NCBI GenBank assembly: GCA_018238155.1
Contig: JABCTZ010000017.1
Location: forward strand, 116,949-180,948
Origin: Candidatus Heimdallarchaeota archaeon
GTDB lineage: Archaea; Asgardarchaeota; Heimdallarchaeia; JABLTI01
DNA length: 64,000 nucleotides
Direction: 5' to 3'
The notes under the pieces were generated by a model, which had not been told where the DNA came from, did no database searches, and saw only the letters and a list, made by a program, of their open reading frames with translations. Within the stretch, counting starts at the first letter, position 1; each line of letters opens with the position of its first letter. The translations under genes were made by a program, and so were the position numbers. This document shows, in pieces, positions 1 through 64,000 of this stretch.

Positions 1-277
1 GATTATTGAATTCGAGATACCATTTGATTCAGGCGATTCTCACGGTCGAGATATAGCAGTAAATGTTGGTGATGATGAAGAAATATTTCTCTACTATCGG
101 GATGGAGACAATGAAACAACATACTCTCACTGGTTGGTAGAACTAGTTGAGTATGACTATTGTAGAATACATATTGGTTTACCCCCTGCTTTTACAGGGA
201 TTCCATTCTGGATATTTGCAACATCTCTTGCGAGTATCTTTATTATTGCTTCATTCATTAAGAAGAAGAAAAAGTGA
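1..277 (+). CDS. C-terminal end of a membrane-anchored extracellular protein (partial)
   Basis: An open frame enters from the left edge and ends at the TGA at 275-277, giving the last 91 residues. The last 35 residues or so hold one hydrophobic segment (IPFWIFATSLASIFIIASF) followed by five lysines. This is the usual C-terminal anchor of archaeal surface proteins, with the bulk outside and the basic tail inside. The visible part before the anchor is acidic and shows no recognisable family. The start lies outside the window, so function cannot be given. Confidence 0.7.
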   Translation, partial: IIEFEIPFDSGDSHGRDIAVNVGDDEEIFLYYRDGDNETTYSHWLVELVEYDYCRIHIGLPPAFTGIPFWIFATSLASIFIIASFIKKKKK

Positions 278-412
278 GATACATCTGAACAACTGAAAGC
301 TGAAGGAACTTACCCTTTAGCTAGTTATTTTTTTAATAATTCTTTTTTTCTTCTCACCGTAAGTATTTTAAATGGAAACTGAAAGGAAAAAGATAATCAA
401 TAATAATAAGCT

Positions 413-518
413 AGGCCTGTAGCGCAGTTAGGATAGCGCACTTGCCTTCTAATCAGTTCACTTGGTGATCTGAGAAGTAAGTAAGGGGTCGAGGGTTCAA
501 ATCCCTCCAGGCCTGCCA
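413..518 (+). tRNA. tRNA-Arg (UCU) with intron, CCA encoded
   Basis: The acceptor stem AGGCCTG (413-419) pairs with CAGGCCT (508-514). The D stem GCGC (422-425) pairs with GCGC (436-439). The anticodon stem CTTGC (441-445) pairs with GTAAG (481-485), and the T arm is GAGGG/TTCAAAT/CCCTC (491-507). Anticodon TCT is at 448-450. An intron of about 28 nt (about 452-479) sits at the canonical archaeal 37/38 position and would be removed by the splicing endonuclease. The discriminator is G515 and the CCA is encoded at 516-518. Confidence 0.93.
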
Positions 519-598
519 TTTTAATTTTAGTTATGAAACAATTTCATTTTACCATAAATTCTTTTACTTGCATTATTTTATATTTGAATGGTGTCGTA

Positions 599-1552
599 AT
601 GATTAAGCTAAAAGCATTAACTTCTAACCATATTTCAGACATTGTTCATTTAATCCTAAACAAGTGTAAACAAGCGAATTTAATTTTTCCTAATCTCTTT
701 GATCAAATACCAATTGAAACGAAACTATCCTCTATGCTCGACGATTTTTTTGTGAAAAATTCTGGATATGGTGCTTTTCGGAAAAATGAACTGGTGTCAT
801 TTCTTCTCGGATTTTCAGGTATACCTCATCTAAAGGGACAAGAACAGGGAATTTACATTCCGTTATGGGGGCATTATCAATCTAACATTGACGATCAACA
901 GTTTTTCCTTCTCTACCGCACTCTTGCTCAAGAAATTGTTAATGACGGTGTTTTTAATCATATCATAACCTATTTGCCAAATAATCCCCTCCTCCAAGAG
1001 CAATTATTCACTTTAGGTTTTGGTCTCTTGGTTATTGATGCTATTAGACCTATGGAATTAATTTCCACTAAACCTCTCCAATCAAAATTCGTTGTAAGGT
1101 CTATGACATCAGATGATCATAATGATGTTAATCAACTCGAAATTGATTTAAGTTCAAATTTGCAAACAAGTCCTACTTTTCTTCATTCATCCCTATCTGG
1201 TCAATCTTCTCCTTTGAGCGATTTTATCAGTGATAAAAACCAGACTTTTGTTGTCGAATTTGAGGATAAGATTGTAGCTGCTACACGTTGCGTCCTTGGT
1301 TCTAGTAATTTAGATCTTCTAGACCACTCCCAAACAATAGCAATAAATTTTGCAAATACTTATCCAGAATTCAGAGGGATGGGTTTAGGAACGCATTTAG
1401 TAAATGAAGTTCTCAAATGGGGTCAAACTCATCAATCTACTAGATGTACCGTAGATTTTGAATCAGCTAATCTGATTGCAACTCGGTTCTGGTTGTCCCT
1501 TTTTACTCCCATTGGTTTTAGTGCTATTCGCAAAATGGATAATCGTCTCTAA
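599..1552 (+). CDS. GNAT-family N-acetyltransferase
   Basis: A protein of about 317 residues. The C-terminal third carries a GNAT acetyl-CoA loop: YPEFRGMGLGTHLVNEVLKW contains the R/Q-x-x-G-x-G/A type signature. The N-terminal half looks like a second, degenerate acetyltransferase-like region, as in tandem GNAT proteins. The frame is open from 533, but the ATG at 599 gives the usual compact GNAT beginning (MIKLKALTS) and leaves room after the tRNA, so it is preferred. It stands alone between tRNA-Arg and a flavoprotein gene. The acceptor substrate cannot be told from sequence. Confidence 0.8.
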   Translation: MIKLKALTSNHISDIVHLILNKCKQANLIFPNLFDQIPIETKLSSMLDDFFVKNSGYGAFRKNELVSFLLGFSGIPHLKGQEQGIYIPLWGHYQSNIDDQQFFLLYRTLAQEIVNDGVFNHIITYLPNNPLLQEQLFTLGFGLLVIDAIRPMELISTKPLQSKFVVRSMTSDDHNDVNQLEIDLSSNLQTSPTFLHSSLSGQSSPLSDFISDKNQTFVVEFEDKIVAATRCVLGSSNLDLLDHSQTIAINFANTYPEFRGMGLGTHLVNEVLKWGQTHQSTRCTVDFESANLIATRFWLSLFTPIGFSAIRKMDNRL

Positions 1553-1663
1553 TTATCTTTTCTAGTCATTTACTATTTTTTTGTGTGGAAATTACTGAAT
1601 TTGTGCATGTTTTGTAATTATTATTTATATTCTATATTGATTGTTTATTAGCTTGGGATTATT

Positions 1664-2749
1664 ATGAAAAAAGTATTGCAAATTTGGCCTTTGATTTTGA
1701 ATAAAATAGAAACAAGTAATGTTAAAGAAACATATTTCTTTGATTTTAGTGATAATAAAGACGAAACTTGTGCTCTCCAGATAAGTAAAGGAACATGTCA
1801 ATTTATTGATGGTGTGCCGGAAAATTATACTATTAAGATTACTGTTGAGACTAAGGACTGGATATCAATCTTATCGAAGGAACAATTGATTGAAGATGTT
1901 ATTGCCGACGGAAAATTAACTATCGAAGGCGATGATAAGAAATTAACCAAATTTGAACAATATTTTTCTGGTGATCCCGATTGTCTACAATTCAAATCTA
2001 GTAACTATGTAATGACTGAGAATGAGAAAGAATTGGAAGAAGGAAAATGGACTAAACCACGAAAAATCTTAGCACTAATTGGTTCTCCAAGAAAAGACAG
2101 AGGTGCTACAACAATGGTTTATTCATTTCTCAAGCAAGGATTGGATGACTGTGATTGTGAAATTGATACCATCTATTTAGCTGATTTAGAAAATAAGACC
2201 TGTAAGGGATGTTTTACTTGCTGGAATGGAAAAGATAAGAAATGTGTCTATAGTGATGATGTTAATGATTTAATTCTTAAAATACCGACCTATGATTTAC
2301 TGATACTTGCAGCACCTGTTTATATTGATGGTCTTCCTGGTGCGCTGAAAAATTTTATTGATAGAATGCTTTGTCTACTCGCTCCCGAATTTATTATAAA
2401 AGACGATCATTGTCGACATCCCAGTAGATATCCAAGGATGCCTCATCTTCTCTTAGTATCCACTTGTGGATTCACAGAATTTGATAATTTCTCTCCAATG
2501 ATAGAACATGTAGAAGAAATTTGTAAAAATATGCATTTCTCTTATATTGGTGAAGTACTCCCACCAACTGCTTGGTTGATGACAGTTCCAAATCTACAAC
2601 CTTTATACTTGCCTGTTATTGAAGCTATAAAACAAGCTGGTAAAGATATTTTTACTTCAGGTAAAATTTCAGAGGATCTCTATAAGCAAATCACTAAACC
2701 TATCTTATCCCGTGGACAAATTTTTGCTTTCTATAATCGTGACCTATAG
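1664..2749 (+). CDS. SCP2-like domain fused to an iron-sulfur flavoprotein / NADPH-dependent FMN reductase
   Basis: 361 residues in two parts. Residues 1-110 resemble a sterol-carrier (SCP2-like) lipid-binding domain, with alternating strands ending in DGKLTIEGDDKKLTKFEQYF. Residues about 135-330 form a flavodoxin-like FMN-binding domain: the phosphate loop is GSPRKDRGATTM and the later motif is APVYIDGLPGALKNFIDRM. Between them CKGCFTCW..C gives a C-x2-C-x2-C-x7-C pattern like that of archaeal iron-sulfur flavoproteins, which bind a 4Fe-4S cluster near FMN. A cytoplasmic electron-transfer or reductase role is likely. The lipid-binding part suggests a hydrophobic substrate, which is an inference. 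Confidence 0.8.
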   Translation: MKKVLQIWPLILNKIETSNVKETYFFDFSDNKDETCALQISKGTCQFIDGVPENYTIKITVETKDWISILSKEQLIEDVIADGKLTIEGDDKKLTKFEQYFSGDPDCLQFKSSNYVMTENEKELEEGKWTKPRKILALIGSPRKDRGATTMVYSFLKQGLDDCDCEIDTIYLADLENKTCKGCFTCWNGKDKKCVYSDDVNDLILKIPTYDLLILAAPVYIDGLPGALKNFIDRMLCLLAPEFIIKDDHCRHPSRYPRMPHLLLVSTCGFTEFDNFSPMIEHVEEICKNMHFSYIGEVLPPTAWLMTVPNLQPLYLPVIEAIKQAGKDIFTSGKISEDLYKQITKPILSRGQIFAFYNRDL

Positions 2750-2827
2750 TTAATTTACATATAGAAATTGCTTGAAAAATTCTCTCTTATTGGATATATT
2801 GTGGGAGAGACAGATTGTATCGAAGAT

Positions 2828-3679
2828 CTAAATCTTCTTTACAAAATACTCTAGTTTCTTTAACCATAAGTCAGCATTGTTACTATTTCTTTCATTTATC
2901 ACATACCAGTGTGCAAGCGTTGCAATTGCAAACCCCTTCCAAGTATTCACTTCTCGTTGCAAATGCAGAGGAGGATGTACCTTTGAATATTCTTTAGCAT
3001 AAGCTAAATCAAAATAGATTGAACCCTTAGTAGCAAACTCCCAATCAATAATAGCATACTTTGCTTCTTGTTCTTTGGCAGTAGGATAGACTTGGAGAAT
3101 GTTGCCTTCGTGAAAGTCTCCATGAATTAAGTGAGTACCAGCTAATTTTGTCTTTTTTTGTTGATCTAAGAACTCGGTAATCAATTCCAAATACATTCCC
3201 CACTTTTCCTCATTTTCTTGTTCTTTGTTTAGAGGTTGGGTTAATTTCTTTACTACATCTTGCTCAAATGAAAATTTAGCTGGAATGTGTTTACTTGCTT
3301 TCTTCATAATCTCAATTAATTCAATCACTAACTGAAAATCTAGATAGGGTTTCATACTTGAAAATGCTTGGCCATGAATCCAAGATAATGCTCGAATAGA
3401 ACACCCAGCTTCTACAGAGGTCCACTCATCAATTATTTCTGGAATAATAATCAATTGCTCATCTGTATGCCTTTTTTTTACTACTTTTGCGATTGCTTTT
3501 AGAGCCATTCCTTCTCGCTCGAAACGATTTTGATAATAATCATTGTCTGGATAAATACGAAAAATCACTTTTTGCTCTTTATATTTGCCAGTAAATTTCT
3601 GGATTGATTCTCCTAATATCAGAGGATGTATATCATTAGCATTAGTAATTTCTGCCAATTGATCAGCTGTCAAATTCAT
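2828..3679 (-). CDS. Aminoglycoside/choline-kinase-like phosphotransferase (APH family)
   Basis: 283 residues with the protein-kinase-like small-molecule kinase fold. The catalytic loop is HLIHGDFHEGNIL (Brenner-type HGDxHxxN), followed by the metal-binding IIDWEFA. The N-terminal lobe contains a nucleotide-binding region (EQKVIFRIYPDNDYYQNRFEREGMAL). Relatives phosphorylate choline, sugars, homoserine or aminoglycosides, and the sequence does not decide which. The gene runs opposite to both neighbours and shows no operon partner. There is no sign that it is a resistance gene. Confidence 0.8.
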   Translation of the reverse strand: MNLTADQLAEITNANDIHPLILGESIQKFTGKYKEQKVIFRIYPDNDYYQNRFEREGMALKAIAKVVKKRHTDEQLIIIPEIIDEWTSVEAGCSIRALSWIHGQAFSSMKPYLDFQLVIELIEIMKKASKHIPAKFSFEQDVVKKLTQPLNKEQENEEKWGMYLELITEFLDQQKKTKLAGTHLIHGDFHEGNILQVYPTAKEQEAKYAIIDWEFATKGSIYFDLAYAKEYSKVHPPLHLQREVNTWKGFAIATLAHWYVINERNSNNADLWLKKLEYFVKKI

Positions 3680-3831
3680 ATTCTTACCAAACCTCTCAAT
3701 ACTGCATACTTCATCTTTAGCTTGATTTTGTTAGCGATTAGATGACTAATTAATATTTTTGGATGTAAAGAAAAAGACTTTAGTCTATTTTAACTAGATA
3801 GTATATGTTAAAATGTTCCGAGAGATGACTA

Positions 3832-6009
3832 ATGGTTCCAAAAACTGATTCTATTAAACCAACAATAACTGATATGATTTCATTGGAATTCGTTTCACAT
3901 GCAAAAATTTCGCCAAAAGGCGATAAAATTGCTTATTGTATTAGAAAAACGAACTGGACTAAAGATAGGTATGAGAATGATTGTTTTATATTTGATGTTG
4001 AGAAAAATAAAACCTTTCAATTAACTAGATATGGTAAAATAAATCAGATTGCCTGGATAAATAATGAATCTCTTGCAGTATTAAAAGAAGATCCTGAAAT
4101 GAAAGAAAATTCTAATCAAGTATTTGTTTTTGAAGATTTAATAGGAGAACCCATCCAAGTAACAGATCATTATAACGGCATCCAGACCTTTGAGATATTT
4201 GGTAAGGGGTTAATATATCTCGCAAAAGCTCCAGATAGAGCAGAAACAAAGGAACGTAAGACTAAGTTTGGATCCTTCATTCATTTTGAGCAAGAGCAAA
4301 GTGCAAGCGCACTTTATTATGTAGAATATGAGAAAATGAAGAATTATTTTGAAGGAAAGAAAAAGAAGAATGGAAATAATTCTAAATCGCTGATAAAACC
4401 TGTGATAGAAATTACCAAGCTATTGAAAGAACCTCTATCAATTTTGGGTTATGTTGTTTCTCCACAAAATGATGCAATTTATCTTACCTGTCAATCTCGA
4501 GATGACAAAGTATACGATCAAGAAACGAGCACTTATCAAATCAAGATAAAACCCACAGAAGCATTGAATGCTTATCTCAGCAAACAAGACGAAAAACAAC
4601 CTACTGATAAAAAAGAAACTAAGAATAAAAATGACAAAGAAGTGCTAGATGATGATCTATCATATCTTGGTGTTCTAACTAGAATCGCACTGCCAATTGT
4701 GAGCTCTATTGTTAATATTTCACCAGATGGAAAGAAACTCCTTGTAGCAAGAAGAGAACGCGATAATTTCTACTTCACTCAAAGTGATTTATGGACATTG
4801 GATGTAGATAAATGGCAACCCCTCCTAGCAAAGGAAGAAATAAACGATAAATTAGTGAAAATTACCGGTAGTCTAGATAGAACGCCTATGAATATACATT
4901 GGGTGAAAGAAGGAATATTTTGCTCTCATGTTGAAGGAACAAAAACAGCTATCATTCACATTTCTAAATCAGGGGAAATTTCTACATTAGATCTAGAAGG
5001 TTATTCTGCATCGCTGTTTAATACTTTTGATGTTTCAGAGAGCGGTCGTTTATGTTTCTTGGGATTCAACTCTTCTAAAATAGAAGAGCTCTATATTACT
5101 CAAAATGCAATTACAGTCAGCAAATTAGAATTCATACAAATAACTAATTTCGGCAAACAAATTCAAAATTGGAGATTCGGCACTGTCGAAACCATACGAT
5201 GGGCTAGTAAAGATGGAACTGAGATTGAGGGAGTTCTTAGAAAGCCTGATGGCTTCGATCCAAAGAAAAAATATCCATTAGTTTTTATCATCCATGGAGG
5301 CCCTGCAAGTTTTGACGCTGAAACTCTTCTACCTCGAAATAGCCTTTATTATTATCCTGGTATTCAATTTAGCAATCTGGATATACTAGTTTTAAGAGTA
5401 AATTATCGTGGGTCCATAGGAAGAGGACAAGCATTTCTTGAGCTAAACAAAGATAATCTTGGAATTGGTGATATGTGGGATCTAGAAAGTGCTATAGACT
5501 ATCTTGAAAAGCAAGGATTTGTTGACACTAACAAAATAGGCTGCATGGGTTGGAGTCAAGGCGGATATATCTCTGCTTTTGTAGGCATTCATTCAAAACG
5601 ATTCAAGGCAGTATCTGTTGGTGCAGGTATAGCAGACTGGTATACTTATCATATTAGCAATGATATTCCTCAATTTACAACTCATTACCTTTCTGGCAGT
5701 CCATTTAGAAATAGAGAATTATATGAGAAAACAGCTCCTATAAGTAATATCAAAAATGCCCAAACACCAACGCTAATTCAACATGGAGAAATTGACCAAA
5801 GAGTACCTCTATCAAATGCAAAAGAGCTCTATCGCGGTTTAAAGGAGATGAATGTACCCGTTGAATTGTTCATTTATCCAGGTATGGGTCATCCAATAAT
5901 CAAACCAAAAGAAAATCGTACGGTAATGTATCAAAATTTGAATTGGTTCAGTCACTACTTGTTAGGTGAGGTCTTGAATCTTTTTGATGAGAAGAAAATG
6001 GAAAAATGA
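3832..6009 (+). CDS. S9-family prolyl oligopeptidase / acylaminoacyl-peptidase-like serine peptidase
   Basis: 725 residues with the two-part layout of the family: an N-terminal beta-propeller of about 430 residues and a C-terminal alpha/beta-hydrolase domain. The nucleophile is S575 in GWSQGG, with acid D655 in GEIDQRVP and base H687 in GMGHP. The oxyanion strand HGGPASF is also present. There is no signal peptide, so it should act in the cytoplasm on short or acylated peptides. A charged lysine-rich insertion (about residues 170-185 and 250-275) interrupts the propeller. It is monocistronic by position. Confidence 0.9.
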   Translation: MVPKTDSIKPTITDMISLEFVSHAKISPKGDKIAYCIRKTNWTKDRYENDCFIFDVEKNKTFQLTRYGKINQIAWINNESLAVLKEDPEMKENSNQVFVFEDLIGEPIQVTDHYNGIQTFEIFGKGLIYLAKAPDRAETKERKTKFGSFIHFEQEQSASALYYVEYEKMKNYFEGKKKKNGNNSKSLIKPVIEITKLLKEPLSILGYVVSPQNDAIYLTCQSRDDKVYDQETSTYQIKIKPTEALNAYLSKQDEKQPTDKKETKNKNDKEVLDDDLSYLGVLTRIALPIVSSIVNISPDGKKLLVARRERDNFYFTQSDLWTLDVDKWQPLLAKEEINDKLVKITGSLDRTPMNIHWVKEGIFCSHVEGTKTAIIHISKSGEISTLDLEGYSASLFNTFDVSESGRLCFLGFNSSKIEELYITQNAITVSKLEFIQITNFGKQIQNWRFGTVETIRWASKDGTEIEGVLRKPDGFDPKKKYPLVFIIHGGPASFDAETLLPRNSLYYYPGIQFSNLDILVLRVNYRGSIGRGQAFLELNKDNLGIGDMWDLESAIDYLEKQGFVDTNKIGCMGWSQGGYISAFVGIHSKRFKAVSVGAGIADWYTYHISNDIPQFTTHYLSGSPFRNRELYEKTAPISNIKNAQTPTLIQHGEIDQRVPLSNAKELYRGLKEMNVPVELFIYPGMGHPIIKPKENRTVMYQNLNWFSHYLLGEVLNLFDEKKMEK

Positions 6010-6145
6010 GTTCCTTTTCTCACATTTTTTTACCATAATCATCTACTACTTTCTTCTATGTACTCCTATTTTCTCTCTATACCCAACACATAATATTGAT
6101 TCTAAATGCATATGGAGATAGATTGAAACTGACTGTTGAATTGTT

Positions 6146-7009
6146 ATGGTAGTAAAAAAAAATAGTGAAGTATCAGAATCAATTTCTATACCGATCAAAA
6201 TAGCTAATGAACTTGTTTATAACCCAGAAATCATTCAAGATGAATTATTTGAAGAAAACGAAGTAAAAATGGACATTGTGAATTTATCGCATTGGTTTGG
6301 TGATAATCAAGTTTTATCAGGTATATCTATGCCCATCTTCACGAACAAAGTTACAGCTATTATTGGTCCTTCTGGTTGTGGAAAATCAACCTTTCTTCGC
6401 GATTTGAATCGTATGAATGATTTGGTATCTATCTCTAGAATGTCAGGTGATATTCTATTAGGGAATAAAAATATCTATGATAATGATGTAGACGTAGTTC
6501 AATTGAGAAAACGAATTGGTATGGTCTTTCAGAAACCAAATCCTTTTCCAATGCCAATAGAAAATAACATTGCTTACGGTCCTTATATCCATGGGATAGA
6601 ACCTGACAGCATTCCTGAAATTGTGAAAAGTTGTTTGCAAAAAGCAGTTCTGTGGGATGAAGTTAAAGATCGATTAAAAGATAATGCTTTTTCTCTCTCT
6701 GGTGGACAGCAACAGAGATTATGTATTGCACGAACCTTATCCGTTCAACCTGAAGTAATCTTATTTGATGAACCTTGTAGTTCTCTTGATCCTCATGCTA
6801 CCGCTAAGATTGAGGACTTGATTACAAAATTGAAACAAGATTATACTGTAGTAATTGTTACACATAATATGCAACAAGCAGCTCGAGTGTCTGATTATAC
6901 TGCATTCTTCAATTTAGGTGATCTTGTAGAATTTAATAGTACTAAAACAATATTCAAATCTCCCGAGCGAAAAATGACAGAGGAGTATATTTCCGGGCGA
7001 TTTGGTTAA
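6146..7009 (+). CDS. pstB: Phosphate ABC transporter ATP-binding protein PstB, copy 1
   Basis: 287 residues. Walker A is GPSGCGKST, the Q loop is in [12 protein letters not shown], the ABC signature is LSGGQQQR, Walker B is [12 protein letters not shown] and the switch histidine is in [19 protein letters not shown]. The PstB-specific FQKPNPFPM stretch and the ending [11 protein letters not shown] support phosphate specificity. It would drive ATP-dependent phosphate import with PstC and PstA, encoded about 5 kb downstream. An N-terminal extension of about 40 residues is present. A second, very similar PstB follows at 7178, so this is a recent tandem duplication. Confidence 0.95.
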
Positions 7010-7177
7010 CTCATTTTTATTGGTGGTTTGCATATTGAATGAAAATAATAAACAGCTTGATGAAACATTATGCACTAAAGAATTAATGAGCAAATTTCTA
7101 AATAATACGGGATTGTTTTACTATATTAATCGAATACATTTGAATAAATATTTTTATAGCTATGAACCATCGAATTA

Positions 7178-8083
7178 GTGGTGACAATATTTTTGCCAGC
7201 AAATACTCGCGATTCACTTTCCAAAGCTAAGCCTCTCAAAGACAGGAGCGAAGAAGCAAAGATTGCTATAAAAATAGCTGCTGATTTAACTGATCCACCC
7301 GAAATTGTCCGAGAAGATTTACTAAAAACACATGTATTGAAGATGGAGTCAGTTGAGCTTTCACACTGGTATGGCGATAACAGAGTTCTTTCTGGTATTT
7401 CTATGCCTATTTTCAACAACAGAGTTACAGCTATCATTGGTCCTTCCGGTTGTGGGAAATCGACTTTCCTTCGGGATTTAAACAGGATGAATGATTTAGT
7501 TAAGATTGCACGAATTGCTGGCAAAATTTTGCTTGATGGACAAGATATCTATGCAGAACATATTGATGTTGTTCAACTGAGAAAACGAATTGGTATGGTC
7601 TTTCAGAAACCAAATCCTTTTCCTATGTCAATAGAAAACAATATTGCATACGGTCCATATGTTCATGGAGTGAAGCATGAGGGTTTAGATGAAATTGTTG
7701 AAAGTAGCTTGAAAAAAGCTGCCTTATGGGAGGAGGTCAATCAACGACTAAAAGATTCTGCATTATCATTATCAGGAGGACAACAACAGCGGTTGTGTAT
7801 TGCTCGAGCCTTATCTGTTCAACCTGAGGTTCTCTTAATGGATGAACCGTGTAGCTCTCTTGACCCTCATGCTACCGCTAAGATTGAGGATTTAATTACA
7901 AAATTAAAGCAAGATTATACTGTAGTGATCGTTACCCATAATATGCAGCAAGCTGCTCGAGTGTCTGATTACACTGCATTTTTCAATATAGGGGAGTTAA
8001 TTGAATTTGATAGAACAAAGAAAATCTTTGCTAATCCTGAGAGGAAAATGACTGAAGAATATATTTCCGGGCGATTTGGATAG
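7178..8083 (+). CDS. pstB: Phosphate ABC transporter ATP-binding protein PstB, copy 2
   Basis: 301 residues with the same motifs as the preceding Pst[39 protein letters not shown] and the final [11 protein letters not shown]. Start candidates are the adjacent GTG codons at 7178 and 7181. The first 40 residues differ from copy 1, while the core is nearly identical, including long shared nucleotide stretches near the 3' end. The upstream gap of about 170 bases suggests its own promoter. It is followed 48 bases later by phoU. Why two ATPases are kept for one PstC/PstA pair is unclear; differential regulation is possible. Confidence 0.93.
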
Positions 8084-8131
8084 ATAGTTAGGATACTAAT
8101 TAATTAACGAATATGAATATTAAGTAGAAAG

Positions 8132-8818
8132 GTGAAGAAATTGAGTAAATTCAGGTCGAAATTTGGTGGTACAATACGTTTCAAGGAAATTATGAAAGAA
8201 TTGAATCAACATCTAGTTGTCTTGTCCAATCTTGTGATTAAAATGATTAAAGATGGAAATACTGCCTTAGCTAATGATGATGAATCTATCTTCAAAAGAC
8301 TTGAAGAAGAACTTAAGGAAGTTCATGAACATTGTAATTCTATTGATGAAACTGTTATGGATACTATTGCTTTGCATCAACCATTTGCAAAGGATTTACG
8401 ATTTATACTTTCCACGCTCAAAGTTTCAAATGAAATTCACCGTTCAGCTCATGATGCAGTACACATTGCTAATAGTTCAGCTTTTATCAACCTGAAAAAA
8501 TATACTGAGATTATTCAAAGAATTGGTGATTTGGCTACAAAAGCTTCTTCCATGTTCAAGAAAAGCATAGAAGCATTTTGCAATCAGAAGGAGCTCAATG
8601 TGCAAAAATGGACAAAAAAGGATGATGAAGTTGATAGATTACATTCGGAAATCATTCAAGATGTCACTAAAATCGTTGAAACCGATCCAACATGGTCAAG
8701 AGCAGGTGTTAGTCTTATTCTGACAACAAGGTATATTGAACGAATTGCTGATCATGCATGCAATATTGTTGAAGAGAGCAATTATGTTGTTACAGGTAAA
8801 AAAGCCAAAATTGAGTAA
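8132..8818 (+). CDS. phoU: PhoU-family phosphate signalling regulator
   Basis: 228 residues, all helical, with the two three-helix PhoU repeats. Typical signatures are ALHQPFAKDLRFILSTLKVSNEIHR in the first repeat and TRYIERIADHACNIVEE in the second; the latter carries the E-x-x-x-D metal-cluster motif. The start is a GTG at 8132; a TTG at 8141 is an alternative. PhoU proteins bind metal ions and damp Pst activity in response to phosphate. Its position directly behind two pstB genes fits that job. Confidence 0.92.
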   Translation: MKKLSKFRSKFGGTIRFKEIMKELNQHLVVLSNLVIKMIKDGNTALANDDESIFKRLEEELKEVHEHCNSIDETVMDTIALHQPFAKDLRFILSTLKVSNEIHRSAHDAVHIANSSAFINLKKYTEIIQRIGDLATKASSMFKKSIEAFCNQKELNVQKWTKKDDEVDRLHSEIIQDVTKIVETDPTWSRAGVSLILTTRYIERIADHACNIVEESNYVVTGKKAKIE

Positions 8819-8967
8819 TGTCTTTTCTATCGAGTATTATCTTCATAGATTTTGATTCTTTTTCTTTCAGAGAAGACTTTGTATTGTTCGTTATTTTTTT
8901 TTATTTTGAAGAATTGAATACTATTCACGAGTATAAATTTGATATTTGGAATTACATTTGCCTAATT

Positions 8968-9045
8968 CTCTCTATATAGATATAATTGAGATATATTCAG
9001 CTATTGTTCTGAAAATAAACTATACAGAGAAGGATTATCTTAATG
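8968..9045 (+). promoter_or_regulatory. Duplicated promoter/leader region of the first pstS
   Basis: TCTATATAGA (8971-8980) is a 10-base palindrome that overlaps a TATA-like stretch. The 70 bases behind it match the region upstream of the second pstS (11197-11270) in order: CTATTGTT, then AAATA-ACTATAC. The conservation stops before the coding start at 9099. A shared phosphate-responsive promoter is the likely meaning. Confidence 0.55.
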
Positions 9046-9098
9046 TCTCTCCTAAGATGTGCACACAAGAAAATAAAACTAAATGGAGAAAAAATAAA

Positions 9099-10031
9099 AT
9101 GTCATTCGGTAAAAATACTAGCAAACTAACATACCTCCTTATTACATTAATTTTTGTTGGAACAGGTTTTGGTGTCTTTATTGGTTGGATTGCTTTTAAT
9201 GATGGAAACGGTGGAGATACATATATCTTAAATGTTCAAGGCTCCACCACAGTAGAAAAAATATGTACCTTGTCTGCAGTTCCTTTTATGGAAGCTCATC
9301 CTAGTGTTCAAGTAACGATTTCAGGTACAGGCTCGGGAACAGGAATTGGTACACTTATCAATAGTCAATGTGACATTGCAATGGCTTCCAGAACAGTAAA
9401 ATCAACTGAAAATGATACCGCACATACAAGTACAGGTGTTTGGTTGAGACAATTTACAATTGCAAAAGATGGATTGGCGATAATTATTAATGACGACGTT
9501 ACTAGCATTTTAGATCTCAGTGAAGATACAATCAAGGCAATTTTTAACGGCACAATTTCTAATTGGAGTGATACAGCTTTACCAGATGTAGGTTTATCCA
9601 GTGAAATTCAAGTAGTGGTTAGAGAAGAAGGATCTGGTACAAGAGATACCTTCAATGAATTAATAATGGGTGATGCAGATCAAGAATTCGCAGACAGTCA
9701 ATATGTTGGCGATGCTTTGCCTATGACTAGTAATCAGATGATTTTCGATGAAGTAAATACTAACCCCCAAGCAATCGGTTATGTTGGACTTGGGTATCTT
9801 GGTGACGGCGTTGAATCAGTACATGTAGATGGCGTTGAACCAACTTTTGAAACAGTAGTAGATGCAACATATTCTATTCAAAGAGAACTTTACCTAGTAA
9901 CTTTAGGTGACCCTGAAGTTGGGTCATTAATATGTGAATATGTGAATTGGCATTTCAGCCCAGACGGACAATATTTTGTCTTTGATTCTGGGTTCATAAA
10001 TATCTTACCTAGACGAGACAATCTAATATAG
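9099..10031 (+). CDS. pstS: Phosphate-binding protein PstS, copy 1
   Basis: The protein starts MSFGKNTSKLTYLLITLIFVG, with one uncleaved-looking membrane anchor (residues about 10-32) followed by the PstS periplasmic-binding fold. NVQGSTTVEK, SGTGSGTGIG and REEGSGTRDTF are the phosphate-contact loops. The frame is open 51 codons further upstream, but the ATG at 9099 aligns exactly with the start of the second PstS and is chosen. No lipobox cysteine is seen, so anchoring is by the N-terminal helix. The protein catches phosphate outside the cell for PstC/PstA. It is a close paralogue of 11327-12259. Confidence 0.93.
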   Translation: MSFGKNTSKLTYLLITLIFVGTGFGVFIGWIAFNDGNGGDTYILNVQGSTTVEKICTLSAVPFMEAHPSVQVTISGTGSGTGIGTLINSQCDIAMASRTVKSTENDTAHTSTGVWLRQFTIAKDGLAIIINDDVTSILDLSEDTIKAIFNGTISNWSDTALPDVGLSSEIQVVVREEGSGTRDTFNELIMGDADQEFADSQYVGDALPMTSNQMIFDEVNTNPQAIGYVGLGYLGDGVESVHVDGVEPTFETVVDATYSIQRELYLVTLGDPEVGSLICEYVNWHFSPDGQYFVFDSGFINILPRRDNLI

Positions 10032-10100
10032 GTGAAGAAGTTAGGAGATTTTTTCTCCTAACAATTCTATTTTTCATTAATAAATAAAAAAATACTTTTT

Positions 10101-11105
10101 TTAATGTGCTCTATCAATTGCCATTTCAGCAATGTCTAAACCATAACCACAGATTCTATCCAAGTGCCTTTCAACAAGTTGGATTTGCATTTCCACATCG
10201 AAATCTGGTGCTCTTTGTCTTGTTAGCTTCTCAGTTTCAAGTTTAGCTTGTAATTCTTCAAATAATTTAATTGCTTTGAATGCTAATTTCAATTTATTTC
10301 CAAGAAAACTCTGTATTGCTAATGTATGAATTTCAACAGCTTGTTTTGAATAATCTAATAAATATTTTTTAGTACCTTCGTCATCTATTATTTTATCCTG
10401 CAACGCAAGGCAACTTTTAGCGATACTTTCACAATGATCAGCAATCTTTTCTAAAGACTTTGCAACAGGATAAATATACAAAACTTCTTGAGGTTTGATA
10501 TTCATTTCTTTTAGAATAGTTGGATTTTCTAAGGCTGAAGAAATCTCTCTTCTAATTAGGAAATAGAGTCTATCTACAGCATTTTCTCTTTCGAAAACAT
10601 CTCGTGCGCTCTCTTTATCTGATGTCACAAATGCTTCTACAGCTACAACTTGCATGTTTCTAGCAATTAAGTGTCCTCTTCTTAATGCCTTGTCAATTGG
10701 AAATTCTCCATGGATTGCTAAATCTCGAATCTCTACTTCTTGAAATTCTTCGGAAATAATTTCACTTCCAATAAGCTTCGATACTGTAGAAGAAATAGCT
10801 TTACTTGTTTTCGGAGAAATATTACTCTTAGATTTAATAATAATCTTGGAAAAACCCGCAAGATATTTCGAAATAATGATCTTTTCCAGTAAACTGGTTT
10901 CACCTATAACATCGATATCAATAGTCACCTCTCTTTCTCTTTTGGGTGTCAATGAGTTTTTCGATAAAAGTAGTGTTCCATCATTTTGTTCTAAAATAGA
11001 TAATTCATCTCCTTGAGTTAAATTCAATTTTGTAACCCAATCTCGAGGAAGACTTATGGTGTAGGTTGATTTTCCAGTAAGTTGTATTTTTCGTTTTACT
11101 GACAT
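10101..11105 (-). CDS. AbrB-domain PhoU-like phosphate regulator
   Basis: About 334 residues. The first 45 form a SpoVT/AbrB-type DNA-binding beta-barrel (MSVKRKIQLTGKSTYTISLP, then LNLTQGDELSI). The remainder holds PhoU-type helical repeats with EKIADHCESIAKSC and CGYGLDIAEMA. Such fusions are typical of archaea and are thought to couple phosphate or metal sensing to transcription. The ATG at 11105 follows GGGATG and gives the natural AbrB beginning. The gene lies between the two pstS genes and is transcribed away from the second, so it could control the shared promoter zone at 11110-11320; this is inferred from position. Confidence 0.85.
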   Translation of the reverse strand: MSVKRKIQLTGKSTYTISLPRDWVTKLNLTQGDELSILEQNDGTLLLSKNSLTPKREREVTIDIDVIGETSLLEKIIISKYLAGFSKIIIKSKSNISPKTSKAISSTVSKLIGSEIISEEFQEVEIRDLAIHGEFPIDKALRRGHLIARNMQVVAVEAFVTSDKESARDVFERENAVDRLYFLIRREISSALENPTILKEMNIKPQEVLYIYPVAKSLEKIADHCESIAKSCLALQDKIIDDEGTKKYLLDYSKQAVEIHTLAIQSFLGNKLKLAFKAIKLFEELQAKLETEKLTRQRAPDFDVEMQIQLVERHLDRICGYGLDIAEMAIDRAH

Positions 11106-11196
11106 TTTACATCCCAATATGTGCGTGTCTATATATTGTTATTTGAAAACTATTTTCAATTATATATTAATAGACATGAACTATATATATTAAATC

Positions 11197-11270
11197 CTAT
11201 CTATATAGATGCCATGGAACTATATTCAACTATTGTTAAGTAAATAGACTATACACAGAAATATTATTTT
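11197..11270 (+). promoter_or_regulatory. Promoter/leader of the second pstS with a 12-base palindrome
   Basis: ATCTATATAGAT (11199-11210) is a perfect palindrome, matched by TCTATATAGA at 8971. The following bases resemble the first pstS leader. The region also separates pstS from the divergent AbrB-PhoU gene, which has its own TATA-like TCTATATATT near 11130. An AbrB-PhoU or other phosphate regulator may bind here. Confidence 0.55.
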
Positions 11271-11326
11271 AACCGTTTACTTTATGTGGAGTACTCAAAA
11301 TTAAATCTAATCGGTGAAAAGCTGTA

Positions 11327-12259
11327 ATGTCATTTGGTAAATACAAGAATAAAGTAACATATATTCTAATTGCATTAATCTTTGTAGGAACTGGATTCGG
11401 TTTCCTTGTGGGGTGGCTTGCGTTTAATAGTGGTGGTGGAGGTGAAACACATATACTAAATATTCAAGGGTCTACTACAGTAGAAAAAGTATGTACCCTA
11501 TCTGCTATTCCTTTTATGGGTGCACATCCGAGTATTCAGCTTACCGTTTCTGGTACAGGATCTGGGGCAGGAATTGGAACCCTTATTAATGGTCAATGTG
11601 ATGTCGCAATGTCTTCTCGAGCAGTGAAGTCTGCTGAAAATGAAACCGCTCATACAAGAACAGGCATCTGGTTGCGCCAATTTGCAGTTGCTAAAGACGG
11701 GCTGGCACTTATCGTTAATAATGATGCTACTAGCACTTTAGATCTTAGTGTTGATATAATCAAGGCAATTTTTAACGGCACAATTTCTAATTGGAATGAT
11801 ATATCTTTGCCAGATATAGGTTTTTCAGGTGAAATTCAAGTAGTCGTTAGAGAAGAAGGTTCAGGAACAAGAGATGCATTCAATAGTTTGATTATGGGTG
11901 ATGAAGACCAAGAATTTCCAGATAGTCAATACGTTGGTGATGCTTTGCCTATGACCAGTAATCAGATGATATTTGATGAAGTTAATACCAACCCTCAAGC
12001 AATTGGTTATGTTGGACTTGGATATCTTGGTGAAGGTGTTGAAACTGTGTATGTAGATGGAGTAGAACCTACAGTCGAATCAATTATTGATTTAACCTAT
12101 TTAATTCAGAGAGAACTTTATTTAGTGACGCTTGGTACTCCAGAACCTGATTCCCTAACTTGGGAATACATAAATTGGCACTTTAGCCCAGAAGGACAGT
12201 ATTATGTCTTTGAATCTGGTTTTATCAATGTTCGAGATAAACGAGATAATGGTATATAA
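11327..12259 (+). CDS. pstS: Phosphate-binding protein PstS, copy 2
   Basis: 310 residues, aligning over the full length with the protein at 9099. It has an N-terminal membrane helix (YILIALIFVGTGFGFLVGWLAF), NIQGSTTVEK, SGTGSGAGIG and REEGSGTRDAF. The mature fold ends in the same INWHFSPEGQYYVF segment. The gene starts the pstSCA run: pstC follows after 24 bases. It likely supplies extracellular phosphate to PstC/PstA. Differences to copy 1 are scattered and conservative, as expected for a not very recent duplication that included the promoter. Confidence 0.94.
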   Translation: MSFGKYKNKVTYILIALIFVGTGFGFLVGWLAFNSGGGGETHILNIQGSTTVEKVCTLSAIPFMGAHPSIQLTVSGTGSGAGIGTLINGQCDVAMSSRAVKSAENETAHTRTGIWLRQFAVAKDGLALIVNNDATSTLDLSVDIIKAIFNGTISNWNDISLPDIGFSGEIQVVVREEGSGTRDAFNSLIMGDEDQEFPDSQYVGDALPMTSNQMIFDEVNTNPQAIGYVGLGYLGEGVETVYVDGVEPTVESIIDLTYLIQRELYLVTLGTPEPDSLTWEYINWHFSPEGQYYVFESGFINVRDKRDNGI

Positions 12260-12283
12260 GAAAAAAGCCTCGAGGTATTTTGA

Positions 12284-13264
12284 TTGTCTGAAAAAACTAG
12301 CTCATTGGTTAACATGAATGAAAATGATACGAATGAAGATGGACTCAATTCAATCCTTGATGTGAATAGAGTACTTGCCATTGGTATACATAAAACTTCA
12401 TGGCAACAAGTAATACTATTGCTCGCAGCAAGTTTATCCGTTATAATTGTGTTTCTAATCTTTATTTTCACGTTCATAAATGGTTTTCAAATAATACCTG
12501 AATATGGTCTTTTTAAGTTCCTATTTGGTGATTTTTGGAATCCTGATATTGAATTTGGCATTTTTCCTATGATTCTCGGGAGCTTTCTAGTTGTTCTAAT
12601 TGCACTTGTTATTGCTGTTCCAGTAGGTGTTTCATGTGCTGTGTATCTTTCTGAACTAGCACCTGAAATTGTCCGAAAAATAATGAAACCAACAATTGAA
12701 TTATTAGCAAGCATACCCTCTATCGTTTACGGATTCATTGCTTTGAGAACAATAGTTCTATTTTTCCAAGACGTTTTAGGATTTAAAACTGGACGGACTG
12801 CTTTTACCGCCGGATTGGTTTTATCTATTATGATTCTCCCAACGATTATTTCAATTGCTGATGATGCAATTAAAGCTGTTCCACAAAGATACCGAGAAGG
12901 GTCTCTTGCACTTGGAGCAACACAGTGGCAAACTATCCGTAAGGTGATACTACCTGCTTCTGTTTCTGGTTTGACTGCGGCAATTATTCTTGGATTTGGT
13001 CGAGCAATCGGGGAAACGATGGCTATCTACATTATTGGTGGTGGTGCAACAGCGCTTCCTAAACCATTTTTCAATATCTTTCAACCAATAGATACTCTAA
13101 CTTCTCTCATTGTTCGAGAATTGGGTGAAGCAGCTGTAGGTTCAACAGAATATCACGCAATTTTCGGTGTTGCTTGTGTACTATTTGTAATTACATTTGT
13201 AGTAAATCTAATCGGTGATATAATCATAAAACGATTTGCAAAGAAATTAAAGGGTGGATCATAA
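12284..13264 (+). CDS. pstC: Phosphate ABC transporter permease PstC
   Basis: 326 residues with about six membrane helices. The permease EAA-type loop (YREGSLALGATQWQTIRKVILPASVSGL) contacts the ATPase. The start is TTG at 12284, eight bases behind GAGGT; an ATG at 12314 is an alternative. The stop overlaps the ATG of pstA at 13264, so the two are translationally coupled. It forms the membrane channel with PstA, fed by PstS and powered by PstB. Confidence 0.94.
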   Translation: MSEKTSSLVNMNENDTNEDGLNSILDVNRVLAIGIHKTSWQQVILLLAASLSVIIVFLIFIFTFINGFQIIPEYGLFKFLFGDFWNPDIEFGIFPMILGSFLVVLIALVIAVPVGVSCAVYLSELAPEIVRKIMKPTIELLASIPSIVYGFIALRTIVLFFQDVLGFKTGRTAFTAGLVLSIMILPTIISIADDAIKAVPQRYREGSLALGATQWQTIRKVILPASVSGLTAAIILGFGRAIGETMAIYIIGGGATALPKPFFNIFQPIDTLTSLIVRELGEAAVGSTEYHAIFGVACVLFVITFVVNLIGDIIIKRFAKKLKGGS

Positions 13265-14205
13265 TGAATGACAATGTACAGAAAATTGATCATCAACCAT
13301 CAGCAGTAGAGAAGCAATCATTTGATGAGCTACCTCGCAGAAAACGCATTCTCTCTCCCAAACAAGGACAAAAAACTGCTTATGTAATGCTAGTGTCATC
13401 CGCAGTATTCATCTTTCTTGTAATTGCAGTATTCTTGGGCTACATCATAGTAAATGGTTTGGCAAATTTTAGTTTTAGATTAGTATTCTCACCTTTTAAC
13501 CCCACAACCGATCAGTATGGAATAGGTCCAGCTATTTTGGGGACATTCATTTTGGTATTGGGTTCAGTAGCAATTGCATTACCATTAGGTATTCTTGCAG
13601 CAATCTATCTTACAGAATATACTAAGGAGGGTGTAATTGTAAATATCATTGATCAGGGAATAAACAATCTTGCAGGAGTGCCATCGGTCGTTATCGGTAT
13701 TTTTGGTTATACATTCTTTAGCATTTTCTTGAAAATAGGTCAGTCAATAATAGCCGGATGGTTAACCTTGGCTTGTATGCTGTTACCAACAATAATTAGA
13801 ACCTCTCAAGAAGCACTAAAAAGTGTACCACATGAATACAGAGAAGGCAGTCTAGCTTTAGGAATAACAAAGTGGCGGACAATAAGGTATGTTGTTCTTC
13901 CTTCAGCGTTGCCTGGGATTTTAACTGGTGCTATTTTATCTTTAGGGCGAGCTGCTGGAGAGACTGCCGCAATTCTATTCGTTGGTTCTGGAGCACTGTT
14001 CCTAAAATGGTTCGGTGGTTTCACTGGAACCTTTACCACTCTACCTTACATGATTTTGCATTTGTATCGCTCGAGTGGAGGATGGGAGCAGGTTGGGTCT
14101 GTTATGTGGCTTATTGCTTTTGTATTAATGCTTGTAGTATTTGGCTTCAATGCTGTTGCTATGATTGTTCGAAGTAAATTTGAGAAGAAACGTTCTGGAA
14201 ATTAG
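13264..14205 (+). CDS. pstA: Phosphate ABC transporter permease PstA
   Basis: 313 residues. After a charged 40-residue cytoplasmic start come six membrane helices and the coupling loop YREGSLALGITKWRTIRYVVLPSALPG, close to that of PstC. GRAAGETAAILFVG is the typical PstA helix near the C-terminus. It overlaps the end of pstC by one base. The pstB genes lie upstream rather than behind pstA, which is not the usual pstSCAB order. Confidence 0.94.
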   Translation: MNDNVQKIDHQPSAVEKQSFDELPRRKRILSPKQGQKTAYVMLVSSAVFIFLVIAVFLGYIIVNGLANFSFRLVFSPFNPTTDQYGIGPAILGTFILVLGSVAIALPLGILAAIYLTEYTKEGVIVNIIDQGINNLAGVPSVVIGIFGYTFFSIFLKIGQSIIAGWLTLACMLLPTIIRTSQEALKSVPHEYREGSLALGITKWRTIRYVVLPSALPGILTGAILSLGRAAGETAAILFVGSGALFLKWFGGFTGTFTTLPYMILHLYRSSGGWEQVGSVMWLIAFVLMLVVFGFNAVAMIVRSKFEKKRSGN

Positions 14206-14310
14206 CTTTTATTCTAATCTCCATTGATTGCTTTTTAGATGGTCTGTCTACTTTTAGCAGCATTTCTTATAAAAAAAATAATACCAATGAAAAGTATCCT
14301 CTTAGTGAAT

Positions 14311-15006
14311 TTATTCTTCGGTGACATTTTCATCAGATTTAACATCAGCTTCTTCATCTTTAATGAGATATTTGTGGTTATAACTGAAGGTCTTAATAAT
14401 ATGAACGATTTTTTCTCCAACGGCTATCATTTCTCGTAATGATTTATTCAGTGCATTACCAATAAACACTTCTGGTTCTTCAAATGAGATTTCACAGACA
14501 CCATCTTGGTCGCAGAATTTAAACTCAAATAATCCATCAATGATTTCGTTACAAATGATATTTAGCTCGTCAACTTTCTCTAATGAGTCATTATAGTTGC
14601 GATATAGTTCCTTTATTGCTTCATACAATAATTTCCCTGCTTTGGAAACTTCTTTGAGAATGATCACAAGTTTTTCATATGTTGGTTTCTTCATATCGTT
14701 AACGTGTGTATTCATAACTTCTCTGATTTCCTTACTATGAGTAGAAACAGCATTGATTCTCTCAAATAGTTGAAACTTCTCAATTTCTATCTTAGTATCA
14801 ACTTCTCCTTCCTTCATTAATTTTAACAATTCTCCACGGATACCCTTTTCTTCTATTTCAAGAATATCAAGCGTGAGACAATGAATTTTAGTATTACATT
14901 CCACATATAAAGACTCAAAATATTTGCTTGGTATGAAGGATAATTGAATTATTTTTTCTTCTATTCTTCTTTGTATAGTTCTAAATCCAAGTAATCTTCT
15001 GAACAT
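14311..15006 (-). CDS. DUF47/PhoU-like protein paired with the PiT permease
   Basis: About 231 residues, helical, starting MFRRLLGFRTIQRRIEEKI. It belongs to the DUF47 (PhoU-like) type that regulates PiT permeases. The ATG at 15006 lies three bases behind the stop of the PiT gene, so the two are one operon; an earlier in-frame start would overlap that gene by 31 bases. The C-terminal 20 residues are acidic (KDEEADVKSDENVTEE). A role in gating or sensing for the neighbouring phosphate permease is inferred from family and pairing. Confidence 0.8.
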   Translation of the reverse strand: MFRRLLGFRTIQRRIEEKIIQLSFIPSKYFESLYVECNTKIHCLTLDILEIEEKGIRGELLKLMKEGEVDTKIEIEKFQLFERINAVSTHSKEIREVMNTHVNDMKKPTYEKLVIILKEVSKAGKLLYEAIKELYRNYNDSLEKVDELNIICNEIIDGLFEFKFCDQDGVCEISFEEPEVFIGNALNKSLREMIAVGEKIVHIIKTFSYNHKYLIKDEEADVKSDENVTEE

Positions 15007-15008
15007 TC

Positions 15009-16007
15009 TTAGAACAACCCCCGGATTGCATAAAAGCATCCTACTGCAATTAGACCACTAATAATTGGTGTCAAAATAACAAAGAGAACGATCAATCTCA
15101 CCGTTTTATAATTGAGTGGTTTATTCATACCTACCCCCGCACCCATGAAACTGGAAACTAAGACCATCGTTCCCGATACAGGTATGCCGATTATTACTGC
15201 AAAGAATACAACAACAGCTGCAGAACCTTCTGTAACAAAAGCTGATTCAGGAGTCAATTCTACAACATCATTTCCTAGTGTTTTCAAGACTCTCCAACCA
15301 ATGATAATTAATCCTAAACCTAAGCCTACTCCTCCAATTAATAATGGCAGTCTTTCATACCAATATCCTCCTCCTCCAAAAAGTGGAACAATAGGTGCAA
15401 TAGCGTTATTGATATCATTTCCTGCACGAGATAATCCTGTCCAAACAACCATAACTAACAGCAAAACACCAAATACGTTATTGGCGGATTCATGTTGTCT
15501 GAAACTTTTAACGGTCCTACCTAGAATTACTCTAACAAATTTCATTATAAGAAAAGATATCGTGAACCCAATAATTGGAGATATTAACCAAGTTATTAAG
15601 ACTTTACCCATACCTGTCATGCTCCAATCTACTTTGTATCCTAAAGCAAATGACAGACCAATAATTGACCCAACCAATGCTTCAGTAGATGAAATAGGCA
15701 AACCGAATACTGAGGCAAGAATTAAGCTAATTGCCATAGCAACATATATTGATATTAAAATCGGGTATTGATTGACCTCATCAATAAATAATTGTGGAGA
15801 AATATCATCACGCAATGTTTTACCCACTTGATCTGATAGGAAAAATCCACCAATAATTGCTATGACAGCACCCATTAACACTGCCGTCTTAACTGAAAGT
15901 CTCTTTACTCCTACAACTGAAGCAAACGTTTCATCATTAGCACCAATTGCAAACGCTAATAGCAGAGAGATTATTATTAGGACAATTAACATTACGACGC
16001 TTACCAT
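15009..16007 (-). CDS. pit: Inorganic phosphate transporter, PiT family
   Basis: 332 residues and about ten hydrophobic segments. The PiT signature is FAIGANDETFASVVG near the N-terminus, with its internal repeat SRAGNDINNAIAPIVP in the middle, reflecting the family's duplicated fold. GLPISSTEALVGSIIG and GIPVSGTMVLVSSFMG are the paired substrate-site helices. PiT proteins are low-affinity ion-coupled phosphate carriers, complementing the high-affinity Pst system next door. The gene sits between two DUF47 genes on the same strand. Confidence 0.92.
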   Translation of the reverse strand: MVSVVMLIVLIIISLLLAFAIGANDETFASVVGVKRLSVKTAVLMGAVIAIIGGFFLSDQVGKTLRDDISPQLFIDEVNQYPILISIYVAMAISLILASVFGLPISSTEALVGSIIGLSFALGYKVDWSMTGMGKVLITWLISPIIGFTISFLIMKFVRVILGRTVKSFRQHESANNVFGVLLLVMVVWTGLSRAGNDINNAIAPIVPLFGGGGYWYERLPLLIGGVGLGLGLIIIGWRVLKTLGNDVVELTPESAFVTEGSAAVVVFFAVIIGIPVSGTMVLVSSFMGAGVGMNKPLNYKTVRLIVLFVILTPIISGLIAVGCFYAIRGLF

Positions 16008-16056
16008 TTGAACAACCCAAGATTTCTGATTAACTGCTAGTGATAGATGTCATAGT

Positions 16057-16731
16057 CTATATCTCACTAATGACGATGGAACGTAACACATCTGAGGCAT
16101 CTTCAACAGCATTTGCCGCTTTTTCAATATCTCTCATTGCATGGTCAAAAATTATTAAACCACCGAAATTATCGTTATGTTTGCTATAATCGAAATAATG
16201 GCTTTTTAATCTTGTATATAATCCATCGACTTGATGTTCTAAGAAACTAATCTCTGTTGTAATATCAACTGTACGATGAATGTCATTTCGATAAACAGAT
16301 AATGCTTCAGCTAATTTCTCTGTAGCCATATTTACAATTTCAACAGCCTTTTCAATATCATCAAAAATATGTTCTGATAGTTTTACTTTATGAAGAATAA
16401 GCGCATTTATACCTGCTCTTTTTGCAAAGTTAGCTATTTCATCAGCTCTCTTAATAAAAGTCAGTATATTTGATCTAAGCTTTGTTTTGAGCGTACCTCT
16501 AGTAAGCTCTAACCACATTTCAGATAACAATTTATCAGCAGCGTTTTCTTCAGCAGACATATTTCCAACTTCACGTTCTAGATTTGAAAAATCTCCTTTT
16601 CGCCAAGCTGTTACTGCTCGCATTAATGACTTAGTAACTAATTGTACTCGTGATAAATGAGCTATCATTTTACCTTGGATTTCATCTTCTGCACGTTTTC
16701 TAAGAAAACCACTTATTCTTGTTCTTCCCAT
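16057..16731 (-). CDS. DUF47/PhoU-like protein
   Basis: 224 residues, all helical, beginning MGRTRISGFLRKRAEDEIQGKM. Features of the DUF47 family are ADEIANFAKRAG in the middle and DHAMRDIEKAANAVEDASDVL near the end, each a potential metal-contact helix of a PhoU-like bundle. It is the first gene of the leftward operon DUF47-PiT-DUF47. Together with 8132, 10101 and 14311 it is the fourth PhoU-like protein in about 9 kb. Its stop lies 50 bases from the PiT start. Confidence 0.82.
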   Translation of the reverse strand: MGRTRISGFLRKRAEDEIQGKMIAHLSRVQLVTKSLMRAVTAWRKGDFSNLEREVGNMSAEENAADKLLSEMWLELTRGTLKTKLRSNILTFIKRADEIANFAKRAGINALILHKVKLSEHIFDDIEKAVEIVNMATEKLAEALSVYRNDIHRTVDITTEISFLEHQVDGLYTRLKSHYFDYSKHNDNFGGLIIFDHAMRDIEKAANAVEDASDVLRSIVISEI

Positions 16732-16922
16732 TATGTTTTACCACCAAACATTTGATTGCCGTATACTTTGATTTTAGCTACAACAATTACAACTAAATAA
16801 AAAAGTTCCCATTAAGTTTCAGAACAAAATTTAGTTACTTGCCGCTAAATCCTTCTTTGTGATAATGGAAAATGTTGAATAATTAAATTAAAAAAAGAGA
16901 AGAGGAAAGCCCTCTTAAATTT

Positions 16923-18167
16923 CTAGAGACCATTCGGGCTGGTACCTATTGGTGAAGTAGAAATACTAAATTCAATACAATAACGACAGCTACCAACATC
17001 CAAGTAGTACCACCACCACCAACCAGTATTTACAAAATCTAACATTGAATCTGACCAATAGTTAAATGCTGGAAATTGATCATCCCTATCTGGCCAGGAA
17101 TCATCTTCCCAAGCTTGGACATTAATTTTCAATGGATGTGTTTTAGGAATTAGTACGCTTGCCATTGTTTTCTTCCAATAAATGTATCCTCTTCCATTGC
17201 GTTTTGTGATACCATGGAAGCTTTTTGTGACATATCCAGAACCACCCCAACCGTCACCAACATACCATTTCATGTACATTTCACCAGCACCTTTAGGCCA
17301 AGGATCGGAATCTGTTTCATAGTAAACACCTACTAGATTAATTTCAACATAATAGCAATCTTCTGCACTCCAATCACTTGTTGTAATAACGTAAGTATTA
17401 CTGTCTTCATAGAGATCTGATGGTGAAATTCCATAAGCAGTTGTCCAAGACCAACTGTTACCATCTGGATCGAGATCAATGCCAAATAAGTCCTTGTAAG
17501 CAGCCCAAGCAAGCTCAGAGCAATACCAACCGTCTACTCCTGAGAGTCTATTTGTACTGTCAATTTGTTTAGAAGTCCAACCCCAATCGTAGTTTGGACC
17601 AACTGGATTGCCATCAGTTCCACCTGCAAGTTTTGATTTACACCAATCAACTGCTTGTTGTCTTTGAGCATTGTTAACTCCACTTACTCTAAGAGCTACT
17701 GCAGTATCTGCATGTTCATTAACACCTGTTAACCATGTTGAGTATCCTAATCCATTTCCTGCGTTGTCGCTTTTTGTTGAGTGAATAACGTACGGAGTGC
17801 TTGCTGCCATCCATTCGTGATTGTCTCTATCCCAAATATATTGACCTGATTGTACAAATCCACAAAAAATTTCGGTATGAGAAAATTCTCCGGGAATGAG
17901 ATAATCAAAAAATGTTCCCGCAGTTCCTAATACAATAATATCTCCTGGGACAAGTCCATTATAATTGAGGCTATTCATGCCATCGTTAGCAAAAGTAGGA
18001 GTATATTCTATTTGGTTTTCTTTAGCAAAATCCTCTACTTGGTTGTCTTCATCATCAAACGTTTCAACATCTGTCATGCTTGTTCCTGTGATAGTTGTAC
18101 CAACAAACATTAGAGATGCACTAAAAAGCAATATTAAACATATTGCACTAAGTTTTCCTCTTGTCAT
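16923..18167 (-). CDS. Secreted NlpC/P60- or YiiX-like papain-fold protein
   Basis: 414 residues. A signal peptide is clear (residues 1-28, LSAICLILLFSASLMFVG). Residues about 70-235 resemble the permuted papain-like NlpC/P60 or YiiX group: the opening GDIIVLG, a histidine in GEFSHTEIF (H97) and a cysteine in GWYCSELAW (C216). The histidine comes before the cysteine, as in permuted members. Residues 250-414 form an aromatic-rich beta domain with tryptophan clusters, perhaps for binding a surface polymer. The protein should act outside the cell as an amidase, peptidase or lipid hydrolase; the substrate is unknown. It is monocistronic. Confidence 0.72.
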   Translation of the reverse strand: MTRGKLSAICLILLFSASLMFVGTTITGTSMTDVETFDDEDNQVEDFAKENQIEYTPTFANDGMNSLNYNGLVPGDIIVLGTAGTFFDYLIPGEFSHTEIFCGFVQSGQYIWDRDNHEWMAASTPYVIHSTKSDNAGNGLGYSTWLTGVNEHADTAVALRVSGVNNAQRQQAVDWCKSKLAGGTDGNPVGPNYDWGWTSKQIDSTNRLSGVDGWYCSELAWAAYKDLFGIDLDPDGNSWSWTTAYGISPSDLYEDSNTYVITTSDWSAEDCYYVEINLVGVYYETDSDPWPKGAGEMYMKWYVGDGWGGSGYVTKSFHGITKRNGRGYIYWKKTMASVLIPKTHPLKINVQAWEDDSWPDRDDQFPAFNYWSDSMLDFVNTGWWWWYYLDVGSCRYCIEFSISTSPIGTSPNGL

Positions 18168-18353
18168 AACTTTAACACCCTATATGCGATTCTAAAGTTA
18201 AGAGATGTTTAGCTTTAAACATAACCAAAAATATTCTTAGCTTTTACGGTAAAAACAAAAGCCATTTTTGTCGTCAAGATAATTGTTTTCTTCAGAAGTT
18301 TTTTATAGGAATTCTCTTCTCAATCAATTTATCTTTGAGTATGTTGTGAGATT

Positions 18354-19361
18354 ATGAATTCAAAAGCAGCAATTGCTACTACAAGTTCTCATTCCTCTCT
18401 TTATAATATCGTTCCTGGAGCAATAGAAGAGGGATTAGATGTTTATGTTGTCTGTTTTGACCGAGATTGGGAACTATGGTCTCAGTATCCCGATTTAATG
18501 AAAAAAATCCATATTTTGAGAGTAAATAATTATTCGGATGCTCAAAGTACCATTCGAAAATTCAATGCTATTGACAAGGATACAGTTATTATTCCCCATG
18601 GTTCATTTGTTCGTTATTTATCTGTCGAGCAATTGAAGCTATTAAAACATCCAATACTAGGTGGAGTGAAAATCCTTGCTTATGAAGGTGATCGAGATAG
18701 GAATTCTGATTTACTTTCTGCTTCTGATATTACTACACCAAAAATTTTCCAAAAAGCATCACAGATTGACCGACCTGTTGTGGTTAAATTACATGGGGCA
18801 GAGGGTGGCAAAGGATATTTCATTGCCAATGATAAGGAAGATTTCAATAAAAAGAAGAAAGGAAAAAAGGTTAATTTCATACAAGAATATGTTAGTGGAG
18901 TATCTATTTATGCTCATTACTTCAGTTCACCTATTGAAGGTAGATGTGAGCTACTGGGATTTGATCGTCGTTTAGAATCAAATGTTAATTCACAATATCT
19001 TGCTCCATCTGAGGACCCATCATTTACAGTTGTTGGCAATGTTCCAATTGCCGTGCGCGAATCGTTAGTTCCTGAATATCATAGAATGGGGCGCAATTTC
19101 GTAGAACAAACAGGATTAGTGGGACCATTTTGTATAGAAACAATTTGTTCTCCTGAACCGAAAATTTATGCCTTTGAATTCTCAGGTAGAATTGTTGCCG
19201 GAACAACTGTTTGGGTACCTTATGGAAATACATATGCTAATTTGCTCTGGAATGAGCCGATGTATATGGGTAAGCGCATTGCCCGAGAAATCAAGAAAGC
19301 TTATGAGTCTGATAGTTTGGATTTACTTACAGTTGATTCACCAAATTTAGAGGAGATATAA
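18354..19361 (+). CDS. purP: PurP-family FAICAR synthetase (formate-dependent), copy 1
   Basis: 335 residues of the PurP ATP-grasp family. PurP uses formate and ATP to turn AICAR into FAICAR in archaeal purine synthesis. Supporting motifs are ILAYEGDRDRNSDLLSASDI, the nucleotide-binding VVVKLHGAEGGKGYF and, near the end, GLVGPFCIET and EFSGRIVAGT. A second PurP-like gene follows four bases after its stop, so they form one operon. Known PurP proteins are about 340-360 residues, so the length fits. Which of the two paralogues does the FAICAR step cannot be read from sequence. Confidence 0.88.
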   Translation: MNSKAAIATTSSHSSLYNIVPGAIEEGLDVYVVCFDRDWELWSQYPDLMKKIHILRVNNYSDAQSTIRKFNAIDKDTVIIPHGSFVRYLSVEQLKLLKHPILGGVKILAYEGDRDRNSDLLSASDITTPKIFQKASQIDRPVVVKLHGAEGGKGYFIANDKEDFNKKKKGKKVNFIQEYVSGVSIYAHYFSSPIEGRCELLGFDRRLESNVNSQYLAPSEDPSFTVVGNVPIAVRESLVPEYHRMGRNFVEQTGLVGPFCIETICSPEPKIYAFEFSGRIVAGTTVWVPYGNTYANLLWNEPMYMGKRIAREIKKAYESDSLDLLTVDSPNLEEI

Positions 19362-19365
19362 ATCA

Positions 19366-20628
19366 TTGATTAAAAGAGAAGAGATGCAACAAATCGTTAG
19401 CGAGTACAAAGGCAAACCAACAATAGTTATTTTTGGAAGTCACTCTGCACTCGAAACTGGTCTTTCATCAAAGAAGATGGGTTTATCTAATATTGTTATA
19501 GTTAAAAAAGGACGAGAACGTCAATATATCGAAGAACAAAGCCATCTCTTTGATAAAGCAATAGTTGTAGATGATTGGAAACAAATGCTTGATGAATCCA
19601 TTCAAAAGAAATTGTTAGAAATGAACGGGTTAATCATTCCTAATCGTTCTATGGTTGTGTATTTAACAGCAAAACGGATTGAAGAGGAATTACGGATACC
19701 TATGTACGGCAGTCGTACAATGCTCAAAAGTGAAGACAGAACAACTAATGAGAAAGAATACCTCGATCAATACGCTCTAATGGAAAAAGCATCTATTCGT
19801 TCTCCTAGAGAAATAAACAAAGATAATTTAGATATCATTGGTCCTAACAAAGAGGTTCCTGTTGCTCTAGTAAAAGTGCAACAAGCAGGTAATCCTCTCG
19901 AGAGAGCTTTCTTCTATATCACTTCTGAAGAAGATTACCATAATCAAGTTGTTACCATGAAAGAAAAGGGTCTAATTGATGATGAAACATTGGAAGAAGC
20001 GCGAATTGAAGAATTTATTATTGGTCCATATTTCAATTGTAATGGTTGGGCTTCTGGCTTAGGAAAAAGCCTCGCTAAAAAACATCAATTATCTGATGGT
20101 ATTAATTGGTTGGATTTAAATCGAGATCCTTTTGAGAACCCTGTTGTAGCGTGGGATTTTGTTGGATTTGGTCAAAGAATGCAAACAAATAGCAATGGTT
20201 TCTTGAATTTACCTGCAAAGATCCAATTACAAATAGGTGATAAAATCAAAATTAAAAATGAAGAAATTGGCCATACAATGGCTACAATGCGCGAATCGAA
20301 AATGAATGAAGTTGTAGGTTCAATTCCAAAATTCCTTGCTATCGCAGATAAATATTATCCTCCTGGAATGATTGGGTTATTTGGCTTACAAGGCGCAATA
20401 CCTATTGATCCTAAGACCAATAAACCGGAGTTTGTTGTTTTTGATGTTAGCATGCGCGTTCCAGGTGACCCTGCTGTTGCAGCAAGTCCACAAATGAACA
20501 GTTTAACTTTGAAATATCAGAAATACTTACCAAAAGGTGTTCATCAAATTACTTCTCCAATTGACATACCAATGCTTGAAATTCTCCAAGCATTCAAAAT
20601 TGGACAACAATCACAAATAGTAACTTAG
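19366..20628 (+). CDS. purP: PurP-family ATP-grasp enzyme, longer paralogue
   Basis: 420 residues. The chosen TTG start at 19366 is eight bases behind GAGGAG inside the end of the previous gene; an ATG at 19384 is possible. The N-terminal pre-ATP-grasp domain opens with IVIFGSHSALETGLSSKKMG, where the GSHSAL loop is a PurP hallmark. MYGSRTMLKSEDR and FDVSMRVPGDPAVAASP near the end also match PurP-like proteins. It is about 70 residues longer than typical PurP, with inserted segments in the middle. It may be a second FAICAR synthetase, a regulatory partner or an enzyme for a related substrate. Confidence 0.82.
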   Translation: MIKREEMQQIVSEYKGKPTIVIFGSHSALETGLSSKKMGLSNIVIVKKGRERQYIEEQSHLFDKAIVVDDWKQMLDESIQKKLLEMNGLIIPNRSMVVYLTAKRIEEELRIPMYGSRTMLKSEDRTTNEKEYLDQYALMEKASIRSPREINKDNLDIIGPNKEVPVALVKVQQAGNPLERAFFYITSEEDYHNQVVTMKEKGLIDDETLEEARIEEFIIGPYFNCNGWASGLGKSLAKKHQLSDGINWLDLNRDPFENPVVAWDFVGFGQRMQTNSNGFLNLPAKIQLQIGDKIKIKNEEIGHTMATMRESKMNEVVGSIPKFLAIADKYYPPGMIGLFGLQGAIPIDPKTNKPEFVVFDVSMRVPGDPAVAASPQMNSLTLKYQKYLPKGVHQITSPIDIPMLEILQAFKIGQQSQIVT

Positions 20629-20700
20629 ACATTGACCTTTAATCTCTCGTACGAGATTGAGGGAAAAGTTATTATCGCTTGTTAAATTTAACAATGATTT

Positions 20701-21456
20701 ATGAGTTTACAAAACCAAGAAATCATTCCTACAAATTGTTTGTTTTCACTCAAAGCGGTTGATTTTACAATTAATGGTAAGAAAATACTTTCAGATATTT
20801 CAATCGATTTGGAGCCTGGTGTTGTGACCGGAATAATTGGTCCTTCAGGTGCCGGTAAAAGTACCCTTCTTTCATTATTGAATAAACTTCTTTCTCCAAC
20901 GGGCGGTGAAATATTTTTTGATGGAAGAAATCTTTCTTCATTTCCATCCCAAGAATTACGGAAGTTGGTGGGAATGGTTCAGCAACGTCCACATCTATTT
21001 GCAGGAACAATTAGATATAATCTTGAATATGGACCAAAAATTTGGCAAATAGATTATTCAGATGAAGATTTATTTAAGTTAATGTCAAAAGTAGCTTTAC
21101 CGGCTGATTTTTTAGACAGAGAAATTGATGGTCTTTCCGGAGGTGAGCAACAGCGTGTAAGTTTTGCAAGAAGCTTGGCAAATCAACCTTGCGTTTTATT
21201 GTTGGATGAACCAACAAGTGCTTTAGACATTATATCCTCAGAGATCATTGAAAATACAATTAAACAATTAGCAAAGGAAGGAATGAAAATTATTATTGTC
21301 ACTCATTCTCTACAACAAACACAAGATTTGACTGAACAATTACTATTCTTAAAAGACGGTTGTTTTATTGAGAAAACCTCTACAATTGATTTCTTCAAAA
21401 AATATGATGAAGAAGAAATTAGAACTTTTTTCAAATCCAAAACGGAGGGAAAATAA
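20701..21456 (+). CDS. ABC transporter ATP-binding protein, FetA/YbbL-like
   Basis: 251 residues. Walker A is GPSGAGKST, the Q loop is in MVQQRPHLFAG, the signature is LSGGEQQR, Walker B is VLLLDEPTSALD and the switch histidine is in IVTHSLQQ. The short Q-loop context and the partner gene point to the FetAB type, implicated in iron export and stress resistance in bacteria. The stop codon is directly followed by the ATG of the membrane partner at 21457. The start MSLQNQEIIPTNCLF follows a T-rich upstream region without a strong Shine-Dalgarno sequence. Confidence 0.85.
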   Translation: MSLQNQEIIPTNCLFSLKAVDFTINGKKILSDISIDLEPGVVTGIIGPSGAGKSTLLSLLNKLLSPTGGEIFFDGRNLSSFPSQELRKLVGMVQQRPHLFAGTIRYNLEYGPKIWQIDYSDEDLFKLMSKVALPADFLDREIDGLSGGEQQRVSFARSLANQPCVLLLDEPTSALDIISSEIIENTIKQLAKEGMKIIIVTHSLQQTQDLTEQLLFLKDGCFIEKTSTIDFFKKYDEEEIRTFFKSKTEGK

Positions 21457-22389
21457 ATGGATTTCATCGATATTTTTAATGATATTTGGTCTACGTTAAG
21501 TAACATCGATATTTTGATACGCATTGCTCTTTCAAGTGTGATGTTATTAATTATCATTATTCTCTCATTTTGGCAGAAAGTAGGTATGGAGACAATGTTT
21601 CTTTGGAGTTTCTTCCGAGGATTCATTCAAATTGTTTTAATGGGTTCTATTTTAACTTTAATTTTTGATATTTCAATAATATGGTTATTGTATATTGTTC
21701 TAATATCAATGTGTGTTTTTGCTGCATTCTCTATCTCGAGAAGATATCGCTATCCAAAGATGTTTTTAATAGAGCTTCTAGCAATTACTTCTAGTAGTAT
21801 GTTCATTTTAACATTGGTAATGTTCTCTGGAGTGCCTGCTGCTTTTGAAGGGATAATTCCTTTTCCACCACAAGGAGAGTTCATCATTCCAATGGGTAGT
21901 ATGGTAATCTCAAATACTATGGTAATTACCAGCATTGTTTTGGAACGAACCAAATCTGACATCTTAAAAGCAAAAGGTTCTGTTGAAGCAGCACTCACTT
22001 TAGGAGATAGCTCAACAAATGCGGTGAGAACAATTCTTAGAGATTCATATAAAGCAGGTTTAATGCCATCTACAAGTAGAGTCGCTATTCTAGGCATTGT
22101 CTCAATTCCAGGCTTAATGTCGGGTATGATTATTGGAGGAGTCCCACCAATTGAAGCAGCTGTATATCAAATAGTTATTTTCTTAATGATACTCTCTTCC
22201 TCATTTCCAGCAAGTATTATAGCAAATGCATTATTTACTCGTCAATTCTTCACAAAGGAGCATCAGTTTGATCTTGTGTTCTTAAACCAACTAGCAAAAA
22301 TAGAAGAAGAGAAAAAAGCTCAAATGAAAAAGAATAAGAAAAAAATGGAAAAATGGAAAGAAAAATTGAGAAGGAAAAATAACAAATAA
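21457..22389 (+). CDS. FetB/YbbM-like membrane permease (UPF0014 family)
   Basis: 310 residues, about seven hydrophobic segments. The family motif is in the middle: GDSSTNAVRTILRDSYKAGLMPSTSR, then IPGLMSGMIIGGVPPIEAA. The C-terminus is a lysine-rich cytoplasmic tail with a charged helix. It begins immediately after the ATPase stop, so they are one transcription unit. The substrate is inferred (iron or another metal). Its stop abuts, without a gap, the stop of the convergent gene at 22390. Confidence 0.85.
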   Translation: MDFIDIFNDIWSTLSNIDILIRIALSSVMLLIIIILSFWQKVGMETMFLWSFFRGFIQIVLMGSILTLIFDISIIWLLYIVLISMCVFAAFSISRRYRYPKMFLIELLAITSSSMFILTLVMFSGVPAAFEGIIPFPPQGEFIIPMGSMVISNTMVITSIVLERTKSDILKAKGSVEAALTLGDSSTNAVRTILRDSYKAGLMPSTSRVAILGIVSIPGLMSGMIIGGVPPIEAAVYQIVIFLMILSSSFPASIIANALFTRQFFTKEHQFDLVFLNQLAKIEEEKKAQMKKNKKKMEKWKEKLRRKNNK

Positions 22390-24084
22390 TTATTTTTCTT
22401 TCATTTCTTCATCGTTTTCGGTGTTACTTTCTTCATCTTTCTCTTGCATTTGCTGTTCTCTTCTTATACGATCTTTAATGAACGGTCGTCGGTATTTGAA
22501 AAGCTTCATCTTTGCTTTCTCGATTTCTTTTTGAATGCCTTTAAGTTCTCGTTCTTTATGTTGTAAAGATACAAGAGAGAGTAATTCTTCATCTGTGTCC
22601 CGTATTGTACGCCATTCTTTGTATCGATCAAATGGATATTGTAGCTTTATACGTGCAACTAATCTAGATTTGTCACCTTTTATCCATTCACTTTTTGACC
22701 AGATATTTGAAATATTGCGTTTGCTTTTATGTTCTTTATTTCTTAGATTCCAAAGGATCCTCAATTTATCAAAAGACAAGTAATGAAATTTCAGTAAATC
22801 TTGAGGAGTTCTGGATTTCATTTCTTCCCAGAGGTCGAGTTTGAATTCGCGAGTTCGATTAATAGACCAACTCATTAACAAAACAAACATTGGAATAATA
22901 AGATATGAAAAAGCTAAGAAAAGAAAATTGTAAAAACTATTTTCATCGATCAGAGCTAGAAAGGTAAAATTCAGCACTTGAAACCTGGAAAGCAGAGTAA
23001 ATGTGTAGAAAGCAATTATCGCTAACCACATAACAATATTAAAAGTAATATTGGAAAAGAATCGAAGGAAGATACTTGGTCTAATATATTCTCTAAATGC
23101 ATGCCATGATCGATCTATTAGAAACCAAGGATTTTCTTGGGTAGAATCCGATTCATGAAAGGTTAATTTTTCTTTAGGCACAAAGACTGTCTTGTAGTGA
23201 AAGAAATCAAATTGTGCGCCTTCAACCTGCCATTCTTCTTTGACATTTTTGCCGAGGAAAACGAGCAGGGGTGCATAATCCATAGGATGGGAAAATCTCT
23301 CTACAAAGGATTTTTCACCTCTTAAATAAAAATCCGCACCAATAATAAGCACAACCAAACCTAGTGCTAAAGTTAACCAGGCACTAATCGGTATTAGAGC
23401 AATCCATCCTCCGGCATAATCTGCTAAATCAATAATTGCATATTCTAATGCTGTCGTCCAGAGGAGTATCCCTGGCACAACAAATCCTATCATGCTATCA
23501 GGCACTGTTTTCCAATTTTTGATTCCATTAATAACACGTCTATACATTCCCTCAAAATAGGTCCATAATCCCATAACAATGAATATCGATCCAATAACTA
23601 GTAGAGCAGCATATATTCTTCCTCCACTACCGTCCTGAGCTGGCAGAAATTCGGTGGAGAATTGCCACATAAAGAGTGTTGAAATAAAGAATGGTATGCT
23701 TAAGAATATGAATTGAAACGGAAATAGTTGTCGAGTCCAAATAATAAAGTACTGCAAACATACTTTGACTGAACTATCCAGATCTCTATTATCAGCTATT
23801 ATTCTGAAAAAAGATCCTCCACCAATATTCCACCGGTCAAGTTCTGTCTTTAATTCTTGTGTTCTTAGGGTCAATATTGGTCTAAATCTTCTTTCTAAAT
23901 CAACTGCTTCTTTAGTGAGATCATAATCACCTTCATTCAAGTTCAAGTAAACCTCAGCACCTTCCTCTGGTTTGAGCTTTATGAGACTCTCCTTTATTGC
24001 TTCAGTTGGCCAATTGTCAATATTATCATTAAAAGCATCAGTGAGACTTCTTATCTTTGACTTCTCTTGCTGTTTTTTCATCAA
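22390..24084 (-). CDS. Membrane protein of unknown function with six transmembrane helices
   Basis: 564 residues. Hydrophobic segments are near residues 120-142, 155-175, 200-220, 230-255, 345-370 and 385-410, arranged in two groups of four and two. The soluble N-terminal 110 residues (VYLNLNEGDYDLTKEAVDLERRF) and the C-terminal 130 residues are charged; the tail is coiled-coil-like and ends with acidic repeats (EEMKEK). No enzyme motif was recognised. It is convergent with the FetAB pair and separate from purE (24136) on the same strand. A scaffold or transporter-accessory role would only be a guess. Confidence 0.75.
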   Translation of the reverse strand: MMKKQQEKSKIRSLTDAFNDNIDNWPTEAIKESLIKLKPEEGAEVYLNLNEGDYDLTKEAVDLERRFRPILTLRTQELKTELDRWNIGGGSFFRIIADNRDLDSSVKVCLQYFIIWTRQLFPFQFIFLSIPFFISTLFMWQFSTEFLPAQDGSGGRIYAALLVIGSIFIVMGLWTYFEGMYRRVINGIKNWKTVPDSMIGFVVPGILLWTTALEYAIIDLADYAGGWIALIPISAWLTLALGLVVLIIGADFYLRGEKSFVERFSHPMDYAPLLVFLGKNVKEEWQVEGAQFDFFHYKTVFVPKEKLTFHESDSTQENPWFLIDRSWHAFREYIRPSIFLRFFSNITFNIVMWLAIIAFYTFTLLSRFQVLNFTFLALIDENSFYNFLFLAFSYLIIPMFVLLMSWSINRTREFKLDLWEEMKSRTPQDLLKFHYLSFDKLRILWNLRNKEHKSKRNISNIWSKSEWIKGDKSRLVARIKLQYPFDRYKEWRTIRDTDEELLSLVSLQHKERELKGIQKEIEKAKMKLFKYRRPFIKDRIRREQQMQEKDEESNTENDEEMKEK

Positions 24085-24135
24085 TTATCAATCCATTATA
24101 CATCTATTTTTAAGGCGAAAAAAGAGAAAATAGAA

Positions 24136-24567
24136 TTAAATCATTTTCTCTAGTAAATTTTTTCCAAGCTCATTCTCAAATGTTGCTAATATACGAATTG
24201 CTAAATGAGCTGCATTCTTACCATTATCAATTCCAACTGTAGCAACGGGAACACCTGAAGGCATCTGAACAATAGAGAGAAGGGCATCCATGCCACCTAA
24301 CTTTGCTGAAACAGGCACTCCAATAACTACTTTTTTGGTTTTACTAGCACAAACACCAGGTAAAGCTGCTGCTAATCCTGCGATAGCAATAATTACTTTT
24401 GCTGGTGTTTTAGCAAGATATTCATCAAGCTCTTTTGCATTTCTATGTGCGGAAAGAACAACAAATGTATGGGGGACATCATATTCTTTTAACACATAAA
24501 CAACTTTATCAACGATTTCCATATCAGATTTTGAACCTGAAATGATTGCTACAACTGGTTCTGTCAT
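24136..24567 (-). CDS. purE: PurE, N5-CAIR mutase / AIR carboxylase
   Basis: About 143 residues, close to the normal PurE length. The phosphate-binding start is [13 protein letters not shown], followed by [13 protein letters not shown] and [23 protein letters not shown], which line the ribonucleotide site. It carboxylates aminoimidazole ribonucleotide, directly or via N5-CAIR. No purK is visible in this window, so direct use of CO2 (class II) is possible but unproven. The ATG at 24567 is preferred; one lies five codons further upstream. Confidence 0.92.
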
Positions 24568-24677
24568 GTTTATCCGTTCCATGTGAATGAATTTGTAGGT
24601 TCGAATGAAGGTAATATTTCCTACTACCTTGTTTCACTCTTTAATTATTGAAAGTTTCCAATGAGAAAAAAAGGTAT

Positions 24678-25604
24678 TCATTGATTCTTTCGCAGAAATC
24701 TCACAAGCTCTTTTCGATTTTTAGGTCCACTTCTTGCACCGATCTCTTGTATACAGATAGCAGAACATGCTGCTGCAATCCTTCCTGCTTCTTTTGGTGT
24801 TCTTCCTTTCGTTAAAGCATAAAGCATCCCCGCAGTGAAAGCATCTCCAGCACCGGTTGTGTCAACAACAGGCACTTTGAAAATAGGGATATTTTCTACA
24901 CATTGATCGCTAAAAATAGTTGCTCCTTCGCTCCCTTTTGTAATCGCAATTATCTTCCCTGATTTTTCTTTTACAAAATCAGAAGTAATATCATCTAATT
25001 CTTCTTCCGAGCATCTAAATATTTGTGACATTTCATCACGGCTTCCAACAATTAATTTCGCATGTTGTGCAAGTCTAAATGCTCTACTTGGATTTTGTGC
25101 GATAAGGGCTCCCGGGCTCATTGAGAAATTAATCACAAAATCACTCTCTAAGAGAGCTTCAATTGACGCGATATTTCTCATATCTGAAAGATGTGCCCAT
25201 TTTGCTTTAGTTAATGCCTCTAATGGTAGATCGTTCAATGTCAATAAATCTGCAGCACCACTGTATGCCATTATCATTCGATCCCCTTCCTTATTCACAC
25301 AGATATAACATGAGCCTGTGTTGGTTGTTTTATCAATTATTACTGTATCTTGTACATGTACTCTCTCTCGAGTAAGATCACTAAGCAAGATATCTCCAAA
25401 ATTATCTTTACCAACTTTCCCTGAAAAAGCTGTTTTGAGACCAAGTCGGCTACATGTAACGGCAACATTTGCTGCTGCTCCACCTGACATTAGTTTGAAA
25501 TCGTTGACGAATGATTCTCCATCTTTTTTAGGAAATTCATCAACAAGTGCAATCATATCAACCAATACTGCACCGATAGAGATAACATCAAATGTTTCAG
25601 ACAT
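24678..25604 (-). CDS. PfkB-family sugar/nucleoside kinase
   Basis: 308 residues. The N-terminal glycine pair is MSGGAAANVAVTCSRLG and the C-terminal signature is VVDTTGAGDAFTAGML, whose aspartate is the catalytic base. The family includes ribokinase, adenosine kinase, fructokinase and archaeal nucleoside kinases. Position within the purine cluster makes a ribose or nucleoside substrate plausible, but the substrate-binding residues do not allow a firm call. It reads in the same direction as purE and the MFS gene at 25679, each separated by about 75-100 bases. Confidence 0.88.
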   Translation of the reverse strand: MSETFDVISIGAVLVDMIALVDEFPKKDGESFVNDFKLMSGGAAANVAVTCSRLGLKTAFSGKVGKDNFGDILLSDLTRERVHVQDTVIIDKTTNTGSCYICVNKEGDRMIMAYSGAADLLTLNDLPLEALTKAKWAHLSDMRNIASIEALLESDFVINFSMSPGALIAQNPSRAFRLAQHAKLIVGSRDEMSQIFRCSEEELDDITSDFVKEKSGKIIAITKGSEGATIFSDQCVENIPIFKVPVVDTTGAGDAFTAGMLYALTKGRTPKEAGRIAAACSAICIQEIGARSGPKNRKELVRFLRKNQ

Positions 25605-25678
25605 TTCTATTCACCAAATTCTGACTTAGTACACTCACTTTAGCTTCTTTAAATGAATTTTGTTCTTCTTTGCACATC

Positions 25679-27127
25679 TTAACTAACTACACCATTCTTA
25701 TCAGGAGGCTTATTTGGTAGAGTGAAGAATGCTGGTATTAACAAACAAAATCCTACAATCAATATGAACATTGGTGTTAGGAATCCATATGGTTGAGGGA
25801 TTGCGTCATAAAGAAGACCCGCAATTAAACCTCCAGGTAACCAACCAATAGTTCTGAAAATAGCTATTGAATTATACACTTTACTCTTTCGTTTTGAAGT
25901 CACATTTGTGAAGAGTGATATGGTTGAAGGTATCCACAGTGCTATTGATAATCCCAATGCTATACGTGATACAATCAATATCCAAAGATTCTGTGGGAAG
26001 AAGACAAATACCACAACCAAGCTAGCCCAGAACAAACCACAGAGTTCAGATGTGAAAAGAAGTGCTCGAGCACCTAATTTATCTGTAAACCATCCTGAAG
26101 GAAACATAGCAACAAGTACAGTAACATTTGTTGCAAGTATTAAATTGCTGATATCTAAATCATCCAAGGCATTTACACCCAATAAATCAGCATCTAATAA
26201 TCCTGCCCAATGAACACCCAAACCAATAGACCAAAAGGTAGCATCTAAGAAGAAAGTAAATGCAACTCTCAAGACCCATTTATCTTTAAACGTTTCAACA
26301 AAACCTCTTAGTATTCCCTTCTTCTCTTCTTTCTCTACTCGAGATGAAAGGATTTCTTCCGGTTCATTTGATAGTTCAAAATCCTCTTCGGTTTTTTCTT
26401 CTTCTTGCCTTATTTCATCAAAAGTTTCTGCCCATTTATCTTGTTTAACTATTTTTGTTGGGTCAGTAATAAACAATAAAGTAACGAAGGCAATAACCAT
26501 TACAATAATTGAACTATACAAATAGAAGAATGATCGTTCACGATTTGAAATCAATGCAATGGAACTAAGAATAATTGGAATGAGTGCTGAAACTGTGATT
26601 TCACCCATCCGACCGAAGAAATTCGTTAGAGAAAGAACCTTTCCTTTTTGTTTATCACCCGCAGTTTCAGTTAACATAATTGAATTTGGAGATTCATTTA
26701 GTGAAAAAGCAAAGCTCAAAATCAACACGGCGATAATTACCCAGATGATTTGTGTTGGTCTTGAAATAAAGAAAACATATGCTGCTGAAACTAATATCAA
26801 ACCAATAATTAGCACTCGTTTGTACCCTATTAAATCATTCAAATAATCAGCTAAAATTAATCCTACTAATCCACAGAAAGCAGCAGCAGTAGCAATAATA
26901 CCAATTAATCGTTCTGAATCTTTAATATCTTTAAAATAGGGATTATAAAAAGTAAAATGAATGATATTCGCTGATCCAGTGAAGAAAGCAGAAATTGCGA
27001 AGAAAATGATGTTTCTTCTTCTTTGTTCCTTTGATAAGAATTGCCTCCCAGGAGTGAGGTCCTCTTGAACGAGAGTTAAAATTTCTTCATCTGCTTCTCT
27101 TTTAATTGTCAATTGATACTTCACCAT
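25679..27127 (-). CDS. Major facilitator superfamily transporter
   Basis: 482 residues with about twelve hydrophobic segments and a charged central loop (residues about 225-270, rich in glutamate). The loop between helices 2 and 3 has LADYLNDLIGYKRVLIIG, resembling the MFS D-x-x-G-R/K-R motif. A matching FTDKLGARALLFTSEL stretch sits in the second half. The N-terminus (about 35 residues) is cytoplasmic. It is likely a single-component carrier in the cell membrane. Substrate unknown; a link to nucleobase or sugar traffic would be based on neighbours only. Confidence 0.85.
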   Translation of the reverse strand: MVKYQLTIKREADEEILTLVQEDLTPGRQFLSKEQRRRNIIFFAISAFFTGSANIIHFTFYNPYFKDIKDSERLIGIIATAAAFCGLVGLILADYLNDLIGYKRVLIIGLILVSAAYVFFISRPTQIIWVIIAVLILSFAFSLNESPNSIMLTETAGDKQKGKVLSLTNFFGRMGEITVSALIPIILSSIALISNRERSFFYLYSSIIVMVIAFVTLLFITDPTKIVKQDKWAETFDEIRQEEEKTEEDFELSNEPEEILSSRVEKEEKKGILRGFVETFKDKWVLRVAFTFFLDATFWSIGLGVHWAGLLDADLLGVNALDDLDISNLILATNVTVLVAMFPSGWFTDKLGARALLFTSELCGLFWASLVVVFVFFPQNLWILIVSRIALGLSIALWIPSTISLFTNVTSKRKSKVYNSIAIFRTIGWLPGGLIAGLLYDAIPQPYGFLTPMFILIVGFCLLIPAFFTLPNKPPDKNGVVS

Positions 27128-27228
27128 TTAAAGATTAAAAAAATTCTCTTTTAATAAGAACTGAATAAATTTCATCTGCTCTAAATTATTAAGGATTTAC
27201 TTATTATTGGTTGAAAAAAGAAAAGGAG

Positions 27229-28221
27229 CTAAGTTAATTGAGCTGCTTTTTCTCGAAGAAGTTTACGATATTTCTTTTGTAATGATAACAATTCATTGAA
27301 TTGTTCTTCTGTGAGATCCTCAACTAAATGGAAATTTTCTTCATTGATTTTCATTTCTTGTTTTTCTTCTTCCGTGAAATCAGCGATAAATTTCTTTGTT
27401 TCAGGAAAAACATCTATGAGTTTTTTTAGTGGAAAAATGGTTTTTCCTGAGTAAGCAATTGATGCAGGTTTTAATGAATGAATGTTGCCATTAAAGGAAA
27501 CTGCTGTTCCTCCATTCTTTCTGATAAAATCTAACATTTGAATATCGGTAATACTATCACCAACAGCTAAAACTTCATCTGGCTCACATGAATATTCCTG
27601 TAAAATATCGATTACATTTTCTTTCTTCCTTCCTCCACCACAAACAATTGTTTCCTCAAAGATTGGTCCAAAATCTGATTTTGGTATTTCATCAAAGAAG
27701 TATTTATCAAGATCTTTTTTTACTTCTACTAAACCATTTTTCAAAAACCGTGGAAAAATATCATCAAACAATTTGTCCAAAATAGCGATATTTTTTGGTT
27801 TTAGAGAAAAATCAAGTTTTGTACATCGAACGTTTTCTATGGTGTGATTAAGTTTCTTTGCAATTGTATGTGCATGTTGAGAATAGCTTGTTGAAATAAT
27901 AAATGTTGGAATATCCTTTTTGTGTAAATAATTGAAGAGTTCAATAGCTCCTTCTGTAGGTTCTGCTTTTTGAGATAGTGAAATCATTTCCTCTTCATCT
28001 GCAAATGAAACAATAATAGGAGAGATTAATTTGAGTGTATCTCCTGGCCAATATCCCTCTTTCTTATCAACTAAGAATAATTCATCGTCATAATCGCTAA
28101 TCATTTTGAAAAGTTGGTAGAAGTTTTGTTCTTTTCCTAACCTTTTGCCAATACTTTCTATTACATCAGCTGCATGATCGATTGGACAGAGAGGACCCTC
28201 AAGATCAAAGAAACAAATCAT
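27229..28221 (-). CDS. HAD-family phosphatase-like protein
   Basis: 330 residues. HAD motif I is CFFDLEGPLCP, where the second acidic position is Glu rather than the usual Asp. Motif II is FIISTSYS and motif IV is AVGDSITDIQML. The cap lies between motifs I and II (about residues 20-100), and a second insert precedes motif IV. The layout resembles archaeal phosphoserine-phosphatase-like HAD proteins. The DxE variant of motif I is seen in some HAD groups and does not by itself mean loss of activity. It is 13 bases from the start-side end of the MFS gene at 28235 and probably shares its transcript. Confidence 0.8.
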   Translation of the reverse strand: MICFFDLEGPLCPIDHAADVIESIGKRLGKEQNFYQLFKMISDYDDELFLVDKKEGYWPGDTLKLISPIIVSFADEEEMISLSQKAEPTEGAIELFNYLHKKDIPTFIISTSYSQHAHTIAKKLNHTIENVRCTKLDFSLKPKNIAILDKLFDDIFPRFLKNGLVEVKKDLDKYFFDEIPKSDFGPIFEETIVCGGGRKKENVIDILQEYSCEPDEVLAVGDSITDIQMLDFIRKNGGTAVSFNGNIHSLKPASIAYSGKTIFPLKKLIDVFPETKKFIADFTEEEKQEMKINEENFHLVEDLTEEQFNELLSLQKKYRKLLREKAAQLT

Positions 28222-28234
28222 AAATTTTTCTTAG

Positions 28235-29545
28235 TTATCTAACTACTAAAGAGTTTTTGTTCTTATTATTTTTTTCCTTGTTCACCTTTGGTTGTTTTAG
28301 GAAAAAAGCAATCACTATTGCCCCTACACTGAAAACTCCCATGGTAATAAATAACCCCCAGACGCCAAATATTTCTCCTATTGGTTTAGTTAACAATGCG
28401 CCTGAAACACCTGCAATTCCATAAGCAGTGTAAATTATTCCATAATTTGGTCCAAGATTATTCGCACCAAATAAATCAATTGTAGCTGTTGGATATAAAG
28501 AGAAATTTCCTCCGAAACAGAAATAGATTAAACAAACCCAAATGAAGAACAATATTTGACTATTTATTGTTAAAGCAAATGTAACCATCACTACTGTTTG
28601 TAATCCTGCAAAACAATATAGCACTTTTTTATAACCAAACCAATCAGATAATTTTCCCCAAACAATTCGTCCAAGCCCATTAAATAAAGCTGCCCATGCT
28701 CCAACTTGACTTAGGAATAAATCATTTGACCAAGATGCTGTCTTCCCAAATGTTTTATAAAAACCGACTATGAAAAGACCAGACGCCGCAGTCAAAATGA
28801 ACATTGACCACAACATCCAAAATTGAGGTAGCTTTATTGCTTTTTCTCTCGGATAATTTTGAGAGGCAGCAAGGACACCACTTTCTTCTTTTAGAGCGGG
28901 TTTCTTCCATCCAATAGGTTGATAATTTTCTGGTGGCAATTTAAGTGTCAACGACCCCCCAATAATCATTATTGCAAAAATGATTGCTAGAATACGTAAT
29001 AAAGACGGTACTCGGGTAAAGACCGCTGCTTCAATAACAGTATTGCTTGGGTTCACAAATGCTGTGGAAATAATGTTAAAGATGAAAGCTCCTGCCCCAA
29101 ACCCAGCAACAGCAAGTCCATTTATTAGTCCTTTTTTATCTGGAAACCATTTTGCTGCTGCAGCAATTGGACAAACATAAGCAAATCCGATTCCAATTCC
29201 AAACAGCATACCATATGTAAGTAGCATTCCAACAAAAGTAGTCATAAATGAGGAAAGTAATAATGCACATGTAACAATTACACCTCCAAATATACCAACT
29301 TTCATAGGACCAATTTTTTGCTGTAATTGCCCGGAAAATATCATTGTTATTGCAAATGTGAGTAGGCTGAGTGCAAAAATAAACAAAGTTTGACTATTGT
29401 CTATTTCTGTTGCACTAAATGAATTTAAAAATGGAGTGATATATGATCCCATATTACCCCAACAATAGATTGTCCCAAGAGCTAATTGAATTATAATAGC
29501 TCCTATTACAACAATCCACCTATTAAATGCCCTTTCTTCAACCAT
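28235..29545 (-). CDS. MFS transporter, oxalate/formate antiporter-like
   Basis: 436 residues and twelve predicted membrane helices. ALGTIYCWGNMGSYITPFLNSF near the N-terminus is typical of the OFA (oxalate:formate antiporter) group, with GKLSDWFGYKKVLYCFAG as the second-half loop motif. Formate is the one-carbon donor of PurP, so a formate-related carrier near purine genes would make sense, but OFA proteins move several carboxylates and this is inference. The gene stands upstream of the HAD gene and 135 bases from purD. Confidence 0.82.
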   Translation of the reverse strand: MVEERAFNRWIVVIGAIIIQLALGTIYCWGNMGSYITPFLNSFSATEIDNSQTLFIFALSLLTFAITMIFSGQLQQKIGPMKVGIFGGVIVTCALLLSSFMTTFVGMLLTYGMLFGIGIGFAYVCPIAAAAKWFPDKKGLINGLAVAGFGAGAFIFNIISTAFVNPSNTVIEAAVFTRVPSLLRILAIIFAIMIIGGSLTLKLPPENYQPIGWKKPALKEESGVLAASQNYPREKAIKLPQFWMLWSMFILTAASGLFIVGFYKTFGKTASWSNDLFLSQVGAWAALFNGLGRIVWGKLSDWFGYKKVLYCFAGLQTVVMVTFALTINSQILFFIWVCLIYFCFGGNFSLYPTATIDLFGANNLGPNYGIIYTAYGIAGVSGALLTKPIGEIFGVWGLFITMGVFSVGAIVIAFFLKQPKVNKEKNNKNKNSLVVR

Positions 29546-29679
29546 GATCTATAACACCTGCAAAGTTTACCGTATAATGTGATTGGACTTCTATGTGCTC
29601 TGATTTTAGTAGCTCTTTTAAATTCTTTTCGAAGAAATGTTCTACAAAAGTTTTCTCGATAAGAAATGAAAAGATGCGC

Positions 29680-31020
29680 TCATAAAATATTCAACTCTAC
29701 TAGGTGATCAATCCTTTTTTGGATTAGTGCTTTCGTTCCAACATCTTTTCTGTGAAAAAGAGGTCCTTTTACAAAAGTTGTTGCCTTTTCTGCTATTTTT
29801 TCTGCTTGTTCTATAGTGTCTGCAATACCCACAATAGCTATTGCTCGAGAGGATGTAGTGATTATTTTGCCTGTTGCTAATTCACTAACAGATGAATAGT
29901 ATAAATCAGCACCTTCATTGATTATTTTTTCAACAGCGACATCTATTGGTTCTTCCTTTTTAGGTGACACCGGATAACCTTCAGGTACAAGATATTTACA
30001 AACTGTAGCTTTATGCTCGAATTCCACGTTTAGCTCAGCTAATTTCTTATTGATCATTGCATTGAAAACATCAATGAGAGGTGTTTTCAAGAGTGGTAAT
30101 ACATTCATTGCTTCTGGGTCGCCAAAACGAGCATTATATTCTAGAAGTTTTAATCCCTTTGTAGTTAGCATGAATCCACCATACAAAATTCCACAATAAT
30201 CTTGTCCTGTTTCTTCTTTGATTGCCTTTGCGGATTTTCTAATGATTTCTTTTGCTTCTTCTACTATTTTTGCTTGAATGAAAGGTAATAGATGATCCTC
30301 AGCACTATAGGATCCCATTCCACCGGTGTTTGGTCCCTGATCCCCATCAAAAGCTCGTTTATGATCTTGAGCTATAGGTGTAGCAACAATATCTTCTCCT
30401 GATACAAAGCACTGAAGTGAGAATTCTTCACCAACAAGCAATTCTTCTAAAACAACAGGTTCACCTTGTTGGAAAATCTCTTTACAGAATGCAACTACTT
30501 CTGCAATTCCTAAGAGGTGTTCACCCATTAACTTTACTCCTTTTCCACCGGCAAGACCATCTCTCTTAACAACTACTTTTCCGAGTTTGTTAACATAGTC
30601 AATAATATCTTGATCCTTTGAATCTGGTTGGAAAACTTTGAATTCAATTATCCCTGGGATATTATATTTCTTCATTAAATCTCGAGTAAAACTCTTCGAG
30701 GCTTCCACACGGGCATTTGTTTTTGTTGGTCCTATGGACTCTACTCCTTTATCTTTCAAGAAATTAACAATGCCTTCTGCAAGTGGGTTTTCAGGACCGA
30801 TAACAGCAAAATTTGGTTGAATATCATTGATAAATTCCTCAAGTGCAATATAATCATTTAACTTTGCAATCTTCACTTTAGTTGATAATTTTGCTATACC
30901 GGGATTTTTTGCTTTCATGAATGCATAAAGCTCTAAATCGCTTCGTTTTAGTGCTTTTGCTATTGCATGTTCTCTTGCTCCTTGCCCAACTAGTAGTACC
31001 TTACATTTTTTTCCAGTCAT
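29680..31020 (-). CDS. purD: PurD, phosphoribosylamine-glycine ligase
   Basis: 446 residues, an ATP-grasp ligase joining phosphoribosylamine and glycine to give GAR. The start VLLVGQGAREHAIA holds the substrate loop, VVKRDGLAGGKGV the ATP-grasp glycine loop and QDHKRAFDGDQGPNTGGMGSYS the family signature. EYNARFGDPEAMNVLP carries the metal ligands. The length is normal for a stand-alone archaeal PurD. It reads towards the left with purF, purL, purQ and purS upstream on the same strand; a 304-base gap separates it from purF. Confidence 0.96.
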   Translation of the reverse strand: MTGKKCKVLLVGQGAREHAIAKALKRSDLELYAFMKAKNPGIAKLSTKVKIAKLNDYIALEEFINDIQPNFAVIGPENPLAEGIVNFLKDKGVESIGPTKTNARVEASKSFTRDLMKKYNIPGIIEFKVFQPDSKDQDIIDYVNKLGKVVVKRDGLAGGKGVKLMGEHLLGIAEVVAFCKEIFQQGEPVVLEELLVGEEFSLQCFVSGEDIVATPIAQDHKRAFDGDQGPNTGGMGSYSAEDHLLPFIQAKIVEEAKEIIRKSAKAIKEETGQDYCGILYGGFMLTTKGLKLLEYNARFGDPEAMNVLPLLKTPLIDVFNAMINKKLAELNVEFEHKATVCKYLVPEGYPVSPKKEEPIDVAVEKIINEGADLYYSSVSELATGKIITTSSRAIAIVGIADTIEQAEKIAEKATTFVKGPLFHRKDVGTKALIQKRIDHLVELNIL

Positions 31021-31324
31021 TTTTTTTCACTTCTACATTAATTTTAGATAGTAATCTTTTAAACTTTTCATTTTGCTCGTATGGTTAAACATTGATTCCA
31101 TTTCTTCTTTACCAATTAATTTGTAATTATTCATATATTGCTAAGTGAAAGAAATAGAGTTAAGAGAAATTGAAAGGATAACAATTACGGAATCATTCGA
31201 TGCATAACTAGCAATTACTACTCTGATATCAATTGTTTATGTTAATCTAATCTTCAAATGAAATGATCTGTTGAAGAGATTAAAGATGAAATCACTCTAT
31301 TAAATACAATCAAAAAAAGAAGCG
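31021..31324. other. Intergenic stretch between purD and purF
   Basis: No open frame or RNA gene was found in these 304 bases. It is AT-rich and would contain the purD promoter. No repeat or strong hairpin was noticed. Confidence 0.6.
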
Positions 31325-32785
31325 CTAACTTTCTCTTTTACATAACCCTTGAGAAGGCGGAGATTTAATTGAGTAATTTCCTGTTAGACAAGCTAAGCAG
31401 AGATTATTATTATCTGGCCAGAGGTCGAAACCAATTGAATTGACCAATAATGGAACTGTATTATAGATTATTGCATCTACTCCAACTAGCTCTGCTATTG
31501 CCTCATCAGTTCGTCCACAAGCAATTAATTCTCGTTCTGTTGGAAAATCCGTGCCCATAAAACATGGATGGATTAATTTCGGGCAACTAATTGCGAAATA
31601 AACTTTTTCTGCTCCGGCATCCCGAATCATTTTTATGATTCCTTTTGATGTTGTACCTCTTACAATAGAATCATCAACTAGAACCACTTTCTTACCTTTG
31701 ACGAGATTTGACATCACATTCAGTTTTAGCTTTACTGCTTCTTCTCGAGCAGCTTGTCTAGGCATAATGAACGTTCTTCCAACATAGCGGTTTCTAATTA
31801 ACGCTTCAGAATATTCGATTTTTGTTTCTTTGGAGAACCCAATTGCAGCAATTCTACCTGAATCAGGTATTGGAACTACGAGATTTGCTTCGTATCCTCT
31901 TTCTTTAAATAATCTTCCTAGAGCACGACCAATTTTCTCTCTCGCTTCATAAGCGGAAACACCATCCATAACTGCATCAGGTCGAGCAAAGTAGACCCAT
32001 TCAAACATACAATGGGCAATTTTTTCTTCTTTAACCAGTCGTTTATGTTTAATGCTTTTTTCAGATACAATTAACATTTCTCCCGGTTTAACATCACCTT
32101 CAGGTTTTGCTCCAACAATGGTTAGTCCTATTGTTTCTGAAGCAATAACAAAATCTCCCTCTCGAGTTTTCCCATAACACATCGGTTTGAATCCTAGTGG
32201 ATCTCTTAATGCAATCATTTCCCCTCTACTTGTTGTGATGAGAATTGAATAAGCTCCATCTAGATTTTCAATTAGTAATTTACAAGCTTTATTCATATCA
32301 CCTTTTTCTTTTTCTAAACCGAAATCAAGGAGTTTACCAATAACTTCTGTATCTGTATCATGACTAAAACGATAACCTTCTTCCATGAGAAAATCTCTAA
32401 CTTGTTCATAATTAGCAATTGTACCATTAAAGGCAATTGCTATCTTCATCATTCTAGTCTGCATAACAAATGGTTGAATGCCAATTGTTAAATCGACACC
32501 TGCCGTTGGATATCGAACATGCCCTATACCAAATTTACCCTTTAAGGATGCTAATGTTGTTTTATCAAAAACGTCTTTTACAAAACCAAGGTCGGAAATC
32601 GTTCGCATATTTTTCTTATTGACTATTGTAATTCCAGCACTAGATTGTCCTCTATGCTGTAAAGCTAACAACCCTTGATAAAGTAGGAAACCTAAATCGT
32701 TAATACGTTTCGTGGTTCGTATACCAATAATTCCACAATGTTCTCTAGGTTTGTCAATTTCCAAGCATGTATCCTCAAACGACAT
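31325..32785 (-). CDS. purF: PurF, amidophosphoribosyltransferase
   Basis: 486 residues. A short leader (MSFEDTCLEIDKPREH) precedes CGIIGI, so the catalytic N-terminal cysteine is probably C17 after removal of a propeptide. The glutaminase domain continues with LLALQHRGQSSAGI and GHVRYPTAG. The phosphoribosyltransferase part has the PRPP loop KVVLVDDSIVRGTT. The C-terminal cysteines (CLACLTG) together with others suggest a 4Fe-4S site as in Bacillus-type PurF. The enzyme makes phosphoribosylamine, the first committed step. Confidence 0.96.
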   Translation of the reverse strand: MSFEDTCLEIDKPREHCGIIGIRTTKRINDLGFLLYQGLLALQHRGQSSAGITIVNKKNMRTISDLGFVKDVFDKTTLASLKGKFGIGHVRYPTAGVDLTIGIQPFVMQTRMMKIAIAFNGTIANYEQVRDFLMEEGYRFSHDTDTEVIGKLLDFGLEKEKGDMNKACKLLIENLDGAYSILITTSRGEMIALRDPLGFKPMCYGKTREGDFVIASETIGLTIVGAKPEGDVKPGEMLIVSEKSIKHKRLVKEEKIAHCMFEWVYFARPDAVMDGVSAYEAREKIGRALGRLFKERGYEANLVVPIPDSGRIAAIGFSKETKIEYSEALIRNRYVGRTFIMPRQAAREEAVKLKLNVMSNLVKGKKVVLVDDSIVRGTTSKGIIKMIRDAGAEKVYFAISCPKLIHPCFMGTDFPTERELIACGRTDEAIAELVGVDAIIYNTVPLLVNSIGFDLWPDNNNLCLACLTGNYSIKSPPSQGLCKRES

Positions 32786-32849
32786 TTTTCTCTATAGTTT
32801 TAAAATTTATAGATTTACTACAAAATGAAAAGAAATAATAAAGGAGAAT

Positions 32850-35099
32850 TCATTTCTGAATTTTGCCTTCCATTTCTTCTTCCATTCTATATTTCCACTT
32901 TTGTTTGATTTCTTCAAGTGATAATTCAATAATATTAATATCATTACCGTTGCTTATTAGTAGTTTCTTCTCTTCAATTACTGTTCCAATTAAAGTAGCC
33001 GGGATTTGGTGTTGTGCAAATTGAGCTACAACCTTCCCAAGATTTTCATCAGTTGCTGTTACCAGAAATCTCCCATGTGTTTCAGAGAATAATTTGATAT
33101 CAACTCGGTCAGTATCTGCAGGTATTCGATGTAGATCTATGTTATATCCTAAATCACCAGCCATTGCCATTTCAGTTAAGGCAACAAATAGTCCACCTTT
33201 CGATAAATCATGCGATGCAGATACCAGTTCAGAATTGATGATAGACACCATGTCTGACAAAGTACTCTTAGCTTTGGTAAAATCAACTTTAGGAACTTGA
33301 CCGTTTTCTGTTTGATGAATAACTCGGGTGTATTCTGATCCACCAATTTCTGTTCTAGTTTCGCCAATAAGAATGACATGTTGTTTTGATGCTTTGAATT
33401 TACTATTCATTGCTTTTGAGACGTCTTCAAGTAGACCCGCTGCAAATATCACTGGAGAAGGCTTCACAGCAACATTATTTACTTGGTCATGGTTGTAGAA
33501 ACTAACATTGCCACCAACACAAGGAATATCAAGTGCTTTCGCTGCGTCAGCTAATCCTTCCACAACTTTTTCAAAAGTCCAGAAAACTTTTGGGTGCTCG
33601 GGATTACCAAAATTCAAACAATCTGTGAATGCTATAGGTTCTGCACCAACAGCAGCAACATTACAACATGCTTCCATTAATACTCCTGCTCCACCGTTAT
33701 ATGGATCAAGATAGCAATGATGTGAATTACCATCAAAAGTTGCTGCAATGCCTTTTTTTGAACCAAATTCAGATAATCGAAAAACGCCGCTATCGCCTTG
33801 CCCAGACTTTATTGTAGAGTAAAGACCCACTTCAGTATCATATTGACGATAAACCCATTCTCTACTTACAATATTATCACTCGTCATTATTTTTCGGCAA
33901 ATGCTATTGAGCTCCTTTATTTTTGGTTCCTTTGGCAACCATTTTCTATCGAGCTTATCAAGATAATCTGGATATTCTGCTGTCCTATTTGCAGCGGGAG
34001 GTTTAGTTAGAAGATGTGCCGGTAAGTCAACAATTGGTTTCCCTTTGTAGTTTACAACACATTTTCCAGTATCAGTTACAATACCAAGTTCCTCGAAAGG
34101 AAGTTCATACTTTTCAAAAATAGCATTTATTTTTGGAACATTTTCCAGTTTAACAACAAAGAACATCCTTTCTTGAGATTCACTAACAAGGATTTCCCAT
34201 GGTTCCATATCATCTTCTCGAATTCGTATTTTCTCCAAATCGATTTGTGTTCCAGTTCCACCTGCATCAGCAGTTTCAGAGATAGAACAAGTGACTCCTG
34301 CAGCTCCTAAATCTTTTAATCCCTCAACCACTCCCGATTTTATTGCCTCAAGAGTTGCTTCAATAATTAACTTCTTCATATATGGGTCGCCAATTTGCAC
34401 TGCTCCTCTATCACTCTCAGATTCTTCAGTAATATCCTTAGATGCAAATGATGCTCCGCCGATACCGTCTCTTCCTGTAGATCCCCCAAGTAGAATTAAT
34501 CTATCTCCTGGTGTTGTTGCTGTGCTCAGAGCCAATTCATCTTTACGCATTATGCCAAAACAACCAACGTTGATTAAGCAATTTATTTGGAATGAAGGAT
34601 CAAATTCGATTTCTCCACCTGCATTTGCAATTCCAACACAATTACCGTATCCACCTACTCCTTTCGTCACATGCTTTAGTAACCATTTTGTGTGTGGATC
34701 AGATAATTTGCCAAATCGAAAGCTATCCAATAGCCCAATTGGTCTAGCTCCCATACAAAGAATATCACGAATAATTCCACCAACACCAGTAGCTGCACCA
34801 TTATATGGATCAAGAGCTGAGGGATGATTATGCGATTCTAGTTTAAACACTAAGGCTAAACCGTCACCAATATCTACAACACCTGCATCTTCACCTGGAC
34901 CACAAATTACTCTTGGTCCTTCTGTAGGTAATTTTGGAAGAACAGGACGACTGCTTTTGTAAGAACAATGTTCTGAGTTCATAACTTCAAGCATAGCTGC
35001 TTCAGGTATAGTTAAGTCTCGTTGGAGTTCTTTGAAAACAGCTGCTTTCTCTTCTGCAGTTAAGTTAATTTCATCTTGTTGTATTGTTTCTTGTATCAA
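32850..35099 (-). CDS. purL: PurL, FGAM synthase large subunit (small-type)
   Basis: 749 residues, the length of the stand-alone PurL that works with PurS and PurQ. Two homologous halves are visible, each with a glycine-rich ATP/phosphate site: NGAATGVGGIIRD in the first and NGGAGVLMEACCNVAAVG in the second. HNHPSALDPYNGAATG is the family signature. It converts FGAR to FGAM using ammonia from PurQ. The ATG lies two bases behind the purQ stop on the leftward strand, so the order is purS-purQ-purL in one operon. Confidence 0.96.
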   Translation of the reverse strand: MIQETIQQDEINLTAEEKAAVFKELQRDLTIPEAAMLEVMNSEHCSYKSSRPVLPKLPTEGPRVICGPGEDAGVVDIGDGLALVFKLESHNHPSALDPYNGAATGVGGIIRDILCMGARPIGLLDSFRFGKLSDPHTKWLLKHVTKGVGGYGNCVGIANAGGEIEFDPSFQINCLINVGCFGIMRKDELALSTATTPGDRLILLGGSTGRDGIGGASFASKDITEESESDRGAVQIGDPYMKKLIIEATLEAIKSGVVEGLKDLGAAGVTCSISETADAGGTGTQIDLEKIRIREDDMEPWEILVSESQERMFFVVKLENVPKINAIFEKYELPFEELGIVTDTGKCVVNYKGKPIVDLPAHLLTKPPAANRTAEYPDYLDKLDRKWLPKEPKIKELNSICRKIMTSDNIVSREWVYRQYDTEVGLYSTIKSGQGDSGVFRLSEFGSKKGIAATFDGNSHHCYLDPYNGGAGVLMEACCNVAAVGAEPIAFTDCLNFGNPEHPKVFWTFEKVVEGLADAAKALDIPCVGGNVSFYNHDQVNNVAVKPSPVIFAAGLLEDVSKAMNSKFKASKQHVILIGETRTEIGGSEYTRVIHQTENGQVPKVDFTKAKSTLSDMVSIINSELVSASHDLSKGGLFVALTEMAMAGDLGYNIDLHRIPADTDRVDIKLFSETHGRFLVTATDENLGKVVAQFAQHQIPATLIGTVIEEKKLLISNGNDINIIELSLEEIKQKWKYRMEEEMEGKIQK

Positions 35100-35101
35100 G
35101 A

Positions 35102-35818
35102 TTAACTCCTCCTCAAGAATTTCTCAATGGATTGAAAATAGAATTTTCCATCTTCGGTTTCCCATGGGCTCAGAGTGCTTTCTGCTGCTCTCTCAGGATG
35201 AGGCATTAGTCCTACAACGTTACCTTCTAAGTTAGAGATGCCAGCAATATTTTCAATTGAACCATTTGGATTTGCTTCTTTTGTTACCTCTCCTGATTCA
35301 GTTGTGTATCGCCATACGATTTGATCATTATCGTTTAATTCTTTCAATCCCTTTGTATCCAAATAGTATCGACCTTCACCATGAGCAATTGGGATTTTCC
35401 AGACATCTCCTTTCTTTGCTATGTTTGTTGCTGCACTTCTTTCAGTTTCAACACGCAAATTCGTCCATTTGCAACTGAAACGTAATGTTTCATTACCAAT
35501 AAGAGCTCCTGGTAAAAGTTCTGATTCAACAAGAATTTGAAAACCATTACAGATGCCTAAAACTGGTACACCTTCTTTGGCTCGTTCTTTTACTTTGCTC
35601 ATAACTGGTGTGAAAGCAGCAATGATTCCTGCACGTAGATGGTCTCCGTATGTGAATCCTCCGGGTAAGAAGATTGCATCATACTTTTCCAGATTCTTCA
35701 TTGCTTTTTCGTGCCATAAGAAATCAACATCCCACTCCATTACATTTCTCATCGCATTTACAAGGTCTCTATCACAAGTAGAGCCTGAGAATTGGATTAC
35801 TACAACATTCATTGGCAT
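35102..35818 (-). CDS. purQ: PurQ, FGAM synthase glutaminase subunit
   Basis: About 238 residues, starting [18 protein letters not shown]. The nucleophile cysteine is in [14 protein letters not shown], and the late histidine of the triad is in [11 protein letters not shown]. The frame is open further upstream into purS, but the ATG at 35818 follows GGTGA at a normal distance and gives the conserved N-terminus. It supplies ammonia to PurL through a PurS-bridged complex. It lies between purS and purL on the same strand. Confidence 0.95.
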
Positions 35819-35847
35819 AAATTTTTCACCACATATTTTACCAAAAA

Positions 35848-36105
35848 TCATTTTACTAATTGGATGACACACATGTGAGCTACTGGATTGTAGATTCGAA
35901 GTTCATTTACCATTTTTAAGCAAATTTCTTCTGCCTCGTTCTCATCTTTGGCTTCTAAATTTACCTTCAAAATCTTGCCACTGCGAACAGATTCGACCAT
36001 ATCATAACCATGCTTTATCATGAGATCACGCATGATTGTTTCACCCTCGGGGTCTCGAGCGTTCTTTTTTCCCTCAATAATTATTTCAACAGAAAATTTG
36101 GGCAT
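35848..36105 (-). CDS. purS: PurS, FGAM synthase small subunit
   Basis: 85 residues beginning MPKFSVEIIIEGKKNARDPEG, the typical PurS opening; the middle AEEICLKMVNELRIYNP fits the family. The in-frame GTG at 36120 is less likely than the ATG at 36105, which is preceded by GGTGG. PurS bridges PurL and PurQ. It is the first gene of the leftward purS-purQ-purL-purF run. Confidence 0.94.
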   Translation of the reverse strand: MPKFSVEIIIEGKKNARDPEGETIMRDLMIKHGYDMVESVRSGKILKVNLEAKDENEAEEICLKMVNELRIYNPVAHMCVIQLVK

Positions 36106-36220
36106 AATATGACTTACCACCTAGATCTACTATGAAATGGACTTATGTTTCCAGAGAAGAGCTTAGGTTTTAAATCTTCTTTTGAAGATGCAAAGAAAAA
36201 AAAGGAATTATTGAAAGAGA

Positions 36221-37579
36221 TTAGTTCTCTTTCGGTTTAACATAGATTCCTGCATCAGACATGACGTAAATTAAAGCATCTTTTTTATCCATTAAAAATT
36301 CTGCAAGATAATTTCTCATAGTTTCTTGAACAGACCCTTTTATTTTTACCCCACTAATTCTGAATGTCTCTTTGAGTTCTTTATGATCCATTTCAGTGAT
36401 CATATCAATTTGATTGTCTTTTAGTATTCGAAGAAGGTCCACAGGTTTTTGATTGCCAATTTTGAACGTTTCTTCGCTACATTTATTCGCAACAACCCAT
36501 GTAAGAGCTTCATCTAGATCTTTTTCTTTTATTGCGATCATTGTGTCATGATAGGCTTGATTTCCAACACCATCTTGAGCTCTTGCTAGGAGAAGAATTT
36601 TACCTCCTTTTCTGGCTGCATTCCAAGCGGCATGCATACCTTTACCTGCTTGATACAAATTCAAACCTAGATCGCTGGTGGTTATAATAACTAAATCAGC
36701 TCCTTTATCAACTTCTATTTCTCGCAAAGGTTTGAGTAAATCGCGAGCAAGGTTGTGAATAGAGATTATATCACCTGCATTAAGCAGAACTATTTTCTTA
36801 TCATTAAGGATTGCATCTATACAGAAAACTGCCTTAGTCTTTTTGACAAATTCAACCATTTCAATCATATCTTGAATGACTGGGTTTCCTTCAGTGTTCC
36901 CTAATCTACATTCAGCTTTAAAACCAGTTTCTTTTGAAAATGCTTTTGGATGGTTTCTGCTGATAGTTTTTCTCCCAGAAATACCAGGGAAGAATTGTTT
37001 TACAGTTCCTGCTACTCCGGCAAAATAGTGATATTCAGAATCTGTCATTGCAATGACGAGACAAGCATCAAGTGCTAATTTATTTAAGAAAATTGGTGTG
37101 CCTCGTGATGATGTTCCAATTTGAGTTACACCTTCATCACAATTATGACTTACAACATGGTCCTTGTATTTTTCCCATATTTCTGCACCAAGAACCTTAT
37201 TCTTTATTTCTTCTTCAGTTCCAGGTCGGTGTGTACCACTTGCTATTAGTATATGCAAATCCGATGGTGCAACTCCGTAATCTATGATTTTCGGGAAAAG
37301 TAATGGTAGAAGTATTCTAGTATGAATATTAGGGCGTGTGTTATCATCTGTTAAAATAATAACTGGTTTGCCTTTTGAATAATTTTCATCGATGAGGTCT
37401 TTTAACGAAAGACTGTCAATTGGACTCTCAATTACATCCAGTAACCTTTTGTTAATATCCTCTATCTCTTTTACTGCTCCAGTAATCTCAAGATTGCGAG
37501 CATCAATTCCTTTTGGAATAAAATAGTTAATTTCATCCGCACCATAATCTATTGGCGTGTTCATATATTCGTTAGTCAT
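36221..37579 (-). CDS. LarA-like protein (nickel-pincer racemase family, DUF2088)
   Basis: About 452 residues. ILIASGTHRPGTEEEI and YHYFAGVAGTVKQFFPGISG match the two conserved catalytic stretches of LarA, including a histidine in each and a lysine in GTVKQ near where the pincer cofactor is linked. IIVLTDDNTRP-like IILTDDNTRPNIH near residue 80 is also typical. LarA homologues racemise or epimerise 2-hydroxyacids. No LarB, LarC or LarE cofactor gene is seen in this window. The ATG at 37579 follows GGATGG and is preferred to one five codons upstream. It is probably unrelated to its purine neighbours. Confidence 0.82.
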   Translation of the reverse strand: MTNEYMNTPIDYGADEINYFIPKGIDARNLEITGAVKEIEDINKRLLDVIESPIDSLSLKDLIDENYSKGKPVIILTDDNTRPNIHTRILLPLLFPKIIDYGVAPSDLHILIASGTHRPGTEEEIKNKVLGAEIWEKYKDHVVSHNCDEGVTQIGTSSRGTPIFLNKLALDACLVIAMTDSEYHYFAGVAGTVKQFFPGISGRKTISRNHPKAFSKETGFKAECRLGNTEGNPVIQDMIEMVEFVKKTKAVFCIDAILNDKKIVLLNAGDIISIHNLARDLLKPLREIEVDKGADLVIITTSDLGLNLYQAGKGMHAAWNAARKGGKILLLARAQDGVGNQAYHDTMIAIKEKDLDEALTWVVANKCSEETFKIGNQKPVDLLRILKDNQIDMITEMDHKELKETFRISGVKIKGSVQETMRNYLAEFLMDKKDALIYVMSDAGIYVKPKEN

Positions 37580-37722
37580 TTTTAAACCATCCAAATCGTT
37601 TTGCTATTACGAGCAACATTTCTCTGAGTGAATTATTAACATTTTTGATTAATTATAGAATGCTTTTTTCTCGAATGAAAAAGTTAATGTATGAATGTTT
37701 TTTATTAGTGTACTTGATTTTA

Positions 37723-38070
37723 ATGCCCTTAGAAAAATTGTGCTCAACGAAAGATATCCCAGAAAATGATGCTAAAAGATTCAATATCAAGAACTTTGAT
37801 ATTGCTGTTTTTAATGTGAATGGTGAATTTTACGCAATTAATCGTAAATGTACACACATGAAAGGCAACCTTGCCAAGGGTTTGGTTGAAGATACTACGG
37901 TGAGATGTCCCCTACATGGAGCAAAGTTCAATCTAAAAACCGGCGAGTTAGTAACCCATCCTGGTACAATAGCTGGTTGGTTCAAAAAAGCAAAAAATAC
38001 TACTGTGTATAAAACTAAAGTGAAAAACAATGATCTTTATGTTGATCTTCCTCAACCCATTGAGGAGTAA
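37723..38070 (+). CDS. Rieske-type [2Fe-2S] ferredoxin-like protein
   Basis: About 115 residues, the size of soluble Rieske ferredoxins. Cluster ligands are C43 and H45 in KCTHM and C62 and H65 in RCPLHGAKF. The frame is open from 37645, but the extra 26 residues are hydrophobic and unlike this family, so the ATG at 37723 is chosen; a GTG at 37708 is possible. It likely donates electrons to a partner oxygenase or reductase, which is not visible nearby. Confidence 0.85.
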   Translation: MPLEKLCSTKDIPENDAKRFNIKNFDIAVFNVNGEFYAINRKCTHMKGNLAKGLVEDTTVRCPLHGAKFNLKTGELVTHPGTIAGWFKKAKNTTVYKTKVKNNDLYVDLPQPIEE

Positions 38071-38105
38071 TTTTTTTGCTATGATTTATGGATTATTCAT
38101 AACAA

Positions 38106-38462
38106 TTATTTTTCTGACCATAAACCTAATTGGTTGCCACAGCAGTCTTCGAAAACAGCATAAAAACCAAAATTATTACCAATGTCTGTTTTTTCTCGAA
38201 CAATTTTACCTCCTAAATCGACAATTGTTTCAAGTGTAGTATTAATATTTTCTGTTTGAATATGTAACATTATTTCTCCTTTAGCAACTTTCTCTGATTC
38301 GAAGAATGCTCCACCAACACCTGTTTCACCGGTTTTGAAAAATGAATAGCCGGGCATACCTGTTTCAGTAGTGACCTCCCAAGAGAATACAGTCTCATAA
38401 AACTTTTTTGCACTTTTAATATTTCTAATTGGAATCTCTATATGAACGAATTTTTTCTCCAA
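38106..38462 (-). CDS. Glyoxalase/VOC-superfamily protein
   Basis: About 118 residues, a single VOC domain: FVHIEIPIRNIKSAKKFYETVFSW at the start, GVGGAFF in the middle and FEDCCGNQLGLWS at the end. The second half carries the usual FAVFEDCCGN metal-side strand (here FYAVFEDCCGN). The open frame begins at 38486, but a TTG at 38462 lies five bases behind AGGTGA and fits the domain boundary. The substrate is unknown; such proteins often dimerise. No operon partner. Confidence 0.82.
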   Translation of the reverse strand: MEKKFVHIEIPIRNIKSAKKFYETVFSWEVTTETGMPGYSFFKTGETGVGGAFFESEKVAKGEIMLHIQTENINTTLETIVDLGGKIVREKTDIGNNFGFYAVFEDCCGNQLGLWSEK

Positions 38463-38726
38463 AAATATCACCTGTATTTGTTTCAATTAAATATTAATGA
38501 AAGGAAGTTAAAAAACCTTCCAGTTAACTTTATGACTATTTTTCATTCTGAAACCATTTTTGAACCTTAAGCAAACCATTGCTAGAGCTCCTTTATAGGA
38601 TAATTTGTTTATAGTTATACTGCAGATAAAATTGAGCTAATATTCATAATCAAGACTGTACTCTTTCAACACCCATTTGATCTCCAGAATAAAGCTCATC
38701 GATTAAAAATATTTGAGGTAAAAGAA

Positions 38727-39710
38727 ATGAAAACAAAAATTATTATTGGTATAGCATTCATTGCAATATTGCTTCTACCAATTTCAACACAATTCACCTC
38801 TGCACAGGGTGATCAAATAAATGTTGATGATAAACCAGGAATGATTACAATAACTACCGAATATATTACCTTCAAATTTACTGAAGGGAGACCTAATTTT
38901 ACTTGGTGGAATGGTAACACTAGTTCTTCAGATGAAATGTATAATGTTCATTATATGACGATTTCTGAATATTTTGGCGATGATGAGATCCTAGATGGTT
39001 TAAATGAACTAATTGGTGGTTTAAGCTACAATTTACTTACCAGTGTTTGGTCAACAGATGTAGTTGAAGAAGATGAAAATGTAACAATCACAATGACCAT
39101 GTCAGGTTTAGCAAATGATGTTGAATTACAATTCATAGTTCATATTTATACTTCTGATCAAGTTATAGTTGGGACGGATTCAGTTGTCGAAGGTTTAACT
39201 GAAATAAAATTTGATATTGTGGTTAAGAATTGGCAATTCTCTGAAGGAGCTCAAGGTTTAGGTATAAAAGCTCAGATTCATGAATCGCAAAGACGAAACC
39301 GTGTTCGCATCAGAAGTGGTTCTGTTGAAGAAAATGGTAATAGATCCCGCCTTATGCAATTTGAAAGTGATGAATATAACAATGCCATAGTAGCTTATTA
39401 TGAATGGGCAACTTTTGCTGATATTTATAATGGATCCGAAAAAATAGACACAATAGACGTAGGTACTACTTATTTCAATGATGATATCCCAGGTCCAGGT
39501 GAAGGTCCCTTAGGTGGAGATCACAAAATACACAATCAATGGCTTACGTATCCAAATTACGGAGATTCCTTAACGATGATTCATGATCCATCAATAGGTG
39601 TGGATCCAACTGCAATTAGTAACAATCTTTCACTTACCATTCTCCCAATAATTGGTGGTATACTTGCACCCATTTTAGTGGTAAGTCTAGTAAAAAGAAA
39701 AAGACACTAA
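38727..39710 (+). CDS. Secreted protein with C-terminal membrane anchor, unknown function
   Basis: 327 residues. The signal peptide covers about residues 1-28 (IIIGIAFIAILLLPISTQF). The beta-rich body has repeated T-x-T strands. The C-terminal hydrophobic segment (ILPIIGGILAPILVVSLV) followed by KRKRH places the body outside the cell. No domain was recognised. It lies upstream of another surface-linked gene (39833) in the same direction with a 120-base gap. Confidence 0.75.
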   Translation: MKTKIIIGIAFIAILLLPISTQFTSAQGDQINVDDKPGMITITTEYITFKFTEGRPNFTWWNGNTSSSDEMYNVHYMTISEYFGDDEILDGLNELIGGLSYNLLTSVWSTDVVEEDENVTITMTMSGLANDVELQFIVHIYTSDQVIVGTDSVVEGLTEIKFDIVVKNWQFSEGAQGLGIKAQIHESQRRNRVRIRSGSVEENGNRSRLMQFESDEYNNAIVAYYEWATFADIYNGSEKIDTIDVGTTYFNDDIPGPGEGPLGGDHKIHNQWLTYPNYGDSLTMIHDPSIGVDPTAISNNLSLTILPIIGGILAPILVVSLVKRKRH

Positions 39711-39832
39711 ATAGAAATTTGTGATTATGGACTTTTTTCCAAAATCACTTTCTTTTTATCTAAATAAAAAAAATTGTAAAGAACAATAATTTAATGTAGC
39801 ATAGAATACAATAATTCTTGAGGTAATTCTTG

Positions 39833-40960
39833 ATGTATCAATTTCAGAGAAAATATACCAAATTATTCATTTTGGTTCTAATTCCAATTATTTTGACATC
39901 AATGATTATTGCTTATCAAATAGATCCAATTGATAATTCTAAGCAACAGCGAATTCCAGCTCCTAATCGCTTATTCACTACCAACGAATTGTCTCCTAAT
40001 GCAATTGAAAATGAGACCTTATTAGTTCATACAATGGAAATTGATATTCAAAATGATGAGTCTTTGAAAATCATTTCTACTTTTGTTTTAACAAATGACG
40101 ATACAGAGCCAATCAAATACTTCTGCTTAGAGATTAACAAGACCATTTCATCCGTTTTTTGTTATAATCCAATTGGTTCCTTACCTTTTACATGGATAGT
40201 TGATCCAATTATTGGAAATAAAATTAACATTTCTATAGGTTATCCTTTGCTTCAAGGGGAAATCTATGTCTTCTCTGTTTCGTATGAAATTGAAGATATT
40301 ATTTATCATGTAGACCAACCAGAAGAATATTTTGGACTTGAGTTTGATACAAGGCATATTAGAAAAACAAATCTGTTTAGATTAATATTGAATTTACCTC
40401 ATTATAGTATTCTCCTTGAGGGAAGCATTCCCGTGCCGGTTTTTCCAACACCAGTAAGTATTTCTTCTGAAGATAATTTCTTAAGAATAACTTGGGAAGC
40501 ATCAAACCTCAATATTGATGATACAGATGTTTTTCTAGTTCGGTATAAAATAGACTTTACTTCAGAAGGAGAGACTAATCCAAACCTTCTGCCTCTTTAT
40601 ATTGTTCTAGCTTTTATTGGTGGAATTGCATTAAGTGTATTGATTTTTTTCCTTTTCTATAGACTGAAATTGAAACCAGTTGAATCAGGCTTAGTAAGCT
40701 CGTTATTGTCAAATACTGAACATGAAGTAATAAAGGCGATAAATGATGACAGTGGTGTTTCAACTCAAAGACGTATTTGTGATAAAACTGGTTATTCAAA
40801 ATCTAAGGTTTCTCAAATATTGTCAAAATTGGAAGAAAAAGATGTTCTAAAACGCGAACGATGGGGACGAACGAATAAGGTTACAATTACCAATCCTTCC
40901 TTCAAAACATTAGGCCAAAATGAAACACTGAACAAACAGCAAGAAAAAACAACGAAATAA
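39833..40960 (+). CDS. Membrane-bound one-component regulator with C-terminal winged helix
   Basis: About 375 residues. An N-terminal signal-anchor (about residues 12-30) is followed by an extracytoplasmic beta domain of about 225 residues. A second hydrophobic segment (LYIVLAFIGGIALSVLIFFLFY) lies near residues 253-275. The cytoplasmic C-terminus is a winged helix: EHEVIKAINDDSGVSTQRRI and YSKSKVSQILSKLEEKDVLK are recognition-helix regions. Archaea use this layout to relay external signals to DNA. ATG at 39833 follows AGGTAA; the TTG three bases upstream is a weaker choice. The target genes may be the neighbouring surface gene or itself; this is inference. Confidence 0.78.
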   Translation: MYQFQRKYTKLFILVLIPIILTSMIIAYQIDPIDNSKQQRIPAPNRLFTTNELSPNAIENETLLVHTMEIDIQNDESLKIISTFVLTNDDTEPIKYFCLEINKTISSVFCYNPIGSLPFTWIVDPIIGNKINISIGYPLLQGEIYVFSVSYEIEDIIYHVDQPEEYFGLEFDTRHIRKTNLFRLILNLPHYSILLEGSIPVPVFPTPVSISSEDNFLRITWEASNLNIDDTDVFLVRYKIDFTSEGETNPNLLPLYIVLAFIGGIALSVLIFFLFYRLKLKPVESGLVSSLLSNTEHEVIKAINDDSGVSTQRRICDKTGYSKSKVSQILSKLEEKDVLKRERWGRTNKVTITNPSFKTLGQNETLNKQQEKTTK

Positions 40961-41041
40961 AATGTCTCTCTAATTTTGCAAATACTTTTTTACTGCAATC
41001 CACTATTGATTATTACGGATAATTTTTACGGTGAACTTTAA

Positions 41042-41827
41042 GTGACAACCACTAAAGAAAAAAAAACTATTATTCCCGGAGCGGAACCATTTCGACTAAA
41101 AAATAAAGGTGCTAAAGTACTATTAATTCACGGTTTTACTGCATCCCCAACAGAACTAAGACCCATAGGGGATTTCCTCCACAAAAAAGGATACGATATT
41201 TATTCAGTTCTACTTGCAGGTCATGGAACCACTCCTCAAGATTTACAAACAAAGAAGTGGGTTGATTGGTGGGAATCAGCTAAAACTGCATTTGAAGAAA
41301 TTGATAATTGCGATTTTGTTTTAGGATTCTCTATGGGTGCACTATTAGCGAGTAGATTGGCTGTCGAATATCAACAAAAAATGAAAGGGGTAATATTAGC
41401 TTCTGCTTTTCTACGTATAAATCCTAAAATATTGTCAAAAGTCGCTTTCACATTTTCTGTGCTAAAATATATTAAACCATATTTCTCAAAAAGCCTTGAG
41501 ACTGAACAATTCTTTAAAGACAATAATTTGATTAGCTACATGAAATATCCAATGAGTGCTGTTCATGAATCTGTGAAATTATCAAAATACACTGAAAAAA
41601 AGATTCTACCAAAAATAACTATTCCAACACTAATCATTCAAGGATTGAAAGATGACCGTATAGATCCTGACAATTATAAAATCCAAGATAAATTGATACC
41701 GGCAAAAGATAAACACATTGAACTTCTACCGGAATCAGAGCATATTATTACTGTAGGACCAGATACAGAGCAATTATTTACTTCTATACTCAGTTTTCTG
41801 AAAGCCCATGAGAAACGAATAATCTAG
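41042..41827 (+). CDS. Alpha/beta hydrolase, carboxylesterase / monoacylglycerol-lipase-like
   Basis: 261 residues starting with GTG at 41042. VLLIHGFTASPTELRPIGDFL carries the oxyanion HG, GFSMGALLAS the nucleophile serine, GLKDDRIDPD the acid and SEHIITVG the histidine. This order and the short lid fit the Est30-type carboxylesterases that hydrolyse short acyl esters. There is no signal peptide. It is separated from purM (41907) by 80 bases. Confidence 0.87.
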   Translation: MTTTKEKKTIIPGAEPFRLKNKGAKVLLIHGFTASPTELRPIGDFLHKKGYDIYSVLLAGHGTTPQDLQTKKWVDWWESAKTAFEEIDNCDFVLGFSMGALLASRLAVEYQQKMKGVILASAFLRINPKILSKVAFTFSVLKYIKPYFSKSLETEQFFKDNNLISYMKYPMSAVHESVKLSKYTEKKILPKITIPTLIIQGLKDDRIDPDNYKIQDKLIPAKDKHIELLPESEHIITVGPDTEQLFTSILSFLKAHEKRII

Positions 41828-41906
41828 TTCTCCTTTTCTTTTCGAAACGAAATCATTAGAAAGACTTAAGATTAACACTTAACTCATTTTTTTCCAAGTA
41901 ACTCAA

Positions 41907-43061
41907 ATGAGGAATTTTATTTTGAAAGAGAAGACTTCAGCTGGTTCCGAAACTGAATCGGAAGTCGATAATGAGGTGCAAGATTTGGACGAAAAAGGTG
42001 AAACCTATTCTAAATCAGGTGTTGATATTGTTGAAGAGGGTGCTGTTATTGAAGAAATTTGGAAACTGCTTCCAAAGACATTCAAAGTGAATCCAAATGT
42101 AAAGTTCTTACCAGCAATGGCTCATTATGGTGGAATAGTCGATATTGGTATGCCTGACAAATATCTAGTTGTTGCTGTTGATGGAGTTGGATCTAAGGTT
42201 CTCATAGCAGAAATGTTAGATAAATTCGATACTGTTGGTATTGATTGTGTTGCAATGAATGTCAATGATCTAATCTGCGTCGGTGCTCAGCCATTAGTTT
42301 TTGTAGATTATTATGCAATAGAAAAAGCTGACACTGAAATTGCCAAACAAATTGTTAAGGGACTTGTTGATGGTGCCATTCAATCAAAAATGGTTATTAT
42401 TGGGGGCGAAACTGCTACCTTACCTGATATTATCAGAGGACACGATGGGAAAGGATTTGATCTTGCAGGAACCGCTATTGGAATGGTTGATAAAGATAAA
42501 CTAGTTTTAGGTGAGAAAATATCCACAGATGACATTGTTATTGGCATTGAGAGTAATGGATTACATTCCAATGGCTATTCTCTTGCTAGAAGTGTTCTAC
42601 TTGAAGAGCATTCTGTGAATGATGAAGTTGAAGGCATTCATATTGGAAAAACATTGCTTGAACCAACATTGATCTATGTTCAGGAAATTCTCGAAATGAT
42701 AGAAAAGGCTGAAATTCATGGATTGGCAAATATTACCGGCGGAGCATTTCTAAAATTGGCTAGATTAATACGCCAATCAAAAACACCCATAGGTGTTCAT
42801 CTAAATTCCATGCCAGAACCGCTGCCAATATTCAAATTGATCCAAAAATTAGGTAATGTTTCTGATAAGGAAATGTATAAGACATTCAACATGGGTATAG
42901 GATTCTGTATTATCGCACCAGAATCAGAATTCGACACTATTGCTGAAATCTGCAAAAAAAATGGAAAGAAAACCTATAAGATTGGTAAAATTATTCCCGA
43001 AAAGAAAATTGTTCTCGAGATAGCAGGTGAGATAATAGAGTATCCGGCAGATAAATATTGA
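41907..43061 (+). CDS. purM: PurM, FGAM cyclo-ligase (AIR synthetase)
   Basis: 384 residues. The core starts about residue 38 with YSKSGVDIVEEGAVIEEI and continues with VVAVDGVGSKVLIAE, DCVAMNVNDLICVGAQPLVFVDY, the ATP-binding IIGGETATLPDI and GLHSNGYSLAR. It closes FGAM to AIR, the substrate of PurE. The first 37 residues are very acidic (EKTSAGSETESEVDNEVQDL), not part of the catalytic fold; a start further downstream would be an alternative, but no better start codon was noticed. It lies on the opposite strand to the main purine run. Confidence 0.95.
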   Translation: MRNFILKEKTSAGSETESEVDNEVQDLDEKGETYSKSGVDIVEEGAVIEEIWKLLPKTFKVNPNVKFLPAMAHYGGIVDIGMPDKYLVVAVDGVGSKVLIAEMLDKFDTVGIDCVAMNVNDLICVGAQPLVFVDYYAIEKADTEIAKQIVKGLVDGAIQSKMVIIGGETATLPDIIRGHDGKGFDLAGTAIGMVDKDKLVLGEKISTDDIVIGIESNGLHSNGYSLARSVLLEEHSVNDEVEGIHIGKTLLEPTLIYVQEILEMIEKAEIHGLANITGGAFLKLARLIRQSKTPIGVHLNSMPEPLPIFKLIQKLGNVSDKEMYKTFNMGIGFCIIAPESEFDTIAEICKKNGKKTYKIGKIIPEKKIVLEIAGEIIEYPADKY

Positions 43062-43068
43062 TCAGTAT

Positions 43069-43833
43069 TTATTTGCTCAAAAACTCTCCAATCTCTTCTT
43101 TTTTTATTGTTCCTTTGTGAAAAGCAGTTGCTATTAAAGCTCCTTCAATATTCTTTTCTTTCAAAGCTACTAAATCTTGAATGCTTCTTACACCACCACC
43201 ACTGTACACAGGAATGGCATTAATTTGTGATGCAATGTCAATCAGCTGCTGATTTAGTGGTCCGGATTGACTTCCGACTTTCTGCAATTCAAGAATAATT
43301 ATCGCGTGTATCCCTAATGTCTCAGCATGTTTTGCCAGTTTTACCGGTGAGACTTCTTTCATTCTTTCATTGTTTGCCACAAGCTTCCCGTCCTGAAAGT
43401 CAATACTGAGAATAATTTTCTCAGCACCAAATGCTTCAACTGCTTGATCAAGAATGAGTGGTGAATCAATTGTTTCTGTTCCTAAAATCACATGATCTAC
43501 ACCTAACGATAAAATATCTTTAATATCTTCTATCGTTCTGCAACCACAATCTATCATTACCTTGATTTTGGGATTCTTTACAATCTCAATGATTTGTTGA
43601 TAGTTAGGATTGTCTTCTTCAATAGAATTTGTCTCTTTTCGTTGTATGGAATCTAAATCGGCAATATAAAAAAGGTCTAATTGTAATTCTCTATAGATAT
43701 CATTCACTACAGAAACAGGTTCAATACTATCTGTAATTACAGAATCCTTGATTGGTTGGTAACTATCACGTTGTCCGCCAATCCCTTGAACCACTTTACC
43801 AGATAATAAATCAAGTACGGGAATAATTATCAT
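43069..43833 (-). CDS. HisA/HisF-family TIM-barrel protein
   Basis: About 254 residues. MIIIPVLDLLSGKVVQGIGGQR resembles the first strand of HisA. The phosphate-binding second half has VMIDCGCRTIEDIKDIL and NAIPVYSGGGVRSIQDL. HisA isomerises ProFAR in histidine synthesis; archaeal HisA-related proteins of this length with QGIGGQR have other or unknown roles. No other his gene is nearby, so I would not call it HisA. The ORF begins 16 codons earlier, but that part is hydrophobic and not conserved in the family, so 43833 is preferred. Confidence 0.78.
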   Translation of the reverse strand: MIIIPVLDLLSGKVVQGIGGQRDSYQPIKDSVITDSIEPVSVVNDIYRELQLDLFYIADLDSIQRKETNSIEEDNPNYQQIIEIVKNPKIKVMIDCGCRTIEDIKDILSLGVDHVILGTETIDSPLILDQAVEAFGAEKIILSIDFQDGKLVANNERMKEVSPVKLAKHAETLGIHAIIILELQKVGSQSGPLNQQLIDIASQINAIPVYSGGGVRSIQDLVALKEKNIEGALIATAFHKGTIKKEEIGEFLSK

Positions 43834-43962
43834 AGGTAAAATACCAATAATTATTAATAAATAAACTTTCGCTCTTAACAACAGTGAAAAAAAGTCTTTA
43901 TTAAGGATTAAGAATGTTATATTGATTATCGCATACTAAATATTAGGAGCAAAACACTAAGA

Positions 43963-45240
43963 ATGGATAGAATAAGGTGTGGAATATTTTCAGCGAAAAC
44001 AAATATCCCGTTTAGAGCCGGAAAATTAGCCGTTGATCGAGCAGTAAGACAAACACTTGATAGTCATCCCGCTTTGTGTTTAGTTTTCTTTTCAGAAAAA
44101 TATGCTTCCTCCGATTTAGTAGATGGAATAATGCGTTCAATAAATCCTGAGATTGTTGCGGGATGTTCAACAAATGGAGAAATAGCTTCAGGCTATTGGA
44201 GAGAGAGTGTCATTGCAATAGTTATATCATCAGATTATATGCGATTTGGTATTGCAGTGGAAGACAACAATAACTTAGCTAAAACATCAGAAGATTATTA
44301 CAAGCAATTGGTTGATAGTGCTCTTTATGACCTCAAAGTGAAAATGACACATCATTCAAAAATAGTCCCACCAAAAAATCAAGAAGAAATAAAACCAGAT
44401 TTTGGTATTGTGTTATTACCAGGAACAGATGATGAACTGAACCCTAAATCTAATGAAGTAATAAATGGGTTGAGAAAACATCTCGGTGATTTACCACTTA
44501 TCGGTGGAACGATTGGTGATGATTGTAAATATGAAAATGGATATGTGATCTTTAAAGACGAATTCTTGGAAAACCATACACTGTTAATTTTATGTAAATC
44601 TGATCTAAAATTTTCAATGGCACAAAAACACAGCTATAACATAATAGATGATTTTCTGCTAAACAAAGTAAATAGAAACAATCTCATAGAGCTAAATAAT
44701 CAGCCGGCTTCAGAAGCTTATTTCAATGCAATAAATCAACCTGTCGTTGAAATATCTGATATGCGTGATGAAATATGTGCAATTAATCCACTCGGTTTGA
44801 TAGATAAAAAAACAAAAGAACTGCAAATAATGTTTCCAATGTCTCGAGGGAAAGGAGCAAAAGAAATCAACTTGTCACAAGTAGTTCCAGAAGGAACAAA
44901 AATATTCCTAACAGAAGCTGATATGGAACAATCAAAGAAAACATCGCTAGAATCAATAAAAGCCGCTTTTTCAACAAGCACAATAAAAGATCCTCGAGTG
45001 GGCTTGATGTTTTCATGTGTAGGGCGGAGTACATTCTATTTTGGACGTGCATTAGCAGAAATAGAGGAAATAAAAAAGCGTTTCAAATACACCGATATTG
45101 GTGGAGCATATTTATATGGAACAGTTTGTGGGCAAAGTGATTGGGTATCAGAAGGAACAACATCAACACTTCTTATTGGAAATGACCTGAAAGATGAGTT
45201 AGTTGAAAAGAAAGAACAAATGAAAACAGAAGAAAATTAG
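43963..45240 (+). CDS. FIST N- and C-domain sensor-like protein
   Basis: 425 residues. FIST N is marked by VAGCSTNGEIASGYWRESVIAIV and LPLIGGTIGDDCKYENGYVIF. FIST C has LVPEG-like VVPEGTKIFLTEAD and GLMFSCVGRSTFYFGRALAEIEEI with YGTVCGQSDW. FIST proteins are thought to sense small ligands such as amino acids, often next to signal-transduction genes. There is no membrane segment, so it is cytoplasmic. No kinase or methyl-accepting gene is adjacent. Confidence 0.85.
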   Translation: MDRIRCGIFSAKTNIPFRAGKLAVDRAVRQTLDSHPALCLVFFSEKYASSDLVDGIMRSINPEIVAGCSTNGEIASGYWRESVIAIVISSDYMRFGIAVEDNNNLAKTSEDYYKQLVDSALYDLKVKMTHHSKIVPPKNQEEIKPDFGIVLLPGTDDELNPKSNEVINGLRKHLGDLPLIGGTIGDDCKYENGYVIFKDEFLENHTLLILCKSDLKFSMAQKHSYNIIDDFLLNKVNRNNLIELNNQPASEAYFNAINQPVVEISDMRDEICAINPLGLIDKKTKELQIMFPMSRGKGAKEINLSQVVPEGTKIFLTEADMEQSKKTSLESIKAAFSTSTIKDPRVGLMFSCVGRSTFYFGRALAEIEEIKKRFKYTDIGGAYLYGTVCGQSDWVSEGTTSTLLIGNDLKDELVEKKEQMKTEEN

Positions 45241-45466
45241 TTCTCAGGATGCTCTGAAAGAACATTTGCCTTGTCTCAACCTCTGCTTACTCATTTTGTT
45301 ATTATCGATGAACTTTAACACATAAGTAAAAATCTATGATAGTACACCACTAAATAATATTTATAAAAGACGAACTGTAAATATGAAAGAGAAAACTAAT
45401 TAATTTATAAGCAATCAAGAACATTAGAAAGATGAATAATTTCGTTAGTGCTGGAAAATACGGGAA

Positions 45467-46231
45467 GTGCATGGTTTAATGCCTATTGCTAGACAAGTTA
45501 TGATACTCACTAAAGATGGTTTATTACTCCTTCATTATAAATTTAGAGGGGCAGAAACATTGGAAATGGAAACAGATCCAGACCTATTCTCAGGAATGCT
45601 ATCAGCAATCCTTTCAATAGCAAAGGAAACGACAGGGGGATTAGTACAAACAATAAACCAAGATAATTATAACGTACTAGTAAGTGAAGGAGAGAAAATA
45701 TACGTCCTACTATTTATTGATGAAGAAAGTAGAGAATTATACAATATAGCAAAAGCAATGGTAGGGAGATTTGAAGCGAAATTCAAAGATGAGCTAGGCG
45801 GAATAATAACTGACGTAACAATATATAAGCAATTTATAGAAGAACTAGAAGAAATATACGCAGAAATATTTAGAGTAGATGCAGAATTATTAGCAAAAAT
45901 AATCCCGGAAGTAACGCAAATAAAAAATGTCTCAATATTTGAAAAACCGATGAATCATCAAGTATACAACGGACCAAGAGATCCATTTGTAAGTGAATAT
46001 GAGCAACAATTTCAGGAAGTAGCGCTAAGGATAATTGAATCATATGCAAACTTTGCCGAGAAAACATTGGAGTTCCATAGAAGAACGATTATAACGTTCA
46101 AAAATAGAGCAATTGTTCTTGAGGATTTGGGAACACACGTACTAATGTTTATCGGAGACCAGGTAGAAGATATTTTAGCAAAAATAAAACGGATACGGAA
46201 AAAAGCCGGCATATCTGCAACGGGAAGATAA
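45467..46231 (+). CDS. Longin/roadblock-like domain protein
   Basis: 254 residues. Residues about 5-118 look like a longin/roadblock-type alpha-beta domain: RQVMILTKDGLLLLHYKF, then IYVLLFIDEESRELYNIAKA and MVGRFEAKF. The remaining 135 residues are helical. Such domains act in small-GTPase regulation, and free-standing ones are frequent in Asgard archaea. No GTPase lies next to it. The GTG at 45467 or the ATG at 45479 (MPIARQVMIL) may be the start. A TATA-like TTTATAAAA lies about 100 bases upstream. Codons strongly prefer A in third position, unlike the genes before 43 kb. Confidence 0.7.
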   Translation: MHGLMPIARQVMILTKDGLLLLHYKFRGAETLEMETDPDLFSGMLSAILSIAKETTGGLVQTINQDNYNVLVSEGEKIYVLLFIDEESRELYNIAKAMVGRFEAKFKDELGGIITDVTIYKQFIEELEEIYAEIFRVDAELLAKIIPEVTQIKNVSIFEKPMNHQVYNGPRDPFVSEYEQQFQEVALRIIESYANFAEKTLEFHRRTIITFKNRAIVLEDLGTHVLMFIGDQVEDILAKIKRIRKKAGISATGR

Positions 46232-46405
46232 TTTTCCCAACTATTTTTATTCATTATCAACGGATAAGCAGTAAAGCAATTTTTTTGACAACATTTTTAA
46301 AAAAGAGAGGCAGATATGCTTCTTGCCAAAAAAAAGCAGAGATAGAGAAAATAAGTAAAGTAGCAAACTAAATTGCCAAACTAACAAAATATTGGAGAAA
46401 CTCTA

Positions 46406-46954
46406 ATGAGAGATGCAGTAAAGAAAATATGGCCAGAAATAGAATGGATAAAAGAAACAGAACTAAAAGAAAACGTCTACAAAACATGGGAAGACGCAAT
46501 AGAGCAAAGTGTACTAAACGCAGAAGACCTGGAGAAAATACCATTCACCCTACTGATAAAAAATTGCAAAGTATCATTCATGGAACACAAAAGAGCAGTA
46601 GTACATATAGCAGTAGAATCAGCAAAAGTAATGAACAAATTCTTCGGAGAGAAGTTACCAATAAATATGGACTACCTAATAGCAGGGTCAATATTAATTG
46701 ATGTAGGAAAATTACTGGAATATGTAATGAAAGATGGAAAAGCAGTAGTAGGAAAAACAGGAAAATTGTTGCGACACCCATTCACAGGAGTAGGACTAGC
46801 AATGAAATGCAATGTCCCGGATGAAGTGTGCCACATGATAGCAACACACTCAAAAGAAGGAAACCTAGGAAAAAGAACAGTAGAAGGAATAATTGTTCAT
46901 CACGCAGATTTCATTAGCTATGAACCACTAAAAGATGACACATTGAAAGTATAA
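46406..46954 (+). CDS. HD-domain phosphohydrolase-like protein
   Basis: 182 residues. The HD fold is suggested by FMEHKRAVVHIAVESAKVMN, then LIAGSILIDVGKLLEYV where the usual H-D pair reads I-D, and RHPFTGVGLAMKCNVPDEV followed by THSKEG and GIIVHHADFISYEP. The loss of the first histidine of the HD dyad in the central motif could weaken metal binding, although other histidines are kept. The substrate is unknown. Codons prefer A-ending forms, like the previous gene. Confidence 0.72.
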   Translation: MRDAVKKIWPEIEWIKETELKENVYKTWEDAIEQSVLNAEDLEKIPFTLLIKNCKVSFMEHKRAVVHIAVESAKVMNKFFGEKLPINMDYLIAGSILIDVGKLLEYVMKDGKAVVGKTGKLLRHPFTGVGLAMKCNVPDEVCHMIATHSKEGNLGKRTVEGIIVHHADFISYEPLKDDTLKV

Positions 46955-47026
46955 AAAAAAAGGCTGAAATTAAGCCGGAAGAGCACAAACGCTCTTTAGA
47001 TTTTTTTCTAAGAAATTATTTTAAAA

Positions 47027-47776
47027 TCACTTAACGCGATACCAGTAAATATACTCCTCTTTGAAACCAAGCTTCTTATAAAGACGAAGAGCAGCGATAT
47101 TGTTCTTCATAACTTGCAAAAAGGCAGAAGTAGCACCATTATCCTTGCCAAGATGTAAAAGATGCAACATAATCTGCTCACCATAGCCTTTCTTACGCTG
47201 AGAAACCTTGGTGAAAATATCATAAAAACTAATCATAGAACCATCTAAAACAGCAAAACCACAAGAAACAACTTTACCCTTAACAAGTAAGGAAACATAA
47301 AAAGTAGGAGGAAGAATGCGCTCAAGAATATGAACTAAGGCAGAACGATTCTTAGCAGCAGCCTTATTTAAAGAGCAAAAAGAATCAACCCAAGTATCGG
47401 TAAGAGTAGTGAAAACATCGAAATCTTCATGCTCAGGGAGATAATCAGCAGTAAGAGACAAAGTTTGAACACTAGTACAATCAATCTCATCATAACCACG
47501 ATCATCAAGAATAGTGTCAAGATTAGTGGGAGAAGAAGCATGAGTCAACTTAAAAATAACCTTAAGACCACGACCAGAATAAAGACGCTCACAGTAAGAA
47601 ATCTTATCAGCAAGAGAAAGAGTAGAAGAAAATAAAGGATTAATAGAATTAGCACGCTTGGTGAAACCATCAGAAAAACGAAGTAACCAACCGTCATAAA
47701 CAAGAGTATGAAGAGAAGGCCAAGCAGAAAAAGATAAACCCTCAAGATAATGAATGATAGATGATGATGCTCCCAT
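47027..47776 (-). CDS. GNAT-family acetyltransferase
   Basis: About 249 residues starting MGASSSIIHYLEGLSFSAWP. The C-terminal half is a GNAT domain: VSCGFAVLDGSMISFYDIFT, then RKKGYGEQIMLHLLHLGKDNGA (acetyl-CoA loop) and NIAALRLYKKLGFKEEYIYW. The N-terminal half (YDGWLLRFSDGFTKRANSIN) is the typical opening of a common two-part GNAT group. The ATG at 47776 follows GGAGAT and is preferred over the longer frame. The gene opposes its left neighbour; its coding strand is pyrimidine-rich. Confidence 0.82.
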   Translation of the reverse strand: MGASSSIIHYLEGLSFSAWPSLHTLVYDGWLLRFSDGFTKRANSINPLFSSTLSLADKISYCERLYSGRGLKVIFKLTHASSPTNLDTILDDRGYDEIDCTSVQTLSLTADYLPEHEDFDVFTTLTDTWVDSFCSLNKAAAKNRSALVHILERILPPTFYVSLLVKGKVVSCGFAVLDGSMISFYDIFTKVSQRKKGYGEQIMLHLLHLGKDNGATSAFLQVMKNNIAALRLYKKLGFKEEYIYWYRVK

Positions 47777-47945
47777 GATTTGAAATCTCCAACCAAATGC
47801 AAACAATCAAACAAAAGAATGCTTGAGTCAGCACAAGAAAATAGTAGATGAAACACAAATTAAAAGGTAAGCATACATAAGCTAAACAAACGAAAGATTC
47901 AAAAAGAAAAAAAGAAAAAGAAAAAACAACAAAAAAGCAAATACA

Positions 47946-48054
47946 GGACGAGTGGTCTAGCCTGGCATGACGCTTCCTTGACGACGATAAAAAATTGCGA
48001 TTTTTGTCGGCTGAATGGAGGCTATCGAGAGTTCGAATCTCTTCTCGTCCACCA
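47946..48054 (+). tRNA. tRNA-Val (GAC) with intron, CCA encoded; attachment site of the element behind it
   Basis: Acceptor GGACGAG (47946-47952) pairs with CTCGTCC (48044-48050). The D stem is GTC/GAC (47955-47957/47969-47971). The anticodon stem CTTCC (47973-47977) pairs with GGAGG (48017-48021) and the anticodon GAC is at 47980-47982. The T arm GAGAG/TTCGAAT/CTCTT covers 48027-48043. The intron (about 47984-48015, 32 nt) is at 37/38. Discriminator A48051, CCA 48052-48054. The stop of the next gene begins two bases later, so the tRNA end looks like an integration site. Confidence 0.9.
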
Positions 48055-48505
48055 ATTATTTTCTTCTTTCTTGTTTTCTATATCCTATTATTCCGAGAAT
48101 ATTTTTCTCTATGAATTCTTTTGTATCGACCCCTTCCATCAATCTCTCTTTTATTTCTTCTCTTATTTTTTCTTCCCCCTCTTCTCCTATTTCTCTATAT
48201 TTTCTTGTTCTCTCTTTTTCTTCTCTCTCTAGTTCTTCTTCTACTCTTCTCTTTCTCTGCGTTAGTTCTCTTATCTCTTCTCTTTTTTCTTTTTCTTGAT
48301 ATGCAGGCTCATTGTAATAATTCCACATTCTCTTCACTATTTCATTCTCTTTGTTTAGTGAGTATTTCCTTTTCTCATGTTTTAGTATCCCTTCTTTTGT
48401 TCCTTTTTGCAATTTCTTTATGAGCGTGCTTTTTTCCCAAGGCATTTTTTCTAGTAGTTCTGCTAGCGAGTATTTTTTCGAGTGTCCTCTCGTTATTTTT
48501 TCTTT
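48055..48505. repeat. Copy 1 of a repeat of about 450 bases, directly behind tRNA-Val
   Basis: These 451 bases match 59182-59623 at high identity with one larger gap of about 15-20 bases near 48200/59340. Both copies begin immediately after a CCA of a tRNA or tRNA fragment. The repeat covers the C-terminal three quarters of the gene at 48056 and ends inside it. Confidence 0.9.
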
Positions 48506-48634
48506 TACGAATTCATTTGCTATTTGATATAGTATTTCTCCTTCTTTTTTCCTTATTTTTTTTATTTGCTCCACTACCTCCTTTCTTTCTTCTGTTTTTT
48601 TCGTCAATATTTCTAGTTCCTCTGTTATTGTCAC
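48056..48634 (-). CDS. HTH and coiled-coil protein of the tRNA-adjacent element
   Basis: 192 residues, extremely rich in Glu, Lys and Arg. Residues about 55-95 (KYSLAELLEKMPWEKSTLIK) look like a helix-turn-helix; residues 100-165 are a long charged coiled coil; the end (ILGIIGYRKQE) is hydrophobic. It starts with GTG at 48634, eight bases behind GAGG. The stop is two bases from the tRNA CCA. Two relatives exist: a disrupted copy at 59183 and a C-terminal fragment at 61535, both also directly behind a tRNA fragment. It may bind element ends, but that is inferred from position. Confidence 0.75.
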   Translation of the reverse strand: MTITEELEILTKKTEERKEVVEQIKKIRKKEGEILYQIANEFVKEKITRGHSKKYSLAELLEKMPWEKSTLIKKLQKGTKEGILKHEKRKYSLNKENEIVKRMWNYYNEPAYQEKEKREEIRELTQRKRRVEEELEREEKERTRKYREIGEEGEEKIREEIKERLMEGVDTKEFIEKNILGIIGYRKQERRK

Positions 48635-48651
48635 TTTTTTCGGCCTCTTGT

Positions 48652-50535
48652 TTAGTTTATCCCCCGAATTGTCAGTGGTCTGAATCCTGTTGTTCTATGT
48701 TCTCTTCTCAAATTTCTTACCAATCGTTCTTGTTCTTCTCTTCCCATTACTTCCCATACTTTCTCTTTCATCACTGCCCACGGCAAGTATTCTTCTCCAT
48801 GGTGTTCTATTTCATAGTAATTACTTCTCCTGTAGAAGTTGTTTACCCATTGTTTTCCCTGCAAGTAGTACTCTCTTATTCCATTTTTCGTTTTTCTTCC
48901 ATTTATTTTCCCTCTTTTCATCTCTTCAATTATTTCTCTTATCTGCTCTTCTAGTTCTGTTCCATGTTTTACATAGAATATTTTCTGTCTGTTTCTCCCT
49001 CTGTAATGTTGTATCTTATCTACTTCTATCATCTCGTTTTGTAGTGTTTCTAGTAGATATGGTAAGGTTAGTATTTTTTCTTGTTCTCTCATATCCAGAT
49101 GGAATCCAAACACTCCTCCTCGCGTTTTTCCATGGCATATACCTGGTAGTCCATCCCAACAGAATTCTATGTCCATGAGGTATTCCTTCACAAATTCTCC
49201 TGCAATTCCGAATTCTCCATTTATCAGTGTATCAATTGCTGAGTAAGCGAAAAATCTCTTATATGGTATTGACATATCCGTTACTAATCTGCTATCTACT
49301 CTTCCCGGAAAGTCTATTCCCAATTTCTTTAGATAGATTCTTACTATTCCCCACATTTCTTTTCCTGCTCTCATCTCATAGAGATTCCATTCTTTCGCTG
49401 TTATCCATCTTTTATTATTCACTTCTAAGATTAATTCTTCTATTTTCTTTCTTGCCCTTTTCACTTCAATTTCATTTGCTTTTTTGAATTGTTCATTTAT
49501 TTTCTCTATCACTGTTATTCTGCTTAGGAGCATTGCTATACAGAATTCTTTGTTAACGATCTTTATTTCCCGTAATAATCTCAGTAATCCTATATGTTGT
49601 TTCACTGGCGGTGGACTTACTAATTTCTCTACTCCCAGTATAACATCTATCTCTCTGTATCCTTTCTCATTTAGGAGTTCGACTATTGTTTCATAATCCT
49701 CTTTTCTTTTAGCAACTACATATTTAATATCATTTAATTTTCCTATCCAATTATTGACAGCCATTGTTTTTGTTCTAAAATTAAAACTGGCATCTCTCAG
49801 ATCATGGATAACTATCCCGAATTTATCACTCGAGTAAAGTACTCCCGGTTCCCCTCCTCCTGTTGCTTTTGTGAAATTCTCTTTATACTCTACTCCATTT
49901 TCTATGTTGTAATGAACTCTGAATTCTTCTTTTTTCTTATCGAATAGTGTCTTGTAATATGTATCACAATTTTCGCATCTTAGTACTGAGCTTCCCAGCT
50001 TCGTGATGTAGTTATTTCCTAGAGTCGTTAATTCTGCTTGGCATTTCTCGTTTGCACAATGATAGCTTATCCTAAACCCGTTTTCCGTTTCTGTTATTCT
50101 TCTGTTTTCGTCTAGGAAAACTTCTAGTTTTCTGCTATATAGCTGATTTTCTACTTCGATGAAATCATCACAAGCTACTGTATTTTTCGTTAATTTTGCT
50201 TTTACTCTATCTGCCCTGATTATTATTCCTCTTTCTGCTAGTTCATCATGGTAGGTGCATCTTCTATTTTTACTTTTATTTTTACATTCGGAACATTTCC
50301 TTCCGAGATATTTTGGCCACTGCGCATTCGTTGTTTTATAATACGTAACTCCTCCCTTCGGTCTAGCTACTCTTTTTCCCTCAATTAACCCCTTTTTTTC
50401 TAATATCTTAACATGTTTATGCACTACTCCATTTGATCGATCAAGCTCTTCAACTAACTCTGAAATTGTTACAGGATATTTTTCCGGTTTTTTTCTTATT
50501 ATCCTGAGTATTTCACTTTGAATATCTGTTGCCAT
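48652..50535 (-). CDS. Cas1-like (casposase-like) integrase with N-terminal winged helix and zinc motifs
   Basis: 627 residues. Residues 1-68 form a winged helix (ISELVEELDRSNGVVHKHVK). C81, C84, C93 and H96 form a likely zinc knuckle, and C160, C165, C187 and C190 a zinc ribbon. Residues about 229-540 follow Cas1: a beta-rich start (VLYSSDKFGIVI) with IKYVVAKRKEDYETIVELL, then a helical part with E387 in YEMRAGKEMWG (compare Cas1 EG-x-AA-x-x-YW), LINGEFGIAGEFVKEYL, H468 in GICHG and D481 in FHLDM. The His-Asp spacing of 13 equals E. coli Cas1. No CRISPR array is nearby and the gene lies behind a tRNA, so an integrase of a casposon-like element is likely. A Cas4-like gene follows 0.75 kb away. 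Confidence 0.72.
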   Translation of the reverse strand: MATDIQSEILRIIRKKPEKYPVTISELVEELDRSNGVVHKHVKILEKKGLIEGKRVARPKGGVTYYKTTNAQWPKYLGRKCSECKNKSKNRRCTYHDELAERGIIIRADRVKAKLTKNTVACDDFIEVENQLYSRKLEVFLDENRRITETENGFRISYHCANEKCQAELTTLGNNYITKLGSSVLRCENCDTYYKTLFDKKKEEFRVHYNIENGVEYKENFTKATGGGEPGVLYSSDKFGIVIHDLRDASFNFRTKTMAVNNWIGKLNDIKYVVAKRKEDYETIVELLNEKGYREIDVILGVEKLVSPPPVKQHIGLLRLLREIKIVNKEFCIAMLLSRITVIEKINEQFKKANEIEVKRARKKIEELILEVNNKRWITAKEWNLYEMRAGKEMWGIVRIYLKKLGIDFPGRVDSRLVTDMSIPYKRFFAYSAIDTLINGEFGIAGEFVKEYLMDIEFCWDGLPGICHGKTRGGVFGFHLDMREQEKILTLPYLLETLQNEMIEVDKIQHYRGRNRQKIFYVKHGTELEEQIREIIEEMKRGKINGRKTKNGIREYYLQGKQWVNNFYRRSNYYEIEHHGEEYLPWAVMKEKVWEVMGREEQERLVRNLRREHRTTGFRPLTIRGIN

Positions 50536-50594
50536 TTCTAAACCTCTGAAGTGATCGAGTATTCTTTTTCATTTTTTCTTCTCCTCTTCTCTCC

Positions 50595-51206
50595 TCACTC
50601 ATTTGTTTCTGACCAAAACCTGTTATACGTTTCTTCTCTTCCTATTCCTTCATCATAATTTGCATATACTCCTATTCGAAAATTCTGCAATGCTTCCTCA
50701 ACAATTTCCTCTGTTGAGCTATTGCTATTTTCATAAGTCGTTTTTGAGAAATTCTCTACTAATTCAACAATATCTCCCTCAGTTATTTTCTGTAGGATAG
50801 TATCAATTTCTTTGTCTTGTTCCTGATAGTTATTATTGAATTCCTTAGTTAGAACGATTTCTTTCTCAATTCTCCCTATTTCTTTAAGGAGATCTGTTTT
50901 CAATTCTTGTTCTGATTCTGCATAGCAAAAACATGGATCGATAAATGCCATTCTAGAATATAGTTCATTATTTGTTAGCGTGTGTTTTATCCACAGTTTA
51001 TTTTCCTTCTTCTTTGTTATCATTTTCTCTTTTTCTATCAAAGAATCTATTGCTACTGCAACTGACTTTTCGTGTCGATTAATCTCACAAGCAAGCCCTT
51101 TTCGACCTCTAACATACCATTCCCCTTCACCCTTTATTTCTCTCAGAACAAAGAACCAAATAATTTCTACTTCCACTTTATTCAAACGTTCAAAATTATC
51201 AATCAA
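50595..51206 (-). CDS. Winged-helix-like protein of the element, unknown function
   Basis: 203 residues. The first 80 look like a winged helix (WYVRGRKGLACEINRHEKSV and AIDSLIEKEKMITKKKENKL). The rest is acidic and helical with no known domain. It is the first gene of the leftward block 51206 to 48056 and shares its charged composition, although less extreme. A regulatory role within the block is possible. It is divergent from the Cas4-like gene with about 80 bases between them. Confidence 0.65.
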   Translation of the reverse strand: MIDNFERLNKVEVEIIWFFVLREIKGEGEWYVRGRKGLACEINRHEKSVAVAIDSLIEKEKMITKKKENKLWIKHTLTNNELYSRMAFIDPCFCYAESEQELKTDLLKEIGRIEKEIVLTKEFNNNYQEQDKEIDTILQKITEGDIVELVENFSKTTYENSNSSTEEIVEEALQNFRIGVYANYDEGIGREETYNRFWSETNE

Positions 51207-51284
51207 TTATTTTTGTCCCTTCATATCACTGCTAGTATTCTACTGACAAAAATAGCTTTATAAAGTGCTAAATGGTCTCTTTTT

Positions 51285-52064
51285 TTGTTCTTTAAAAGGA
51301 TAATTTTCCAGTGTTTATTGAGAAAATTGCTTGAGAACGATTTCATCCTTAGTAAAACTGGTTTTATTGCCTACTTAGAATGTCCATTCCAGTTCTATCT
51401 ACAGAAGGAACTACAACATCACAAAGGATCAGGTGGAAACATTGATCACTCTGGATATGAATCCTTTTTACAGAGAGGTCTGGAAAAACACAAATGGTTG
51501 GAATGTTTCTATCAAGAGTATGGAACAAAAATAAGGAATGATGTTTATCCTAGATTAGACCAATCGGATGAAGATGCTTTTTGGAAACAACAATTCATAG
51601 ATTTTGAAATTAAACGATATGTCTCAGAGCCTAAATTTTGGGAACCTGTAGCAGTGGAGTATTATTTGAACGATGGAGTTTTTTGTGGGAAAATTGATCG
51701 AATTGATAGAATAAGTGATTTAGGTCATTGCCGTATAGTAGAATATAAATCGTCTCCGAAAGAATTCGATAAAGAAGAATTACTTTTCTATGCAGTTCTT
51801 TTAGCAAGTCAGTTACCTACTTTGGATTTACCAGATATTACTAAAGTGACTGAGTTAGGCATGTATTATTATTCATCTTCAGAATATTTTTCAACATTAA
51901 TTACAATGGACAATATTGTTACTTTTAGAGAGTATCTTGAAGAAATACTCCTGGAAATAGTAAATCCACAATCAATCAAAAAGAAAAAAAGATGTGATTT
52001 TGCTGTTACTACTTGTCTTTTTAGGCATATTTGCCAAAGAATTAACATTAAAAACAGAAAATAA
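51285..52064 (+). CDS. Cas4-like PD-(D/E)XK nuclease with iron-sulfur cysteines
   Basis: 259 residues counted from a TTG at 51285; the real start may be the TTG at 51318 or 51330. All Cas4/RecB features occur in order: C33 in YLECPFQFYL, H69, E125 in VAVEYYL, D138 in GKIDRID, E153 and K155 in IVEYKSSP, the helix ELLFYAVLLA, and C237, C244 and C250, which with C33 would hold a 4Fe-4S cluster. Cas4 proteins are ssDNA exonucleases that trim CRISPR prespacers; similar nucleases also occur in casposons and viruses. It is close to the Cas1-like gene, but there are no other cas genes. Confidence 0.82.
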   Translation: MFFKRIIFQCLLRKLLENDFILSKTGFIAYLECPFQFYLQKELQHHKGSGGNIDHSGYESFLQRGLEKHKWLECFYQEYGTKIRNDVYPRLDQSDEDAFWKQQFIDFEIKRYVSEPKFWEPVAVEYYLNDGVFCGKIDRIDRISDLGHCRIVEYKSSPKEFDKEELLFYAVLLASQLPTLDLPDITKVTELGMYYYSSSEYFSTLITMDNIVTFREYLEEILLEIVNPQSIKKKKRCDFAVTTCLFRHICQRINIKNRK

Positions 52065-52066
52065 TT

Positions 52067-52201
52067 GGACTTTCGAAAATATAGGTTCTTTATCCTTGGA
52101 AAAATTTCGGACTTTCTAATTTTATACCTTTTTTTTGATGGAAAAAAATCGGACTTTCGAAGTTCTTGCAGACCAAAGGATATTTTTTCGGACTTTCGAA
52201 A
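52067..52201. repeat. Four spaced copies of CGGACTTTCGAA
   Basis: GGACTTTCGAA starts at 52067, 52109 (with one mismatch, TCTAA), 52151 and 52190, so the spacing is 42, 42 and 39 bases. Copies 2-4 share an A/T-rich lead ending in TCGG. The first copy begins three bases behind the stop of the Cas4-like gene. Units of this size and spacing look like protein-binding iterons; they are too short to be a CRISPR array. Confidence 0.8.
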
Positions 52202-52408
52202 AAACTACTTTGCTAAGAATACCAAAAATCGTCTCTAGAACCGTCTAAGTAACAAAAATGCTGCGGAAATACCTCCCTTTTATACTTATACTGATTTTCT
52301 ATTGGTGTCTAAATTTTGTTTCAGAATATTTGATAAGTTTTTGAAATAATTGTTGAAAAAAAGCTAATTGAAAAATCCCAATTGAAGCTCACATGTCAAA
52401 CCGTAAAA
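52202..52408. other. Non-coding stretch between spaced repeats and hairpins
   Basis: No open frame or further repeat was recognised in these 207 bases. They lie between two convergent genes (stops at 52064 and 52512). Confidence 0.5.
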
Positions 52409-52455
52409 GAGGACTCCATCTTGCGATGGAGAAATAGGCGTACAGCCGTCTATTG
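52409..52455. other. Two adjacent strong hairpins in non-coding DNA
   Basis: Stem 1 is CTCCATC (52414-52420) with GATGGAG (52425-52431) and a four-base loop. Stem 2 is AATAGGCG (52433-52440) with CGTCTATT (52447-52454), one G-T pair, loop TACAGC. The segment is clearly more GC-rich than its surroundings. It could be a structured RNA, a bidirectional terminator of the two convergent genes or an element end. The short gap of one base between the stems speaks for one folded unit. Confidence 0.5.
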
Positions 52456-52511
52456 ATTTCCTTACCTTTTATTTGAGCATTAATTTCAAATATACAGAAA
52501 TTCTGAAATCT

Positions 52512-54161
52512 TTACAAAAATATCTCATCTCGCCATTGTTTCTTGTATCGATAAAATTCCTTTACCGTAAGTGTAGGAAAATCGATTGAATAATTATAAA
52601 ACGTTTCAAGAAAGTGAAGGAGAAGTCTACAATTAATACGGGAATTTATTAATTTAAGGCTAAAAATTTCTTCTAAAATAACGGCTACCTCGTCACTAAT
52701 TTCACTTACTAAAACATAATTTATCTTGGGTTTAAGTAGGGGTAGTATAATTTCTAATTCAGTACTTGGTTTTAATGGAAGTGTTATTGGGCTTGAATTA
52801 ACAACTTGATATGTAATATTACTTTTATTCTGTTCTAATATTTCGTAGAGAGTTCTAGTATGAGGTTGATTATTCAATATCTCTTTCAGCATTGAATATG
52901 GTAAACCTCTCTTATTCTTCTCCATATTAGAATAACTGCCTTGTGCAATTTTAAATTGATCATCCATAACAACATAAGTTCTTCTAGCACGGTATTCTTT
53001 AAGGAAATTACCTAAACCAAAAATAAAGAGAGAGTCAAATAAATCAAAATTGTAATAACCATCTTTTGTTAGAACATCTTTTTTCAAACCTTGAAATACA
53101 ACATATTTTTTATTATGTAGAAGATAATCCAATAAATCATTGCTTTTTTTAGGGTTTAAAGAACCGATTAATTCGACATAACGAAGTTTATCTCGAGCTA
53201 ATAAATAGATCATAACTGATCCGTTGGAGTTTTGTGGAACTTTTACTTCAAAACTATTCAAGTTTAGAAACTGCTTAAAATCAAGAAGATATCGTTCACT
53301 CGCGCTAGTAAATGAGATTCGATTCTTGAATGATCCATCAGCATCCATTGCACCACGCCAGTAGATATTCCGGAAAGGTCTTCCAAGTTGTTTGAATAGA
53401 AGTGGTTCTCGGAGTGAAGCATACTTTGCTCCTTCGATAGTGTGGTCGGTTAAAAAATTAATAATTCGAACTACCATAGCAGAACGTAACTCAATATTCC
53501 AAGCATTTCCTGTAAGAAACATCTCTCCAGGGTCATTGAAATTCTGTTCATAAAGTTTTGAGAGTAACAGCAAGAATTCTTTGGTTTCATCAGTTACCCG
53601 GAAATTATGCCTGTGTAAATGCCCGTCCCCATTTGCTACACCGCAAAGATACACAATAGCATTAGTTAATTTCGTTGGAATCGAGTATTTCTTTCCTCGA
53701 GCACTTTCAAAGTATAATTCCTCAATTTTTGGGTTAGTTAAGGGAAGATCAAGGATAGCACAAGCACAACGATACAACGGATAGGGCATTGCTCCCCGTT
53801 TGAGATACGTTTCAAATCTTCTCTTCCACTCCATGATACCTGAATTAATGGATCTGTAAAAGTAATCTCGAGTGAATTCAGCGATAAGCAAAATCCTTTT
53901 TTTAATTAGTGTTTTTTCCTCATCTGTGAGAACGAGGAAAGGAAATCTCGAGAGTATCCTGTCATTATCTTTTTCCTTTACAAAATCGATTTTTCTAACC
54001 AAAATTGGAAAAAGATGTAAGGTGTAATTGGTAGTATCAAAAAAAGAATTTATTCTTTGTATTCCAGCTGTAAGTAGCTTGTTTGCAGTTACCCATTTAT
54101 TCATTGGAGTGGGTTTCGCATCAAGTAACAAAGGATCATTTTGCCAAGTAAGAGGAGCCAA
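52512..54161 (-). CDS. Free-standing LAGLIDADG-type endonuclease-like protein
   Basis: 549 residues. Two LAGLIDADG helices are visible: YLCGVANGDG at 171-180 and YWRGAMDADG at 267-276, each ending in the acidic pair needed for catalysis. The N-terminal 160 residues are helical and unique. The C-terminal part (about 330-549) contains an HTH-like stretch (FKIAQGSYSNMEKNKRGLPY). No intein splice motifs are seen, and no interrupted host gene or intron is evident, so it is not obviously a homing endonuclease of this locus. Such proteins can also act as RNA maturases or regulators. It is followed on the same strand by nothing and preceded by the solenoid gene at 54222. Confidence 0.72.
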   Translation of the reverse strand: MAPLTWQNDPLLLDAKPTPMNKWVTANKLLTAGIQRINSFFDTTNYTLHLFPILVRKIDFVKEKDNDRILSRFPFLVLTDEEKTLIKKRILLIAEFTRDYFYRSINSGIMEWKRRFETYLKRGAMPYPLYRCACAILDLPLTNPKIEELYFESARGKKYSIPTKLTNAIVYLCGVANGDGHLHRHNFRVTDETKEFLLLLSKLYEQNFNDPGEMFLTGNAWNIELRSAMVVRIINFLTDHTIEGAKYASLREPLLFKQLGRPFRNIYWRGAMDADGSFKNRISFTSASERYLLDFKQFLNLNSFEVKVPQNSNGSVMIYLLARDKLRYVELIGSLNPKKSNDLLDYLLHNKKYVVFQGLKKDVLTKDGYYNFDLFDSLFIFGLGNFLKEYRARRTYVVMDDQFKIAQGSYSNMEKNKRGLPYSMLKEILNNQPHTRTLYEILEQNKSNITYQVVNSSPITLPLKPSTELEIILPLLKPKINYVLVSEISDEVAVILEEIFSLKLINSRINCRLLLHFLETFYNYSIDFPTLTVKEFYRYKKQWRDEIFL

Positions 54162-54221
54162 GTAGTGCCACCAAAGATGTTTATCACTAGCTTTGTTGTG
54201 TTAAACTACTTAAACTTAAAG

Positions 54222-54923
54222 CTAAAGTGACACTTTCTCATTAGCTTTTTCAATTAGCCAATTCATGTCAAGAATTTCTAAAGAATCAATGGCAAAGATT
54301 TCAATACCAGCTTCCCAAAGAATAAGCCCAATTCCTTGAGCTGCAAAACCTAGTTTACCTGTGATGTTTACTTTTAATTTTTGAGTGATTGTATCATAAT
54401 AATTCTCTAAATAAAAATCACGCAGAAATCGCATTTCAATAGATGAAGATGAATTATTCCTTAGATAAAGAGCTCCTGCGAGTATGACTTGATCTGTGTC
54501 TTCTGCATTGATTGTTAGATCAGTAAAAATCTGTTGTGTTAGGTTGGCAATGTCTACAGAATGCTTTGCTAATACCCAATACACTCGGGCACGAACACTA
54601 GGGGATATATCAATGATTAATGGAGAAATATATTGTACACTTTCTTTCTGTTGAAATGATTCAAGATAGAGTACGGATTTTTCTCGTAGAAAGCTTTCAT
54701 GATGTGATAGGAGCTTTTGTGAAATAGAAATTTTTACCTCTTCAGATACCTTCTTCTTTGCTATGAGAAAGTCTAACAAGGTGTTAAGTTGGGGTGCTGT
54801 TAGAGAACTCAAAGTATTCTCATATAACTCCTCAAATTCTTCTAAATTATCTTCTACTAGGAGAATTTGTTTAAAGATTATTTCCGGAATTGTTTCTTGA
54901 AGTTTTTTCTGAAGAAAGGTCAT
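54222..54923 (-). CDS. HEAT-like alpha-solenoid protein
   Basis: 233 residues, almost wholly helical. Repeats of about 35-40 residues can be followed (LREKSVLYLESFQQKES, then SPSVRARVYWVLAKHSVD, then DTDQVILAGALYLRNNSS), which resemble HEAT repeats. No catalytic motif. It starts ten bases behind the stop of the dual-nuclease gene at 54934 on the same strand, so it is probably its co-transcribed partner. Solenoids commonly scaffold proteins or DNA. The family was not recognised. Confidence 0.68.
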   Translation of the reverse strand: MTFLQKKLQETIPEIIFKQILLVEDNLEEFEELYENTLSSLTAPQLNTLLDFLIAKKKVSEEVKISISQKLLSHHESFLREKSVLYLESFQQKESVQYISPLIIDISPSVRARVYWVLAKHSVDIANLTQQIFTDLTINAEDTDQVILAGALYLRNNSSSSIEMRFLRDFYLENYYDTITQKLKVNITGKLGFAAQGIGLILWEAGIEIFAIDSLEILDMNWLIEKANEKVSL

Positions 54924-54933
54924 AATATCACAT

Positions 54934-57036
54934 TTATTTAGTAATTTCTAAAGCGAATGTTTCTGTGCGGTAATCATGAAACATTGAGTCTATATTTGGA
55001 AGAAAATCATCCTTCACTTTGATGTAAAGTTGACTTTTATTACAATTAATAGTTTTTTGATGTAAATTTATTTCTCCAATAGCAAACCTGATTTTTGAGT
55101 AGAGATTTGGTTCATACTGAAATTCTCCTCTATCCTTACAGCTTATTGCTTGCATCTCTCCATTTTTAAAGATAAGGTGATCCACCTCAAAATGCTTGCC
55201 ATAAAAGGAAAAGAGAACGTTTGAAACAACTTGAAAATCCATTCTTTCAAGCAATTCTCTGGTGTGTTTCTCGTATTCTGTACCGGATTCAGTTTTGAAT
55301 CTTTTAAACTTTATAATATTGCATAATGGGGGTAAATTATTCGAAATAATTTCCCACTGTTCTAGTAAAATTTGATATTCTCTTCGGTTGTAAAACATTT
55401 TGCTTCTAGCTTTGAGAATATGATAATTTCCATTCTTTGCTAAAGTAGAATGAAGTGTCTGCAAGATTTCTTCTACATTATCAATTGGTTGAAATACACT
55501 GAACTTCTTTTGTAGTCTCATATCAAAATCTGCACTATTATTTAATCGATCCGAGATTACCTTGTAAAGTAGAGAGTAATCAGTTTTAGTTGTGTTCATA
55601 AGAAAACAATATTGCTCAATAAGTTGTTTAGCTTTTGCAGGTTTAGTATGTGTTTGCCGTAATACTTTGAATGCTTCTTGTTCTAAATCTTTTTTTGTAG
55701 TTAGTTTATGTGTAACTGGATGAATGAGTTGATTCATTCTTTTATTGTCTTTTAATAATGTTAAGAACTCATTAATACGCTCTAAAAATAGCGTTGGTTT
55801 TTTAACAAGTGCATTCACCTCATCCCTTCCAATAAGAATGATCTTTTTTGCTAAACCATAAAGTTTAGTTATATTCTTACCAAATTCTGTAGTAGTTACC
55901 TCAAAATTAAGAAAAACTATTGAGCAAATATTGCTCTTTTTTATTTCGTCTTGTAAATAGAGTAACTCGCCTAATATTTCAGTAAGCGGCTCATTATTTT
56001 TTTCTGCTGTTTTAATCTCGATTAAACCTATTAATTCATTCCAAATAAGCAATCCATCAAGACGTTTAGTAATTTGGGGACGATTCGAAGTTGTAATTTT
56101 AGTTTCCGAGAATAACTTGCTGTTTTCCTCTGTAAAAACACTTTTTAAAATCGTCCAAACATTCGACTCAAAGTCCTTATCAACATGTCGAGATTTATCT
56201 GTCCAAGCAGTTGTTAATTGTTGTATATTATATCCTGCTTGTCTTAGCTCCTTGGTTAGTGTTAGATCTTGTTTTGCATGTTTTGATAGTTCAAATATTG
56301 GGTGAGTGAATATTATTTTTATTTTCTTTCTGGGACCGTAATATGGAATAGTTATTTTATTTACAAGTTGTTTCTTTTTCTTTCTTTGTGAAAACTTTAG
56401 AATCGTTTTTGATCCATCGTCAATAGTTCCAACGACATAGTTATTTTTTAATGTCCACCAGTCTTTAATATATCTGCCAAGCTCTTGTGATAACTCAATA
56501 TCTCCAGATTCTCCTAGAGAACAATAACATTCAATTTGTAGTTGCTTTGTGTTTGTTTGGTAGATATCAAATGAATTTCCTCTTCTTTTACTTCCTAAAA
56601 GCCTTAGTGTTTTTTTCTCTTCTTTGATGTTGTTATATTCAAGTAGTTCTCTGTTTTTGAAAAACAACCCTGTTGGTTTTAATCCATTAATGATACAGGT
56701 GATTTTAGAATCTCTATATTGAGAGGTTATCTTATTCATCTCATTCATGTTTGATAATACTAAGAACCATCCGTTAGTTTTATTTTCAAGAGAGGCTATT
56801 TGGTTGATTATTATCTCTTTATTTCGATTGTCCTCATTCACAATAATGATCATTCTTATTGTATTTTTGTCTTCTTTACTTGATCTTACTATATCCATCC
56901 AATTCAGAATTCTTACAGGAATATGTATACTTGACAGAGTTAGTTTTCTATTGATTATGATTGTTCCATCTGTAAAAATCTCGAATGTTGTTCCTCTCCC
57001 AGGTTTTCCAGCTTTGTAGAGTAATTTTCTTATCAA
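54934..57036 (-). CDS. Protein with two predicted PD-(D/E)XK nuclease domains
   Basis: 700 residues. Residues 1-230 form an unknown alpha/beta region. Domain one (about 285-410) has D327, E340 and K342 in RLDGLL and LIEIKTA, a clear PD-(D/E)XK core. Domain two (about 580-700) has E587, D619 in FEVDHLIF and K634 in AISCKD, where the Glu of the E-x-K pair is replaced by Ser, as in some Mrr-, NERD- or Card1-like nucleases. Between them lie helices with repeated basic stretches. It is transcribed leftward, upstream of the solenoid gene, from a promoter shared with the AbrB gene. A role in defence or element maintenance is likely but inferred. Confidence 0.7.
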   Translation of the reverse strand: MIRKLLYKAGKPGRGTTFEIFTDGTIIINRKLTLSSIHIPVRILNWMDIVRSSKEDKNTIRMIIIVNEDNRNKEIIINQIASLENKTNGWFLVLSNMNEMNKITSQYRDSKITCIINGLKPTGLFFKNRELLEYNNIKEEKKTLRLLGSKRRGNSFDIYQTNTKQLQIECYCSLGESGDIELSQELGRYIKDWWTLKNNYVVGTIDDGSKTILKFSQRKKKKQLVNKITIPYYGPRKKIKIIFTHPIFELSKHAKQDLTLTKELRQAGYNIQQLTTAWTDKSRHVDKDFESNVWTILKSVFTEENSKLFSETKITTSNRPQITKRLDGLLIWNELIGLIEIKTAEKNNEPLTEILGELLYLQDEIKKSNICSIVFLNFEVTTTEFGKNITKLYGLAKKIILIGRDEVNALVKKPTLFLERINEFLTLLKDNKRMNQLIHPVTHKLTTKKDLEQEAFKVLRQTHTKPAKAKQLIEQYCFLMNTTKTDYSLLYKVISDRLNNSADFDMRLQKKFSVFQPIDNVEEILQTLHSTLAKNGNYHILKARSKMFYNRREYQILLEQWEIISNNLPPLCNIIKFKRFKTESGTEYEKHTRELLERMDFQVVSNVLFSFYGKHFEVDHLIFKNGEMQAISCKDRGEFQYEPNLYSKIRFAIGEINLHQKTINCNKSQLYIKVKDDFLPNIDSMFHDYRTETFALEITK

Positions 57037-57044
57037 GTCGAATC

Positions 57045-57108
57045 ACACTATCTTAACACTATATCAACACTATAGTATAATAATACTTAAATCTTATGGT
57101 TACACTAT
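57045..57108. promoter_or_regulatory. Phased operator between the nuclease gene and abrB
   Basis: ACACTAT occurs at 57045, 57056, 57067 and 57102. The first three copies are exactly 11 bases apart, one helical turn, and the last two copies extend to ACACTATAG. The repeats fill the 90-base gap between the divergent genes at 57036 and 57127. A small DNA-binding protein such as the adjacent AbrB could bind here cooperatively and control both genes. Confidence 0.65.
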
Positions 57109-57126
57109 AGTTCTTAGTGAACTAAG

Positions 57127-57285
57127 ATGCCTGTGAAATTCAAACGAAAAGTCATAGATTTGAGTAATAGTTTAGTCGTGAATATACCCCGTGAAATTGC
57201 AGATGAATTGGGAATAAAGAAAGGAGATACGATCATCGTAACCCTTGAGAACAGTCATTTTTGTGGAAGGAAAGAAGAAAAATAA
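57127..57285 (+). CDS. Small AbrB/SpoVT-type DNA-binding protein
   Basis: 52 residues: MPVKFKRKVIDLSNSLVVNI then PREIADELGIKKGDTIIV, the full AbrB/MazE-like swapped-hairpin barrel without any extra domain. It reads away from the dual-nuclease gene across the operator with ACACTAT repeats. It could be the repressor of that gene or an antitoxin without an obvious toxin. Its 3' end (FCGRKEEK) is short. Confidence 0.8.
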   Translation: MPVKFKRKVIDLSNSLVVNIPREIADELGIKKGDTIIVTLENSHFCGRKEEK

Positions 57286-57310
57286 CAGGCAATAATCTGA
57301 AATAAAATTC

Positions 57311-57390
57311 AAAGCGGTTCATGCAAGCGTGATTTATCGCTGTAAGCGATGAATAGCGAGGACACGAGTCTGCGCCCAGCAAAGGTTTGA
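57311..57390. ncRNA. Possible structured RNA, GC-rich island
   Basis: In otherwise very AT-rich DNA these 80 bases are GC-rich and carry no open frame of note. A perfect hairpin ATCGCT/GTA/AGCGAT lies at 57336-57350 and can be extended by two pairs. The part that follows (GCGAGGACACGAGTCTGCGC) has short further pairings. In AT-rich archaea such islands often mark non-coding RNAs. The strand is not known and no family was recognised; C/D boxes were looked for and not clearly found. Confidence 0.35.
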
Positions 57391-57418
57391 GTCATTTCTT
57401 TTTGATTGCAATATTACT

Positions 57419-58528
57419 TTATTTTCTTTTCTTGCGTTCAGCAACTTCTTTTATTCCCGCAAGTAACGGAGCTTTAATCTCCTCTTCTTTGTTTTCTTCT
57501 ACTTCCTCCTCTTCTTTTCTTTGTGGTAAATCAATTGTTTCTTCATCAGCTATTCCATAATTGGTTAAGAAAAACTCTGTCGTTTCGCATGGAAGAAATG
57601 AACAACTATCTACTTTCATTCGTCGAGAATTATCCCTTAATTTCCTCAAGAACAAACGCATATCCGAAGCATGCTCTATAGCTTCTCCACCTGCAGGTTT
57701 AATTGGAGAATATTTGTGATTAAATCCATGATTAGCAATAACATGATTTGTGAAGATAATAGCACAATTAAACCCAAGAGCTAAACGCTTAAGAAACGCT
57801 AACAAACTTTGCAAATGCTTTTGCATGATGATGGTTTCATTTATTGTTATGTATCTGCTTTCAAAAGGGGTCATCAATGAATCAATGATTACCAATCGGG
57901 TATCAAATGCTTGCACGTATCCTGGCAGTCGATCTATTGCTTGTTGGAAGTTCCTCATTTGTTCTGCTTGTACTATGAATAAGTTGCTTAGTAATTTCTC
58001 TTCTGCTATTTCGAAACGCTTTCCTATCCGTAAATAGTGTTCACAATGAAAGAAACTGTTTGTTGTAATATAGATAACTGGACTATCCAATCCACCTTTT
58101 TCTACCGGCATTTGTGCAGTCACCGCTGCTGTCATACAAGTTTGCGTTTTTCCTGAGCGATACTCTCCAACGATTTCCGTTAGCATTCCTGTTCTAAAAC
58201 CCCCTTCAAGCAAGGTATCAATCTCTTTTGAACCACTAGTAAAACTTTTCTGGGATTGGAGCTGATTCTCCCAATATTCTTCTACGTTCTGAAATAATTT
58301 TCCCCGAAACATATCTTGAGAAGCTCGACAAAGAGCTTGAGCAGTTCTCTCACTTATATTTGGTATTTTGCAATAATCAGTTTCAGTTAATACTGTCAGT
58401 GCTCGTGCATCATAGATGCCAAAATCTTTGAGTGCTTTAATAGAAATTTTCGGAATTCCATATTTTAATCTATTTTTCTCAATAAAATCTGCTATATCAT
58501 ATCTCACATTAATTGGCATTTTCTTCAT
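57419..58528 (-). CDS. RadA/Rad51-family recombinase, divergent
   Basis: 369 residues. Helix-hairpin-helix region near 30-70 (LKDFGIYDARALTVLTETD, then KIPNISERTAQAL), Walker A GEYRSGKT at 121-128, Walker B RLVIIDSLMTPF around 211-222, and the C-terminal core IIFTNHVIANHGF with HASDMRLFLRKLRDNSRRMK. RadA makes filaments on single-stranded DNA for homologous recombination. Walker A has GEYRSGKT where standard RadA has GEFGSGKT, and the tail (330-369) is acidic then basic, so it may be a paralogue rather than the main RadA. It is the last gene before the tRNA-fragment array. Confidence 0.82.
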   Translation of the reverse strand: MKKMPINVRYDIADFIEKNRLKYGIPKISIKALKDFGIYDARALTVLTETDYCKIPNISERTAQALCRASQDMFRGKLFQNVEEYWENQLQSQKSFTSGSKEIDTLLEGGFRTGMLTEIVGEYRSGKTQTCMTAAVTAQMPVEKGGLDSPVIYITTNSFFHCEHYLRIGKRFEIAEEKLLSNLFIVQAEQMRNFQQAIDRLPGYVQAFDTRLVIIDSLMTPFESRYITINETIIMQKHLQSLLAFLKRLALGFNCAIIFTNHVIANHGFNHKYSPIKPAGGEAIEHASDMRLFLRKLRDNSRRMKVDSCSFLPCETTEFFLTNYGIADEETIDLPQRKEEEEVEENKEEEIKAPLLAGIKEVAERKKRK

Positions 58529-58584
58529 TTATACACTGAAAAATTTTCTTTAAAAACAACAAAAATTGAATGTTTGGTAGTTCA

Positions 58585-58610
58585 CGGTTCAAATCCGGGA
58601 TCGCCCACCA
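58585..58610 (+). repeat. tRNA 3' fragment a
   Basis: The T loop, the 3' T stem, the acceptor strand ATCGCCC, discriminator A and CCA are present (TTCAAATCCGGGATCGCC core). No 5' tRNA half lies upstream. The following bases are pyrimidine-rich (TTCTCTTTTC). It is the left border of the HicBA unit. Confidence 0.9.
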
Positions 58611-58629
58611 TTCTCTTTTCATTCTTTTC

Positions 58630-58866
58630 TTATAATTGCTCATAAAATTCGTCTAGAGTGATTTTTGCTAATCGTAGTGCTCCTCTCAAAGTTCCTGTTT
58701 TTAGTTCTTTATGTAGTGGAACTACGGTACCAACTTTCCCCTCATTTGTTTGCTTAGAGAGTCGAACATGACTTCCTTTCCTTCCTGAGATACTAAACCC
58801 AAATTTATTACATAGAATTTTGATAACTTTTTCACCTGAAACAGGTTTATACTTTGGCAGTCTTAT
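58630..58866 (-). CDS. hicA: HicA-family mRNA interferase toxin with a non-standard start
   Basis: 78 residues at most: LPKYKPVSGEKVIKILCNKF, then the catalytic-histidine strand RKGSHVRLSK and TVVPLHKELKTGTLRGALR, with the end ITLDEFYEQL. This is a complete HicA double-stranded-RNA-binding-like fold with the active histidine in GSHVRL. No ATG, GTG or TTG begins the conserved part; the frame is limited upstream by a TAG at 58867-58869, so an ATA at 58864-58866 or CTG at 58858-58860 must serve. It overlaps the end of hicB by 20 bases, allowing translational coupling. Confidence 0.8.
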   Translation of the reverse strand: MRLPKYKPVSGEKVIKILCNKFGFSISGRKGSHVRLSKQTNEGKVGTVVPLHKELKTGTLRGALRLAKITLDEFYEQL

Positions 58867-59083
58867 CTACTCCCTTTGGTGAAACTTCAAAAGTAGTGAT
58901 TATTGGATGAGTGTCAGTTGTTAGTGGGAACTCTTCGAGATATAATTCTGTTGCTTCCACTAAATTTTCTAGTGCTTTCTCAATTGTTTTTCCCTGACTT
59001 ACTGTGCCTACTTGAGGACATTCTGCAACGTACATATCCTCTTCTTTGTAGATAACTGCTGTCAATGTAGACATCTTTATCAT
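58847..59083 (-). CDS. hicB: HicB-family antitoxin
   Basis: 78 residues. The HicB signature is AVIYKEEDMYVAECPQVGTVSQGKTIEKALENLVEATELYLEE in sequence order; pieces shown are MYVAECPQVGT and KALENLVEATELYLEE. It neutralises HicA. The upstream side has TATA-like TTATAAAAACC at 59117-59127 on the opposite strand and a GAGGT Shine-Dalgarno before the ATG. Gene order is antitoxin then toxin. The whole operon fits exactly between fragments a and b. Confidence 0.9.
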   Translation of the reverse strand: MIKMSTLTAVIYKEEDMYVAECPQVGTVSQGKTIEKALENLVEATELYLEEFPLTTDTHPIITTFEVSPKGVDKTAKV

Positions 59084-59155
59084 TTTGTACTACCTCACTA
59101 TTATTCTTTAATTTTCTTATAAAAACCAAACTCTTATTTTAAATCAGGAAGTCCC

Positions 59156-59181
59156 CGGTTCAAATCCGGGATCGCCCACCA
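59156..59181 (+). repeat. tRNA 3' fragment b
   Basis: Same 26-base core as fragment a, identical through CCA. The similarity to fragment e extends left to GGAAGTCCC (from 59147), that is to the 3' strand of the anticodon arm and the variable loop. Directly behind the CCA begins the second copy of the long repeat. Confidence 0.92.
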
Positions 59182-59623
59182 ATTATTTTCTTCTTTCTTG
59201 TTCTCTATACCCTATTATTCCGAGAATATTTTTCTCTATGAATTCTTTTGTTTCTATCCCTTCCATCAATCTCTCTCTTATTTCTTCTCTTATTTTTTCT
59301 TCTTCCTTTTCTCCTATTTCTTTATATTTTTTCGTTATCTTCTTTTTCTAGTTCTTGTTCCAATCTTCTCTTTCTCTGCGTTAGTTCTCTTATCTCTTCT
59401 CTTTTTTCTTTTTCTTGATATGCAAGTTCATTGTAATAATTCCACATTCTCTTTACTATTTCATTCTCTTTGTTTAGTAAGTATTTCCTTTTCTCATGTT
59501 TTAGTATCCCTTCTTTTGTTCCTTTTTGCAGTTTCTTTATGAGCGTGCTTTTTTCCCAAGGCATTTTTTCTAGTAGTTCTGCTAGCGAGTATTTTTTCGA
59601 GTGTCCTCTCGTTATTTTTTCTT
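59182..59623. repeat. Copy 2 of the long repeat of about 450 bases
   Basis: Matches 48055-48505 base for base over long runs. It begins behind the CCA of fragment b, as copy 1 begins behind the CCA of tRNA-Val. The match stops abruptly near 59623, where the gene in copy 1 goes on, so this is a recombination border. Confidence 0.9.
59183..59623 (-). pseudogene. Truncated and frameshifted copy of the HTH/coiled-coil gene at 48056
   Basis: The order KKYSLAELLEKMPWEKSTLI, then REEIRELTQRKRRLEQELEK matches the protein at 48056 from residue about 45. The frame breaks at about 59330 after LEKEDNEKI; the rest (KYKEIGEKEEEKIREE to IIGYREQERRK) continues in another frame to a stop at 59183. The first 44 residues are missing and replaced by unrelated sequence. 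So the copy is a remnant left next to its tRNA fragment. Confidence 0.85.
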
Positions 59624-59744
59624 GTAAAACACTATTCTTTTTGATATTGTGCAATATTGTTATAAACACAAATAATTAATAGTATATTCCTCACATTTTT
59701 TAAATACTCTAATGTGAGATTTGAGTAAAATTGAGAGTGTAAGA

Positions 59745-60740
59745 ATGTCACTAACTGAGAACTCTAATTTTCCTAATTTTTCTTATTCAGATGCAATGTT
59801 GTTTTCTGTTCCCAAAGGTGATCTTTATCCGATTGGTTTGTTAACTGATAAAAAACAATCTGGAAAAAGAAATGATTTAGATATTAAGATAAAGATTCTC
59901 TCCGAGCTTAGAAATAGTTTAGATGAAACTGGAAATAATATAATAACCGAAATGCCTCTTCCTGAAAGATTTTCTAAAGCTAACGTTCTTGAAAAGTGGT
60001 TATTAAACACAAATCAATATTTCAATAAGGTTGAGGATGAAATATCCGCTGAAAAAGATTCCTCTTTTAGTTTACTCATTGAAACTCTTGAGCTTAAAGA
60101 AAAAATTGAATATAAAGTTCAAACTAATAATTATCAAAATATTGATCGCTTAATTAAACTCTATGATCGGAAATTAATTGATGCGTTTAAACTTATTTAC
60201 AAATTAATGCTATCAATCCGAACTAATTTGAGTATAATGTTTCTTGATTCAGAACTTCCCCCCGAATTTATTTCCACTATAAGTAATACAATGAACTCCT
60301 CATTAACTTTTATTGAATTTCTTCAATCTGAACAAGATTCAATTTTTGTTGATTTAAATAAATATAAATCCGGACGAACAACTGTAAAAAGAACTAAACC
60401 AATTTTAGCTAGAATTGATGCATTAGATGAAGATCATAATAAATTGCTGCTAAATTTCCAAAGATTGCTTTTCTTCATAGAAATTTGGAATTCCCCAACC
60501 TTGGAAGTATTATTCACTGATCAAGACATCCATTATGATATTAAGAATTTTGAATCCCATCAAGGATTTTTCATTAATTCATTAAATAAATTGAACCAGT
60601 TTGCAAAAGATTTTCATCACAAGGTAATAAATGCTGCTATGGAACGCAAACAATCCATCCCATTTTCACTAAAGGAAAAGGATTCAAGGAAAGACGATGA
60701 TGCTATCTCTTTATTTGCAAAAATAATTCACTCCTATTAA
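59745..60740 (+). CDS. Helical protein of unknown function, partner of the PIN gene behind it
   Basis: About 331 residues starting MSLTENSNFPNFSYSDAMLF. A TATA-like TTTTTTAAATA lies at 59696-59705, which would put transcription start at about 59726-59730, so the ATG at 59745 is preferred to a TTG at 59721. The sequence is mostly helical with hydrophobic heptads and no recognised motif. It is followed 19 bases later by a PIN-domain gene with a Shine-Dalgarno-like GAGAGGTATGGG between them. The two probably form one operon, perhaps a two-gene toxin or defence pair, with this protein as the antitoxin or adaptor (inference). Confidence 0.7.
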   Translation: MSLTENSNFPNFSYSDAMLFSVPKGDLYPIGLLTDKKQSGKRNDLDIKIKILSELRNSLDETGNNIITEMPLPERFSKANVLEKWLLNTNQYFNKVEDEISAEKDSSFSLLIETLELKEKIEYKVQTNNYQNIDRLIKLYDRKLIDAFKLIYKLMLSIRTNLSIMFLDSELPPEFISTISNTMNSSLTFIEFLQSEQDSIFVDLNKYKSGRTTVKRTKPILARIDALDEDHNKLLLNFQRLLFFIEIWNSPTLEVLFTDQDIHYDIKNFESHQGFFINSLNKLNQFAKDFHHKVINAAMERKQSIPFSLKEKDSRKDDDAISLFAKIIHSY

Positions 60741-60759
60741 GATATGAGAGGTATGGGAA

Positions 60760-61491
60760 ATGAAGTATGTTTGTTTTGACACAAACTATCTCTTGGCTGT
60801 TTTAATACCACTAGATAATTGGAAATCTGTAATTAAGATGTGTGAAGCTGAAATTGCCGAACTTGTTAATAGAAAGAAAATTAAAGTTTTTATTACTGAT
60901 AAAGTTGAATCCGAAGCTAACAATAGGATAATGGATATTTCCAAGAATGCTTCCCAACATTTTAGAAAATTATTTCATAAATTGAAGTCTACTGATTTAA
61001 AGAAGCCTTTTAATAAATCAAGCATTTTGAGTTTACGAAAAGAATTACAATTAATCTTAAGAGACGAAAATGACAAAGTGATTAGAAATCAACTATACTT
61101 CTATGAAGATTATCTTTTAAAAAATATAAATGATTTTCCTAAAAAACCCAAGAAGATTCTAATTGCTGAGTGTTTGAGTGAAATAAATGAAATTTCATTG
61201 AGATTTGATACTGAGTTGCAGGTTTACAATATAATGATTATTCAAAAACCAACTATTCAAAATGAACTTGATAAACTCAATGCAATAGAAAACAGAATAA
61301 AAGTTATGGTTCATAATTATAGTGATAGCGAGATTTTAGCCACATTTATTTATTTTATAAATGAAGAAAATGTTGAAGGGATATTCGTTACTCATGATTT
61401 TGTTGATTTATTATTAAACAGTTTATATCTTGAAGAAGAATTTAAAGAAGTTCATATAGTTAGACCACAATATGTAAAATTCCTTGTTTAG
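60760..61491 (+). CDS. PIN-domain nuclease-like protein
   Basis: 243 residues, larger than usual VapC (about 130-150). D7 is in YVCFDTNYLL, the second acidic region is FITDKVESEANNRI, and the C-terminal acidic sites are in DSEILATFIYFI and IFVTHDFVDLL. The additional middle of about 100 residues is helical. PIN proteins cut RNA with a metal cluster formed by these acids. Its neighbour at 59745 is the only candidate partner. It ends just before the decayed fragment f. Confidence 0.75.
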   Translation: MKYVCFDTNYLLAVLIPLDNWKSVIKMCEAEIAELVNRKKIKVFITDKVESEANNRIMDISKNASQHFRKLFHKLKSTDLKKPFNKSSILSLRKELQLILRDENDKVIRNQLYFYEDYLLKNINDFPKKPKKILIAECLSEINEISLRFDTELQVYNIMIIQKPTIQNELDKLNAIENRIKVMVHNYSDSEILATFIYFINEENVEGIFVTHDFVDLLLNSLYLEEEFKEVHIVRPQYVKFLV

Positions 61492-61507
61492 TTTTTTCAA
61501 TTATTTA

Positions 61508-61531
61508 GTACTAAATCTGAATCGTTCAACA
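61508..61531 (+). repeat. Decayed tRNA 3' fragment f
   Basis: CTAAATCTGAATCGTTCAACA aligns with TTTAAATCTGGGATCGCCCACCA of fragment e with one missing base and several changes. It lies three bases before the stop of the gene fragment at 61535, the same position that the tRNA-Val end and fragment b have relative to their relatives of this gene. Alone it would not be convincing; position supports it. Confidence 0.5.
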
Positions 61532-61534
61532 CTT

Positions 61535-61861
61535 TCATTCTTTTCTTCTGTATCCTATTGCTTCTAGTGTTTTTTTCGTTACAAGTCCTCTTACTTCTCC
61601 CCCCTCAACAAATTCTGCAATTATTTCCTTTCTAAATTCCTCTTCTTCTTTCTTTGTTGCTTCTCTATATTTTCTCCTTTTCTTTTTCTCTTCTTTCTCC
61701 AGTTCTTTAACCAATTTTCTCTTTTTTTGTATCAAGGTCCTAATTTCTTCTGTTTTTTCCTTTTCTTGATAGTTTGGTTCATTGTAATAGTTCCATATCC
61801 TTTTCACCAATTCATTTTCTTTCCTTTTATTCTTCACTAACTGTAATATATCCTTCTCCAT
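61535..61861 (-). CDS. C-terminal-type relative of the 48056 HTH/coiled-coil protein
   Basis: 108 residues: ENELVKRIWNYYNEPNYQEK, KEKKKRRKYREATKK and VTKKTLEAIGYRRKE match the last 100 residues of the protein at 48056 in order at moderate identity. The N-terminal HTH half is missing; the upstream part belongs to the overlapping gene at 61827. It is a shorter version or remnant. The level of change is much larger than in the 59183 copy, so it is an older event. Its stop sits next to decayed fragment f. Confidence 0.65.
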   Translation of the reverse strand: MEKDILQLVKNKRKENELVKRIWNYYNEPNYQEKEKTEEIRTLIQKKRKLVKELEKEEKKKRRKYREATKKEEEEFRKEIIAEFVEGGEVRGLVTKKTLEAIGYRRKE

Positions 61862-62144
61862 TTTTAAATCCTATATCTCGGAAATAGGTAATTTGAGATC
61901 GAAAATATTCTTGATTATAGTTGATTTTTTCAATAACAAACTCAATTAAATCTTCAGAAGGATTTTGTGCAATAAATTCTTTTAATAACTCCCTTTGTTG
62001 TTGTAAAATAAAATTTATTTCACTAACTTTCTCAATATGGGAAAGAATTTCATCATTCAAAATTTTGAATTGTGTTAGTAAATAAGATGTATCCAAAGTA
62101 GTATCTCCATATCTATCAATAATGAATTCTTTATATTTAAACAA
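61827..62144 (-). CDS. Small protein of unknown function
   Basis: 105 residues, helical: IEKVSEINFILQQQRELLKE is a likely coiled coil. It overlaps the start of the next leftward gene (61861) by 35 bases, which suggests that the two were one gene or are translationally coupled. No domain was recognised. Fragment c lies 32 bases before its start. Confidence 0.5.
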   Translation of the reverse strand: MFKYKEFIIDRYGDTTLDTSYLLTQFKILNDEILSHIEKVSEINFILQQQRELLKEFIAQNPSEDLIEFVIEKINYNQEYFRSQITYFRDIGFKNGEGYITVSEE

Positions 62145-62175
62145 AAGCAGTATTGAAATGTTGATTTATTCTTCC

Positions 62176-62201
62176 CTGTTCAAATCCGGGATCGCCCACC
62201 A
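62176..62201 (+). repeat. tRNA 3' fragment c
   Basis: TTCAAATCCGGGATCGCC core plus CACCA, one change from fragments a and b near its left end (CTG in place of CGG). Behind it is a pyrimidine-rich run (TTTTCTTTCTCTC). No 5' half is present. It is the left border of the RHH-PIN unit. Confidence 0.88.
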
Positions 62202-62232
62202 TTTTCTTTCTCTCTTTTTTTCTCTCCTAGCA

Positions 62233-62268
62233 AGTACTATTGTTTTTATAGTACAAAAACAGTACTAT
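62233..62268. promoter_or_regulatory. Operator with three GTACTAT half-sites over the TATA region of the RHH-PIN operon
   Basis: AGTACTAT at 62233-62240 and 62261-62268 are direct copies; ATAGTAC at 62248-62254 is the inverse, so an inverted and a direct pair are formed. TTTTTATA (62243-62250) is the TATA element. The ribbon-helix-helix antitoxin that follows most likely binds here and represses its own operon, as is general for such antitoxins. Confidence 0.65.
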
Positions 62269-62293
62269 TTTAGTGATTAGTTGAGGTGGTATT

Positions 62294-62530
62294 TTGACTA
62301 CAATATCCGTTTCATTAGACGAAGAACTTCTTGAATGGTTAGATCAGCTTATTGAACGTGGTGTGATCAAGTCTCGTAGTGAAGCCGTTCGTGGTGGAAT
62401 TTTCTCTTATGTTCAAGAAAAGCTTGGTATTTCTTCTCGAGCTGATTTACGTGAGTTTCTTAAGAAACAGCAACAGAAACCTTTTCAATCTGGTGTTGAA
62501 GCAATTCGTTCAGTGAGGCAAGAAGAATAA
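62294..62530 (+). CDS. Ribbon-helix-helix (CopG/ParD-like) antitoxin
   Basis: 78 residues: TTISVSLDEELLEWLDQLIE then SRSEAVRGGIFSYVQEKLG, the beta strand and two helices of a ribbon-helix-helix domain, followed by a toxin-binding tail. The start is TTG at 62294 behind GAGGTGGT. Its TAA overlaps the ATG of the PIN toxin by one base. It should hold the toxin inactive and repress the operon from the GTACTAT sites. Confidence 0.88.
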   Translation: MTTISVSLDEELLEWLDQLIERGVIKSRSEAVRGGIFSYVQEKLGISSRADLREFLKKQQQKPFQSGVEAIRSVRQEE

Positions 62531-63009
62531 TGGCTCTTTATCTGGACACCAATGTCTTCTATCATGCTTATTGTCCTATTGAAGATGCTTCGATAGTTGA
62601 TTGGTTATTTTCTCAGGTTCATCCTGACTTTCCTGCTATTACTAGTGAGTGGTGTCTTATTGAGATGTTTCGAGCCTTCAAAAAACAAGTAAATTTGGGA
62701 ACTATCTCAGAAAAAAATGCTGAAATAGCTATTGACTTTTTTTTGAGTGATGTTGGAGAGATGGTTAAGAAAAAGCTCCTTTTACTTGCTCCCGTTTCTC
62801 ATGCTCTTCTTATTACTTCTCGAGAACATATCTTTGCTTCCAATCTATATGCTGCTGATGCCTTACATGCTACTACTGCTCTAAAATATAAAGCTAGAGC
62901 TTTCATTACTTTTGATTCTGACTTTAAATCCAATCTCAAATCCATGCCTATTTTTAATCCCTCTTCTCAAAATTTCAAAGCAAGTATTGGTAAATTGTTA
63001 TCAATTTAA
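62530..63009 (+). CDS. vapC: VapC-like PIN-domain toxin
   Basis: 159 residues. The four acidic positions are D6 in LYLDTN, E45 in CLIEMFR, D110 in AADALHA and D129/D131 in TFDSDF. VapC toxins are metal-dependent ribonucleases cutting tRNA or rRNA. It is translationally coupled to the antitoxin. The stop is 22 bases before fragment d, so the unit c-d contains just this operon. Confidence 0.9.
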   Translation: MALYLDTNVFYHAYCPIEDASIVDWLFSQVHPDFPAITSEWCLIEMFRAFKKQVNLGTISEKNAEIAIDFFLSDVGEMVKKKLLLLAPVSHALLITSREHIFASNLYAADALHATTALKYKARAFITFDSDFKSNLKSMPIFNPSSQNFKASIGKLLSI

Positions 63010-63031
63010 TCAATATAGAAAAAAGCTTCCT

Positions 63032-63056
63032 CGGTTCAAATCCGGAATCGTCCACA
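63032..63056 (+). repeat. tRNA 3' fragment d, partly changed
   Basis: CGGTTCAAATCCGGAATCGTCC followed by ACA. Relative to a and b it has two substitutions and one missing C in the CCA region. It is followed by AATTATCTTTTCT, close to the bases behind fragments b and e. Confidence 0.82.
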
Positions 63057-63057
63057 A

Positions 63058-63528
63058 TTATCTTTTCTCTTGTTTATTGTATTCTTCCCATAAAATTATA
63101 TTGAATTTTTCGTTTATGCTCTCTATTATATCATTCCACTCATCGTGCACTTTCTTCTTTAGTTCTTTATCTAGTGTTAGCATTCCCTCTGCGTAATAAA
63201 CTGCTGTTGCAACCATTAAACAATCAATATGATCACTGTGACTTTTTCGCAGTTCGCTAGCTAATGCTTGTATTTCTGCATAATGTATGGGAATAATTTC
63301 TATTTTTTCTAGGTATTGTATTGCCGTAATTCCCTGTGTTAATTCTTCAGTTGATATCTTCTTCTTATTGACTAACTTGCTTCCTTTTGCAGACACTTCA
63401 AAAATCACCAACTCTGATCTGATGATCACTTCGTTTTCCATTAGTTCTAGTATTGCTTTTCTTGGGAATTGTACAATATCTACAGCTAAAAATGGCATAA
63501 AGAAAGAGCTATCCAATAACAGTTTCAT
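63058..63528 (-). CDS. vapC: VapC-like PIN-domain toxin, second system
   Basis: 156 residues. Acidic positions D6 in LLLDSS, E44 in VIFEVS, D99 and D102 in SDHIDCL and D120 in LTLDKEL match the PIN pattern. The C-terminal tail of about 35 residues is charged. It overlaps the antitoxin gene by four bases (ATGA). Unrelated in sequence to the PIN protein at 62530 beyond the domain. The stop almost touches fragment d. Confidence 0.88.
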   Translation of the reverse strand: MKLLLDSSFFMPFLAVDIVQFPRKAILELMENEVIIRSELVIFEVSAKGSKLVNKKKISTEELTQGITAIQYLEKIEIIPIHYAEIQALASELRKSHSDHIDCLMVATAVYYAEGMLTLDKELKKKVHDEWNDIIESINEKFNIILWEEYNKQEKR

Positions 63529-63758
63529 TTCTCTGTATCCTTGCTTAACTTCCTTCTATGTTCTTTGAATTCTTCAAAGGTAATTGTGACTTTTGCTGGT
63601 TTTTCCAATAATTCTTCAGGTGTTGCAACCTTTTCTACCACTAATCTTCCTTGCACTATTCTGTACAAAACTCTTTGACCTTTTTTTAGTCCTATTTTTT
63701 CTCTGACTTTTTTAGGTGGAAATAACTCACCTTTAGAACCTACTTTACCTATAGACAT
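63525..63758 (-). CDS. vapB: AbrB-type (VapB) antitoxin
   Basis: 77 residues. The N-terminal 45 form an AbrB barrel (GKVGSKGELFPPKKVREKIG and KKGQRVLYRIVQGRLVVEKV); the tail TFEEFKEHRRKL would wrap the toxin. GGTGA stands before the ATG, and TATA-like TATAAAAACC is at 63790-63799 on the complementary strand. The promoter motif matches that of HicBA, as if cassettes share a promoter type. Confidence 0.9.
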   Translation of the reverse strand: MSIGKVGSKGELFPPKKVREKIGLKKGQRVLYRIVQGRLVVEKVATPEELLEKPAKVTITFEEFKEHRRKLSKDTEK

Positions 63759-63823
63759 AATTTCACCAGATAAACATTCTTTTCTCTGGTATAAAAACCT
63801 TTCATAAAATCTTTGGAAGTCCC

Positions 63824-63849
63824 TGGTTTAAATCTGGGATCGCCCACCA
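63824..63849 (+). repeat. tRNA 3' fragment e
   Basis: TTTAAATCTGGGATCGCC plus CACCA. Two C-to-T changes in the T arm relative to a and b (T stem still pairs: CTGG with CTGGG-side shift). It shares GGAAGTCCC to its left with fragment b. Followed by TTATCTTTTCT. Confidence 0.88.
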
Positions 63850-63858
63850 TTATCTTTT

Positions 63859-64000
63859 CTACTCTTCTTTTTTCTTGATTTCTTTTGCTATTTCCTCTAT
63901 TGATAATTCTTTTAACCACTCTTTTCTTTCGTATAATCCCCTTCCCCTTTTTCGAACATTTGCAAAAATCGTATCATATCTGTTACTCCTAGTTCTCTTT
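63859..64000 (-). CDS. C-terminal part of a gene running off the right edge
   Basis: A leftward frame without stops from the edge ends at a TAG (63859-63861). Visible residues include RYDTIFANVRKRGRGLYERK and, at the end, ELSIEEIAKEIKKKEE, a helical basic segment. No family can be named. It begins the next unit after fragment e, with its stop about ten bases from the CCA, the same layout as the other leftward units. Confidence 0.55.
   Translation of the reverse strand, partial: KRTRSNRYDTIFANVRKRGRGLYERKEWLKELSIEEIAKEIKKKEE

Follow-up and report, generated by a model that had tools for sequence, protein, structure and literature searches.

In the DNA analysed here, a window of 64,000 nt from Candidatus Heimdallarchaeota archaeon (GCA_018238155.1, JABCTZ010000017.1, positions 116,949 to 180,948), copies of the 3′ end of a tRNA-Val gene stand between the members of a row of small units, among which are several toxin-antitoxin-like gene pairs. 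The row is probably a cassette array anchored at the tRNA, with a predicted Cas1-family integrase at its head that would insert gene-sized units and copy a tRNA end of about 35 nt. In Heimdall-group archaea such rows, with tRNA 3′ ends as their boundaries, are headed by two divergent predicted Cas1-fold families, A1 and A2. The window lies on contig C13 of the 4.08-Mb genome G000, and this contig stops at window position 64000, within the array.

Table 1. Features of the array, in window coordinates
Feature	Position	Strand	Basis or remark
Intact tRNA-Val(GAC) gene with intron, array anchor	47946..48054	+	Rfam tRNA 42.6 bits at 47946-48051
CC, small coiled-coil gene, 192 aa	48056..48634	-	End abuts tRNA
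Predicted Cas1-fold integrase, family A1, 627 aa	48652..50535	-	Relatives and predicted fold
203-aa protein, common to three G000 elements	50595..51206	-	40-46% identical in C43, C6
Cas4/RecB-like PD-(D/E)XK nuclease	51285..52064	+	PDDEXK_1 E 5.6e-16; PADLOC Cas4 E 4.5e-5
LAGLIDADG-like protein, 549 aa	52512..54161	-	LAGLIDADG_3 E 0.0028, weak, below cut-off
HEAT-repeat-like protein	54222..54923	-	Weak match E 0.081; homologue in C43 element
NERD-nuclease-like protein, 700 aa	54934..57036	-	NERD E 6.2e-4, below cut-off; C43 homologue
RadA/Rad51-like recombinase, 369 aa	57419..58528	-	Rad51 E 2e-51
Repeat 1, tRNA-Val 3′ end, ~35 nt	58576..58610	+	28-nt core 58583-58610
HicBA-like cassette	58630..59083	-	HicA 58630-58863, HicA_toxin E 2.3e-13; HicB-like 58847-59083, below cut-off
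Repeat 2	59147..59181	+	28-nt core 59154-59181
Decayed CC gene	59186..59669	-	85% identical over 110 aa to 48056-48634
Two-gene unit, 339-aa protein and weak PIN-domain protein	59721..61491	+	PIN_12 E 0.0027, below cut-off
Second decayed CC gene, behind doubtful 61508 fragment	61535..61861	-	93% identical over 92 aa to CC of C43 element
Repeat 3	62167..62201	+	28-nt core 62174-62201
RHH-PIN cassette	62294..63009	+	RHH_1 and PIN over cut-off
Repeat 4, partly decayed	63023..63057	+	28-nt core 63030-63057
PIN-AbrB cassette	63058..63758	-	PIN over cut-off; AbrB-type match just below cut-off
Repeat 5	63815..63849	+	28-nt core 63822-63849
Further unit, start only	63850..64000	.	Cut off by end of contig C13

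The five same-orientation tRNA 3′ fragments described in the initial annotation are found again as 28-nt cores, and a scan with the 28-mer gave no match in control sequence, reversed or complemented, totalling 213,398 bases. Across the whole genome a 25-nt pattern with 3 mismatches occurs at seven places, namely the five fragments and intact tRNAs on C3 and C16, and at none when it is read backwards. That no 5′ tRNA half precedes the fragments holds for two by scan and for the other three by reading of the sequence, and the pyrimidine-rich stretch behind the CCA is borne out as well (over 19 Val fragments, 86% of the first 15 bases are C or T). The intact tRNA, expected beyond the contig with acceptor GGGCGAT, was found inside the window instead, and its acceptor, from the sequence and its pairing, is GGACGAG/CTCGTCC with the CCA encoded, the anticodon being read by eye. 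A search of G000 with the fragment sequence missed this gene because its own 3′ end differs from the fragments; such differences occur in G003 and G004 too, are unexpected under simple duplication and count against the preferred reading. The repeated end measures about 33-36 nt at tRNA-Val and tRNA-Ala loci and 42 nt at tRNA-Leu, and an array may hold up to seven fragments, decayed to varying degree. A sixth, decayed fragment claimed at 61508 was dropped as a sequence-based claim, its sequence being at chance level with a gapped score of 7 that is matched by 41 of 275 background stretches; what speaks for it is its context alone, a decayed copy of the tRNA-abutting CC gene lying just behind. 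The test of fragment decay includes this fragment, and arrays of one fragment contribute nothing to it.

Directly behind the intact tRNA comes the unit that carries the A1 protein, and it is by its relatives and its predicted fold that this protein is taken as a relative of Cas1, as direct sequence search gives winged-helix matches only. Searched by sequence against Pfam, NCBIfam and PDB, the window protein has only winged-helix families above or near cut-off, and the A1 profile has no Cas1 match in PDB. Its relatives P0023 and P0025 exceed the Pfam Cas_Cas1 cut-off, and its AF2 model (pLDDT 83.5) has a Cas1 fold by Foldseek and VIA. The layout is an N-terminal winged helix, a Cys-rich middle and a C-terminal Cas1 domain, for which fold and alignment predict a triad of E387/H468/D481. 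Where the initial annotation had offered casposases as a hint, a Cas1-family protein is now linked to the array. A scan with A1 found no relatives in viral contigs. Homologues of the neighboring CC gene occur in the elements on C43 (56% identical) and C6 (49%), and each of the five complete Cas1-bearing units has a member of the LAGLIDADG-like family. No match to Cas2 was found in the window element, and no family B DNA polymerase in its 9 Pfam-scanned ORFs; the C43 and C6 elements were compared by homology, all but a few of their ORFs being scanned. Terminal inverted repeats, sought in four elements at ends inferred from the repeats, were not clear in any (uncorrected p of 0.066 for E1, 0.44 for E2, 0.18 for E3 and 0.014 for E4).

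The units of these arrays range from 267 to 16,390 bp. The identities first given to the small modules stand for HicA, RHH and both PIN toxins, which pass Pfam cut-offs, and are less firm for the HicB-like and AbrB-type partners, which fall below them, and for the so-called two-gene PIN unit with its weak PIN match. The decayed CC gene behind repeat 2 is read as a remnant of an earlier Cas1 element.

Within G000 the tRNA-Ala and tRNA-Leu loci have the same layout as the tRNA-Val array, and in related genomes the same chromosomal tRNA-Val locus carries different units in different order, so that the predicted variation in cassettes is seen; identical fragments with unvarying cassette content were not found among them. 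The RHH-PIN unit recurs in G003 and G006, keeping a size of 851-856 bp in the three genomes next to differing neighbors, the PIN-AbrB gene pair is also present in G005 and G006, and two gene pairs are in opposite order in G000 and G006. Single cassettes might have moved horizontally, but this is not claimed, the excess in DNA identity being judged too small: identity of the RHH-PIN unit is 95.5% (G006) and 91.0% (G003), that of the one flanking gene common with G003 is 84% (224 of 549 bases), and G000 and G006 stretches around the tRNA-Ala locus are about 82-93% identical. Of the two orthologous tRNA-Ala arrays, G000:C11 and G006:C110, that of G006 contains one unit more, a repeat-bounded DUF433-DUF5615 unit of 1,030 bp, beside which about 0.8 kb more differs, so that the site is not a fully clean empty one; the second tRNA-Ala locus is nearly empty in G001, and in G004 2.2 kb separate the last repeat from the shared flank. 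No excised circle was seen, nor a fully clean empty site at these two loci.

The A1 module adjoins an intact tRNA in four of seven close loci (G000:C13, C43 and C6, and G005:C217), while the other three have a Val-type fragment (G003:C20), only a piece resembling a 5′ half (G005:C364) or 3′ fragments on the far side (G004:C48). None of six distant A1 loci (G000:C42, G003:C162, G004:C91, G005:C374, G006:C122 and G006:C78) has a tRNA end nearby, three of these contigs being shorter than 9 kb. The second predicted Cas1-fold family, A2, has diverged from A1 and has conserved metal ligands by fold and alignment; sequence searches with its protein gave nothing in Pfam at E ≤ 0.01 and nothing credible in PDB. 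A tRNA 3′ end lies on the expected side in five of ten A2 loci (G000:C11, G006:C110, G004:C33, G004:C19, where A2 is partial, and G005:C145); it is absent from G003:C235 where there is enough room, and four of the ten are less than 4 kb from a contig end. First units are visible at 11 tRNA loci that have repeats or a module, and four of these units have no Cas1-like gene, one of the four with a decayed module.

In the preferred reading, the A1 protein would perform the insertion at the 3′ end of the tRNA gene, the end of about 35 nt would be copied each time, yielding the repeats by target duplication, and the small integrase-less units would be moved in trans by the Cas1-like protein; at least one small unit contains the ruins of earlier full Cas1 elements, cargo of which has survived. 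Repeated insertion at one tRNA site, as initially proposed, fits the variation at the relatives' tRNA-Val locus, and toxin-antitoxin passengers may, as also proposed there, stabilise the array. The reading is weakened by the lack of clear terminal inverted repeats, the overlong repeat, the constancy of the LAGLIDADG-like gene and the loci without a Cas1-like gene, and also by the missing circle and fully clean empty site and by distant A1 genes with no tRNA end.

It is possible, if rather doubtful, that full-size Cas1 elements inserted successively in tandem and then decayed, the small units being scraps, often toxin-antitoxin pairs, that were never mobile alone. The unit at 59181-62174 with its two decayed CC genes, one of which follows a repeat directly in the arrangement of the intact element, is what such decay would leave, as is unit 1 of G004:C19, which retains only the Cas4-like gene and broken LAGLIDADG pieces; yet the RHH-PIN units, with no trace of the module and a size kept among different neighbors, and the two pairs in opposite order go against a scraps-only view. 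That the tRNA 3′ end is cut by a LAGLIDADG homing endonuclease encoded in the first unit, that the units spread by break repair and recombination and that the Cas1-like protein has a different role is improbable. The constant presence of its gene is in its favor, and passages of PMC8813620 describe a homing-type endonuclease on a Heimdallarchaeum element beside tRNA-Arg, but the LAGLIDADG match is weak, and homing requires homologous flanks and alone would not yield arrays of unrelated units.

tRNA islands usually arise by tyrosine-recombinase att-site recombination, which gives block exchange of tRNA 3′ sequence, and passages of PMC6563490 report tandem arrays by such enzymes. A tyrosine recombinase acting in trans, with the Cas1-like genes as cargo, is nevertheless slightly less probable again, since G000 has just two Phage_integrase (PF00589) matches, on C8 and C19, with none on its array contigs, the window element included, and tRNA ends host both divergent Cas1-fold families. 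This search covered G000 and PF00589; no such array was found on C8 or C19, and C19 does have a frame related to A1, at a distance of about 45 kb. As 3′ halves that lie on one strand, carry CCA and lack a 5′ partner, the fragments could also belong to split, trans-spliced tRNAs, but this is most improbable because an intact tRNA-Val(GAC) gene exists in five relatives as well as in the window, and one array may hold numerous variously decayed fragments.

A broader and more tentative proposal is gene capture by Cas1 and Cas4: Cas1-family integrases of this genus might build growing arrays of complete gene cassettes in which the tRNA serves as leader and its 3′ end, with the T-arm palindrome, as repeat. 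Such a system would represent a living relative of the transition from casposon to CRISPR array, with genes stored in place of spacers, and the Cas1-based equivalent of an integron. If Cas1 does move units, the passage from the integrase of a single transposon to an ordered array of repeats and inserts becomes testable with one protein, a tRNA target and a donor unit; it would also account for the gathering of toxin-antitoxin and defence genes in these archaea and for some of their contigs breaking at tRNA genes.

Cas1 is known for integrating CRISPR spacers and casposons. Casposons of family 2, such as AciBoo-C1 of Aciduliprofundum boonei, are alike in their Cas1-family integrase (predicted here) with an E/H/D triad and in targeting tRNA 3′ ends, here tRNA-Val, -Ala and -Leu of G000 with integration inferred from repeats; they differ in that the window element is without PolB and clear terminal inverted repeats, in a target duplication of 14-15 bp as against about 33-42 nt, and in the rows of small integrase-less units here. 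A further likeness is that Cas4-, NERD- or HEPN-type genes are reported from some casposons, as are tandem insertions (passages of PMC6563490). Aloposons, HeimM2 and HeimV of Heimdallarchaeum share a Heimdall-group host and insertion at tRNA genes, but are giant-protein or viral elements (passages of PMC8813620, in whose main text 'Cas1' occurs 0 times). A literature search largely outside subscription journals found none that deals with Cas1 or casposons at tRNA arrays of the Heimdall group. Tyrosine-recombinase tandem islands (SSV-type islands and tycheposons) have direct repeats of tRNA 3′ ends and arrays at one tRNA, but differ in their recombinase, to which no array contig of G000 has a PF00589 match. 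Toxin-antitoxin cassettes also occur in integrons, whose gene-cassette arrays are alike in small one-module units, a repeated site, an integrase near the start and variable order; the likeness first noted is one of logic, with a tyrosine integrase (IntI) in integrons but a predicted Cas1-family enzyme, a tRNA 3′ end as site and putatively mobile units here. CRISPR adaptation by Cas1-Cas2-Cas4 is alike in a Cas1 fold (predicted here) adjoining a Cas4-like nuclease and in direct repeats of about 35 nt with an internal palindrome (here the T arm), an adjoining anchor and units between repeats; it differs in its Cas2, for which the window element has no recognised gene, and in its short even-sized spacers, where the present arrays have genes of 0.3-16 kb between repeats formed by a tRNA 3′ end.

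An intact intron-containing tRNA-Val(GAC) gene, whose acceptor strands GGACGAG and CTCGTCC pair at 7/7 positions, anchors the array. The initial annotation rightly supposed that an intact tRNA exists but proposed to find it by extending the contig. It is already inside the window, and a fragment-based search misses it because, over 28 positions, its 3′ end has 10 or 11 mismatches to the five fragments. The sequence 3′ of its CCA matches that 3′ of the fragment ending at 59181. Given this tRNA, the array begins at 48055, with a first unit of 10.5 kb, and it runs past the contig end at 64000. The five same-orientation 3′ fragments originally claimed are real: a whole-genome pattern search matched only these and two intact tRNAs, the fragment scan of control sequence gave 0 matches in 213,398 bases, and a control tRNA-Arg 3′ end matched only itself and one other intact tRNA. 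The decayed sixth fragment proposed at 61508 is, by sequence, no better than chance.

Positions of features in the window and in other stretches (G000, own genome; G001-G006, relatives; C, contig; L, stretch examined; A1 and A2, predicted Cas1-fold integrase families, A1 being that of the window element)
Feature	Sequence	Position	Detail
tRNA-Val(GAC) with intron	window	47946-48054	Rfam 42.6 bits
tRNA 3′ fragment	window	58583-58610	
tRNA 3′ fragment	window	59154-59181	
tRNA 3′ fragment	window	62174-62201	
tRNA 3′ fragment	window	63030-63057	
tRNA 3′ fragment	window	63822-63849	
tRNA-Arg 3′ end	window	491-518	control
HicA frame	window	58630-58866	
tRNA-Val(GAC)	G002:C88, L070	9887-10024	
Box ACGAAAGATTCAWAAAGAAAA	L068	about 9893-9920	upstream of tRNA-Val
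FeoA-FeoB pair	G006:C55, L075	10437-12709	4.1-kb unit
Truncated A2 module	G004:C19, L134	12934-17600	
tRNA-Arg-like 5′ half	G005:C364, L117	about 9460	lone
tRNA-Arg-like 3′ fragment	G004:C48, L118	17849-17876	lone
tRNA-Arg-like 3′ fragment	G004:C48, L136	615-642	lone
Match to part of A1 profile	G002:C16	13672-15453	1,200-1,400-aa frame
Match to part of A1 profile	G000:C19	25259-26956	1,200-1,400-aa frame
Match to part of A1 profile	G000:C17	167782-168288	1,200-1,400-aa frame

From the T stem, homology to the tRNA continues upstream for about 5-8 bases, which makes the Val and Ala repeats about 33-36 nt long; the Leu repeat is 42 nt, and tRNA-Leu has a long variable arm. Each repeat therefore begins close to where the anticodon stem ends, comprises variable region, T arm, acceptor strand and CCA, and is followed by a pyrimidine-rich stretch, clearest in Ala arrays (majority CTTTCTTTTCTNTTTT). 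A very similar box, ACGAAAGATTCAWAAAGAAAA, precedes both tRNA-Val and tRNA-Ala genes and is perhaps a shared promoter. The tRNA-Val of G002:C88 has, read by eye, an apparent second insert within the T loop besides its anticodon intron, possibly a T-loop intron.

In ten stretches from five genomes we counted 30 complete units, each flanked left and right by repeats of the same tRNA. A Cas1-like gene is present in five, which measure 8.0-16.4 kb and each lie immediately behind an intact tRNA; the remaining 25, of 0.27-7.3 kb, lack one. By our own count, 11 of these 25 carry a gene that either exceeds the Pfam cut-off for a toxin- or antitoxin-type family or is closely homologous to one that does: HicA, RHH-PIN (three genomes), PIN-AbrB (two), AbrB-PIN, DUF3368, UPF0175 and DUF5615-DUF433 (two), where we take DUF3368, UPF0175 and DUF433 to be families of toxin-antitoxin systems. 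Others carry FeoAB, a ferrous iron transporter pair within a tRNA-Val array, or a GajB-like UvrD helicase. In the window HicA frame, none of ATG, GTG and TTG occurs between the upstream stop and the conserved part; the frame may use another start or be coupled to hicB.

The first unit is visible at 11 tRNA loci that have repeats or a module, and at seven of them it contains a Cas1-like gene (G000:C13, C43, C6 and C11; G006:C110; and, with no distal repeat in view, G005:C217 and G002:C88). At the other four, the Val and Ala loci of G003:C229 and G004:C19, it does not; at tRNA-Val of G004:C19 the first unit is a decayed module. The latter contig also has a truncated A2 module, separated by about 0.5 kb from an intact tRNA ahead of it that was read as tRNA-Glu(TTC), a further host site. 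Two other Cas1-module contigs, from different species, bear lone tRNA-Arg-like pieces, and the long open frames, in which discrete segments match portions of the A1 profile, are predicted larger relatives.

G001, G004 and G005 conserve the genes that lie upstream of tRNA-Val (G003, one partial gene), hence this is one chromosomal locus; in these four genomes tRNA-Ala follows the Val array, with its own repeats in G003 and G004. Homology to the G004 flank begins 34 bp behind the nearly empty tRNA-Ala of G001, whereas in G004 that flank begins 3.56 kb behind it, with two repeats between. In G000 the right flank is probably on contig C21, which has an Ala repeat at position 873; the distance between tRNA-Val and the final Ala repeat is >15.9 kb in G000 versus about 7.4 kb in G004. 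RHH-PIN occupies the unit next to the tRNA in G003, the fourth unit in G000 and an internal one in G006. Relative to RHH-PIN, PIN-AbrB is on the distal side in G000 and on the proximal side in G006, where the left PIN-AbrB repeat was not seen. G000 contigs end in or beside tRNA arrays (window 64000, C36, C21:1-900, C43:1-155), and counts from draft genomes therefore probably miss some of these arrays.

The A. boonei casposase is described as integrating at the 3′ end of tRNA-Pro and requiring the T-loop motif TCAAATC plus a short border (PMC6614799), and tandem casposons are known (PMC6563490). Intact Val fragments have TCAAATC and Ala fragments TCAAATT, a weak pointer, since loops of this kind are common among tRNAs. 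By analogy, casposase-like insertion would build the arrays if the duplication were longer and inverted repeats were dispensed with. Greater decay of distal fragments (p 0.005-0.014, exploratory) agrees with growth at the tRNA; contrary to simple growth there, the unit with Cas1 has kept the first place, so that internal repeats or recombination may have been the way in for later units. In G000, G003 and G004 the tRNA 3′ end shows block changes, suggesting that incoming DNA may also replace it.

We assign these elements to a new variant within the Cas1-integrase group. By the features tested they are not casposons, because the window element has no PolB, clear inverted repeats are lacking and the duplication length is wrong; nor are they CRISPR arrays or the integrons to which the array was first likened, though with all three they have their logic in common.
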